A stretch of 41,365 nucleotides of DNA from Chloroflexota bacterium. Lineage in GTDB: Bacteria; Chloroflexota; Dehalococcoidia; UBA2247; RBG-13-53-26. Below, piece by piece: positions 1 to 41,365 of this stretch. Location of the stretch: positions 1-41,365 of the forward strand of contig JAPLHP010000036.1 in the NCBI GenBank assembly GCA_026389585.1. The letters are read 5' to 3'. The notes under the pieces were generated by a model. That model did not search any database. It was not told the origin of the DNA and saw only the letters and a list, made by a program, of their open reading frames with translations. A program made the position numbers and the translations under genes. Positions within the stretch are counted from its first letter, which is position 1. Each line of letters starts with the position of its first letter.

Positions 1-139
1 TGCCTTCCCCGGATCACCCTTGGAGGCATATGAGCTTGAGGTCTCTCAAACGCAAGGCTGCCTGGAACTATAGTTAGCAGGAACCAATATGGGACATTTC
101 TAATGAGTCAAGAAAGAGGTCATTTCTAAAGAGTCTTGA
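1..139. mobile_element. Possible insertion-sequence end with tandem repeats
   Basis: Two imperfect 19-base direct repeats lie at 95–113 and 121–139 with a 26-base period; 16 of 19 positions agree. Repeated short motifs of this kind are typical of the ends of IS21-like elements. The reading frame of the epimerase remnant becomes recognisable immediately after the second repeat, so the repeats mark a junction. Bases 2–73 are open in one plus frame and end in TAG at 71–73, and could be the tail of a CDS that starts before the window; I do not recognise it. No transposase is visible, so calling this an IS end is inference. Confidence 0.35.
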
Positions 140-444
140 CAATACGAGAAGAGCAGAGCTTCACACAGGCGGTAGAAACGTGCGGAAATAAGTACCTGGG
201 ATACATCCATGCTTGCGAGAATAACCGTGGAATCCCCGGTACCGGACTCGTGCCGTGGGAGGAGTTCTTCGCAGCACTCAGGAAGATTGAGTACAAGGGC
301 CCAATTGTCATTGAATCGTTCGACCCTGGTTTTGTGGAGTTGAACAGACTGTGCGCAATGTGGAGGAAGTTCGCTGAGACCGGAGAGGAGTTGGCACTCA
401 AGGGACTGCAGAACTTGAAGGACATTGAGAAGAGACATACCTGA
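136..444 (+). pseudogene. 3' remnant of a sugar phosphate isomerase/epimerase
   Basis: About 100 residues match the C-terminal part of the xylose-isomerase-like TIM-barrel family (D-tagatose/D-psicose 3-epimerase type). The stretch HACENNRGIPGTGLVPWEEF and the following IVIESF are the usual last metal/substrate-binding strand and barrel end of that family. Family members are usually 270–300 residues, so roughly the first two thirds are missing. The loss coincides with the repeat junction at about 139. The TTG at 136 falls inside the second repeat and is probably not a real start. Downstream SDR and FGGY kinase genes suggest the intact gene belonged to a ketose or polyol pathway. Confidence 0.7.
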
Positions 445-501
445 TCAGCAGAAAGCCTGGAGTACCATTGAAGCCTGTATCACTGCAGAAAGGAGGGTAT
501 T

Positions 502-1269
502 GTGAGTTTGTTCAATCTCTTTGATGTGACAGGGCGCAAGGCGCTGGTGACCGGCGCTGGACGTGGTATTGGCCGAGTACTGGCATTGACTCTGGCTGAG
601 GCTGGCTGTGATGTAGCTATCCTGGTGAGAAACATGAAGGAGGCTGAGTCCGTAGTCAAGGAAATTCAGCGGCTAGGCCGCAAAGGCATAGCAGTCCAGG
701 CAGACGTGAGAAGGAAAGAACAGGTTGACAGAGCATTCGCTGAGACTGCGGAACAACTGGGTCGTCTGGACATCTGTGTGAACAACGCAGGAATCAGCAT
801 TCAGAAGCCAGCCGAGGAGATGCCAGAAGAGGACTGGAACAACATTCTGGACACCAACATGAAGGGCGTCTTTCTCTGTTGTCAAGCGGCGGCACGCATA
901 ATGATTCCCCGGCGGCAAGGGAGCATCATCAATATCGCTTCACTGTCAGGCAGTGCCGTGAATGTGCCCCAGAGACAAGCAGTCTACAACACCTCCAAGG
1001 CAGGTGTTGTCATGTTAACCAAGTCTCTGGCTGTAGAATGGGCACAGTATGGTATCCGAGTGAATTCGATCAGCCCGGGCTACATCAAGACAGAGATGAC
1101 ACTGTCAGCAATGAAACACCTGTTTCCAACATGGGAATCCCTGACTCCCATGGGGCGCCTGGGCGAGCCTGAAGAGCTACGGGGTGCGGTGTTGTATCTG
1201 GCATCAGACGCCTCGAGCTACATGACAGGGCATGACCTAGTGATAGACGGAGGGTATACGGCAAGGTAG
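502..1269 (+). CDS. SDR family NAD(P)-dependent oxidoreductase
   Basis: This 255-residue protein is a classical short-chain dehydrogenase of normal length. It has the nucleotide-binding motif TGAGRGIG at 17–24, NNAG at 94–97, and the catalytic set Asn119, Ser149, Tyr162 and Lys166. The C-terminus ends in the usual DGGYTAR-type tail. It resembles gluconate 5-dehydrogenase and polyol dehydrogenases, but the exact substrate cannot be read from the sequence. The GTG start at 502 has an AGGAGGG Shine-Dalgarno at 491–497. It lies between the epimerase remnant and a sugar kinase, so oxidation of a sugar alcohol to a ketose is a reasonable role; this is inference from context. Confidence 0.85.
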   Translation: MSLFNLFDVTGRKALVTGAGRGIGRVLALTLAEAGCDVAILVRNMKEAESVVKEIQRLGRKGIAVQADVRRKEQVDRAFAETAEQLGRLDICVNNAGISIQKPAEEMPEEDWNNILDTNMKGVFLCCQAAARIMIPRRQGSIINIASLSGSAVNVPQRQAVYNTSKAGVVMLTKSLAVEWAQYGIRVNSISPGYIKTEMTLSAMKHLFPTWESLTPMGRLGEPEELRGAVLYLASDASSYMTGHDLVIDGGYTAR

Positions 1270-1298
1270 CAGCCCGCCAATATGGAAGGGTTTAGGTA

Positions 1299-2930
1299 GT
1301 GGCAGCGAATCGAGCGGGGGAAGGCACCCTCTATGCCTTGGGGCTTGACTTCAGCACCCAGTCGGTCAAGGCCCTGGTCCTGGACGTCCGTGGCGCCAGG
1401 GTCGTGCATACGGACTCCTTCGACTACGACACCGCATTCCCGGACTACGGCACGACGGGTGGTGTGCTCCACAATGAGCGTCCGGCGATAAGACACACCT
1501 CGCCGTTCATGCTTCTCGAGGCGCTAGATCTGGTCTTCGGTAGACTGCAGAAGAGCGGTGTGGACCTGGGCCGCATTGGGGCGGTGAAGATCGATGCCAT
1601 GCAGCATTGTACGGTGTATGCCGATGTGTTTCTTGAGGAACGGATGGCGTGTCTGGACGCCGGGCAGAACCTGATGCCCCAGCTTGGGCCGAGCATTACC
1701 AGGAGAACATCACCCATTTGGGAAGACCGGTCTCCCGTCAAAGAAGCGGAGTACCTGGCGAAGGAACTGGAGAAGCGTAGCTCCATACTGGCACTCACTG
1801 GAAACCAGGCGGAGCTGCGTTTCCCCGCAGCCCAGGTCCTGAAGTGGGCCAGCGAGTCCCCGGAGGAGAATGCCCGCACTGCCCACATATTCCTGTTGAG
1901 TGCCTTCTTGAGTTCCATCATGACCGGGAAGGTGGCCCCGGTGGATACCGGTGATGGCTGGGGCACCAACCTCAACACTCTGGATATCTGTCAGCCAGGC
2001 TGGAGTGATGCAGTGCTCAAGGTGGCAGATGAATACCTGGGAAACCCGAGTTCCGGCCTATCCTTGCGAGGCAGGCTGGGTGAAATGGTGCCCTACGATA
2101 CGATGCTGGGGCCGATCGCCCCGTATTTCGTCCGGAGGTATGGGGTCAGTCCCAGCGCTGTGGTGCTCGCGGGGACTGGGGACAACCCGGCCACGCTGCT
2201 CGGGTGCGGGGGGCAGGCGGTGGTGTCTCTGGGTAGCAGCTACACCGTCAACGGCCAAATGAGAGAGATCGCCCCTTCTGCGAGCGGGCAATGCAACGTT
2301 TTCGGCTACACACCGGGCAACGCCATGGCTTTGACGGTCTTCACCAACGGGGCCAAGGTGCACGAGTTCTTCCTGGACAGATACGTTCCCGAAGGGACAA
2401 CGGGCACTGAGGCTGATGACAGATGGGAAGCCTATGTCTCTGCGGCCGGGGAGGCCATCCTCCGAGAGGATGAGCCTCTTATGCTGCCCTATCTCAGGGA
2501 TGAGTCGGTGCCTCTGAGGCCAGCCGGCATACTCCGTGATGGTTTCGATGATCGGGACGCGCGGGTGAACATTCGTTCCCTGCATGTCTCTCAGGTGCTC
2601 TCCTTGAAGTTCCACTCCGGCCATCTGAGCCGGACGGACGCGCTCTGTCTGGCAGGGGGTGCCAGCAGAAACCGTTTTCTCAGGCAACTGATCGCTGATG
2701 TCTTTGACTCAAACACATACAACATCCGACATGCCGCTTTCGCCGCAGCCCTGGGGTGTGCCATAAGTGGAGCCAGGGCAGTTCTCAACATATCCTATGA
2801 GGAAGCTGCCAGCAGATTCGTGCAAATCGACAAAGCTTCCTCTGCCAATCCCCTTGAGGTCAATCGTCACCCCGTTCGTACATTGCTGCGAAGATACGAA
2901 GCACTGGAAGAGATCACGGATACGCGATGA
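1299..2930 (+). CDS. FGGY-family carbohydrate kinase
   Basis: The 543-residue protein has the two-domain layout of FGGY kinases (ASKHA fold), which phosphorylate sugars or polyols with ATP. The N-terminal phosphate-binding strand is GLDFSTQSVKALVLD at about 14–28. The C-terminal ATP-binding segment LAGGASRNRFLRQLIADVF lies at about 450–470. Xylulokinase and related ketose kinases are the nearest type, but the substrate is not determinable here. The GTG start at 1299 follows GGAAGGG at 1284–1290. The gene sits 29 bases after the SDR gene and 43 bases before the GH3 pseudogene, in one apparent transcription unit. The frame is intact, unlike the glycosidase genes beside it. Confidence 0.85.
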   Translation: MAANRAGEGTLYALGLDFSTQSVKALVLDVRGARVVHTDSFDYDTAFPDYGTTGGVLHNERPAIRHTSPFMLLEALDLVFGRLQKSGVDLGRIGAVKIDAMQHCTVYADVFLEERMACLDAGQNLMPQLGPSITRRTSPIWEDRSPVKEAEYLAKELEKRSSILALTGNQAELRFPAAQVLKWASESPEENARTAHIFLLSAFLSSIMTGKVAPVDTGDGWGTNLNTLDICQPGWSDAVLKVADEYLGNPSSGLSLRGRLGEMVPYDTMLGPIAPYFVRRYGVSPSAVVLAGTGDNPATLLGCGGQAVVSLGSSYTVNGQMREIAPSASGQCNVFGYTPGNAMALTVFTNGAKVHEFFLDRYVPEGTTGTEADDRWEAYVSAAGEAILREDEPLMLPYLRDESVPLRPAGILRDGFDDRDARVNIRSLHVSQVLSLKFHSGHLSRTDALCLAGGASRNRFLRQLIADVFDSNTYNIRHAAFAAALGCAISGARAVLNISYEEAASRFVQIDKASSANPLEVNRHPVRTLLRRYEALEEITDTR

Positions 2931-2973
2931 AGCCGAGAAAAGCGACTTTGCCGCCCAAAGGAGGACCGCGAAG

Positions 2974-5072
2974 ATGGCACAACTCAAGGATTCGGGCGAG
3001 TCGGGAGGACTCAAGGAAAACGCGCCTCTCACGAAAGAGCAGGTTGATGAAAAGGCCAGACACCTGCTGAACCAGATGAGTCTCAGAGAAAAGATTCAGC
3101 AGATGTCCGGCAGTACGCCACTATTCCCCGGCCTATTTGAGGTTTGGTTGGCCTACAACATGCGCCCGTTGCCAGCAGGTGAAAATGTGCGGCTATCCGT
3201 CCCCGCGATCTGTTTCAGTGACGGCCCGAGGGGGGTGGTTATGAACCACTCCACCTGTTTCCCCGTCACTATGGCCCGCGGGGCTTCATGGGATACGGAC
3301 CTTGAGGAGAGGAGCGGATCGGCGATGCCATGGGAGTCGAAGCCAAGTCCCTGGGGGGCAACTTCATGGGCAGCGTTTGCATCAACCTGCTGAGACACCC
3401 GGCCTGGGGCAGGGCTCAGGAGACATACGGAGAGGATCCCTGGCATCTGGGAGAAATGGGGGCAGCCCTGGTACGTGGTATTCAGCGCCATGCCATGGCC
3501 TGCGTCAAACACTTCGCCGCAAACAGCATCGAAAGCTCACGGTTCCACGTTGATGTGCGCATAAGCGAGAGGACGCTGCGTGAGATATACCTGCCGCACT
3601 TCAAACGCTGCGTCGACGAGGGTGTAGCCTCTGTCATGAGTGCCTACAACAAGGTGAACGGGCATTATTGCGGTCACAATTCCCATCTGCTGCGGGACAT
3701 CCTCAAGAAAGAGTGGGGTTTTGATGGCCTAGTGATGTCTGATTTTGTTCTGGGCATCCGCAACGGAAGGGCGGCGAATGCTGGCATGGATGTCGAGATG
3801 CCCTTGACGATCCATTTCGGAAAGAGGCTGATGAGGCTGATACACAAAGGTGAGGTGTCAACGGAAGTAGTTGATGAAGCCGTGCTGCGCATACTGAGGC
3901 AGAAGATCAGATTCGCCCAGATCGGCCAGCCGGAACGCTACCGGCCGGAGGCAGTCGTCAGCTCGGAGCACAAGGCTCTGGCCCGCGAAGCGGCTCAGAA
4001 ATCCGTGGTGCTGCTCAAGAATGAGCCTATTGGAGATGACCTTCACCGGGTACTGCCGGTTGACACAGCGCGGGTCAAGAGGATCGCGGTCATCGGCCGG
4101 CTTGCTGCTGTGGCAAACATCGGTGACAAAGGTAGCAGCATGGCCAGGCCACCCTACGTAGTCACCCCGCTTGAGGGAATCCGCGCGGCAGTGCCGCGGG
4201 ACTGTGAGATCGTGTACAGTGACGGGAGAGCCGCCAACAAGGCCGTCGACATTGCGCGCACAGCAGACATGTCGGTCATAATTGTGGGATATACCCACAG
4301 GGACGAAGGCGAATACATGTTCACCAAGGGAGGTGACAGGGATTCCCTCACCCTCAAGGCCCATGATGAGACTCTGATCTTGAAGATTGTCGCGGTGAAT
4401 CCAAATACGGCTGTGGTCCTCATAGGAGGCAGCGCCATAATCACCGAATCATGGCGTGAAAAGGTTCCGGCGCTCTTGATGGCCTGGTATCCCGGCATGG
4501 AAGGGGGGAATGCCTTGGCCGATGTCCTCTTCGGGAAAGCGAGCCCCTGTGCAAAGCTGCCATGTGTCTTCCCGAAATCCAAGAGCGAACTCCCATTCTT
4601 CGACAAACGAGCAAAATCTATCGAATACGGCTACTTTCACGGCTACCGGCTCATGGACAAGCAGGGGCAAGAGCCCGCCTTCCACTTCGGCTTTGGCCTC
4701 AGCTACACTACCTTTGCATATAAGAACCTTCAGATTGATCAGAGTGAAATCACTCCTGAAGGAGCCCTGAAGGTGAGTGTGGATGTCACCAATACGGGGA
4801 ATGTCACTGGCGATGAGATAGTACAGCTCTACGCCGGATACGAATGTTCCCGTGTGGAGAGGCCAGCGAAAGAACTGAAGGGCTTCTCGAAGGTTCATCT
4901 CGAACCAGGACAAACGAAACGTGTTGATTTCTTGCTTGCGGCCAAACAGACGGCATACTATGACGAGCAGCAAGGTAAATGGATTGTGGAACCGCTCACT
5001 CACACCGTTTATGCAGGCCCATCTTCCAGGACAGAAGATTTGCTCAGCGTCAAATTCCGAATTCGCGCGTGA
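2974..5072 (+). pseudogene. Frameshifted GH3 beta-glycosidase
   Basis: Two overlapping frames together encode a glycoside hydrolase family 3 protein of about 700 residues. The first frame starts at ATG 2974 (Shine-Dalgarno AAAGGAGG at 2958–2964) and carries the N-terminal barrel start, including FSDGPRGV. The second frame continues with GRAQETYGEDP, KHFAANS and GFDGLVMSDF, whose Asp is the expected catalytic nucleophile. It then runs through the alpha/beta sandwich and a fibronectin-III-like C-terminal domain, ending at 5072. The two frames join at about 3313–3317, where five bases occupy the place of three or six. This is either a real frameshift mutation or a one-base sequencing or assembly error. 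The second half alone could not form an active enzyme. Confidence 0.85.
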
Positions 5073-5131
5073 CGTCCGGCTGACAGACCTCAGCGCAATA
5101 GTAGCAGTGACTTCCGACAAGGAGGCAGTCG

Positions 5132-5645
5132 ATGGAAGAGAAGACCGGCCTGACGACCATCAGCAATGCCCGTGTGATGGTCAACATGATCAGGGAGTTC
5201 CTCCCGCATCCCTTTTCTGAAGGCCAGCGGTATGCTGGGGGAGGCCGAGCCCAATGTGTACTTCGGATACACGGATCATCCTCTGGACCAGGGATCGACG
5301 GCGCTTCTTACGCCCTACGGTTACCTGGGCAAACACTCTGGGAAGAAGGCTCAGTGCGTGCTACAGGTGACCTTCAGGGAACGGCAGGACAACTTCTTCG
5401 TCTTTGCGGCCCGGGGATATGACATCTACAAGATCGCCGATGTCATGGGAGACTACAGCCAGACCTACAGGATCACGCCGCAGACGCCGTATACCGAGAT
5501 GACCCTGCGCCTGGACTTCCTTCGGGACGGCGTCTATCGGATCAGGTTAGCAGAAGGACCGGCCGTGCCCGAGAACAACACGCCGATGGTGGCCAAGGAC
5601 ATCCGCGACTCGGACCTCGCCGTGCAGATGCAGGAGTCGAACTAG
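5132..5645 (+). pseudogene. N-terminal fragment of a GH31-type alpha-glycosidase, frameshifted
   Basis: ATG 5132 has a good AAGGAGG at 5119–5125 and opens a frame that is broken after about 27 codons. The continuing sequence is in another frame, through GMLGEAEPNVYFGYTDHP and on to RIRLAEGPAVPEN near 5545–5580. The change of frame lies in the CCCTTTTCT run near 5208–5217. The content resembles the beta-sandwich N-terminal domain of family 31 glycosidases (alpha-glucosidase or alpha-xylosidase). The reading frame stops at 5643–5645, before any TIM barrel or catalytic Asp, so about three quarters of a normal GH31 protein is missing. Family assignment is moderate because only the variable N-domain remains. 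Confidence 0.55.
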
Positions 5646-5955
5646 GCCTTGTCAGACAGGCCGAAGACTAGCCGAAAAGTTCTGCCTATTGTAACCTCAG
5701 CCCCATTTTCTGCTTGAATCGACACACTGACTGGACATCTTCCCCCATCAGGGCTTGATACACCACACCGCTGGGGTAAGGGGGATTCACAGAGACCTAC
5801 TGCTGTCTCTTCATGTTCCCATGACTTGTTCCGCCTACCCATGATTTGGCGAGGAGAACAGGAGTAGATGAGGGGCCTGATGCCTTTCTGACGTGCTATA
5901 ATGTCGTCAGTACCAATCTATCGCACCCACGGACAGCGGAGGTGCCAGAGAGTTT
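5646..5955. other. 310-base gap after the glycosidase remnants
   Basis: No gene is supported here. The sequence downstream of the GH31 stop does not continue that protein in any frame. A 66-codon minus-strand frame at 5642–5842 has no recognisable domain. The end of the gap holds a likely extended −10 promoter at 5894–5902, listed separately. Confidence 0.5.
5894..5902 (+). promoter_or_regulatory. Extended −10 promoter for the DUF4258/DUF2283 pair
   Basis: TGC precedes a perfect TATAAT at 5897–5902, forming an extended −10. No good −35 is seen at the usual distance. It lies 54 bases before the ATG at 5956. Confidence 0.5.
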
Positions 5956-6228
5956 ATGACCCCATCCGTAATGACCGAACATGCTCGATTTGAAGCCCAA
6001 CGCCGTGGGGTTGATCTGAAATTAGTGTTATCCACCATTGAAAATCCGCAGCAGAAAATAGCTTCCAAGAAGAACAGGTTCATCTTCCAGAGTAGATACT
6101 ATGATAAGATTGAGAACAAGGAGATGCTCTTAAGAGTGATCACGGAGCCAGCGCAAGAAGCTCTCAAGGTGATTAGCGTGTATAAAACAAGTAAAATAGA
6201 GAAGTACTGGATAAGGGAGGTGGGTTAA
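5956..6228 (+). CDS. DUF4258 domain protein (toxin-like)
   Basis: The 90-residue protein begins with EHARFEAQRRGVDLKLVLSTIENP, the pattern of DUF4258 proteins, in which an HA..R..RG helix leads into 'V..ENP'. The family is related by fold to RelE/BrnT-like small toxins. The C-terminal strand LKVISVYKTSKIEKYW fits the last beta strands. Start 5956 is preceded by GGAGG at 5938–5942 with a rather long 13-base spacer; an internal ATG at 5971 is the alternative. The TAA stop at 6226–6228 directly abuts the ATG of the next gene. Toxin activity is an inference from family and pairing. Confidence 0.7.
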   Translation: MTPSVMTEHARFEAQRRGVDLKLVLSTIENPQQKIASKKNRFIFQSRYYDKIENKEMLLRVITEPAQEALKVISVYKTSKIEKYWIREVG

Positions 6229-6429
6229 ATGAAAGTGATCTATGATCCGGAAACTAATACCATGGACCTTATCTTCAGGGAAGAGCCAGTGGCCGAAAGC
6301 GATGAAATCCGAGAGGGGATCATTATCGATTATGGTCGAGATGGCAGGCTCGTTTCCATCGAAGTGCTTGATGCCTCGGAGCATGTCCGTGAGCCTGGAA
6401 CTATGGTCTACCAAGCCAAGAGTGTTTGA
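6229..6429 (+). CDS. DUF2283 domain protein (antitoxin-like)
   Basis: The 66-residue protein has the DUF2283 signature: MKVIYDPETNTMDLIF at the start, then EIREGIIIDYGRDGRLVSIEVLDAS. This family is often found beside DUF4258 or similar small proteins. The start ATG immediately follows the stop of the upstream gene, and its Shine-Dalgarno GGGAGGTGGG lies inside that gene's last codons, so translation is probably coupled. Acting as partner or antitoxin of the DUF4258 protein is inferred from this arrangement. Confidence 0.75.
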   Translation: MKVIYDPETNTMDLIFREEPVAESDEIREGIIIDYGRDGRLVSIEVLDASEHVREPGTMVYQAKSV

Positions 6430-6541
6430 GCCTCTTTCCGAACAATATCTCCCTAATTGTATCATTCCCGCTTCTTACCCCATGTTACTGCTGCACGAGT
6501 GGTAATCCAAGCATCCCCTCTGGCAAAACGTCGTTCACGTC

Positions 6542-8431
6542 CTACCGGAACATCAGCTTCATTTCATAGACTCCGCCATCTTCGCTGATCGTTTGTATGT
6601 CGAAGCCCATTCTCTTGAAGAGCCTGATGATGGCGGTATTGGCGACCAGAACTTCTGCAGTGAAACCGACGAGACCATTCTTCTTGGCCAGGTAGGTGAG
6701 ATATGAGAACAGCTCTCTACCTACTCCTTTGCTCTGATAATCATCCCTCACCACAATGGTTACCTCTGCAATGCGTTTATCAGGGGTTATGAAATATCGC
6801 GCCACCCCGATGATGTTCTGTTTTTCATCCTGTGATATGACAGCGACAAGCGCCATCTGTTGTGTATAGTCAATAGCCATCATCTCCTGCAAACGCTCGT
6901 GTGACATGTCCTTTCTTGCCGAGATAAAGCTGAGATACATGCTGCGGTCTGAGAGGTGGTACCAGAAGTCTTTGAGCAGCGGCTCGTCGCTAATCCTGAT
7001 AGGCCTTATCAGCACTTCAACACCGCTTCCTGTGACTCTCTGTGTTTCCAGTTCTTCCGGATACTCTCCTGCTTTGCCATCCACGAAAACCTGGTCCTTG
7101 TATATCAGATTCATTTTCCTGGCTTCCTCAATGAGCCAGTTCCGGAATTTGGGGTGGGCTATCGATATCAGCTGCATCGCTCTGTGTCTGACACTCTGCC
7201 CGTGCAGATAAGCTATTCCATGCTCGGTAACGACATAATGAATATCACTCCGGCACAGAGTAACTCCGGCCCCTTCGCTGAGATAGGGCACAATCCGGGA
7301 TATCGTGTCGTTTTGGGTGGTTGAATGGAGGGTGACAATCGTTCTTCCTCCGCGGGCCAGCATCGCACCTCTGGAGAAATCAGCCTGGCCGCCGATGCCC
7401 GCGTAGAATGTCTTTCCGATGGACTCGGCGGTCGCCTGACCGGTGAGGTCTACCTGTAGAGCGCTATTAATGGCGCTGATATTCTCGTGCTGGGCCACTA
7501 CCAGGGGATTGTCCGTATAGTCGATGGTCCTGAAGTCTATTTTGGGATTATCATGAAGGTACTCATAGGTCTCCCTGCTGCCCATGCAGAAGCTGGCTAC
7601 CGTCTTGCCGCGATTCAGGGTTTTCTTCGAGTTATTGACAGCGCCCTTCTTCATCAATTGGACGACACCATCAGTGAGGATTTCCGAATGCACGCCGAGG
7701 TCTTCTTTATCAGCCAGACTCTGTGCTACCGCGTTTGGTATTCTTCCGAATCCAACCTGAATGGTATCACCGTCGTGGACCAGACGTGCCACGTATTTCC
7801 CAATCCTCTGGGCAACCTCGTCGGCGGCCCGCGGCGTGATTTGCAGCAGGGGTTCATCATACGGAACTATGAAATCTAACTCTTCCAAGCTCAGGAAGCT
7901 GTCACCATGAACACGCGGCATGTTCTCGTTAACCTGGGCTATGACCGTTGAGGCGCACTCTGTTGCTGCCTTGGTGATGTCGACGTTTATGCCCAGGCTG
8001 ACGTAGCCGTGCTCATCGGGGGTCGAAGTCTGTATCAGGGCTATGTCAACAGGAATCACTCCCCGGTAGAGCAGGCCCGGGAGTTGTGACAAGGCGATGG
8101 GGGTGTAGTCGGCCAGGCCTTCGTTCACGGCCTCCCTGGTACTATTCCCGACGAAGAAGGATGTATGCCGGAAGTTGCGCTTAAATCGCTCGTCGGTGTA
8201 GGGGGCAACCCCGACAGTCCACAGATGGATTACCTCGACATCAAAGAATGCATTGGGGTGGGACTCTACGTACTTCATGAGCGCCCGAATAAGATATTGA
8301 GGTTGTCCGCAGCCTGTGCCTATGAACAGCCTGTCACCCCGGTGGATATGGCTGAATATCTCCTCCTCCGAGGCGAACTTCTCAGGACACAGCGCTTTTA
8401 CCTCAGCTAGTTTGCTATTGCTCTTCCGCAT
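6542..8431 (-). CDS. Acetyl-CoA hydrolase/transferase fused to a GNAT domain
   Basis: The 629-residue protein has two parts. Residues 1 to about 450 form a class I CoA-transferase of the acetyl-CoA hydrolase / 4-hydroxybutyrate CoA-transferase family. The expected catalytic Glu is in LGVHSEILTDGVV at about residue 250, and GIGGQADFSRGA (near 345–356) and VVTEHGIAYLHG (near 400–411) are further conserved blocks. Residues about 473–629 form a GNAT acyltransferase with the acetyl-CoA loop DDYQSKGVGRELF. The ATG at 8431 is preferred over GTG 8440 because GAGG lies eight bases upstream. It would move CoA between short-chain acids. The fused GNAT may acylate a protein lysine, perhaps on the enzyme itself; that is inference. 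Confidence 0.85.
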   Translation of the reverse strand: MRKSNSKLAEVKALCPEKFASEEEIFSHIHRGDRLFIGTGCGQPQYLIRALMKYVESHPNAFFDVEVIHLWTVGVAPYTDERFKRNFRHTSFFVGNSTREAVNEGLADYTPIALSQLPGLLYRGVIPVDIALIQTSTPDEHGYVSLGINVDITKAATECASTVIAQVNENMPRVHGDSFLSLEELDFIVPYDEPLLQITPRAADEVAQRIGKYVARLVHDGDTIQVGFGRIPNAVAQSLADKEDLGVHSEILTDGVVQLMKKGAVNNSKKTLNRGKTVASFCMGSRETYEYLHDNPKIDFRTIDYTDNPLVVAQHENISAINSALQVDLTGQATAESIGKTFYAGIGGQADFSRGAMLARGGRTIVTLHSTTQNDTISRIVPYLSEGAGVTLCRSDIHYVVTEHGIAYLHGQSVRHRAMQLISIAHPKFRNWLIEEARKMNLIYKDQVFVDGKAGEYPEELETQRVTGSGVEVLIRPIRISDEPLLKDFWYHLSDRSMYLSFISARKDMSHERLQEMMAIDYTQQMALVAVISQDEKQNIIGVARYFITPDKRIAEVTIVVRDDYQSKGVGRELFSYLTYLAKKNGLVGFTAEVLVANTAIIRLFKRMGFDIQTISEDGGVYEMKLMFR

Positions 8432-8520
8432 ATCTGTCACCTCGCCGGAGCCACCAGTGGCTTTGGCACTAGGGAAGCAACTTCCAAAACTATTCGAGGA
8501 GCGGGAGTCCCGTTTATTTC

Positions 8521-8676
8521 CTAAGCGTCTCCCTGCTTCTTCTTCGGCTGGGGGGGAGCCAGGTCAGGAGGTACCGGGATCTTTCCCAGGCCACCACATA
8601 TAGAGCAAACCTCGCCCGCTATATGGCCCTTACCCTTGCAACCATAGCAGGTCATGTAGGTAATTTCCTCCGTCAT
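8521..8676 (-). CDS. Small double zinc-knuckle protein, 51 residues
   Basis: This short gene encodes MTCYGCKGKGH near its start and CSICGGLGK about ten residues later, so it has two CxxC(x)GxG knuckles like half of a DnaJ-type zinc finger. A Pro-rich then lysine-rich tail follows and ends KKKQGDA. The longest start is ATG 8676; an internal ATG at 8655 has GGAGG eleven bases upstream (8667–8671) and is a real alternative giving 44 residues. It lies 89 bases upstream of the CoA-transferase gene on the same strand. The conserved Cys spacing argues for a genuine gene. Its function is unknown. Confidence 0.6.
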   Translation of the reverse strand: MTEEITYMTCYGCKGKGHIAGEVCSICGGLGKIPVPPDLAPPQPKKKQGDA

Positions 8677-8762
8677 GATAGCATACCTAACAATGCGTTC
8701 TCTGAGATAAGAGAGTCCATTGCGACATTATATCACCCCGACCTCAGCCTGGATACAAACGA

Positions 8763-8799
8763 AGAAGGCCCATCCATGTGGATGGGCCTTCTCTTCAGC
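8763..8799 (-). terminator. Strong hairpin after the 26-residue gene
   Basis: A perfect 13-bp stem pairs 8763–8775 with 8780–8792 around a four-base loop. It starts about 20 bases after the stop of the minus-strand basic peptide gene. On the minus strand the stem is followed by TCGTTTGT, a weak T tract, so it may terminate or stabilise the small transcript. Confidence 0.6.
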
Positions 8800-8811
8800 C
8801 AATAACCTCTT

Positions 8812-8892
8812 CTACCTCTTGGTTTTCTTGGTCTTTGTAGCGGTTGCCTTGGCAGCAACCTTGGGTTTTCCTACCTTTGCCTTAGTAGCCAT
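8812..8892 (-). CDS. 26-residue lysine-rich basic peptide
   Basis: The minus-strand ATG at 8892 has a consensus AAGGAGGTG at 8901–8909 with an ideal eight-base spacer. The frame encodes MATKAKVGKPKVAAK followed by a Thr/Lys tail ending KKTKR, then TAG at 8812–8814. Nine of 26 residues are Lys and one is Arg; the rest are mainly Ala, Thr, Val and Gly. The composition resembles the C-terminal tail of histone H1-like or HU-extension proteins. A strong hairpin lies about 20 bases downstream. Perfect ribosome binding and a discrete terminator argue that it is expressed. Nucleic-acid binding is inferred only from charge. Confidence 0.6.
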   Translation of the reverse strand: MATKAKVGKPKVAAKATATKTKKTKR

Positions 8893-9287
8893 AGACTCCA
8901 CACCTCCTTCCGTTAGATGTGTTACACAACGGCTCAATTCTCCTCACTATCTCATGATTCGTAAAGCCCCAAATGGCCAAATATCATGAGCCAAAGCGCT
9001 CATATTCCAGGCTGATAACCTCATTGACTCTCACTGATACACCATTTATGGTCAGCGGTAGAGCGATTCTCATCTATTTGACTCGATACAATTGCTCTGC
9101 CATCAGAGTTCCGCCTCCTGATATCATGATCAAGGCTGAGTGTGGCCAAAACAGATGCGTCATCCCATTCACCAATGATGCAGCCGCCATAGCCACCTCT
9201 TGTCACCAGTCAAGCACTATCCGTGCGAGTAAGTCTATTTGACATGAGGCGCAGCCATCTTTAGAATGTGCTGAACAAGGAGGCCGT
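8893..9287. other. 395-base gap before the M16 peptidase
   Basis: The gap contains the Shine-Dalgarno of the minus-strand peptide gene at 8901–8909 and a strong plus-strand promoter at 9239–9267. A 61-codon minus frame at 9021–9206 has no recognisable domain or ribosome site. Nothing else is supported. Confidence 0.5.
9239..9267 (+). promoter_or_regulatory. Sigma-70-type promoter of the M16 peptidase
   Basis: TTGACA at 9239–9244 and TAGAAT at 9262–9267 are separated by exactly 17 bases. The start codon is 20 bases after the −10, giving a short leader. Confidence 0.75.
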
Positions 9288-10550
9288 GTGTATCAGAAAA
9301 GCGTTCTTGACAACAAGTTGAGAGTGGTAACGTCTAGCATGCCTCACACGCGTTCTGTGTCTGTGGGCGTGTTTATCGGTGCTGGTTCCCGTTACGAGAA
9401 GGCTGAACAGGCAGGGATATCCCACTTCATTGAGCATCTCTGCTTCAAAGGCACCGAGCGCAGACGCACGGCCAAAGAGATATCGGAGTCAATTGAAGGT
9501 GTTGGCGGATTGCTTAACGGCGGTACTGACAAGGAACTGACCATCTACTGGTGCAAGGTTGCCCGTACACATTTTTCACTGGCTGTAGATATCCTGGCCG
9601 ATATGCTGTCTTACTCCAGGTTTGATCCTGAAGAGATCGAGAAGGAGAGACAGGTAATTATCGAGGAGATCAACATGTGCCTCGATTCCCCTCAACAGCG
9701 GGTGGACTTGCTCATTGACGAAGTCATGTGGCCGAACCATCCCCTGGGGAGAGATATCGCTGGAACCAGGACCACGGTGGGCAAACTGATGCGGGAGGAT
9801 ATGCTCCGCCACTTTGACAGCCAGTATCTGGCCAACAATACAGTTGTGAGCGTTGCTGGTGACATCAGCCACCAGGAAGTGGTAGCCAGCATGGAAGAAA
9901 CCTTTGGACATTGGAAAAAGGGCATACGGCAGGAGTGGTATGCGGCTGACAGCCCACAGCAGGAGCCACGATTGCGAGTCGAGCGGCGCGACACAGAGCA
10001 GGCTCATTTTTGCCTCGCCCTGCCGGGCCTGTCACTCCAACATCCCGACCGATTCGCCTTAGACCTGCTCAATGCTGTGCTCGGTGAGGGCATGAGCAGC
10101 CGCCTCTTTCTGGAGATCAGGGAGAATAGAGGGCTGGCCTATGCCATCCACAGCTATGCAGACCACTTCCTGGATACAGGCGCGCTGATCGTCTATGCCG
10201 GGATTGACCCCAGACAACTTCCGGGCTGTGTCGAAGCAGTACTGGCAGAACTGAATCAACTGAAAAGGGAGGAGGTGCCCAAAGACGAGTTGAAGAAGGC
10301 AAAGGAATTCTGTAAGGGACGCCTGTTGCTGCGTATGGAGGATACGCGGAGCGTGTCTGGCTGGTTGGGGGGACAGGAGTTTTTGCTAGGGAATATTCTC
10401 ACCGTTGATGAGGTGGTATCCATAATCGACTCTATCCAGGTTGATGACATGATCCGGGTAGCCAGAGAACTGTTTGTGCCAGAGAGGCTTAACCTGGCGG
10501 TTGTTGGCCCTGTTGAAGAGAAGGACATCCAGGGGTTGCTCCACCTGTAG
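9288..10550 (+). CDS. M16 family zinc peptidase
   Basis: The 420-residue protein is a processing-peptidase/PqqL-type member of the pitrilysin family. The inverted zinc motif HFIEH is at 46–50, and the third ligand Glu lies in RQVIIEEINM near 126. The N-terminal peptidase domain is followed by the inactive homologous domain, including the NRGLAYAIHSY region near 280–290 typical of this family. The length matches single-chain bacterial M16 proteins such as the B. subtilis YmxG type. The GTG start at 9288 follows AAGGAGG at 9277–9283. It would act on peptides or misfolded small proteins in the cytoplasm; no signal peptide is seen. Confidence 0.9.
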   Translation: MYQKSVLDNKLRVVTSSMPHTRSVSVGVFIGAGSRYEKAEQAGISHFIEHLCFKGTERRRTAKEISESIEGVGGLLNGGTDKELTIYWCKVARTHFSLAVDILADMLSYSRFDPEEIEKERQVIIEEINMCLDSPQQRVDLLIDEVMWPNHPLGRDIAGTRTTVGKLMREDMLRHFDSQYLANNTVVSVAGDISHQEVVASMEETFGHWKKGIRQEWYAADSPQQEPRLRVERRDTEQAHFCLALPGLSLQHPDRFALDLLNAVLGEGMSSRLFLEIRENRGLAYAIHSYADHFLDTGALIVYAGIDPRQLPGCVEAVLAELNQLKREEVPKDELKKAKEFCKGRLLLRMEDTRSVSGWLGGQEFLLGNILTVDEVVSIIDSIQVDDMIRVARELFVPERLNLAVVGPVEEKDIQGLLHL

Positions 10551-10670
10551 ATGCCCCGTGACGCCATCAGGAGCTTTCCCGGCAAATGGTAGTCGGTGAT
10601 CCTTCGCTTTGGACAGCGGACCGGCAAGGGGTCTTGCACCGCCACGTTGGCGCTTGATACTTTCCGCTTC

Positions 10671-10698
10671 TTGACAGACAGATCAAAGGTGTTATACT
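10671..10698 (+). promoter_or_regulatory. Promoter of the pyrG–transaldolase–rho unit
   Basis: TTGACA at 10671–10676 and TATACT at 10693–10698 are separated by 16 bases. The leader to the coding region is about 50 bases. Confidence 0.75.
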
Positions 10699-10752
10699 TA
10701 TTTTCAGATCTAACTTTCCTCGCGAATTGTTTGTTTTCACCTTAAGGAGCCT

Positions 10753-12411
10753 ACGGCGAAGTATATCTTTATTACTGGTGGTGTGGTCAGTTCTGTAGGG
10801 AAAGGGATCACTGCCGCTTCTATAGGCAGGCTAATTAAGAGTCGCAATATCGCCGTCACCATCCAAAAACTGGACCCCTATCTCAACGTCGATCCAGGGA
10901 CTATGTCCCCATATCAACACGGTGAGGTCTTTGTCACCCGTGATGGTGCTGAAACAGACCTTGACCTGGGCCATTATGAGCGCTTTGTCGATATAGAGCT
11001 TACCACCGCGTCAAGCGTCACCACAGGCCAGATCTACAGCACAGTTATCGCCAAGGAAAGGCGAGGCGATTTCCTGGGCGGCACTATCCAGGTAGTGCCC
11101 CATGTTACCAATGAGATTAAAAGACGGATCCAAGAGGTGGGAGAGGAGAACGGGGCTTCAGTGGTAATCGTGGAGGTCGGTGGAACGGTGGGCGATATCG
11201 AGGGACTTCCATTCCTTGAAGCCATCCGCCAGATGCGTAGCGATGTAGGGCGAGACAATGTGCTCTATATCCATGTGACACTGCTGCCCTATATCTCATC
11301 AACCGGGGAGTTAAAGACCAAGCCCACACAACACAGCGTTAATGAGTTGCGTCGCATCGGTATCCAGCCCGATATTATTGTCTGCCGTAGCGACTACCCC
11401 GTACCTGAGGGAATGAAGGATAAGATATCCCTCTTCTGCAGCGTAGATAAGAGGGCAGTAATACCTCTCATGACTGTGCCAAATATTTATGAGGTTCCTA
11501 TTATCCTTGAGGAGGCCGGGCTGGGTAACCTGATGATGGAAATGCTGGGGCTACCTTCCGGCGACGAGGATATGCGCGAATGGCGGGCCATGGTAGAAAA
11601 AATGAAGGCCCCCAAGCAACCACTGCCTATCGCCCTGGTGGGCAAATATGTGGAGCTTCGGGATGCGTATATGTCGGTGCGGGAGGCGCTTCGTCACGCT
11701 GCCACACGCCTCGATCAAGAGGTGGATATCCACTGGGTTCAATCTGAGGACATCGAAAAGGACGAGGGGTACCTGGACAGACTTCTCGGCTCTGTGCAGG
11801 GGATACTGATCCCTGGAGGCTTCGGCGACAGGGGTATAGAGGGCATGATCAAGGCAGCCAAGTATGCTCGGGAACACAAGGTGCCATACCTGGGCCTCTG
11901 CCTGGGGATGCAAGTCATGGTCGTAGAGTTTGCCCGCCATGTTTTCAATTCAGATGAGCCCAATTCTACTGAATTCTCTCCTCAGACTCCATACCCCGTT
12001 ATCGATCTGCTGCCCGAACAGCGGGAGGTAAATGGGAAAGGGGGGACCATGAGGTTAGGGGCTTATCTCTGTTACCTCCAGAAAGGCAGCCGTGCCGCTG
12101 CTGCCTACGACGATCCGGTTGTCTACGAGCGTCACCGCCATCGATTTGAGTTTAATAACCAATTCCGCTATACTTTGGACGAGGCAGGGTTAACTGCCAG
12201 CGGTCTTTCCCCTGATGGCAAACTTGTCGAGATAGTTGAGCTCAGAGACCACCCCTGGATGATTGCTACTCAGTTTCATCCTGAATTCAAGTCAAGGCCT
12301 AATCGGCCTCATCCCCTTTTTAGTGACTTCATAAAAGCAGCAAAACAGACCATGCGAGAGGGAGCCCAGCATCCTCTGCCCTTGCGCCAGGGGGAGAAAG
12401 GGGAAATATAA
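10753..12411 (+). CDS. pyrG: CTP synthase
   Basis: This enzyme makes CTP from UTP, ATP and glutamine. The synthetase domain starts with [16 protein letters not shown] and holds the P-loop; the class I glutaminase domain has the nucleophile Cys in YLGLCLGMQ near residue 383 and the His-Glu pair in HPEF. Length is 552 residues if counted from ACG 10753, matching the family. The odd point is the start: homologues begin with Met exactly where ACG stands, and no ATG, GTG or TTG occurs between the in-frame TAA at 10711 and GTG 10783. Starting at GTG 10783 would remove the first beta strand. AAGGAG at 10744–10749 is three bases before the ACG. The 3' end overlaps the next gene by one base. Confidence 0.9.
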
Positions 12412-13064
12412 TGCGCCTTTTTCTGGACACGGCAGATATTGATCAAGTCCGCCAAGCAGTTAGACTGGGTGTTATAAGCGGGGTCACCACGAACCCCAGT
12501 CTGGTCTCAAAGGCAGGGTGGACCGATTATAAATCGGCTGTTCAGGAAATCTGCTCCCTGGTGAATGGCCCTGTTTCCGTGGAGGTTCTCAGTCAAGAAG
12601 CTAAATCCATGATTGAAGAGGCAAAGGCAATTGCTACCTGGTCGCCCCATGTGGTCATCAAAATCCCCGTCTGTGCTGCGGGCTTAGAGGCTACCTCCGT
12701 TCTATCAAAAGATAATGTCAGAGTAAATCTCACCCTCTGTTTCTCTCTTAACCAGGCACTCCTGGGGGCATTGTCAGGGGCCGCTTATGTCAGTCCTTTC
12801 GTGGGCAGGCTAGATGATGTAGGTCAGGATGGAATGGAGTTAGTAGCTGATATCGTGAAATGCTTTGATCACTATAAAAGGCCAACCCAGGTGATTGCTG
12901 CCAGCATTCGCCACCCGCTGCACTGTGTTGTTGCCGCTAAGGCAGGCGCACATATTGCGACAGTACCCTACAGTGTTTTGATGCAGATGATCAACCATCC
13001 GCTTACTACTACTGGTATCGCTCGATTCCTGGAAGACTCACAACGAGCTCTGGGCAAGGGTTAA
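12411..13064 (+). CDS. fsa: Transaldolase / fructose-6-phosphate aldolase family protein
   Basis: The 217-residue length and sequence match the short transaldolase subfamily (FSA/TalC type), which acts in the pentose-phosphate pathway or cleaves fructose 6-phosphate. [10 protein letters not shown] and GVTTNPSL are the first two conserved blocks. The Schiff-base lysine is Lys84 in HVVIKIPV, and YVSPFVGRLDD follows near 122–132. The ATG overlaps the stop of pyrG as TAATG, so translation is probably coupled. Whether the main activity is transaldolase or aldolase cannot be told from sequence alone. The trio pyrG–transaldolase–rho is an ordinary housekeeping order in related bacteria, as far as I recall. 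Confidence 0.9.
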   Translation: MRLFLDTADIDQVRQAVRLGVISGVTTNPSLVSKAGWTDYKSAVQEICSLVNGPVSVEVLSQEAKSMIEEAKAIATWSPHVVIKIPVCAAGLEATSVLSKDNVRVNLTLCFSLNQALLGALSGAAYVSPFVGRLDDVGQDGMELVADIVKCFDHYKRPTQVIAASIRHPLHCVVAAKAGAHIATVPYSVLMQMINHPLTTTGIARFLEDSQRALGKG

Positions 13065-13077
13065 GAGGAGAGGACAT

Positions 13078-14340
13078 ATGAATTTTGCCGAATTAGGTAC
13101 CAAGAAGAGAGAAGACCTGCTGGAGATAGCCAAAGACCTGGGCATCTCCGGCTACAGCACTCTCAAGAAACACGAACTTATCGTTTCTCTTCTTCAAAAT
13201 CAGGCAGAGAAGGAAGGCAATATCTTCGCCTGCGGCATATTGGAGATCACCTCCGAAGGTTACGGTTTTCTCCGGGGAGGGAATCTACTGCAGGGAGCCA
13301 ACGACGTTTACGTTTCCTCGTCTCAAATTCGCCGCTTTGGCCTCCGCACTGGCGACTCCGTGACGGGACAGGCCAGGCCTCCTAAGGAGGGAGAGAGATA
13401 TCAAAGCCTGCTCCGAGTGGAACTGGTCAATGACCAGGACCCTGAACAATCCAAAAGCCGACCTGCGTTCGAGTCTCTGACCCCCATCTTCCCGAATAAG
13501 ATGTTCAATCTCGAGACCACCCCCGAGAACCTCGCTTGCAGGCTGATTAACCTTATTGCCCCCATTGGCAGGGGACAGCGCGGGTTGATTGTTTCCCCTC
13601 CCAAGGCAGGCAAGACGATCCTTCTCAAGCAGATCGCCAATGCCATCTCCACTAACTATGAAGATGTGCATATTATGATCTGTCTCATCGGTGAGAGACC
13701 TGAAGAGGTAACCGACATGAAACGTTCGGCCAGGGGTGAGGTGATCAGCGCCACATTTGACGAAATGGTGGAGAATCAGACCCATGTGGCTGAACTGGCC
13801 ATGGAACGAGCGAAGCGTTTGGTTGAGGCAGGAACAGATGTCATCATCCTCCTGGACGGTATCACCCGCCTTACCAGGGCTTATAACCTGGGGGCTCCTT
13901 CCAGCGGAAGGACGCTCTCCGGTGGTATTGATCCGGCAGCCCTGTACCATCCAAAGCACTTCTTCGGCGCGGCTAGGAATATCGAGGAGGGCGGCAGTCT
14001 CACTATTCTGGCTACTTGCCTTATTGATACGGGCAGCCGTATGGACGACGTGATCTACGAAGAGTTCAAAGGCACCGGCAATATGGAGCTACACCTGGAG
14101 CGACGGCTCGCAGAGCGCCGCATCTTCCCTGCCATCGATATCCAGCGCAGTGGCACGAGACGCGAGGAACTGCTTGTAGATGAATTCACCTTGAAGCAGG
14201 CCTGGCTGCTGAGGCGCATGGCCCTCATGGTTTCGTCTGATTCATCCAGTTCGACAGATGCTACTCAACTTATTCTCGATCGCCTGGCAAAGACCAAGAA
14301 CAATGCTGAGTTCCTGGCCACATTGAACAAAGAAATTTAA
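13078..14340 (+). CDS. rho: Transcription termination factor Rho
   Basis: The 420-residue protein is a normal-length Rho helicase that releases RNA polymerase. The Rho N-terminal SAP-like domain ([20 protein letters not shown]) is at about 13–33. The cold-shock-like RNA-binding domain follows, with EGYGFLRGG at 60–68 and [15 protein letters not shown] at 76–90. The ATPase domain has the P-loop SPPKAGKT at 173–180, then [12 protein letters not shown] and the Walker B region [11 protein letters not shown]. There is no long N-terminal insertion. It starts 13 bases after the transaldolase stop, with GAGGAGAGG upstream. Its TAA shares the TTAA at 14337–14340 with the stop of the convergent pyrE. 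Confidence 0.95.
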
Positions 14341-14921
14341 GCAGGCTGGCTTTCCCCGCTGCCGGGTTTTGACAAGGGTATTCCCTCCTTACACAAAGGA
14401 CACTCATCCGGTTTGTAAGTGGGAACAAGCGTTCGATAGCAACAAAAAAGAGGGGCCCCAAACCCAAAATCCACCCCTTCCTGACTTCTGTCTATCAGAA
14501 CCCCCACTCCTATCAACTGCCCACCCTTTCTCTTCACCTCGGCTATAACTTCACGGATAGAGCCCCCTGTGGTCAACACATCATCCACCACCAGAACTCT
14601 CTCCCCTGAAGTGATCTCAAACCCCCGGCGGAAGACCCGCGCAGTACCCTGCCTCTCAGCGAAGATATTGCGCACACCAAGCTGCCTCGCCACCTCATAA
14701 GCAATAATAACTCCTCCGGTCGTCGGCCCAGCCACCAGCCGGACCCCCTGACGTTGAAAATGACTCACAATCATCCCGCAGAGCCGCTCTGTGTAGCGGG
14801 GTTGTTCCAGCACCCGAAACTTCTCCCAATATATCGGCGAGTGCAGCCCTGAGGTGAGCTGGAAATGCCCCTCCATCACAGCACCTGCTTCCCTAAAGAT
14901 TCTCTCTGCTTCGCTGGTCAC
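14337..14921 (-). CDS. pyrE: Orotate phosphoribosyltransferase
   Basis: This 194-residue enzyme joins orotate to PRPP in pyrimidine synthesis. The PRPP-binding motif VVDDVLTTGGS lies at about 111–121, and GPTTGGVIIAYEVA and FAERQ are the flexible-loop and catalytic regions. A C-terminal extension carries CCYRTLVPTYKPDECPLC, a small zinc-ribbon-like Cys pattern found in some bacterial PyrE proteins. GTG 14921 is the chosen start, because GGAGGGAG at 14926–14933 is well placed; a longer frame reaching 14978 would overlap lepB. It lies 17 bases after lepB on the same strand. Its gene end overlaps rho by four bases. Confidence 0.92.
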   Translation of the reverse strand: MTSEAERIFREAGAVMEGHFQLTSGLHSPIYWEKFRVLEQPRYTERLCGMIVSHFQRQGVRLVAGPTTGGVIIAYEVARQLGVRNIFAERQGTARVFRRGFEITSGERVLVVDDVLTTGGSIREVIAEVKRKGGQLIGVGVLIDRSQEGVDFGFGAPLFCCYRTLVPTYKPDECPLCKEGIPLSKPGSGESQPA

Positions 14922-14938
14922 AGATCTCCCTCCAGTTC

Positions 14939-15466
14939 CTATTTCGTCGTCGCGGCGTAGCTGGGCGAGAGCCCCCAATCACGCAGCGGCCAATAGGAAA
15001 GCCACGTCTTGCCCACTATGTTCTCGCGGGGCACGGGGCCAAAGATATGGGAACCACTAGTAGCCGTACGGTTATCTCCAACAACAAAATACTCACCCTG
15101 TGGAACCTCTTTCAGAAAATCGCGGTAAGGGATCCTGGCAAATTCAATTGGGGTCTCTTCCAGTTTATATCCATTTATGTAAATCTCGCCCCCCCTGATC
15201 TCCACCGTATCACCTGGCATCCCGACTATCCTTTTGATAAGAAGCCGGCTTGGAATCTCCGGGCTGTTCAAAACAACCACATCACCCCTATCCGGAGAGG
15301 TGAAGCGGTATGTCAGTTTATCTACTATAAGATACTCTCCATCGTCAAAGCTCGGCTCCATGCTCCATCCTTCAACCCTGAAACTTTGCATGCTGAATTG
15401 AACCGCAGCAAAGACGACCAGTATTATGAGAACAGTCAATATGACATGGGCGACATTGGTTTTCAG
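14939..15466 (-). CDS. lepB: Signal peptidase I
   Basis: The 175-residue protein cleaves secretory signal peptides at the outer face of the membrane. A single N-terminal membrane anchor spans about residues 5–24. The catalytic Ser is in GWSMEPSFDD (about Ser35) and the general-base Lys is in RLLIKRIVGMPGD (about Lys78). The box GDNRTATSGSHIFGPVP near the end is also typical. The best start is CTG at 15466, because GAAGGAG at 15474–15480 is seven bases upstream and translation from there adds a basic residue before the anchor. TTG 15439 is the nearest conventional start but has no ribosome site. The gene is divergent from the ECF sigma gene. Confidence 0.88.
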   Translation of the reverse strand: MKTNVAHVILTVLIILVVFAAVQFSMQSFRVEGWSMEPSFDDGEYLIVDKLTYRFTSPDRGDVVVLNSPEIPSRLLIKRIVGMPGDTVEIRGGEIYINGYKLEETPIEFARIPYRDFLKEVPQGEYFVVGDNRTATSGSHIFGPVPRENIVGKTWLSYWPLRDWGLSPSYAATTK

Positions 15467-15498
15467 TCTTCAGCTCCTTCAGTAAACAGCAGATGTAG

Positions 15499-15506
15499 AT
15501 TATAAT
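15499..15506. promoter_or_regulatory. Palindromic −10-like box between lepB and the sigma gene
   Basis: ATTATAAT reads the same on both strands, so it offers a TATAAT to each of the divergent genes. No clear −35 is seen for either direction, as might be expected if an alternative sigma factor is used. Weak call. Confidence 0.3.
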
Positions 15507-15544
15507 CTATTCACCTCTTGTACTTCTACAGGAACCACAGAAAG

Positions 15545-16123
15545 ATGAGCATGGACGACTCCGATCTTGCCCAGGGCAGTAAAGAGGGTAACCTCGACAG
15601 TTTTAACATGCTTGTCGAGCGTCACCAGAAGACAGTGTATAACGTTGCTTTGCGGATGTTAGGTGATCCCAGCGCTGCTGAAGATGCCGCCCAGGATGCC
15701 TTTTTCTCCGCCTGGAAGAACATCCGCAGCTTCAGGGGAGGCAATTTCAGGGCCTGGCTATTGTGCATCACCTCCAATGTCTGCCGAGACCAACTGCGCA
15801 AACGCAAGCGCCATCCTTCAATCTCACTGGAATCACTGCCATTTGAGCCCAAGGAATCGTCCTCCAGTGAATCTCCTGAGGATCACGTGCTGCGTCGGGA
15901 GATAAGAGATCAGATCCAGAACGGGCTGGCCAATCTCCCATCGGAGCAACGGCTGGCGGTCATTCTCTGCGATATCCAGGAGCTAAGCTACGAGGAGATC
16001 GCCCAGGTTATGAAGTGCTCCCTGGGAACAGTGAGATCACGCATCAGCCGAGGCAGAGCCCAGTTACGTGACTATCTTCTAAAGAGGGAACTTCTCCCTC
16101 CTGGATTTCGTTTAGATAAATAG
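15545..16123 (+). CDS. ECF-type RNA polymerase sigma factor
   Basis: The 192-residue protein has sigma region 2 (FNMLVERHQKTVYNVALRM, then DAAQDAFFSAWKNIRSFRG) and region 4 (LPSEQRLAVILCDIQELSY, then EEIAQVMKCSLGTVRSRISR). There is no region 1 or 3, as is normal for extracytoplasmic-function sigma factors of the RpoE/SigW kind. ATG 15545 is the likely start; ATG 15551 is an alternative, and an upstream TTG at 15518 lacks a ribosome site. An anti-sigma gene follows 12 bases later. It probably directs RNA polymerase to stress genes, including perhaps its own operon; the signal is unknown. Confidence 0.92.
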   Translation: MSMDDSDLAQGSKEGNLDSFNMLVERHQKTVYNVALRMLGDPSAAEDAAQDAFFSAWKNIRSFRGGNFRAWLLCITSNVCRDQLRKRKRHPSISLESLPFEPKESSSSESPEDHVLRREIRDQIQNGLANLPSEQRLAVILCDIQELSYEEIAQVMKCSLGTVRSRISRGRAQLRDYLLKRELLPPGFRLDK

Positions 16124-16135
16124 AGGGATATAACT

Positions 16136-16771
16136 ATGTGGCGAGGGTTTGGGCGATTCAAGAAAATTAATTTTGGGGAAACGAATAAAACGAATGAGAG
16201 GCTCTCTGCCTACATAGACGGGCGCTTGAACACTCAGGAGCGGATTCGTTTGGAGCAGCATCTCCAGACCTGTCAGCGCTGTCAGGACGAGCTTGATTCG
16301 TTTCGGGCCACGGTGGACCTGCTGCACCAGGTGCCCCAGGTATCACCCTCACGCAGCTTCAGGGTGGCCCAGGCTGAGCCAGCGCCGCGATGGGCAGCTT
16401 TGCCGGTGCTGCGGCTGGCTACAGGTGCAGCTGCTGTCTTGCTGGTGCTGGCGTTTACTGCCGATTTAACCAATCTCTTTGCAACAACCCCCCAACCAAC
16501 AGAGCAAAGAGGCTCGTCATCCTCTCAATTGTCACCCGGAGAGAGCGATAATGAAAACTATTCATCCGATAAGGCAGGGCAGGACGACGGGGTAAACGGT
16601 GAAGGTGAGCTTAGCCTGTCAGCCGGGGAAGAGGGGCGCTGGCTGCGCCCGCTGGAGTACAGCCTGTCAGGAACAGTGGTTGTACTGGGAGGGGTGGCCA
16701 TTATCATGTGGCAGAAGTCGAGGAGAGAAAGGGCAAGAGAGGTTTCCAGGAGCAGCGAGCTCATCAAATGA
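16136..16771 (+). CDS. Zinc-finger anti-sigma factor, two membrane segments
   Basis: The 211-residue protein carries a ZAS anti-sigma motif His42-x3-Cys46-x2-Cys49 in HLQTCQRC, which binds the cognate sigma in ZAS proteins such as RsrA and ChrR. Two hydrophobic stretches follow, at about 90–114 and 176–193. Between them lies a Ser/Glu/Asp-rich, low-complexity segment (about 118–170) that is probably outside the cell, so both termini would be cytoplasmic. The family more often has one membrane helix. It starts 12 bases after the sigma gene with GAGGG upstream. Partnership with the sigma factor is inferred from order and motif. Confidence 0.85.
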   Translation: MWRGFGRFKKINFGETNKTNERLSAYIDGRLNTQERIRLEQHLQTCQRCQDELDSFRATVDLLHQVPQVSPSRSFRVAQAEPAPRWAALPVLRLATGAAAVLLVLAFTADLTNLFATTPQPTEQRGSSSSQLSPGESDNENYSSDKAGQDDGVNGEGELSLSAGEEGRWLRPLEYSLSGTVVVLGGVAIIMWQKSRRERAREVSRSSELIK

Positions 16772-16809
16772 TGGCTTGAGGGATGCGGCTCTGGAATGAC
16801 TCCCGGTTG

Positions 16810-16837
16810 GAGAGCCTGGCCAAGGCTCTCTTTTGTT
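16810..16837 (+). terminator. Intrinsic terminator of the sigma/anti-sigma operon
   Basis: An 8-bp stem GAGAGCCT/AGGCTCTC (16810–16817 with 16823–16830) encloses a five-base loop and is followed by TTTTGTT. It lies 39 bases after the anti-sigma stop. Confidence 0.8.
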
Positions 16838-16958
16838 GGCTCCATTACGGGGCGTTATTTGCAGTTTGAATTACCAGGTGCTAGAATGGCGGCCAGGTGA
16901 AGCATTGCCAAGTTTGATGCTTGGATGACTGATGCTGTAACCCAGGAGTTATAATCCT

Positions 16959-18050
16959 ATGGACTATATGGATCGTGCTCTTTCCCTGGCCAAGCTGGCT
17001 CTGGTACACGCCCGCCCCAACCCGTCCGTGGGGGCGGTGATAGTAAGGGATGGCGTGATAGTAGGAGAGGGTTGCACGCAACCACCGGGTTCAAGCCATG
17101 CTGAGGTGGTAGCCCTGCAGCAGGCAGGAGAAAAGGCCCGCGGAGCCACAATGTACGTTACCCTCGAGCCCTGCTGTCACCATGGCCGCACGCCTCCCTG
17201 CACCAAAGCTATCATTGAAGCCGGCATTGCCGAAGTCCACCTGTCTATAATCGATCCCAATCTTCAGGTCTGCGGCCGAGGAAAGGCTGAACTAGAGGCG
17301 GCGGGGATAAAAACACACGTCGGTGAACATGAGGAGGCCGCTCAGGAGCTTAACGAAGCCTATATCAAGTTTGTCGCCACAGGCTTGCCCTTTGTTCTTG
17401 CCAAATTCGCCATGAGCCTTGATGGGAAGATCGCTACCAAAACCGGCGATTCCAAATGGATAAGCGGGGAACAATCGAGGAGATATGTCCACAGCCTGCG
17501 AAGTCAGGTGGGTGCTATCATGGTGGGCGTCGATACTATCATTAAGGATGACCCCCAGCTGACAGCCCGGGCTGGTCTGGAAGGCGGGCAATTAGAGAAG
17601 CAGCCTTTGCGTGTGGTGGTGGACAGCACCGGTCGTACTCCGCCATCTGCGCGGGTGCTCCATCTACCCGGGAAGACCCTGATAGCAACAACCGAAGAGA
17701 TAGAGCCAGCCAGGGCCAAGGTCCTTGCCCAGGCTGGTGCGGAGATTCTGAAACTGCCCTCAAAAGGTGGATTAGTAGACCTGCAAGAATTGCTGCAGGT
17801 CCTGGGCAAGAGGCAGGTCATCAGCCTGATGGTGGAGGGTGGCGCCGCTGTCTTTGGTTCACTGTTTGAACAAGGTCTGATAGACAAGGTACTTGCCTTT
17901 ATCGCCCCTATCATTATCGGTGGAGAACAGGCAAAGAACCCGGTGGAAGGCAAGGGTGTCGAAAAGCTATCCCAGGCGACAAACCTGACCGGGATGAAGG
18001 TTGTGAAGGTGGGCAATGATATCCTGGTCAGCGGGTATGTTGCCCGGTAG
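16959..18050 (+). CDS. ribD: Bifunctional riboflavin deaminase/reductase
   Basis: The 363-residue protein carries out the second and third steps of riboflavin synthesis. The deaminase domain (about 1–145) has the zinc set His47-Ala-Glu49 and PCCHHGRTPPC (Cys72 and Cys81). The reductase domain (about 150–363) has LAKFAMSLDGKIAT, SGEQSRRYVHSLR and LMVEGGAAVFGSLF. ATG 16959 follows CAGGAG with a ten-base spacer. It is the first gene of the rib operon. The 120 bases before it show no FMN riboswitch consensus, so regulation of the operon is not evident. Confidence 0.95.
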   Translation: MDYMDRALSLAKLALVHARPNPSVGAVIVRDGVIVGEGCTQPPGSSHAEVVALQQAGEKARGATMYVTLEPCCHHGRTPPCTKAIIEAGIAEVHLSIIDPNLQVCGRGKAELEAAGIKTHVGEHEEAAQELNEAYIKFVATGLPFVLAKFAMSLDGKIATKTGDSKWISGEQSRRYVHSLRSQVGAIMVGVDTIIKDDPQLTARAGLEGGQLEKQPLRVVVDSTGRTPPSARVLHLPGKTLIATTEEIEPARAKVLAQAGAEILKLPSKGGLVDLQELLQVLGKRQVISLMVEGGAAVFGSLFEQGLIDKVLAFIAPIIIGGEQAKNPVEGKGVEKLSQATNLTGMKVVKVGNDILVSGYVAR

Positions 18051-18108
18051 ATCGTCCCCGCGGCATGTTCCAGCACCATTTAATTGGGAGGGAGAGGGAA
18101 AGGACAAT

Positions 18109-18747
18109 TTGTTTACCGGCATCGTTGAAGAAACAGGCACCTTAAAGGCAATGAGTTCGAGCAGGTTGACTATTTCTGCTGCCAGGGTGCTTGAGGGAAC
18201 AAAGCCTGGTGACAGCATGGCCGTTAATGGAGCATGCCTCACAGTGAGTGCCATCGATGCTGCATCTTTCTCCGTGGACATCATGCCCGAGACCCTGAAG
18301 CGCACCAATCTGGGGTTGCTGCACCCCGGTTCCACGGTGAACCTGGAAAGGCCTCTATTGGTAGGCGGACGTCTGGGAGGACACCTGGTACAGGGGCATG
18401 TGGACGCAACAGGCAAGGTCATCTCACTAATACCGGAAGGAGGAGCTGTCATTGCCAGATTTGCCGTCCCTCCGGAGGTGTTGCGATACGTGGTGGAGAA
18501 GGGCTTTATTGCTGTTGATGGCGTCAGCCTTACAGTCACAGGTTACGACAAGACTTCATTAAGCGTTTCCCTGGTCGCTTATACACTCAAAAACACCATT
18601 ATGGGCACCAAGCGCGTCGGAGACCTGGTGAATCTAGAGGTAGATATCATCGCCAAATATGTGGGAAAATGTGGAGAGGGACCTGGTGGGCTCACCCTGG
18701 ATTTCCTCAACGAGCATGGTTTCTCAGCCACCGGGTCTCCTTCTTGA
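18109..18747 (+). CDS. ribE: Riboflavin synthase alpha chain
   Basis: This 212-residue enzyme dismutates two lumazines into riboflavin. It contains the two tandem lumazine-binding repeats: FTGIVEETGTLK at the start and GGHLVQGHVDATGKV opening the second. Homologues begin MFTGIVEE, which fixes the start at TTG 18109, preceded by AAAGGA. A longer in-frame start at 18016 would overlap ribD and lengthen the protein by 31 unrelated residues, so it is rejected. The gene lies 58 bases after ribD and 21 before ribBA. Confidence 0.95.
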   Translation: MFTGIVEETGTLKAMSSSRLTISAARVLEGTKPGDSMAVNGACLTVSAIDAASFSVDIMPETLKRTNLGLLHPGSTVNLERPLLVGGRLGGHLVQGHVDATGKVISLIPEGGAVIARFAVPPEVLRYVVEKGFIAVDGVSLTVTGYDKTSLSVSLVAYTLKNTIMGTKRVGDLVNLEVDIIAKYVGKCGEGPGGLTLDFLNEHGFSATGSPS

Positions 18748-18768
18748 ATTGAAGAGGTGATTTAGAAT

Positions 18769-19971
18769 ATGGGACTGGCCACGATTCCCGAGGCAATCGA
18801 GGATATTAAAGCTGGCAAGATACTCATCGTCGTTGATGATGAGAGCCGGGAGAACGAGGGCGATCTGGCTATAGCCGCAGAGAAGATTACCCCTGATGCC
18901 ATCAATTTCATGTCCAAAGAGGCACGGGGGCTGATCTGCCTGCCCATTATGGGCGACAGGCTGGAAGAGCTCAGGATTCCCATGATGGTCCAAGACAACA
19001 CATCCAGATTTTCCACTGCCTTCACGGTATCTATTGAGGCAAAACACGGCGTAACCACCGGCATCTCTGCCCAGGACCGGGCCACCACCATAAAAACGGT
19101 AATTAACCCGGCTACAAAGTCAGATGATATCGCCAGGCCGGGTCATGTTTTTCCGATAAAGGCCAGGCCGGGAGGGGTCTTAGTGCGCGCCGGCCATACG
19201 GAAGCCATAGTTGATCTGGCCAGATTAGCCGGGCTTTACCCCGCCGGGGTCATCTGTGAGATTATGAACGAGGATGGCTCCATGGCCCGTCTCCGTCAAC
19301 TGGAGGAGATGGCTACCAAGTACAACATGAAGATGGTCAGTGTGGCCGACCTCATCACCTACCGCCGCCGTCACGAGAAGCTGGTGCATCGGGTAGCCGA
19401 GGCCAAGCTGCCCACAAAATACGGCGAGTTCACTATCATGGCCTACAGGAGCACTATCGATCCCGACGAGCATGTAGCCCTGGTTAAGGGCGATGTCTCC
19501 ACTGAAGAACCGGTACTGGTGCGGGTGCACAGCGAGTGCCTCACCGGTGACGTTTTTGGCAGCCTCCGCTGCGACTGCGGCCAGCAGATGGCTATGGCGA
19601 TGCAAGCCATGGCCAAGGAAGGGAGAGGGGTCTTTCTCTACATGCGGCAGGAAGGCAGGGGTATCGGACTCCACAACAAGCTGCGTGCCTATGCTCTCCA
19701 GGACCAGGGGGTAGACACTGTGGAAGCCAATGAGCTTCTGGGCTTCGCTGCCGACCTGCGTGATTATGGGATAGGAGCTCAGATTCTGACCGATATCGGC
19801 CTGGAACGCATTCGTTTGCTGACGAACAATCCCAGAAAGGTAGTGGGTTTGGAAGGGCACGGCCTCAAGGTAGTGGAAACGGTACCGATTGTGGTGCCAC
19901 CAAATTCCTATAACGCCTCTTATCTGAAAACAAAGGGCGCGAAGCTGGGACATCATTTTGTGGCTGAATAA
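18769..19971 (+). CDS. ribBA: Fused DHBP synthase / GTP cyclohydrolase II
   Basis: The 400-residue protein feeds both branches of riboflavin synthesis. The RibB half (about 1–200) makes the four-carbon unit and has [11 protein letters not shown] and the R-x-GHVFPI region. The RibA half (about 205–400) opens GTP and has the zinc Cys set in [20 protein letters not shown] near 253–275, followed by [11 protein letters not shown]. Both halves have their key residues, so both should be active. GAGGTGAT lies just before ATG 18769. It is 12 bases upstream of ribH. Confidence 0.96.
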
Positions 19972-19986
19972 GAAGAGGAGGGCATG

Positions 19987-20457
19987 ATGAAGAAGATTTA
20001 TCAGGGGACACTGCTGGCACAGGGCCTGAAGTTCATGCTGATCAACTCACGGTTCAACGAGTTCATCTCGGTGAGGCTGCTCGAAGGAGCGCAGGATGCC
20101 TTGCTCCGCCACGGGGTCAAGGAAGAGGATATCGAGGTCGCCTGGACACCAGGTTCCTTTGAAATTCCGCTCATTGCCAAGAAAATGGCGGAGTCAAAAA
20201 GGTATAGCGCTGTTATCTGTCTCGGTGCCATCATTCGAGGGGGCACTCCTCACTTCGACTTCATTGCCGCCGAAGCGAGCAAGGGGATTGCCAAGGTGGC
20301 GCTGGACACCGGTGTCCCCGTTATTTTCGGGATAATCACTGCCGATACCCTGGAGCAGGCCATCGAGAGGGCCGGGGCAAAAGAGGGCAACATAGGCTTC
20401 AAAGCCGCTATGAGCGGCATCGAAATGGCGAACCTCATCAAGGCCATAGGGAAGTAG
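19987..20457 (+). CDS. ribH: 6,7-dimethyl-8-ribityllumazine synthase
   Basis: This 156-residue protein condenses the RibB and RibD products into lumazine and typically forms icosahedral or pentameric shells. [32 protein letters not shown] and [15 protein letters not shown] contain the substrate-binding Phe, the GSFE loop and the catalytic His (about residue 88). ATG 19987 is preferred to ATG 19984 because the ribosome site GGAGGG (19977–19982) is too close to the latter. It is the last gene of the operon and converges on the EF-like gene six bases later. Confidence 0.95.
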
Positions 20458-20462
20458 GGGCC

Positions 20463-20720
20463 CTACTCAACAACCTTATAGACCCTGTCTTCTCGCCGCA
20501 CCCGATCAGGGACCTTGATCCCTATAGAATCTCCCGGCCTGGCCTCCGCCACGTCCTTGTTCTGAATCTGCATCGATTCAACAACAAGTTCAAGGTCCGT
20601 GGTATGTCCCTTGATATGGATCTTGTCACCACGCTTGAGGCCAGCCTTCAGATCAAGTCCTGCAACTACCGGCCGGGCAAAGAAGTCAGTCACCATGCCG
20701 ATCTCTATTTCCTGTGTCAT
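20463..20720 (-). CDS. Stand-alone EF-Tu domain-2-like protein
   Basis: The 85-residue protein consists only of a translation-factor beta-barrel domain: IGMVTDFFARPVVAGLDL, LKRGDKIHIKGHTTDLELVV, ESMQIQNKDVAEARPGDSIG. This is the pattern of domain 2 of EF-Tu/EF-G-like GTPases, without any G domain. Short proteins like this are usually annotated as translation elongation factor-like. ATG 20720 has GGGGGTGAT upstream, while GTG 20729 lies within that site and is rejected. It sits after the DUF951 gene on the same strand. Role unknown; ribosome or RNA binding is a guess from fold. Confidence 0.75.
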   Translation of the reverse strand: MTQEIEIGMVTDFFARPVVAGLDLKAGLKRGDKIHIKGHTTDLELVVESMQIQNKDVAEARPGDSIGIKVPDRVRREDRVYKVVE

Positions 20721-20747
20721 AGAAATCACCCCCCTAAGTAATCTTTC

Positions 20748-20939
20748 CTATTTTTCGGCTTTTGCCTTCTGAATTCCTCTTACCCGCCGCCTCAAAATCT
20801 CCCGCCCCACCCGGACTCTGCGATGGCACTTCAGGCACCGGATGCCGATATCAGCCCCCAGCCCCACCACCTCCCAATTGTTGCTGCCGCAAGGATGTGG
20901 TTTCTTTAGCTCCAGTGTATCGCCCAGATCAACTTCCAT
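20748..20939 (-). CDS. DUF951 domain protein
   Basis: The 63-residue protein matches DUF951: DTLELKKPHPCGSNNWEVV, then GADIGIRCLKCHRRVRVGRE, with three conserved Cys and a basic C-terminus. The family is widespread in Firmicutes and Chloroflexi and is probably a small zinc-binding, nucleic-acid-associated protein; no function is established that I know of. ATG 20939 lies two bases after the pyrF stop; an upstream start at 20954 would overlap pyrF. It is in the same unit as pyrF and the EF-like gene. Confidence 0.85.
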   Translation of the reverse strand: MEVDLGDTLELKKPHPCGSNNWEVVGLGADIGIRCLKCHRRVRVGREILRRRVRGIQKAKAEK

Positions 20940-20941
20940 CA

Positions 20942-21772
20942 CTACCCCGAGCAACCCGATGAACCCGGCAGAAGGGAATTGATCAGACGGCGCAGATCAT
21001 CGGCTGCCTGCCGGGCCGCTCCGGCAAAATTATCTCCCTTCGAAGCATAGAGGATCTGCCTTGAGCTGCTGATGATGGCACTTCCCCCTTTGGAATCCGT
21101 TCCATAGCGGACTGCCCAATCAAGGCTGCCTCCCTGCGTTCCAATCCCCGGTATCAACAGCAGCATGTCCGGACAGAGCTGCCTGATCTCCCTCAGTTCC
21201 TCAGGATAAGTGGCCCCTACCACTAGGCCGACGTTGTTCCTCCTGTTCCACTCCCGGGCTTTACGGGCAACCAGCTGGTACAGGGGCTGCCGGGCCTTTT
21301 CTCCTTCGGGTGAGCAGGCCGCCTTCTGAAAGTCAACGGCCCCGGGATTTGAGGTGAGACACAGGATAAACACCGCCTTACCGGCATAGCTCATAAACGG
21401 CTCTATAGAGTCGTAGCCCAGATAGGGGTTGACAGTGACAGCATCAAAGCCAAGGACTTCAAATAGAGCTTTGGCGTAGGCCCGGGCCGTATGGCCGACG
21501 TCGCCACGTTTGGCATCCCCGATGATGGGGATATCTCCAGGGATATAATCTACAGTTCTCTGCAGTGCGGTCAGGCCTTCAGTGCCCAAAGCCTCGTAGA
21601 AAGCCAGGTTAGGTTTATAGGCGCAGACTATATCCGAGGTGGAATCAATGATGGCCTTGTTAAACTCAAAGATGCCTGTCTCAGGCATCAACGCGGGATC
21701 GGGGTCGAGCCCGAGACAGAGGAGGCTCTTGTTTTTGCGGACTGCCTGCAGCAGCTTCTCTGCGAAGTCCAT
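20942..21772 (-). CDS. pyrF: Orotidine 5'-phosphate decarboxylase, type 2
   Basis: The 276-residue enzyme makes UMP from OMP, the step after PyrE. CLGLDPDP and the catalytic Asp-Lys-Asp set in GDAKRGDVGHTA (Asp86, Lys88, Asp91) are intact. Its length and the ending GGSAIISSSRQILYA are typical of the longer type 2 (PyrF/mycobacterial) group rather than the E. coli type. It starts at ATG 21772, 28 bases after the HIT gene. With pyrE and pyrG in this window it gives three steps of pyrimidine synthesis, though in separate transcription units. Confidence 0.95.
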   Translation of the reverse strand: MDFAEKLLQAVRKNKSLLCLGLDPDPALMPETGIFEFNKAIIDSTSDIVCAYKPNLAFYEALGTEGLTALQRTVDYIPGDIPIIGDAKRGDVGHTARAYAKALFEVLGFDAVTVNPYLGYDSIEPFMSYAGKAVFILCLTSNPGAVDFQKAACSPEGEKARQPLYQLVARKAREWNRRNNVGLVVGATYPEELREIRQLCPDMLLLIPGIGTQGGSLDWAVRYGTDSKGGSAIISSSRQILYASKGDNFAGAARQAADDLRRLINSLLPGSSGCSG

Positions 21773-21800
21773 TCAACACCAACCACAGCCGAGACCCATT

Positions 21801-22148
21801 CTAACCCATAACGCCGGATAATTCACGTCCTCCCAGGAGATGAAAATGAAGGTGAGGCACCAATTGCCCTCCGTCCCGGCCATAGTTCACCGTCACGCGA
21901 TATCCCCTCTCGGCTAACCCCTCTTTCCCGGCCAGCTCATGAGCTACCTGAATCAGGTGACCGATGAGTTCCTTCTGTTCGGAACGAAGGTGAGCCAGCG
22001 AAGGGATATGCTCCCTGGGCATGATCAACAGATGCGTCGGCGCCTGGGGATTGATATCCCGTATAGCAATAACCCTGTCATCCTTATAGAGAATATCACC
22101 CGGTATCTGGCCGGCAATGATCTTGCAGAAGACGCAACCCTCTCCCAT
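21801..22148 (-). CDS. HIT family protein (HINT type)
   Basis: The 115-residue protein has CVFCKIIAGQIP at the start and the histidine triad HLHFHLLGG near 98–106. These are features of the HINT branch of nucleotide phosphoramidases, which hydrolyse AMP-lysine type compounds. ATG 22148 follows GAGGGG five bases upstream. It lies between the acyl-CoA dehydrogenase and pyrF genes on the minus strand. Substrate is unknown. Confidence 0.92.
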   Translation of the reverse strand: MGEGCVFCKIIAGQIPGDILYKDDRVIAIRDINPQAPTHLLIMPREHIPSLAHLRSEQKELIGHLIQVAHELAGKEGLAERGYRVTVNYGRDGGQLVPHLHFHLLGGRELSGVMG

Positions 22149-22165
22149 CTGGCACCCCTCGAAAA

Positions 22166-23296
22166 CTAAAGACCCAACTGGCTGGCTATCTTTTCACGGT
22201 GGAAGCTGGCATCACCAAAGAGGGCCTGGGCCGCTTTCCCCCGCCTGTAATAGAGCTGGAGATCATGGTCCATGGTATAACCGACGCCGCCGTGGATCTG
22301 ATGTCCCAGACGGACGACCCGGCCGATGGCTTCACTCACCCATGTCTTGGCCATGGCTATTTCGGTGGCAGCCGGAAGCCCTTGACTGAGCAGCCAGGCC
22401 GTTTCATAGGTAAGATACCTCATACCATCTATATCCAGCAGCATATTAGTGCAGTGATGCTGTATAGCCTGGAAACTGCCTATGGGGCGATCAAACTGCA
22501 CTCTCTCCTTGGCATAGGCTACGCTCATCTCCAGAACCTGCTGGCCTGCGCCCACCATCTCGGCACACTTGGCTGTAGCTGCCAAACCCAGGGTCCTCTC
22601 GGCTATGGGCCATCCCTGATGAAGCTTACCGAGCAGGTTGCCCGCCGGCACTTTAACCTTATCAAAGGTGACCTCGAACTGCTTTTCGCTGGCAATGTTG
22701 CTCAGCGGCGTGCAGCTTATGCCGGGGCTTTTGGCATCCACTACGAAAAAGCTGAGTCCATCCTCCTTAGACGAGCCCGCTTTGGTCCTGACCAGGCACA
22801 AAATGCGGTCGGCAACATGAACATAGGGCACAAAAAGCTTGACGCCGTCGATGACATAGTCATCCCCATGACGAGCAGCCTTTGTCTGGATGGAAGCAGC
22901 ACTATAGCTGCCATCCGCCTCCGTCAGGGCAAAGGTGAAGATATCTCCCCGGGATATCGCGGGCAGGAACTGCTGCTTCTGCTCCCCGGTACCCGCTTCC
23001 AGAATGGTCAAACCGCTGACTACCACACTGGGAAGGAATGGGCCCGGCAAGCAAGCCCGTCCCATCTCCTCCAGTAAAATCACGAGATCAAGGAAACTCC
23101 ACCCGCCGCCGCCACAGCTTTCAGGGAAGGGCAGCCCCAGCCAGCCCAACTCAGCCATTTTGTGCCACAGATCCGGCGAGTAACCCTTCTCATCCCGCTC
23201 CATTTCCCGGACAAACTGCTTGGTGCACTCATTAGCCAGAAAGTCCCGGGCAGACTTCCGCAGCATTTTTTGGTCTTCAGAAAGATCAAGGTCCAA
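22166..23296 (-). CDS. Acyl-CoA dehydrogenase
   Basis: The 376-residue flavoprotein has the three-domain acyl-CoA dehydrogenase fold. The N-terminal helices open with SEDQKMLRKSARDFL, the middle beta domain includes FTFALTEADGSYSAASI, and the C-terminal FAD-binding helices contain RVQFDRPIGSFQAIQHHCTN and QIHGGVGYTMDHDLQLYYRR. It would introduce a double bond into an acyl-CoA; chain length cannot be told. TTG 23296 is used, with AAGGGGG upstream. FAD would come from the rib operon products. It belongs with the carboxyltransferase and CoA-transferase of this window as acyl-CoA metabolism. Confidence 0.92.
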   Translation of the reverse strand: MDLDLSEDQKMLRKSARDFLANECTKQFVREMERDEKGYSPDLWHKMAELGWLGLPFPESCGGGGWSFLDLVILLEEMGRACLPGPFLPSVVVSGLTILEAGTGEQKQQFLPAISRGDIFTFALTEADGSYSAASIQTKAARHGDDYVIDGVKLFVPYVHVADRILCLVRTKAGSSKEDGLSFFVVDAKSPGISCTPLSNIASEKQFEVTFDKVKVPAGNLLGKLHQGWPIAERTLGLAATAKCAEMVGAGQQVLEMSVAYAKERVQFDRPIGSFQAIQHHCTNMLLDIDGMRYLTYETAWLLSQGLPAATEIAMAKTWVSEAIGRVVRLGHQIHGGVGYTMDHDLQLYYRRGKAAQALFGDASFHREKIASQLGL

Positions 23297-23444
23297 CTTG
23301 CCCCCTTAACGCTTAGACAATTTTTGTGTTTCCCGTGTTTGGCGCCCGCCTTCACTTCAAACCGACTGCCACGGGGTTGGCGGGCCTCCCGATGGTGATA
23401 AAAGGATATCAGAACCAGGGAAGCAACGGCAACATTAGCTTTCA

Positions 23445-23490
23445 GTGTCACTATGGCAGGGAGATTGCTTCGCTACGCTCGCAATGACAA
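23445..23490 (+). repeat. Dispersed repeat A, copy 1
   Basis: A 46-base unit whose core (GATTGCTTCGCTACGCTCGC and seven further bases, 23464–23490 side) recurs at 23770–23815, 26689–26715 and 38782–38808, always in the plus orientation and always between genes. Confidence 0.85.
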
Positions 23491-23531
23491 TGGGGAGTAG
23501 AAGCCTCAATCCGTGTACCACTTCACGTTAT

Positions 23532-23644
23532 TGTCATTCCCACGCCCTTCCTAAGAAGGGGGAATCCAGGTGGGGGACAGGGGAGGGAGAACGGCTGGGC
23601 CTCCGCCCCTACGACCCTGGATTCCCGCTTTCGCGGGAATGACA
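23532..23644. repeat. Pair of inverted hairpin repeats
   Basis: Unit 1 (23532–23570) begins TGTCATTCCC and ends GGGAATCCAGG with an inner CCCTTC/GAAGGG stem. Unit 2 (23616–23644) begins CCTGGATTCCC and ends GGGAATGACA with an 8-bp stem 23621–23628/23633–23640. The two are in opposite orientation, so together they form a larger inverted repeat. Confidence 0.75.
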
Positions 23645-23654
23645 TACGGGTCAG

Positions 23655-23678
23655 GTCATCCTTCTGCAGAAGGATGAC
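23655..23678. repeat. Perfect 24-base palindrome
   Basis: GTCATCCTTCTG is followed at once by its exact reverse complement. It has the same GTCAT…ATGAC ends as the neighbouring units. Confidence 0.85.
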
Positions 23679-23769
23679 ACACACCTTTTCGCCTCCAGAC
23701 CGAGAGTATCCGATTCACGGATTTCAGTGTCATGGTGAGGCACAAGGTGCCGAAGCAATCCCAAGAACA

Positions 23770-23815
23770 GTGTCACTATGGCAGGGGGATTGCTTCGCTA
23801 CGCTCGCAATGACAA
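23770..23815 (+). repeat. Dispersed repeat A, copy 2
   Basis: Matches copy 1 at 23445–23490 over 46 bases with a single difference (GGGGGA for GGGAGA). Confidence 0.85.
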
Positions 23816-23881
23816 GAGGAAACAGCAACATTTGGAGCGCCGGGGGCCGCGACCATTTCAGGGGAGCAGCCGCCGCCCTGC

Positions 23882-23910
23882 TTGACTTACCGCTCTCACG
23901 AAGATATTCT
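23882..23910 (+). promoter_or_regulatory. Promoter of hisS
   Basis: TTGACT at 23882–23887 and TATTCT at 23905–23910 are 17 bases apart. The TTG start of hisS is 21 bases after the −10. Confidence 0.55.
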
Positions 23911-23931
23911 ACTTGACCAGGGAGCCATCGA

Positions 23932-25188
23932 TTGTTCAAAGCACCGCGGGGCACCAAAGATATCCTGCCATCAGAGCAGCCCTACTGGAAACTGGTGACT
24001 GAAAAGGCCGGTGAAATCTGCCGGCTTTACGGATATCAACGCATAGACACGCCGGCCTTCGAGTCCACAGACCTGTTCCTCCACAGTGTTGGCGAAGAGA
24101 CCGATATTGTAGAGAAGCAGATGTACACCTTCGATGACCGCGGTGGCGACAAGATCACCCTGCGCCCCGAGGGCACGGCGCCGGTATGCCGGGCCTACAT
24201 CGAGCACGGGATGCATAACCTGCCTCAGCCGGTGAGACTGTACTACTTCGGCTCTATCTTCAGGTACGAAAGGCCTCAGGCCGGGAGATTCCGTCAGCAT
24301 CAGCAATTCGGCTGTGAAGCCATCGGTGCGGCAGATCCTGCCCTGGATGCAGAGATTATTGATATGGCATGGCATCTTTACTCCTCACTGGGGCTGCGGG
24401 AACTGTCCCTTCAGCTCAACAGCATCGGGTGCCCTCTCTGCCACCGGGAGTACCTGCAGCGCCTGAAGCAATACTACTCAGATCACGGGCTGGCACTATG
24501 CGCAGATTGCAAGAGCCGGCTGTTGCGCAATCCTCTGCGCCTGCTGGACTGCAAGAATCCCGCCTGTCAGGAGATCGCCAGAGATGCCCCACATATACTG
24601 GAGTTCCTCTGCCCTGAATGCGGCAGCCACTTTGATGTACTGAAACGGTATCTGGAACACCTCCGTATACCTTACGAGGTAAATCCCTATCTGGTGCGCG
24701 GCCTGGACTACTATACCAAGACTGTATTTGAGATCCAGCCGCTTGACACGGGCGGGCAGAGCACGGTGGGGGGTGGAGGGCGCTACGACAACCTCATCGA
24801 GCTACTGGGGGGAAAACCCACGCCTGCAGTCGGTTTCGCCACGGGCATAGAACGGATCATCCTCAATCTGCAAAAGCAGGATATCAAGTTGCCGCAGACC
24901 GCTCCTACAAAGGTATACGTGGCCTGCCTGGGTGAAGAAGCCAGGGAGCCCGCCTTGAAGCTGTCAGCCAGGCTCCGCCAGGCGGGTATCGGAGTCACCC
25001 TGGCCATGGATGACAGGAGCCTGAAAGCCCAGTTGAGGCAGGCAAATACTCTGGGACTCTCTCAGGCCATCATCATTGGAGAAGAAGAGGTAAGAACGGG
25101 CAGCGTGATACTGAGAGACATGGTGAAGGGAGAGCAGATACAGCTTCCGCTGGAAGAGGCCATCCTTCAGCTAACCGGCGCAGCATGA
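23932..25188 (+). CDS. hisS: Histidyl-tRNA synthetase
   Basis: The 418-residue class II synthetase charges tRNA-His. Motif 1 follows APRGTKDILPSEQPYW, motif 2 is IFRYERPQAGRFRQHQQFG, the His-specific HisA motif is LVRGLDYYTKTVFE, and motif 3 lies in AVGFATGIERI. The anticodon-binding domain occupies about 325–418. An insertion with four Cys pairs (CPLC, CADC, CKNPAC, CPEC, near 160–230) is of the sort seen in many bacterial HisRS proteins. The TTG at 23932 is where homologues begin, although only GGGAG lies upstream. It is monocistronic or leads into the nuclease gene 300 bases later. Confidence 0.95.
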   Translation: MFKAPRGTKDILPSEQPYWKLVTEKAGEICRLYGYQRIDTPAFESTDLFLHSVGEETDIVEKQMYTFDDRGGDKITLRPEGTAPVCRAYIEHGMHNLPQPVRLYYFGSIFRYERPQAGRFRQHQQFGCEAIGAADPALDAEIIDMAWHLYSSLGLRELSLQLNSIGCPLCHREYLQRLKQYYSDHGLALCADCKSRLLRNPLRLLDCKNPACQEIARDAPHILEFLCPECGSHFDVLKRYLEHLRIPYEVNPYLVRGLDYYTKTVFEIQPLDTGGQSTVGGGGRYDNLIELLGGKPTPAVGFATGIERIILNLQKQDIKLPQTAPTKVYVACLGEEAREPALKLSARLRQAGIGVTLAMDDRSLKAQLRQANTLGLSQAIIIGEEEVRTGSVILRDMVKGEQIQLPLEEAILQLTGAA

Positions 25189-25491
25189 TGAGGGCTCATC
25201 ACCTTTTCGCCGTCATCTAAGTTAGCACACACAATGACAGCCTGGCGTTCCAGGCACAACAATACCTATGCCGTGCGCCTGCCATTGGATGATCTTGCTC
25301 AGTAGTGTGGCACCGAGGCAGTGAAGAGGCAATACTACTTCTTCCCATAAATGATGCCAATTGAGCCGAGCATGAATGGGAGCTTCAAGGCTCTGGGCAT
25401 GAGTCAATTCGGTAGTTTGACAAACCATATATGCGAGCATAGAATGAAACTCAGCCTCGTGCTGTACACGCTAGAGAGGTGGGGGGGGCGA
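25189..25491. other. 303-base gap between hisS and the nuclease gene
   Basis: The only supported feature is the promoter at 25417–25445. A 72-codon minus frame (25222–25440) is open but has no recognisable domain or ribosome site. The plus frame from 25351 leads into the nuclease gene but the first 47 codons look non-coding. Confidence 0.5.
25417..25445 (+). promoter_or_regulatory. Sigma-70-type promoter of the bifunctional nuclease
   Basis: TTGACA at 25417–25422 and TAGAAT at 25440–25445 are separated by 17 bases, the same boxes and spacing as the promoter at 9239–9267. It supports ATG 25492 as the start, since a start at 25351 would be upstream of it. Confidence 0.75.
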
Positions 25492-26058
25492 ATGATCGAA
25501 ATGAGTGTTGATAGCATTCGCGTGAGCGTGATGAACTCTCAGCGAGTGGTGATATTGAAGGAGATGAAGGCAGACCGCTACCTGCCCATCTGGATTGGCC
25601 CTGCTGAGGCTGATGCCATAGCCATAAAGCTGCAGGGGGTCAATGTTCCCCGGCCGCTGACCCATGACCTGCTGTTTTCAGTGATTGGCGCCCTGGGTGC
25701 CAAGGTCAATCATATTGTAGTTAACAACCTTGAGAATGATACCTTCTATGCCAGGATCAATGTTGACGTTAATGGTAAAGCCATTGAGATTGATTCTCGT
25801 CCCAGCGATGCTATTGCTATTGCCGTACGGGCCAAATCGCGCATCTTTGTCAACGAAGATGTCCTGGAAAAAGCGGGTATCGTTTTCGACCAGGAAACAG
25901 GCAAGCCGGTTCCCAGCTCCCAGTCAGGCAAACCAGGTGAGAAGAGGGCCATAAGTGAAGAGGAACTGCGTAAGCTGTCCGCCTTCACTGATTTTATCGA
26001 TACGCTCGATATGCATGATCTTGATAAGGACAAGGGAAAGAGCGAAGACAATGGATGA
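25492..26058 (+). CDS. Bifunctional nuclease family protein
   Basis: The 188-residue protein belongs to the DUF151/BFN family: VVILKEMKADRYLPIWIGPAEADAIA, RPLTHDLL, and AIEIDSRPSDAIAIAVRAK are the conserved blocks. Family members are reported to cut RNA and DNA, but that is known mainly from plant proteins. The C-terminal third is charged (Lys/Glu/Asp-rich) and may form a helix (EEELRKLSAFTDFIDTL). ATG 25492 follows GAGGTGGGGGG. The end overlaps the next gene by eight bases. Confidence 0.88.
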   Translation: MIEMSVDSIRVSVMNSQRVVILKEMKADRYLPIWIGPAEADAIAIKLQGVNVPRPLTHDLLFSVIGALGAKVNHIVVNNLENDTFYARINVDVNGKAIEIDSRPSDAIAIAVRAKSRIFVNEDVLEKAGIVFDQETGKPVPSSQSGKPGEKRAISEEELRKLSAFTDFIDTLDMHDLDKDKGKSEDNG

Positions 26059-26371
26059 GAAACATGTGAAGAAGCTGCTCTCCAGTATGAAATGTGGGGT
26101 ATGCGGCTGCCAATATGACTCGGGTAACATAAGGATACTGGGGCACAGAGAGGAACTGTGGTTCCTTTCCGTCTTCTGCCCTTCCTGCAAGAGCCAGGGA
26201 TTGGTGGCGGCTGTGGTAAAAGGGGACGCCGCGTGCGAAGTGCTTACGGAGCTTACTCAAAAAGAGCTGGGGAGGCTTTCTGCCCCTGTAACCTCGGACG
26301 ACTTGATAGATATGTACGCTTTTCTGCAGGATTTCGACGGAGACTTCCGCTCCCTGTTTACTAAGAAATAG
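26051..26371 (+). CDS. Small zinc-ribbon protein, 106 residues
   Basis: The protein has a CGVCGC pair near residue 15 and FCPSC about 28 residues later, a four-Cys ribbon. After it the sequence is mostly helical and acidic (LTELTQKELGRLSAPVTSDD). I recognise no named family. ATG 26051 lies inside the last codons of the nuclease gene in another frame, an eight-base overlap that suggests coupled translation. A role together with the nuclease is possible but unproven. Confidence 0.7.
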   Translation: MDEKHVKKLLSSMKCGVCGCQYDSGNIRILGHREELWFLSVFCPSCKSQGLVAAVVKGDAACEVLTELTQKELGRLSAPVTSDDLIDMYAFLQDFDGDFRSLFTKK

Positions 26372-26438
26372 ACGTCCCATGGGGCTATTCCCCTCCTTTT
26401 CTGTCTAACCCCGCCGTCACGTTCTTCCTCTTAGATAC

Positions 26439-26530
26439 CGAGGCTGTCCGAAATGTAAATGTCTCAGCTTCGAGCAGAAAAATGGCTAGCTTCAAAACAA
26501 TCCAATTTTTAGAGTCCTCAGACAGCCTCG
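26439..26530. repeat. Inverted-repeat-bounded 92-base element
   Basis: CGAGGCTGTCCGA at 26439–26451 and its reverse complement with one mismatch at 26518–26530 bound about 66 bases of AT-rich sequence. The shape is that of a miniature inverted-repeat element. No target-site duplication is evident. Confidence 0.5.
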
Positions 26531-26565
26531 CACTCTGTCCATTGCCCCTGGTTCCCGACTTCGGA

Positions 26566-26597
26566 CAGGCTCCGCTCAAGCGTCAAGACTGTCTAGT
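26566..26597 (+). repeat. 32-base direct repeat, copy 1
   Basis: The same 32 bases recur at 26859–26890 with one difference. They start CAGGCTCCGCTCAAG and end CTAGT. Confidence 0.75.
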
Positions 26598-26629
26598 ACC
26601 TGGTTGCACAAGTCAGCGTAACAATCAAG
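26594..26629 (+). repeat. 36-base repeat B, copy 1
   Basis: It is similar to 38747–38782 (five differences over 36 bases). In both places repeat A follows: adjacent at 38782, and 60 bases on at 26689. Confidence 0.65.
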
Positions 26630-26688
26630 TTTCTTCACTGTGCCTTAATCCGTGGATTCAGAAGCATAGCGTTCTACGCCCCCCCTGA

Positions 26689-26715
26689 GATTGCTTCGCT
26701 ACGCTCGCAATGACA
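26689..26715 (+). repeat. Dispersed repeat A, copy 3 (core)
   Basis: The 27-base core is identical to that of the copies at 23464–23490 and 23789–23815. Confidence 0.85.
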
Positions 26716-26833
26716 CGGCGGCCAACCAGAATGACACAGTGGGCAATATGTCACCCTGAGCGAAGGCGAAGAGTCTCCCGCTTGCAAAGCGAATAACGCC
26801 TATTCCTGCAACTAAGCACCAGATTCGGACTTC

Positions 26834-26855
26834 GGACAGACCTGAAGGTCTGTCC
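26834..26855. repeat. 10-bp hairpin
   Basis: GGACAGACCT (26834–26843) and AGGTCTGTCC (26846–26855) form a near-perfect hairpin just before direct-repeat copy 2. Confidence 0.7.
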
Positions 26856-26858
26856 CTA

Positions 26859-26890
26859 CAGGCTCCGCTCAAGCGTCAAGACTGCCTAGT
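26859..26890 (+). repeat. 32-base direct repeat, copy 2
   Basis: Matches 26566–26597 at 31 of 32 positions. Confidence 0.75.
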
Positions 26891-27012
26891 GCTTAGCAGA
26901 ATCCACGGATTATAGAACAGTGGCGTCCCCCGCCTTTTTGACACAGTAAGGCGAAGAATGGTAACCCTATGATATAAATCAGGGCAATTCTGCCAAATCT
27001 GGAGGTACTAAG

Positions 27013-28383
27013 TTGAGAGAAGAAAAGTACGATGTGGTCGTTGTGGGTGCCGGGATGGGGGGAATGTGCGCCGGTGCCCTGGCGGTTAAGGAGGGATATA
27101 AGACCCTTGTGGTTGAAAAACGGGAGCACATAGGAGGCAGGTTCTCCACCGAGGAGGTCGAGGGCTTCAAGCTGATGACCGGGGCGCCTTTTATCCATCA
27201 ATCGGGGTGGGTGCCGAAGGTGTGCAAGGAGGTGGGGGTGGAGTTCGACCGTACCCCCTGTCTGGAGGTGCTCTACTGGGTGAAGGGCGTGGAGTACAAG
27301 TTGCCCCTGCAGCACCGCATGAATGCCCTCTTTGAGATCTGCAACAGGATAGCCTCCAACAAGGCAAAGCTGATGGGCAATATCGTGAAGGAGATTGCCG
27401 GCCAGAAGATCATGACGAGCATCCACAGCGCGGTAACTGAACCTGAGAAGTTGGGCTCTATCACGATCAAGGATTGGCTGCTCCGTTACACGGACAACGA
27501 GGACGTCCACGGGATATTCGACGCTATCTCTGTTGGCATGCTGATGGCGCACTCGTATGAAATACCGGTGTATAACTTTTTCCATTTCATGGCGACTCAG
27601 AAGGGATTCAATGACGTTGACCTCTCCACCTACGGTAACCTTGCCAACGTGGAGAAGCTGGCCGGTGTGGTGAAGGCCAAGGGAGATGTGTGGACCAACT
27701 GCTCGGTGAAGAAAATACTGGTCAGCAAAGGGACGGCCGCGGCTGTAGTCGTGGAGAAGGATGGTAAAGAGTTGGAGATACTCTGCAAAGTAGCCATCAG
27801 CAATATCGGCATCAGAGAGACGGTGCATCTCTCTGGAGAAGAGAATTTCACCGAAGACTACCTGGCCGATATGAGGGTGAAGATGAGGCCTGCCCCTATC
27901 ACCATCATTCATATTGCCAGCGAGCAGCCTCTTTGCATGGCTGGTGGAGAGGCCGGGGCCATGCTGGTGGCCAATGCCAGGAGGATTACCGACGCTATCC
28001 CGCTGACTAATGCCTGTCCGGGGATGGCGCCGAAGGGTCAGCATTTAACCTGGGCCTGCGCTTCACCGCCGTCTGTCCTTTTCCCCATCGATCCTGAGGA
28101 GGAAGAGCGGCAGTGCCTGAAGGACATCGATATGGTTTTCCCCGACTGGAAGAAGAAGGGCGGGCGCATCCTCAAAATGGAGGTCCGCAATATTGACCAC
28201 GATCTGCCCGAAGGGCGTACCTGGCTGGGGCCGGCGTACAATATGCAGCGTGAGACGCCGGTGAAGAACCTGTACAACGTGGGGGATGCCGTGTGTTCTC
28301 CGGGCATCGGCGGGACTTCTGGATGCGCGGAAGGGGCCAGGCGGGTAGTGGAATCAGTGAAAAAACACGTCAAGCCAGGGTAG
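27013..28383 (+). CDS. NAD(P)/FAD-dependent oxidoreductase, phytoene-desaturase-like
   Basis: The 456-residue flavoprotein begins with YDVVVVGAGMGGMCAGALAV, the Rossmann FAD motif, followed by VVEKREHIGGRFST. It ends with LYNVGDAVCSPGIGGTSGC, the C-terminal FAD-binding motif seen in phytoene desaturase/amine oxidase relatives. The substrate is not recognisable and no carotenoid gene lies nearby. TTG 27013 has GGAGGT at 27001–27006, six bases upstream. It stands alone between two intergenic gaps. A long open frame on the opposite strand is a shadow of it. Confidence 0.85.
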   Translation: MREEKYDVVVVGAGMGGMCAGALAVKEGYKTLVVEKREHIGGRFSTEEVEGFKLMTGAPFIHQSGWVPKVCKEVGVEFDRTPCLEVLYWVKGVEYKLPLQHRMNALFEICNRIASNKAKLMGNIVKEIAGQKIMTSIHSAVTEPEKLGSITIKDWLLRYTDNEDVHGIFDAISVGMLMAHSYEIPVYNFFHFMATQKGFNDVDLSTYGNLANVEKLAGVVKAKGDVWTNCSVKKILVSKGTAAAVVVEKDGKELEILCKVAISNIGIRETVHLSGEENFTEDYLADMRVKMRPAPITIIHIASEQPLCMAGGEAGAMLVANARRITDAIPLTNACPGMAPKGQHLTWACASPPSVLFPIDPEEEERQCLKDIDMVFPDWKKKGGRILKMEVRNIDHDLPEGRTWLGPAYNMQRETPVKNLYNVGDAVCSPGIGGTSGCAEGARRVVESVKKHVKPG

Positions 28384-28468
28384 TCATCCCATCTCTCGTT
28401 TCGTAAGGTTGAATTGCAGGGGCAAGCACAAAATATGATTTGACTAAAGTAGATCGTCGATCGTTACC

Positions 28469-28498
28469 TTGACATCCTGCCCAAATCCACTCTACGAT
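28469..28498 (+). promoter_or_regulatory. Possible promoter of the restriction-modification genes
   Basis: TTGACA at 28469–28474 and TACGAT at 28493–28498 are 18 bases apart, with an 80-base leader to the endonuclease. A short imperfect palindrome, GATCGTCGATC, lies at about 28452–28462, just upstream. Confidence 0.45.
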
Positions 28499-28578
28499 TT
28501 GCAGGGCCATTACAGTAGCAGAGAAGAGGATGTTGGCCCCTAGAATAAAATGGACGAATCTGCTAGTCTTCTTGCAGC

Positions 28579-29310
28579 ATGAATGCTCGCGGATTCATGA
28601 AAGACATAACGGATCACACATCCAAAGCGGTTGCACACTACTGGCAAACGAGGGCTACCCAGCGGAAAAGACAGGAAGCAGGTGGCAAGACTGATCAGGG
28701 TCTTCGCAGTGCCGTCACCGGTGGTGCTCAGATGGATGGTTTCATTGATCTTTTCTCAGGCCTTATCACACAGGTAGGGATACCTGCACGCTACATCTTC
28801 AGAAAGAAGGCCGTAGAACTTCCTGGTTTCTTCAGACCAACCAAAGAATGGGATCTCCTTGTTGTCCGTCAGCGGACACTGATTGCCGCCATTGAAACCA
28901 AATCCCAAGTAGGCCCCTCCTTTGGCAACAATTTCAATAACCGGACAGAAGAGGCGATCGGTAGTGCCCTTGATGTCTGGACGGCCTTCCGAGAAAAGGC
29001 GTACCTTGAAAGCCCACAGCCTTTCCTTGGTTACCTCTTCATGCTTGAGGACTGCGACGCATCAAATCGCCCCGTGGTCGTCCAAGAGCCGCATTTTAAG
29101 GTTTTCCCGGAGTTTGTAGGCGCATCATACATGCGCCGTTATGAATTGTTCTGCCGAAAGCTTGTGTCAGAGAGGCACTATTCGGCTTCTGCCTTTATCA
29201 CATCATCAAGCCTTACCGGTCTTAACGGCTACTACAAAACACCGGCGGACGATCTGTCCATAGAGCGATTCGCAAAGATACTAGTTGCTCATATGACAAC
29301 CTTTGTGTGA
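28579..29310 (+). CDS. PaeR7I/XhoI-type type II restriction endonuclease
   Basis: The 243-residue protein resembles PaeR7I and XhoI, which cut CTCGAG. Recognisable stretches are HYWQTRATQRKRQ, GLRSAVTGGAQMDGF, and IETKSQVGPSFGNNFNNRTE. The PD-(D/E)xK catalytic set is Asp92 with Glu106 and Lys108 in AAIETK. Length is typical for the family. ATG 28579 is the likely start but has no clear Shine-Dalgarno; ATG 28597 is an alternative. It is four bases from the methyltransferase gene, so the two form a unit. Specificity for CTCGAG is inferred from family resemblance; I have not aligned it. Confidence 0.85.
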   Translation: MNARGFMKDITDHTSKAVAHYWQTRATQRKRQEAGGKTDQGLRSAVTGGAQMDGFIDLFSGLITQVGIPARYIFRKKAVELPGFFRPTKEWDLLVVRQRTLIAAIETKSQVGPSFGNNFNNRTEEAIGSALDVWTAFREKAYLESPQPFLGYLFMLEDCDASNRPVVVQEPHFKVFPEFVGASYMRRYELFCRKLVSERHYSASAFITSSSLTGLNGYYKTPADDLSIERFAKILVAHMTTFV

Positions 29311-29314
29311 AACC

Positions 29315-30223
29315 ATGTCGCCTACCATCCATAGACTAATCAACGGTGATGCACGAGATCTATCCTTTCTAGATGATGAGTCGGTGCATCTCGTCATCAC
29401 GTCGCCGCCATATTGGAATCTCAAGCGCTACAATGAAAATCCTGACCAGATGGGACATATTCAGGACTATGAAACGTTCTTAACGGAACTGGAGAAGGTC
29501 TGGAGGCATGTTTTCCGGGTACTTGTCCCTGGAGGCCGGATGGTGTGCGTGGTCGGTGATGTCTGCGTAGCGAGACGGAGCTTTGGACGTCATCTTGTGT
29601 TTCCCCTACATGCAGATATCTGCGTTATCTGCCGACGGATCGGCTTTGACAACCTGAATCCAATTATCTGGCACAAAATCGCAAATGCTTCCTATGAGGT
29701 ATCAAATGGGTCCAAATTCCTTGGCAAGCCGTATGAACCGAACGCGATTATTAAGAACGATGTAGAATTTATCCTTATGCAGCGCAAGCCTGGAGGATAT
29801 CGGAAACCATCTGATGTACAACGCAATGCCAGCAGGATTTCAAAGGGTGAATTTGGCCTTTGGTTTCAACAGATATGGACCATCCCAGGAGCGTCAACTA
29901 AGCAGCACCCCGCCCCATTCCCATTAGGGTTGGCTACCCGTCTCGTCCGAATGTTCTCATTTGTGGACGATACAGTGCTCGACCCATTCTGTGGGTCTGG
30001 TACAAGCATGATTGCCGCCCTTCGGGCAGAGCGGAACAGCATCGGTATTGAGATCGATCCCGAGTATTGCCGGCTGACTGCACGATACTTGAAAGCCGAG
30101 TCTGCCAACCTCTTTTCAAATGAAAGGTTGATCTTTGAGAAGGCAACTGCGGAATGTGCATGCCTTGTCAAAGAAGATCAGGAACTTTATCAAGTCCGAC
30201 CTGCACGGAAGAAATTGGATTAG
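29315..30223 (+). CDS. DNA methyltransferase, beta-class (SPPY)
   Basis: The 302-residue protein has motif IV TSPPYWNLK at about 29–37 and motif I LDPFCGSGTSMIAAL at about 222–236. This order (IV before I) is the beta class of amino-methyltransferases. SPPY rather than DPPY points to N4-cytosine methylation, but N6-adenine cannot be excluded. ATG 29315 is chosen, because TTG 29303 overlaps the endonuclease and adds no known sequence. It presumably protects the host DNA from the upstream endonuclease. The tail after about 280 is unusual and has no known motif. Confidence 0.88.
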   Translation: MSPTIHRLINGDARDLSFLDDESVHLVITSPPYWNLKRYNENPDQMGHIQDYETFLTELEKVWRHVFRVLVPGGRMVCVVGDVCVARRSFGRHLVFPLHADICVICRRIGFDNLNPIIWHKIANASYEVSNGSKFLGKPYEPNAIIKNDVEFILMQRKPGGYRKPSDVQRNASRISKGEFGLWFQQIWTIPGASTKQHPAPFPLGLATRLVRMFSFVDDTVLDPFCGSGTSMIAALRAERNSIGIEIDPEYCRLTARYLKAESANLFSNERLIFEKATAECACLVKEDQELYQVRPARKKLD

Positions 30224-30243
30224 GCCAACACTGACTCTTTATC

Positions 30244-30252
30244 TGGTATGAT
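30244..30252 (+). promoter_or_regulatory. Extended −10 before the RHH gene
   Basis: TGG followed by TATGAT at 30247–30252 is an extended −10 without a good −35. It is 23 bases before ATG 30276. Confidence 0.4.
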
Positions 30253-30275
30253 ACATAGTAACACCGAGGTGAGCG

Positions 30276-30521
30276 ATGCAGACTTCCAAAGTTGCCGTCA
30301 GGATAAACAAGAAGACCCTGGAGCGCCTCGATCGTCTGGTGAAGAATCAGGTTTTTCCCAACCGGAGCAGGGCAATTCAGGAAGCCATTGAAGACAAACT
30401 CAGTCGGCTGGGGCGCACGCGCCTTGCAGAGGAGTGCGCGAAGCTCGATCCTATCGCCGAGCAGGCAATGGCGGAGGAAGGATTGTCCGATCCAGTCCGA
30501 CCTGCCGCAGCGGATGGCTGA
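30276..30521 (+). CDS. Ribbon-helix-helix antitoxin-like protein
   Basis: The 81-residue protein starts SKVAVRINKKTLERLDRLV and continues FPNRSRAIQEAIEDKLSRL, the ribbon-helix-helix pattern of CopG/ParD/MazE-type antitoxins that bind DNA as dimers. GAGG lies six bases before ATG 30276. Such antitoxins usually sit next to a MazF-like toxin, but the 56 bases after its stop run straight into the end of an SDR gene on the other strand, with no toxin. Near the end a second frame reads SDLPQRMAELRRWKHER to a stop at 30549, so the C-terminus could be frameshifted. It may be an orphan remnant of a toxin-antitoxin pair. Confidence 0.75.
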   Translation: MQTSKVAVRINKKTLERLDRLVKNQVFPNRSRAIQEAIEDKLSRLGRTRLAEECAKLDPIAEQAMAEEGLSDPVRPAAADG

Positions 30522-30577
30522 GCTTCGCCGTTGGAAGCATGAGAGATGATTGCCCAACTCGGAGCCTTCGGAAGGTG

Positions 30578-31336
30578 TTACCTGGCGACCAGGCCACCGT
30601 CCACGGCTAGCGGATATCCAGTGACGAAAGACGCTTCATCCGAGCAAAGCCATAGCACTGCCGGAGCGATTTCTTCAGGTTTCCCGAGTCGTCCCACAGG
30701 TTCCATGGCTATGTAGTTGGCCATTATCTTCGGTTTCTCATCCAGCTTACTGCCGAGTATGGGTGTGCGGATTATTCCAGGGCAGAGGGCATTGACCCGG
30801 ATACCAGAGGTAGCATAGTCAAGCGCCGCTGACTTCGTAATGCCCACGACACCGTGTTTGCTGGCGCAGTAGGAGGCCTGAGCAGGAAAACCAGTCAGTC
30901 CTGCCACCGATGCCATGTTGACAATGGCGCCCTTGCCCTGCTTGAGCATCTGGGGGATCTCGTATTTCATGCAGAGATATACGCCCTTGAGATTGACTGC
31001 GATTACATGGTCCCAATGCTCTTCTGAGCTGTTGGCGATGAATGCTATGCCTCCGGCAATGCCAGCGTTGTTGAAGGCGCAGTCCAGACGGCCGTAAGCA
31101 TCAATAGTCTTTTGGACCATGGCCTCAACTTCTGCTGCCTTCGATACATCGGCCTTGATGAAGATGCCCTCACCGCCAGCGTCCTGGATCATCTTTAGTG
31201 TTTCCTCGCCGCCTTCAACTGCTATGTCGCCGATGGCAACCCTGGCGCCTTCCTTGGCAAATGCTACCGCAGTGACCCGGCCAATTCCGGAGCTGCCACC
31301 GGTTACCAGGGTGACCTTGCCGTCGAATCGTCTCAC
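30578..31336 (-). CDS. SDR family oxidoreductase
   Basis: The 252-residue classical short-chain dehydrogenase has TLVTGGSSGIGRV near 8–20, FNNAG near 88, the active-site Ser-Tyr-Lys in SVAGLTGFPAQASYCASK, and an ending DGGLVAR. GTG 31336 is chosen because GGAGGT lies six bases upstream, in front of VRRFDGKV; longer starts would add residues outside the family. It could reduce or oxidise many alcohols; the substrate is not evident. It is convergent with the RHH gene and divergent from the next SDR. Confidence 0.85.
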   Translation of the reverse strand: MRRFDGKVTLVTGGSSGIGRVTAVAFAKEGARVAIGDIAVEGGEETLKMIQDAGGEGIFIKADVSKAAEVEAMVQKTIDAYGRLDCAFNNAGIAGGIAFIANSSEEHWDHVIAVNLKGVYLCMKYEIPQMLKQGKGAIVNMASVAGLTGFPAQASYCASKHGVVGITKSAALDYATSGIRVNALCPGIIRTPILGSKLDEKPKIMANYIAMEPVGRLGKPEEIAPAVLWLCSDEASFVTGYPLAVDGGLVAR

Positions 31337-31413
31337 TTCATGACCTCCATGTAGCTTCTTCTGATCGGCAGTATATGGCCTGGCCTGATCGTGCGTCAAT
31401 TCGGAGACTGTTT

Positions 31414-31451
31414 AGCAAGCGGGGAGTGCAGAGGGCAGAAGTCCCTCTGCC
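31414..31451 (+). repeat. Hairpin repeat C, copy 1
   Basis: This 38-base segment is similar to 35317–35355. Both contain GTGCAGAGGG(G)CAGAAG followed by its partial reverse complement, giving a GAGGG/CCCTC-type hairpin. Confidence 0.65.
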
Positions 31452-31585
31452 TCTCAAATTCGTGCAGTTGACAGGATTGTTGCGGAAGGGCAAACTCTCA
31501 GTGCGGACTCCTGAGGAGTTGGTTCGAAGTCATCTGCTGAAGGCAGTCTTTGGGGGATAGACTCGCGGGTAAAAGGAGGGGAGAA

Positions 31586-32395
31586 ATGTCATCGTCGCAG
31601 ACCTTCAAGTCTAAATACGGTCCCTGGGCGCTGGTAACGGGCGCGGCCCGGGGGATGGGCACGGAGTTTTCTTGCCAGATTGCAGCGTTGGGACTCAACC
31701 TGGTGCTGGTCGACATGCTTGCAGATGAGCTGGCAAAGGTGGCGGAAGAAATCCGGGGGAAGAGCACCGTGGAGATCAGGACTGTAGTGGTGGACCTCTC
31801 GCGGCCGGATTTCATCGAGACGGTGCGGCGGCAGACCGATGACATAGAGGTGGGACTGCTGGTGAGCAACGCAGCGTATCCGCCGGTGGGACTCTTCTTT
31901 GACCAGAGCCTGGAAGACAAGTTGAGGATGGTAGATGTGAATGTGCGGGCACCACTTATATTGGTGCAGGAGTTCGGGTCGAAGATGCTGGCACGTAAGC
32001 GCGGAGGGATCATCATGGTTGCGTCAGCGTCCGCCCTGCAGGGGGTGGCTTATGTAGCGAGCTATGCCGCGACGAAAGCCTACAACCTGATTCTGGCGGA
32101 GAGCCTTTGGGACGAGTTGCGTGAGCATGGCGTGGATGTGCTGGGGTTCATGCCGGGAGCGACACGCACGACCGGTTTCGTGCTTTCGAAACCGAATATA
32201 GGGCGCACGGTAGCGCCGATAATGGAGCCGAAGCCGACAGTCACCGAGGCATTGAAAGCACTGGGCAAGGCACCGAGCCGCATCCCGGGAAGAAGGAACC
32301 GCTGGACCCTTCTCCTGGCGCAGAAGATATTGCCGCGAAAGCAGATGATTAAGCTGGTGGGGAGTAACATGCGCCAATGGTATGGAAAGAAATAG
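31586..32395 (+). CDS. SDR family oxidoreductase
   Basis: The 269-residue protein has LVTGAARGMGTEF near 16–28, SNAAYPPVG in place of the usual NNAG, and the active-site set in SASALQGVAYVASYAATK. The C-terminal extension (IPGRRNRWTLLLAQKILPRK) is basic and longer than usual, like 17-beta-hydroxysteroid or long-chain 3-oxoacyl reductase relatives. ATG 31586 follows AAAGGAGGGGAG. Substrate unknown. Three mini-ORFs start four bases after its stop. Confidence 0.82.
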   Translation: MSSSQTFKSKYGPWALVTGAARGMGTEFSCQIAALGLNLVLVDMLADELAKVAEEIRGKSTVEIRTVVVDLSRPDFIETVRRQTDDIEVGLLVSNAAYPPVGLFFDQSLEDKLRMVDVNVRAPLILVQEFGSKMLARKRGGIIMVASASALQGVAYVASYAATKAYNLILAESLWDELREHGVDVLGFMPGATRTTGFVLSKPNIGRTVAPIMEPKPTVTEALKALGKAPSRIPGRRNRWTLLLAQKILPRKQMIKLVGSNMRQWYGKK

Positions 32396-32398
32396 AAG

Positions 32399-32467
32399 AT
32401 GTTGGAGTATTCAATTAAAAAGAAGCAAATGAAGAAAATTTACGGCATCGATATCGGGGAGGTGTAA
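32399..32467 (+). CDS. Mini-ORF 1, 22 residues
   Basis: ATG 32399 lies three bases after the SDR stop and encodes MLEYSIKKKQMKKIYGIDIG plus EV. Its TAA (32465–32467) overlaps the ATG of the next mini-ORF. The sequence includes the strong ribosome site of that ORF, so it could be a coupling leader rather than a product. No Shine-Dalgarno of its own except the end of the SDR gene. Low confidence as a gene. Confidence 0.3.
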   Translation: MLEYSIKKKQMKKIYGIDIGEV

Positions 32468-32604
32468 TGAGAGCTGAGAAAGACAACCCCGAGCAAAAGT
32501 ATAATGATTTTTGGGACTGGTTACGGACTGACTGGCATCCTATCTGGATCCTAAGTATCGTCATTGCCTATATGTACTATCTTAACACTACCGAGGAGAT
32601 GTAA
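32467..32604 (+). CDS. Small single-pass membrane protein, 45 residues
   Basis: ATG 32467 has a strong GGGGAGG at 32456–32462, four bases upstream. The product begins MRAEKDNPEQKYNDFWDWLR and then has a hydrophobic segment HPIWILSIVIAYMYYL (about 24–39), so it is likely a short inner-membrane protein with an acidic, aromatic N-terminus and a TTEEM tail. Its gene overlaps mini-ORF 1 by one base and is followed directly by mini-ORF 3. I recognise no family. The strong ribosome site and a sensible transmembrane helix support it as real. Confidence 0.55.
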   Translation: MRAEKDNPEQKYNDFWDWLRTDWHPIWILSIVIAYMYYLNTTEEM

Positions 32605-32658
32605 ATGGGCAAGTCTTGGCTATGCTTAGCCCGATTTGTCATGGAGATATTGACATAG
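32605..32658 (+). CDS. Mini-ORF 3, 17 residues
   Basis: ATG 32605 follows the stop of the 45-residue gene with no gap, and GAGGAG at 32593–32598 is six bases upstream. It encodes MGKSWLCLARFVMEILT, a hydrophobic peptide, and ends at 32658 inside the TetR promoter. It could be a leader peptide or chance. Confidence 0.3.
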   Translation: MGKSWLCLARFVMEILT

Positions 32659-32678
32659 GCGCAATGGTGCGATAATAT
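32650..32678 (+). promoter_or_regulatory. Promoter of the tetR operon
   Basis: TTGACA at 32650–32655 is followed 17 bases later by TAATAT at 32673–32678, with an overlapping GATAAT (32671) and TATAAT (32676). The exact −10 is ambiguous. The operator palindrome at 32677–32702 covers the −10 and start region. Confidence 0.65.
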
Positions 32679-32702
32679 AATGAATGAACATTCAGTCATT
32701 AT
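32677..32702. promoter_or_regulatory. TetR operator palindrome
   Basis: Two 13-base half-sites match at 11 of 13 positions around a centre at 32689/32690; the core is TGAATGAACATTCA. It ends 14 bases before the tetR start and overlaps the −10, the usual place for TetR autorepression. Confidence 0.7.
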
Positions 32703-32716
32703 ACTGGAGATGAGGA

Positions 32717-33343
32717 ATGGGAAGCCGGAACCAGAAGAAAGAGCTTATCACAGAGTACCGCAGAAAGCAGATACTCGATGCTGCGCTGGCTGTTTTCTCC
32801 AGGAAGGGTTACGGCGAGGCTACCATACCAGATATCGCACGGGAGGCAGGGATCGCCGTCGGCACCATCTATAACTACTATCCGGGCAAGCGAGACCTGC
32901 TGGTGTCTGTTCTCGCCAGCCGTGTCCTCAGCGAGCCTTTTTTGATGCTCATGAAGCAGCCGCCTGAAGCGGATGACAGGACGTTCTTCAGATCGCTGAT
33001 TGAGGACCGCTTGACTCTACTCAATGAGAACGCAGACAAATTTCTCTTTATGCTCGGCGAGGCCTACCGCGATCAGGAATTCCGGCGGCAGTGGACGCAG
33101 GGAGTGATTCAACCGGCCCTGAAGCGAGCGGAGAAATTCATGACCTCGAAGATGGATTCGGGCGCCTTTCGCCCCATGAATGCCAGCGTTATGGTGCGGG
33201 CACTGGCGGGGATGGCCATCGGCTTCGCAGTGCTGGCCATGGTAGAGGGAGAAGCGAGCCCCTGCCGGGGTATTCCCATCAAAAAAATCGCGCCGCTGCT
33301 GGCAGACATCGTCCTGACTGGAGTTCGAGCAAGGAAGAGCTGA
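32717..33343 (+). CDS. TetR/AcrR family transcriptional regulator
   Basis: The 208-residue protein has the TetR helix-turn-helix at about 18–62, including ILDAALAVFSRKGYGEATIP and IAVGTIYNYYPGKRDLL. The ligand-binding C-domain is not recognisable by sequence. It precedes an ABC exporter and probably represses the operon, including itself, through the palindrome at 32677–32702. The ligand would be a drug or metabolite that the exporters remove; this is inference from common tetR–ABC arrangements. ATG 32717 follows GGAGATGAGGA. Confidence 0.9.
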   Translation: MGSRNQKKELITEYRRKQILDAALAVFSRKGYGEATIPDIAREAGIAVGTIYNYYPGKRDLLVSVLASRVLSEPFLMLMKQPPEADDRTFFRSLIEDRLTLLNENADKFLFMLGEAYRDQEFRRQWTQGVIQPALKRAEKFMTSKMDSGAFRPMNASVMVRALAGMAIGFAVLAMVEGEASPCRGIPIKKIAPLLADIVLTGVRARKS

Positions 33344-33390
33344 TCCCCCCCGAGAAATCGGGGGTGGAAGACCGGAAACGGAGGGATGAT

Positions 33391-34125
33391 ATGCAGTCTT
33401 TTGCCATCGAAACAAGGAGCCTCACCAAGAGATTCGGTTCGTTTGTGGCGCTGAGCAATCTGAATCTGAGTATTGAGAAAGGGGCTATCCACGGGCTGCT
33501 GGGCCCGAACGGCGCCGGCAAGACCACCGCTATCAAGATACTGTGCGGCTTGCTGAAGCCGAGCGGCGGCGAAGCATACATCTTCGGCAGGAAGGTACCG
33601 GATAGAAGCATTCTGTCCGAAATAGGATATATGCCGCAGGAAACCGCCCTCTATCTGGACCTGACTGTGCATGACAACATGGCGTTGTACGGTGAGCTCT
33701 TCGGCCTGTCGAAAACCAGGATCGCCGAGAGGGAGAAGGAATTGCTTGCCTTCATTGCCCTGGAGAAATGGAGGGACGTGCTGGTGTCGAAACTGAGCGG
33801 CGGCATGAAACACAGAGTGTCGCTGGCGTGCACCATGATACATGAGCCGAAGCTCCTTTTCCTGGACGAGCCTACTGTTGGCGTCGACCCGGAGTTAAGG
33901 GCTTCATTTTGGGAGTACTTCGACCTGCTGAAGAGGAAAGGCGTTACGATTGTGCTGACAACGCACTACATGGACGAGGCCCAACATTGCGACATGATAG
34001 GGCTGCTGAGGCAGGGACTGCTTCTGGCGGAAGGCACACCCGGTGAGGTTGTCCGGTCTGTCAATGCAACAAGCCTTGAAGAAGCCTTTCTGGCACTGGC
34101 AAGGCGTGAGGATGTCAGAGCATGA
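33391..34125 (+). CDS. ABC transporter ATP-binding protein
   Basis: The 244-residue ATPase has Walker A GPNGAGKTT, signature LSGGM, Walker B LLFLDEPTVGVDP and the switch His in LTTHYMDEAQ. The sequence is of the DrrA/CcmA exporter type that pairs with an ABC-2 permease. ATG 33391 follows GGAGGGATGAT. The stop overlaps the permease start in ATGA (34122–34125), so the two are coupled. A long frame starting at 33091 is rejected because its first 100 codons run in another frame through tetR. Confidence 0.92.
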   Translation: MQSFAIETRSLTKRFGSFVALSNLNLSIEKGAIHGLLGPNGAGKTTAIKILCGLLKPSGGEAYIFGRKVPDRSILSEIGYMPQETALYLDLTVHDNMALYGELFGLSKTRIAEREKELLAFIALEKWRDVLVSKLSGGMKHRVSLACTMIHEPKLLFLDEPTVGVDPELRASFWEYFDLLKRKGVTIVLTTHYMDEAQHCDMIGLLRQGLLLAEGTPGEVVRSVNATSLEEAFLALARREDVRA

Positions 34126-35264
34126 ATATTCGCAGGGCCTTCACCATCACCAAACGGATTTTCAGGGGTCTAAGAAACGATAGGCGCACAGTCGCTTTGA
34201 TGTTCTTAGCTCCGGTTGTTGCCGTGTTAGTGTTTGGCGTGGCATTCAGCGGCGACATAAAAGACGTGGCTGTGGTTGTGGTCAACCAGGACGCGGGGGC
34301 AAGTGCCCCCGGCTCCAATGTCACCGTATCATTTGCGGAGAAGATCGTAGCCAACTTCGATGGGGAAGTCCTCAAAGTGGAAAGCATTGCTGGTATTGAG
34401 GAAGGTGTCCGCCGTGTGGAAGAAGGTGGAGCCTACGCAGTGATCATCTTCCCGGAGGATTTCTCCCAAAACATCATGAGAATGCAAAACCCGTCCTCTT
34501 CGGCCAGCACCACGATTCAGGTGAGAGAGGACAGGAGCAATGTCAATGTGGCTAATGCCATAACCAAGGGCGTCAGTGATGCTGTTCTCAAGACAATGCA
34601 GGAGGCCGGCCAGGAGTCTCCTGTAACGGTGGACACAGAGAATGCTATCTATGGTAAGGGCGCTAAGTTCATCGATTTCTTCGTCCCCGGTATCATGACT
34701 TTTATAGTCTTTCTTCTTACTACCCTCCTCACTCTCGTATCCTTTGTCGGAGAGCGGACCTCGGGAACACTGGAAAGGTTGCAGGCTACACCGCTGAGAG
34801 AGAGCGAGGTGGTCGCAGGATATACCATCGCTTTCGGCGTAATAGGCATGTTGCAGGCTATTGTACTCCTGACCATAGGTGTCGCGGTTTTCCACATAAT
34901 GATAGTGGGGAACATAATACTGGCGTTTGTGGTCATCGCCGTGCTGGCTGTGGTCAGCCTCAGTCTGGGGATACTGCTCTCCAGTCTAGCGAAGAGAGAG
35001 TCCCAGGCCGTCCAGTTCTTCCCTCTCATAGCGCTGCCCACGTTCTTGCTGGCGGGGATTTTCTGGCCTGTCGAGGCGATACCTCAATGGTTGAGGCCGC
35101 TCTCGTATGCGATTCCTCCGACATATGCTGTGGATGCCACACGCGGGGTCATGTTGAGGGGCTGGGGGTTCAGCGGCATCTGGGTGGACATCGTGGCCCT
35201 GTGCGGATTCGCGGCTGCTTTCCTGGGGCTGGCCATCCTGTCCCTGAAAAGAGGCCGGCAGTAG
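34122..35264 (+). CDS. ABC-2 type permease
   Basis: The 380-residue membrane protein has one N-terminal helix (about 25–44), a large extracytoplasmic domain (about 45–180, Val/Asn/Gln-rich), and then five helices grouped from about 185 to the end. This is the layout of DrrB/YhgE-like ABC-2 permeases. It lies directly after the ATPase gene. The pair would export a hydrophobic compound or drug; the substrate is not known. Between the permease and the next gene lies a repeat-bearing gap with a terminator. Confidence 0.9.
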   Translation: MNIRRAFTITKRIFRGLRNDRRTVALMFLAPVVAVLVFGVAFSGDIKDVAVVVVNQDAGASAPGSNVTVSFAEKIVANFDGEVLKVESIAGIEEGVRRVEEGGAYAVIIFPEDFSQNIMRMQNPSSSASTTIQVREDRSNVNVANAITKGVSDAVLKTMQEAGQESPVTVDTENAIYGKGAKFIDFFVPGIMTFIVFLLTTLLTLVSFVGERTSGTLERLQATPLRESEVVAGYTIAFGVIGMLQAIVLLTIGVAVFHIMIVGNIILAFVVIAVLAVVSLSLGILLSSLAKRESQAVQFFPLIALPTFLLAGIFWPVEAIPQWLRPLSYAIPPTYAVDATRGVMLRGWGFSGIWVDIVALCGFAAAFLGLAILSLKRGRQ

Positions 35265-35316
35265 ATCGAGGGAGTCCGCCCCGCCGTCTCCACAGATTCA
35301 ATTCAAGGGGTTTTCT

Positions 35317-35355
35317 AGCAACTGGGTAGTGCAGAGGGGCAGAAGCCCCTTTGCC
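35317..35355 (+). repeat. Hairpin repeat C, copy 2
   Basis: Similar to 31414–31451; the inner GAGGGGCAGAAGCCCC can fold into a stem with a short loop. Confidence 0.65.
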
Positions 35356-35450
35356 AGGGTTTGGGGGTGTCCCCCACCTTCAAAAGTCCCCCAAGACTGG
35401 GGGACTACAGGGGGTTGAAAGAGCTAATAGACGACCTCAATTCAATTTAT

Positions 35451-35479
35451 TTGACTATCCTGCATTCTTGGACTAGCAT
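35451..35479 (+). promoter_or_regulatory. Possible promoter of the MFS gene
   Basis: TTGACT at 35451–35456 and TAGCAT at 35474–35479 are 17 bases apart. If used, its RNA would pass through the terminator at 35526–35556 before the coding region. Confidence 0.4.
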
Positions 35480-35525
35480 TCTAATATCAGCGGTGATTCC
35501 ATAGGCCTGATTCTCTGAGCACAGG

Positions 35526-35556
35526 AAAATCCACTATCTGAAGTGGATTTTTTCTG
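35526..35556 (+). terminator. Intrinsic terminator
   Basis: A 10-bp stem (35526–35535 with 35542–35551) has a six-base loop, and its 3' side ends in a run of T followed by CTG. It could end the ABC operon or attenuate the MFS leader. Confidence 0.75.
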
Positions 35557-35647
35557 TATTTTGCACTTGGTTTGATGATAGAGAAGGCAGTCCTGCCAAT
35601 GAGTGGATCAGGTACCGGCCGCTGCATATAGAAAGGAGCTTCACGTG

Positions 35648-37222
35648 ATGGAGCAAACAAGGTGGTACAAGAGGCGGTGGGTTGCCCTGGGGTTCCTGAG
35701 TTTCTCTCTGTTGGTTATTGCCTTGGATAATACTGTGCTGAACCTGGCTATGCCAACCATATCCACCAAGCTGGGCTCTACTCTCAGTGGAATGCAGTGG
35801 ATCGTTGACGCCTATGTACTGGTTTTCGCAGCATTGCTGCTGACGATGGGTTCTATCGGCGACCGTATAGGTCGGAAGAGAACGCTGCAAGCGGGCCTGA
35901 TAGTCTTCGGTTGTTTCTCCCTGGGTGCAGCGCTTTCCAGGTCTACGGGAATGCTTATTGCCATGCGCGCCATAATGGGTATCGGCGGTGCCATGATCAT
36001 GCCCTCCACCCTCTCGATTCTGACGGCCACCTTCCGCGATCCCAAGGAGCGCGGCCAGGCCATTGCCCTCTGGGCCGCGGTTTTTGCGCTGGGGTTGGGC
36101 ATTGGGCCTCTTGTGGGAGGATGGCTTCTGGCACACTTCAGTTGGAGCTCTGTGTTTTACATCAATCTGCCTATTGTAGTAGTTGCCTTGATCGGCGGAT
36201 ACATCTTCCTCCATGATTCCAGGGATGAGCATCCCAGCAAGATTGACCTTCCTGGATCTGTACTCTCGATTGCCGGACTCTTCGCGTTGGTATATGGCAT
36301 CATTGAGGCCGGGCAGAGTAGCTGGACGGCTCACAATGTGCTCTATGCTTTCGGTGCCGCGGCGGTCCTCCTGGGCGCATTCGCCTATTGGGAATGGCGT
36401 TCGCCGAATGCCGTGTTGCCAATAGCCTTCTTCAAGAACATGTCCTTCACCGGAGCCAATATCGCCCTCACGCTAGTTGCCTTTGCTCTGATGGGGTCCA
36501 TGTTCTTCATGGGCCAGTATCTTCAGACTGTACAGGGCTACACCCCGCTAAAAACCGGGGTACTGATGTTGCCTTTTGCCTTTACGTCCTTTGCTGCAGC
36601 AGCAATGTCGGCCCGGGTTGCCCAGCGCATCGGCACCAAGTTCACAGTCGCCTTAGGTATTCTCATATCAGCTGCTGGCCTCTTCTACCTCTCCCGGGTG
36701 GTCGAAGTAAACACGAGTTACCCGACGATCCTGCTTGGCATGGTTATTATGTCCCTCGGCATAGGTTCGACCATGAGTCCGGCCACGAACTCCATCATGG
36801 GGTCGATTCCTGTGAGGAAAGCCGGGGTTGGTTCTGCCATGAACGATACCACGCGCCAGGTGGGGGCGGCTCTGGGAGTGGCAGTGCTCGGCGCACTCAT
36901 GAATTCCGTCTACATCAGCAAGATCAATGCCATGAAGGATACTTTCTCCTCAACTCCACAGGTTTTCGAGCTCATTCGCAGCAGCATACAGCGCGCACAT
37001 TTCGTCGCCCAGAATATGATACCCGACCCGCAGCTATCTCAGATGATTGTCAATAAAGCCGACGAAGCGTTTGTCTCCGGCATGGTCCGTGGTACGCTGA
37101 TCGCTTCCATCGTTATGGCTGTCGCCTCTGTCGTTACCCTGATCATTTTGCCCTCGCGGGTCCGCCCTGCCAAGGAAGAGGACCATGCACCGGGTATTCC
37201 GGATTCCAGCAAGGTTGAGTGA
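35648..37222 (+). CDS. MFS transporter, DHA2 (EmrB/QacA) type
   Basis: The 524-residue protein has many transmembrane segments (about 14) and the drug:H+ antiporter motif GDRIGRKR in the loop after TM2, and motif WRxVFYINLP-like SSVFYINLPI before TM6. It begins MEQTRWYKRRWVALGF. ATG 35648 or GTG 35645 are both possible with AAAGGAG at 35633–35639. It exports drugs or lipophilic compounds in exchange for protons. It lies downstream of the TetR–ABC genes, with its own leader region, so joint regulation is possible but not certain. Confidence 0.92.
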   Translation: MEQTRWYKRRWVALGFLSFSLLVIALDNTVLNLAMPTISTKLGSTLSGMQWIVDAYVLVFAALLLTMGSIGDRIGRKRTLQAGLIVFGCFSLGAALSRSTGMLIAMRAIMGIGGAMIMPSTLSILTATFRDPKERGQAIALWAAVFALGLGIGPLVGGWLLAHFSWSSVFYINLPIVVVALIGGYIFLHDSRDEHPSKIDLPGSVLSIAGLFALVYGIIEAGQSSWTAHNVLYAFGAAAVLLGAFAYWEWRSPNAVLPIAFFKNMSFTGANIALTLVAFALMGSMFFMGQYLQTVQGYTPLKTGVLMLPFAFTSFAAAAMSARVAQRIGTKFTVALGILISAAGLFYLSRVVEVNTSYPTILLGMVIMSLGIGSTMSPATNSIMGSIPVRKAGVGSAMNDTTRQVGAALGVAVLGALMNSVYISKINAMKDTFSSTPQVFELIRSSIQRAHFVAQNMIPDPQLSQMIVNKADEAFVSGMVRGTLIASIVMAVASVVTLIILPSRVRPAKEEDHAPGIPDSSKVE

Positions 37223-37260
37223 CGCTTTCGGCGTGAGAAAGCTGTGGTTGGTGGGCCAGT

Positions 37261-37785
37261 ATGCTAGCGGACAAATATCAGAACTACATGTACAACCTCA
37301 TTAAGCAGGCGATCGATGAGGCCGGCCCACGGCCGGCCTGCAGTGAGGAGGAAAAGAGGCTGGGGCGCCTTCTGGTCAGGGAATGGACACCCATCTGTAA
37401 TGTGGTTACTGCCGAGTCTTTTATCTGCAGCCCCCGCGCCTATCTGGGCCATCTGCGCTTGTCAGTATTTTCATACTTCGTAGCGGTCATCTTATACTGG
37501 TTCTACCCGCCGGTCTCCTTTGCCCTGGCTACCCTCAGCTTCGCTATACCGCTTTTCGAGCTGAGGGGATACCGTGAAGTCGTCGACTTTCTGTTCGCGC
37601 GGAAACGCGGCGAGAACATCATAGGAGTGATTCAACCCCGTGGCGAAGTCAAACAGAGGGTTATTGTCAGCGCCCACCAGGATTCAGCCAACGAGTTCTA
37701 TCTCCTGTATCGCCTGGGGAGTGCTGCTATTCTGCTTATGGCGATCCCTTTTGTAGGCGTCCTTCAATCCTCGGCGGCAGCCTAG
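37261..37785 (+). pseudogene. Truncated M28-type membrane peptidase
   Basis: The 174-residue frame contains a hydrophobic pair of helices (FSYFVAVILYWFYP and FALATLSFAIPLFEL) and then GEVKQRVIVSAHQDSANEF. The latter is the start of an M28 zinc-peptidase domain, where His-x-Asp supplies metal ligands. After a further hydrophobic segment it stops at 37785, whereas members of this family run for about 400–500 residues with the remaining ligands further on. The next 31 bases lead into the fumarase gene on the opposite strand, so the remainder is absent. It is most likely a deletion remnant, and is inactive as it stands. Confidence 0.65.
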
Positions 37786-37816
37786 TGCAAAAATGAGCCA
37801 ACAGCCTATAGTTAAC

Positions 37817-38671
37817 TTAACCCAGCACGGCTTCCTTGTGCCGTGCACTATGGCACTGGATGTTCACTGCCACTGGTAAACTGGCAATGTGGCCGGGGAA
37901 GACCTCGGCATGAACCGCCAGGGCTGTGGTCCTCCCTCCGAACCCCTGAGGGCCAATGCCCAGGGCATTGATCCGCCGCAAGAGCTCCTTTTCCAGGTCA
38001 GCCACTTCAGAGTCCGGGTTTGCTTCGCCGAGGGGACGCAGCAGGGCTTCTTTGGACAGCAACACCGCTTTATCTGCCGTGCCGCCGATGCCGACTCCTA
38101 CGATCACAGGGGGACAGGGATTGCTGCCAGCCTCCTCTACCGCCCTGACTACAAAGTCGGCCACCCCCTGCTTACCTTGCGCCGGTAACAGCATCCCCAA
38201 ACGAGTCATATTCTCTGATCCCCCGCCTTTGGGCATCACCGTAATCCTGAGCCGGTCACCAGGTACTACCCTGGTATGGATGATGGGGGGGCAATTATCC
38301 CTGGTATTAATTCTTGTCGAGAAAAGATGCTGTACCATCGATTTGCGCAGGTATCCATTCTTATAGCCCTGGCGCACCCCTTCCTCCACAGCAGCATCGA
38401 GTTCCCCCCCGCGAATATGAACCTCTTGGCCTAACTCCAGCAAGATCACCGTGCTGCCGCAATCCTGACACAAAGGAAGGCCCTCCCTGGCAGCAATATC
38501 GGCATTCTCCAGTATCTGGTGCAGGGTCTCTCTCCCCAGCGGGGATTCCTCAGTATCCTCTGCATCCCTGAGGGCTTTGACGACATCTTCAGGCAGGAAG
38601 AAATTCGCCTCCTGGCACAGGCGGGCTACAGTCTGAGCAATATCACCAGCGTCGATTTCCTTCTGAGGCAT
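37817..38671 (-). CDS. Fumarate hydratase class I, alpha subunit
   Basis: The 284-residue protein is the N-terminal (alpha) subunit of the two-subunit Fe-S fumarase/L-tartrate dehydratase family: EGLPLCQDCGSTVI near 64–77, KGGGSENMTRLGMLLPA near 150, and GIGGTADKAVLLSKEALLR near 198. The Fe-S Cys ligands, including Cys68 and the Cys in NPCPPVIVG, are intact. ATG 38671 is preferred to ATG 38677, because GGAGG at 38678–38682 directly abuts the latter. The beta subunit that normally follows is not present downstream; only the M28 remnant lies there. It would interconvert fumarate and malate with a beta subunit encoded elsewhere. Confidence 0.88.
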   Translation of the reverse strand: MPQKEIDAGDIAQTVARLCQEANFFLPEDVVKALRDAEDTEESPLGRETLHQILENADIAAREGLPLCQDCGSTVILLELGQEVHIRGGELDAAVEEGVRQGYKNGYLRKSMVQHLFSTRINTRDNCPPIIHTRVVPGDRLRITVMPKGGGSENMTRLGMLLPAQGKQGVADFVVRAVEEAGSNPCPPVIVGVGIGGTADKAVLLSKEALLRPLGEANPDSEVADLEKELLRRINALGIGPQGFGGRTTALAVHAEVFPGHIASLPVAVNIQCHSARHKEAVLG

Positions 38672-38746
38672 AGTCATCCTCCTTCAGCTTTTACGTCACG
38701 AAATCCCACTATGCGTGCCCGCTGCAGCAAGCGCTCCGGCTGCAGC

Positions 38747-38782
38747 TAGTGCCTGGTGGCACAAGGCAGCGTAACAATCGAG
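38747..38782 (+). repeat. 36-base repeat B, copy 2
   Basis: Similar to 26594–26629, and immediately followed by repeat A copy 4. Confidence 0.65.
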
Positions 38783-38808
38783 ATTGCTTCGCTGCGCTCG
38801 CAATGACA
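38782..38808 (+). repeat. Dispersed repeat A, copy 4 (core)
   Basis: A 27-base core, with one difference (GCTGCG for GCTACG) from the three other copies in the window. Confidence 0.8.
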
Positions 38809-38818
38809 CGGTTAAGCG

Positions 38819-40378
38819 CTAGAGAGGGATATTCCCATGCTTTTTGGCAGGGAGGGTATCCACCTTGTTCCTCAGCATTTCCAGCGCCCTTATCAGTTTG
38901 GGCCGTGTTTCTCGCGGGTCGATGACGTCGTCAATATAACCTCTGGACGCAGCTATAAATGGGTTGGCAAACTTGTCTCTATATTCCTCAATGAGTTTGC
39001 GCCGTGCCTCTTCCGGCTTCTCTGCCCTGGCAATTTCGCTGCGGAAGACGATGTTCACTGCTCCCTCGGGGCCCATCACTGCAATCTCAGCCGTAGGCCA
39101 GGCATAGTTTATATCGCCCCCCAAGCCCTTGCTGCTCATTACTACATAGGCCCCACCATAGGCTTTGCGGGTAATCACGCTGATTTTAGGGACGGTCGCT
39201 TCGGCATACGCATAAAGGAACTTGGCCCCGTGCCTGATAATACCTCCGAACTCCTGGTCGGTGCCCGGCATATACCCCGGAACGTCGACAAAGGTAATCA
39301 GCGGGATACTGAAGCAATCACAAAAGCGGACAAACCTCGCCCCCTTGTCCGAGGCATTGATATCAATAGACCCGGCCAGATGCGAAGGCTGCTGAGCCAC
39401 AATTCCCACGCTCTGCCCACTGAGCCTGGCAAAGCCGACGATAAGATTGGGGGCAAAGTGTTGATGCACCTCCATGAAATCACCTTTGTCCACCACCCTG
39501 GTGATAACCTCCTTCATGTTGTACGCCTTGGTCGGATCCACGGGAACAATGGAGAGCAGCTCCTCGTCCCTCCGGTCAGGATCATCTTTTGGCTCCACCC
39601 GGGGTGTCTCCTCCATGTTATTTTGAGGAAGGAAGCTTATGAGGCGGCGCACCTTCTGGAGAACTTCTTGCTCGCTATCCGCAATAAAGTGGCAATTGCC
39701 ACTCCTCTGAGCATGAACCATGGCCCCACCCAGATCCTCGTGGGAAACCTCCTCTCCACAGACGGTCTTGATGACATCGGGACCAGTGATATACATCTGC
39801 CCCAGGCCCTTTACCATGAAGATAAAATCGGTGATTGCCGGAGAATAGACAGCACCTCCAGCAGTGGGCCCCATTATCACCGAAATCTGAGGAACCACTC
39901 CCGAGTAGAGGGTATTTCGAGCAAAGATCTCACCGTAGCCCTTAAGGCTGTCCACCCCCTCCTGAATTCGCGCTCCGCCCGAATCAAGCAAGCCAACGCA
40001 GGGAGCCCCATTCTTAGCTGCCAGGTCCATCACCTTGCAGATTTTCTCTGACGCTACCAGTGACAGCGTGCCACCAATCACCGTGAAATCCTGGGAATAG
40101 ACATAGGCCATCCTGCCATCAATCTTGCCGTAGCCGGTAACTACGGAATCCCCCAGGAATCTTTGTTCATCCAGGCCGAATTCGCTCGAACGATGAGTAA
40201 CGAAGCAATCCAACTCCTCAAAGGTACCGCGATCGAAAAGGAGGTTGATCCTCTCCCTGGCGGTAAGTTTACCCTTAGCGTGCTGGGCTTCGATGCGCTT
40301 GACACCCCCGCCCTGCTTTGCCTGTTCCCTGAGCTTGGCAAGGTTTTCTACTTTCTTTTCAATTGGTTCAATAGCCAT
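38819..40378 (-). CDS. Acyl-CoA carboxylase carboxyltransferase (propionyl-CoA carboxylase beta type)
   Basis: The 519-residue protein has both halves of the biotin-dependent carboxyltransferase: KLTARERINLLFDRGTFEEL, GGARIQEGVDSLKGYGEIF, then VDVPGYMPGTDQEFGGIIRHG, KISVITRKAYGGAYVVMSSK, and WPTAEIAVMGPEGAV. It transfers carboxyl groups between biotin and an acyl-CoA, as PccB or the methylmalonyl-CoA decarboxylase alpha subunit (MmdA). No biotin carboxylase or carrier gene is in the window. It lies between the valS and fumarase genes on the minus strand. With the acyl-CoA dehydrogenase it fits propionyl-CoA or related acid metabolism. Confidence 0.92.
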   Translation of the reverse strand: MAIEPIEKKVENLAKLREQAKQGGGVKRIEAQHAKGKLTARERINLLFDRGTFEELDCFVTHRSSEFGLDEQRFLGDSVVTGYGKIDGRMAYVYSQDFTVIGGTLSLVASEKICKVMDLAAKNGAPCVGLLDSGGARIQEGVDSLKGYGEIFARNTLYSGVVPQISVIMGPTAGGAVYSPAITDFIFMVKGLGQMYITGPDVIKTVCGEEVSHEDLGGAMVHAQRSGNCHFIADSEQEVLQKVRRLISFLPQNNMEETPRVEPKDDPDRRDEELLSIVPVDPTKAYNMKEVITRVVDKGDFMEVHQHFAPNLIVGFARLSGQSVGIVAQQPSHLAGSIDINASDKGARFVRFCDCFSIPLITFVDVPGYMPGTDQEFGGIIRHGAKFLYAYAEATVPKISVITRKAYGGAYVVMSSKGLGGDINYAWPTAEIAVMGPEGAVNIVFRSEIARAEKPEEARRKLIEEYRDKFANPFIAASRGYIDDVIDPRETRPKLIRALEMLRNKVDTLPAKKHGNIPL

Positions 40379-40426
40379 TTCTGATCCAAAACCCCCTTCC
40401 CCATCAGATTTCCCAGAAGCCTCTGC

Positions 40427-41365
40427 TCAGGACAGTTGAGACAGCCTTTGCTTTATCTTTTCCAGCCTGCCCTCAGAATCGAGGAGCTTCTCTCGCTCTT
40501 TTTCTATTACCGAAGACGGCGCTTTACTCATGAAAGAATCATCACCAAGTCTAGCCTTAAGGCCGGTTATCCTGGCCTGCAGAGACTCCTTTTCCTTTTC
40601 CAGGCGCCGCCTTTCTGATTCCAGGTCAACCATCATGGGCAGGATGATTTCAACATCCTTCAACACCAGTACTGTAGCACCTTGCGGACTCCCTCCACTC
40701 TTTTCCTGATAACCCAGAATAGCCAGGGGTTGTACTCGAGCCAGGGTTTCAATGGCCTGGCGGTGGGGCTCGATGGCTGACTTATTCACGGCATAGATCT
40801 GGGCTGCGATCCATCGAGCGGACTCAACCCTGGACTCGGCCCGTGCATTGCGAATACTGTGGATCACATCAATAACCGTCCCCATCTCCTCCTCTGCCTG
40901 GGTATCGATGGCCCCTCGGGCAGCAGGATAGGCAGCGATCATAATAGAATCAGGCCTGGCTTCATCCTGCGGAAGGTGTGAAACCAGCGTCTGCCATATC
41001 TCTTCAGTAATGAAGGGCATAAAGGGATGGGCCAGCCTCAGAGAGGTTTCCAGGGTGTCAAACAAGACGGGGATGGGTGACGGCAAACTCCCATCGCGAA
41101 GGCGGATCTTCGCCAGCTCGATATACCAATCACAGAATTCTCCCCACAGAAAGTCATGGACCTGTGTTTCGGCCTCACCAAACTGGAAGTCTTCCAGCAG
41201 CTTGTTCACTTTGGCTACCAGCCGATCCAGGCGGCTCAGAATCCATCGGTCTTCTACCGGCAGTCCGGGTTGCAGTGTCACCTCTTCCATCTGTGGCGGC
41301 AGGCTCCTTATTACAAATCTGGCTGCATTCCACAGTTTGTTGGCGAAGTTGCGAGATGACTCCAG
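40427..41365 (-). CDS. valS: Valyl-tRNA synthetase, C-terminal part
   Basis: The gene runs off the right edge; the last 312 residues are present. SRNFANKLWNAARF near the edge is the conserved stretch before the anticodon-binding domain, which continues EFCDWYIELAKIRL and HPFMPFITEEIWQTL. The C-terminal arm (about the last 65 residues, DLESERRRLEKEKESLQARI onward) is the coiled coil typical of ValS. The frame is open through the window edge. It is followed 48 bases later on the same strand by the carboxyltransferase gene. Confidence 0.93.
   Translation of the reverse strand: MESSRNFANKLWNAARFVIRSLPPQMEEVTLQPGLPVEDRWILSRLDRLVAKVNKLLEDFQFGEAETQVHDFLWGEFCDWYIELAKIRLRDGSLPSPIPVLFDTLETSLRLAHPFMPFITEEIWQTLVSHLPQDEARPDSIMIAAYPAARGAIDTQAEEEMGTVIDVIHSIRNARAESRVESARWIAAQIYAVNKSAIEPHRQAIETLARVQPLAILGYQEKSGGSPQGATVLVLKDVEIILPMMVDLESERRRLEKEKESLQARITGLKARLGDDSFMSKAPSSVIEKEREKLLDSEGRLEKIKQRLSQLS

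Follow-up and report, generated by a model that had tools for sequence, protein, structure and literature searches.

Several bacterial proteins have histone H1-like tails (AlgP and PhaF; Hc1/Hc2 and HU tails), which are disordered and composed of Lys, Ala, Pro, and Thr. In AlgP, the tail is joined to an N-terminal domain, KPAA-repeat peptides bind DNA in vitro, and the protein associates with polyphosphate granules (PMC9239181). The ribosomal proteins bS22, bL37, and bTHX are likewise short, highly basic, and often not annotated, but their sequences are conserved and their position on the rRNA is fixed. Very short frames preceded by a strong Shine-Dalgarno sequence are also found in bacterial minigenes, which involve peptidyl-tRNA drop-off and include the axe-txe minigene (PMC8708949). 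Genes of 7 to 30 codons fall below standard annotation limits.

We analyzed a 26-codon, lysine-rich frame in a stretch of 41,365 nucleotides (the window) from a Chloroflexota bacterium; the stretch is contig C36 of a draft genome of 1.93 Mb (G000). The encoded peptide and its homologue from a second genome (G001) are of the Lys/Ala/Pro-rich low complexity that characterizes AlgP-type H1-like proteins, and the G001 peptide resembles an H1 tail. The histone H1 likeness advanced in the original prediction therefore fits, as a matter of composition only, and the nucleoid or RNA binding that it derived from this likeness stays conjectural. The separate N-terminal helical domain of AlgP-type proteins is absent, the whole ORF being 26 aa. 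Unlike in the H1-like proteins, the 'tail' is here the entire protein, of 7 to 34 residues in the units described below, with its own transcription unit and no folded domain. The units share size, charge, and lack of annotation with bS22, bL37, and bTHX but are of low complexity, variable in length, and patchy in distribution. They differ from minigenes in having their own terminator, longer frames, and a constrained basic peptide. No description of such genes was found in the literature. We propose, with a probability of roughly 0.5, that the frame is a free-standing miniature polycation gene whose peptide acts by charge.

Organization of the locus

All elements of the unit are located on the minus strand. 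An extended Shine-Dalgarno sequence, AAGGAGGTG (8901..8909), retained in G001 as AAAGGAGGTGT, is separated by an 8-nt spacer, TGGAGTCT (8893-8900), from the ATG (at 8892) of a 26-codon ORF encoding MATKAKVGKPKVAAKATATKTKKTKR (8812..8892 including the TAG stop codon at 8814-8812), which has a homologue in G001. The peptide contains 9 Lys and 1 Arg, i.e. 10 basic residues, and neither Asp nor Glu (K+R of 38%, versus 41% in G001), the remainder consisting of A/T/V/P/G and the initiator Met. An intrinsic terminator (8762..8793) begins 18 nt past the stop codon, with a 14-bp stem (8793-8780 pairing with 8775-8762), a loop of 4, and then a T-rich tail. The minimum free energy of the hairpin is -30.6 kcal/mol (z of -4.9), a value equaled by none of 200 shuffles. 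The original prediction had listed the Shine-Dalgarno sequence, the 8-base spacer, the ATG frame of 26 codons with ten basic residues, and the stop, all of which are present; its hairpin of 13 bp at 20 bases after the stop was nearly exact, and its claim that all parts of a small transcription unit are assembled here is right and can be extended by a conserved promoter region. An upstream TTG at 8937 would open a 41-aa frame; the ATG at 8892 is preferred because both the Shine-Dalgarno sequence and the G001 homologue indicate this start.

The combination of signals was searched for in 300 second-order Markov windows of the same trinucleotide make-up, as GGAGG and ATG followed by 7-60 aa with at least 35% K/R and by a hairpin of -20 kcal/mol or lower. 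The mean was 0.003 per simulated window, against exactly 1 in the real window, and the combination with a hairpin of -25 kcal/mol or lower was never obtained in the 300 simulated windows.

The unit is flanked on one side by a divergent M16 peptidase gene, which is preceded by a strong promoter-like sequence, TTGACA-17-TAGAAT (9239-9267, plus strand). Downstream, a small zinc-ribbon frame is followed by a fused acetyl-CoA hydrolase/acetyltransferase gene. The zinc-ribbon frame (8521-8676, minus strand, likely start at 8655), located past the terminator, contains two CxxC pairs and seems to be a separate gene because a TATAAT is present upstream. It weakly resembles the center of DnaJ (17 bits) and scored 20 bits against anti-TRAP RtpA, far under the cut-off of 65.

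Promoter region

Two boxes were identified upstream from the unit, at a fixed distance from each other. Box 1, the 14-mer GAGCGCTTTGGCTC (8988..9001, minus strand), recurs with 0-1 changes at four sites, which are distributed over three genomes from the family. Box 2, GGCCATTTGGGGC (8966..8978, minus strand), abuts the -35 region and differs by one base ahead of the tiny gene of G001. It is followed on the same strand by a -35-like hexamer, TTTACG (8960..8965; TTYACS at all four sites), and, after a 17-nt spacer, by a -10-like hexamer, GAGAAT (8937..8942), with a predicted transcript start at about 8930. The -10-like hexamers of the four sites are GAGAAT, CACAAT, GATAAT, and CACAAT (NANAAT). 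About 45 bp of upstream sequence is thus common to G000 and G001 (GAGCGCTTTGGSTC, 9 nt, GGCCATTTGGGSC, TTTACG). The two-box pattern had no match in 1.2 Mb of shuffled sequence. Considered as bare sigma-70 hexamers, the window promoter is weak (8/12; 135 of 200 shuffles as good), and the case for a promoter therefore rests on conservation. Near-consensus promoters (11-12/12) are present ahead of the first G037 unit, the second G051 unit, and both G292 units, which belong to other families.

The two-box promoter is common to G000 and G001 although the neighboring genes differ, and the unit has therefore moved or its neighborhoods have been rearranged. Two further copies of the element were found ahead of other short frames, in G001 contig 54 (L151, G001:C54 near 1873) and in G008 (L148, G008:C220 near 1904); these frames have no significant Pfam match. 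The presence of the element at other short frames suggests a family-specific regulon, which the shared box would make definable.

A homologue in a second genus

A pattern consisting of the Shine-Dalgarno sequence and MATKAK, applied to 294 genomes of the class, identified the homologue in G001, a genome from the same family but another genus. The G001 unit comprises AAAGGAGGTGT, a 34-residue ORF, MATKAKTAKPKAKAVAKKAPKAKATKATAKKAKK, a stop codon, and a terminator of about -24 kcal/mol; the Shine-Dalgarno sequence and the N-terminus are the same as in the window unit. The layout of Shine-Dalgarno sequence, frame, and hairpin that the original prediction proposed to look for in relatives is therefore intact in this genome. 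The three other matches to the pattern (G292, G009, and G004) were GroES-like starts and unrelated.

A DNA search with the window unit in 60 relatives gave no significant match outside G000, and a protein search in the order matched only lysine-rich stretches within long frames, which were discarded. The shortness and low complexity of the peptide account for both searches being blank in the family. Strict patterns detected no further copy in G000 itself and placed the unit in only 2 of the 10 genomes of the family, a prevalence that is a lower bound owing to the strictness of the patterns. Distribution in the class looks patchy, with about seven families if weak cases are counted. This scattered occurrence in family and class indicates that the unit does not provide a core function. 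Synteny linked to M16 was considered and rejected: other genera have the M16 gene, but neither the hydrolase gene nor the 51-aa frame of the window was found in the surrounding stretches that were inspected.

Similar units in other families

A second pattern, requiring Lys at four positions, led to G070 and G114, members of another family, in which the unit comprises GGAGGTGATATCTACC, the ORF MAAKKKAAKKKKK, a stop codon, and a terminator with a T-run. A third pattern (GGAGG, ATGGC, and a basic end) added G037, G050, G051, and G292. The tiny basic ORFs encode MASKGKPSKPAAKPATKAPGKK and MASKGKPSGPAKPAPKK in G037, MAKPGKPGSKPAGKPGPKK and MAKPGKPGSKPPSGPKR in G051, and MKGAKGGKKK and MAFLKSKSGAKGGKKK in G292. 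Units of the other families thus have an extended Shine-Dalgarno sequence (in most cases GGAGGTGAT) ahead of a basic ORF that encodes 7-22 residues, and usually a strong terminator; in G050 and G382, some units have no strong terminator close by. Among the approximately 85 third-pattern matches listed, the carriers of GGAGGTGAT were the tiny basic ORFs of G037, G050, G051, G070, and G114, and this extended sequence emerged although the pattern required only GGAGG.

Matches in G262, G228, and G130 were dropped since they run on into longer proteins. G382 (MAKKPKPKPSGKPKPRGR, MQKKGKPKPK) and G171 lack a clear T-run terminator or lie within an operon, and G536 (MPMKKKKAKKSSKKK), from another class of the phylum, lacks a T-run terminator; all three were kept as weak candidates only. 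A phage origin was set aside, as the start region of G051/G070 had no match in viral contigs; the promoter boxes had none either (exact patterns only in both cases). In G341 and G275 (L144 and L145), a tiny ORF, MASSSRMSTAPSL(E/G)GLK, located after GGAGGTGAGAGCCT, is common to both genomes and is not lysine-rich.

Part of the similarity across families stems from the search patterns, Lys codons having been preselected. We infer homology, as opposed to convergence, for the units of the other families, a relationship that low complexity makes unprovable; the layout may also have arisen more than once. The presence of similar units of 7-34 residues in several distant relatives shows that this type of gene is genuine and has been overlooked.

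Tandem units

Tandem units are present in at least four genomes. The second copies were not selected by any pattern and were detected by a neighborhood scan (MASKGKPSKPAAKPATKAPGKK in G037, MAKPGKPGSKPPSGPKR in G051, MKGAKGGKKK in G292, and MKKKGKK in G114). The tandem pairs of G037, G051, and G292 were compared by Nei and Gojobori counting, with alignments by eye and few sites, giving 13 synonymous changes for 28.6 sites versus 13 nonsynonymous changes for 97.4 sites (Fisher p ~4e-4). A first pooled estimate (p 6e-6) was set aside as biased, since it included pairs found by Lys-codon patterns. The per-site excess of synonymous change within the tandem pairs suggests that the peptide is translated. 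Copies in other families thus differ mainly at synonymous sites, in the comparison that the original prediction had proposed; neither a broken frame nor a lack of protein constraint, which it had named as contrary observations, was seen, the G001 frame being intact and the tandem copies synonymous-biased.

Between G070 and G114, the main unit shows two ORF differences, both synonymous, and its terminator stem contains a compensatory change, from G-C to A-T. A GTG-start unit, MKKKKKK, with six Lys codons, is kept in both genomes with a Shine-Dalgarno sequence and a terminator, unlike the DNA between the units, which is not conserved. Up to three units (MKKKKKK, MKKKGKK, and MAAKKKAAKKKKK) are located inside 0.8 kb (L075 1966-2750, G114:C73; L074, G070:C7). 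In G037, a fluoride riboswitch (L108 803-890) lies about 3.5 kb upstream from the tandem units.

Proposed function and alternative explanations

We regard it as highly probable that the 26-codon frame is a translated gene. The promoter, whose two boxes upstream are probably the site of an activator, would drive a transcript of approximately 175-180 nt ending at the terminator. The near-perfect Shine-Dalgarno sequence would load ribosomes, leading to production of a 26-residue disordered polycation (+10, no acidic residue). Transcription and translation of the window unit are expected on this basis. The peptide would likely act by charge rather than fold, by binding DNA, rRNA, mRNA, or a polyanion such as polyphosphate, a function to which we give about even odds. 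Relatives retain the basic charge, the absence of acidic residues, a C-terminus that is basic, and strong signals for expression, while length (7-34 residues) and residue order drift, as charge-driven action would explain. DNA and polyphosphate are plausible partners because AlgP KPAA peptides bind the former and AlgP is found on granules of the latter; ribosomal RNA is another plausible one (PMC10618245). If they are translated, genes for such whole-protein polycations, each with a promoter and terminator of its own, would rank among the smallest stand-alone genes known; they would also offer a simple system for studying charge-only effects on the bacterial nucleoid, ribosome, or polyphosphate. 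More tentatively, genes for nothing but polycations of 7-34 residues, down to MKKKKKK, with their own Shine-Dalgarno sequence and terminator and sometimes in tandem, could form a previously unrecognized class-wide gene type, with products acting as dosage-tunable condensers of nucleic acid or polyphosphate.

The working product might instead be the RNA, regulatory or dual-function, with the short frame being secondary. A short transcript between promoter and terminator would suit this role, the full transcript of the window unit folds better than its shuffles (z of -3.5, largely due to the terminator), and hairpins are predicted ahead of the Shine-Dalgarno sequence in G037 and G051. The Shine-Dalgarno sequence is also partly paired in the predicted fold of many units (mean unpaired probability of 0.44 in the window unit and 0.03-0.2 in several others), which may allow RNA-level control or an RNA function. 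This reading is nevertheless rather unlikely in view of the synonymous bias between tandem copies and the retention of peptide character but not of RNA sequence. Rfam had no match at E<=1 in 8700-9300 and none at the gathering score in the whole window.

A lineage-specific small ribosomal protein occupying an rRNA pocket, like bS22, bL37, or bTHX, would fit the size, the charge, and the strong Shine-Dalgarno sequence, and non-annotated basic ribosomal proteins are still turning up by cryo-EM (PMC10618245). The K/A/T/P/G low complexity, the lack of a fixed length, and the failure to find a unit in most relatives make this improbable. No match, to these families or others, was obtained in Pfam with the 41-aa frame, in NCBIfam with three members, or in PDB with the G001 peptide.

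That the units are minigenes, in which a strong Shine-Dalgarno sequence and a short frame tie up ribosomes or tRNA-Lys by peptidyl-tRNA drop-off and the peptide is irrelevant, is conceivable for the extremely short MKKKKKK and MKKKGKK frames. Drop-off is a property of very short frames, however, whereas those described here reach 34 codons, and the synonymous bias also makes this explanation very improbable.

A lysine-rich leader peptide acting with an attenuator on a downstream gene would account for the leader-like order, in which a terminator follows a short frame dominated by a single amino acid, and in the window a 51-aa frame does lie downstream on the same strand. A co-directional gene after the terminator is not present at each locus: in G001, G070, G114, G050, and G037, the first large gene downstream is convergent, and the window has a separate TATAAT between the terminator and the next frame. 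Since the downstream neighbor at most loci is either convergent or served by a separate promoter, the unit is hardly tenable as a cis-acting leader. Although 26 codons is short, a chance frame beside a terminator has a next to negligible likelihood in the face of the simulation, the G001 homologue, and the shared promoter.
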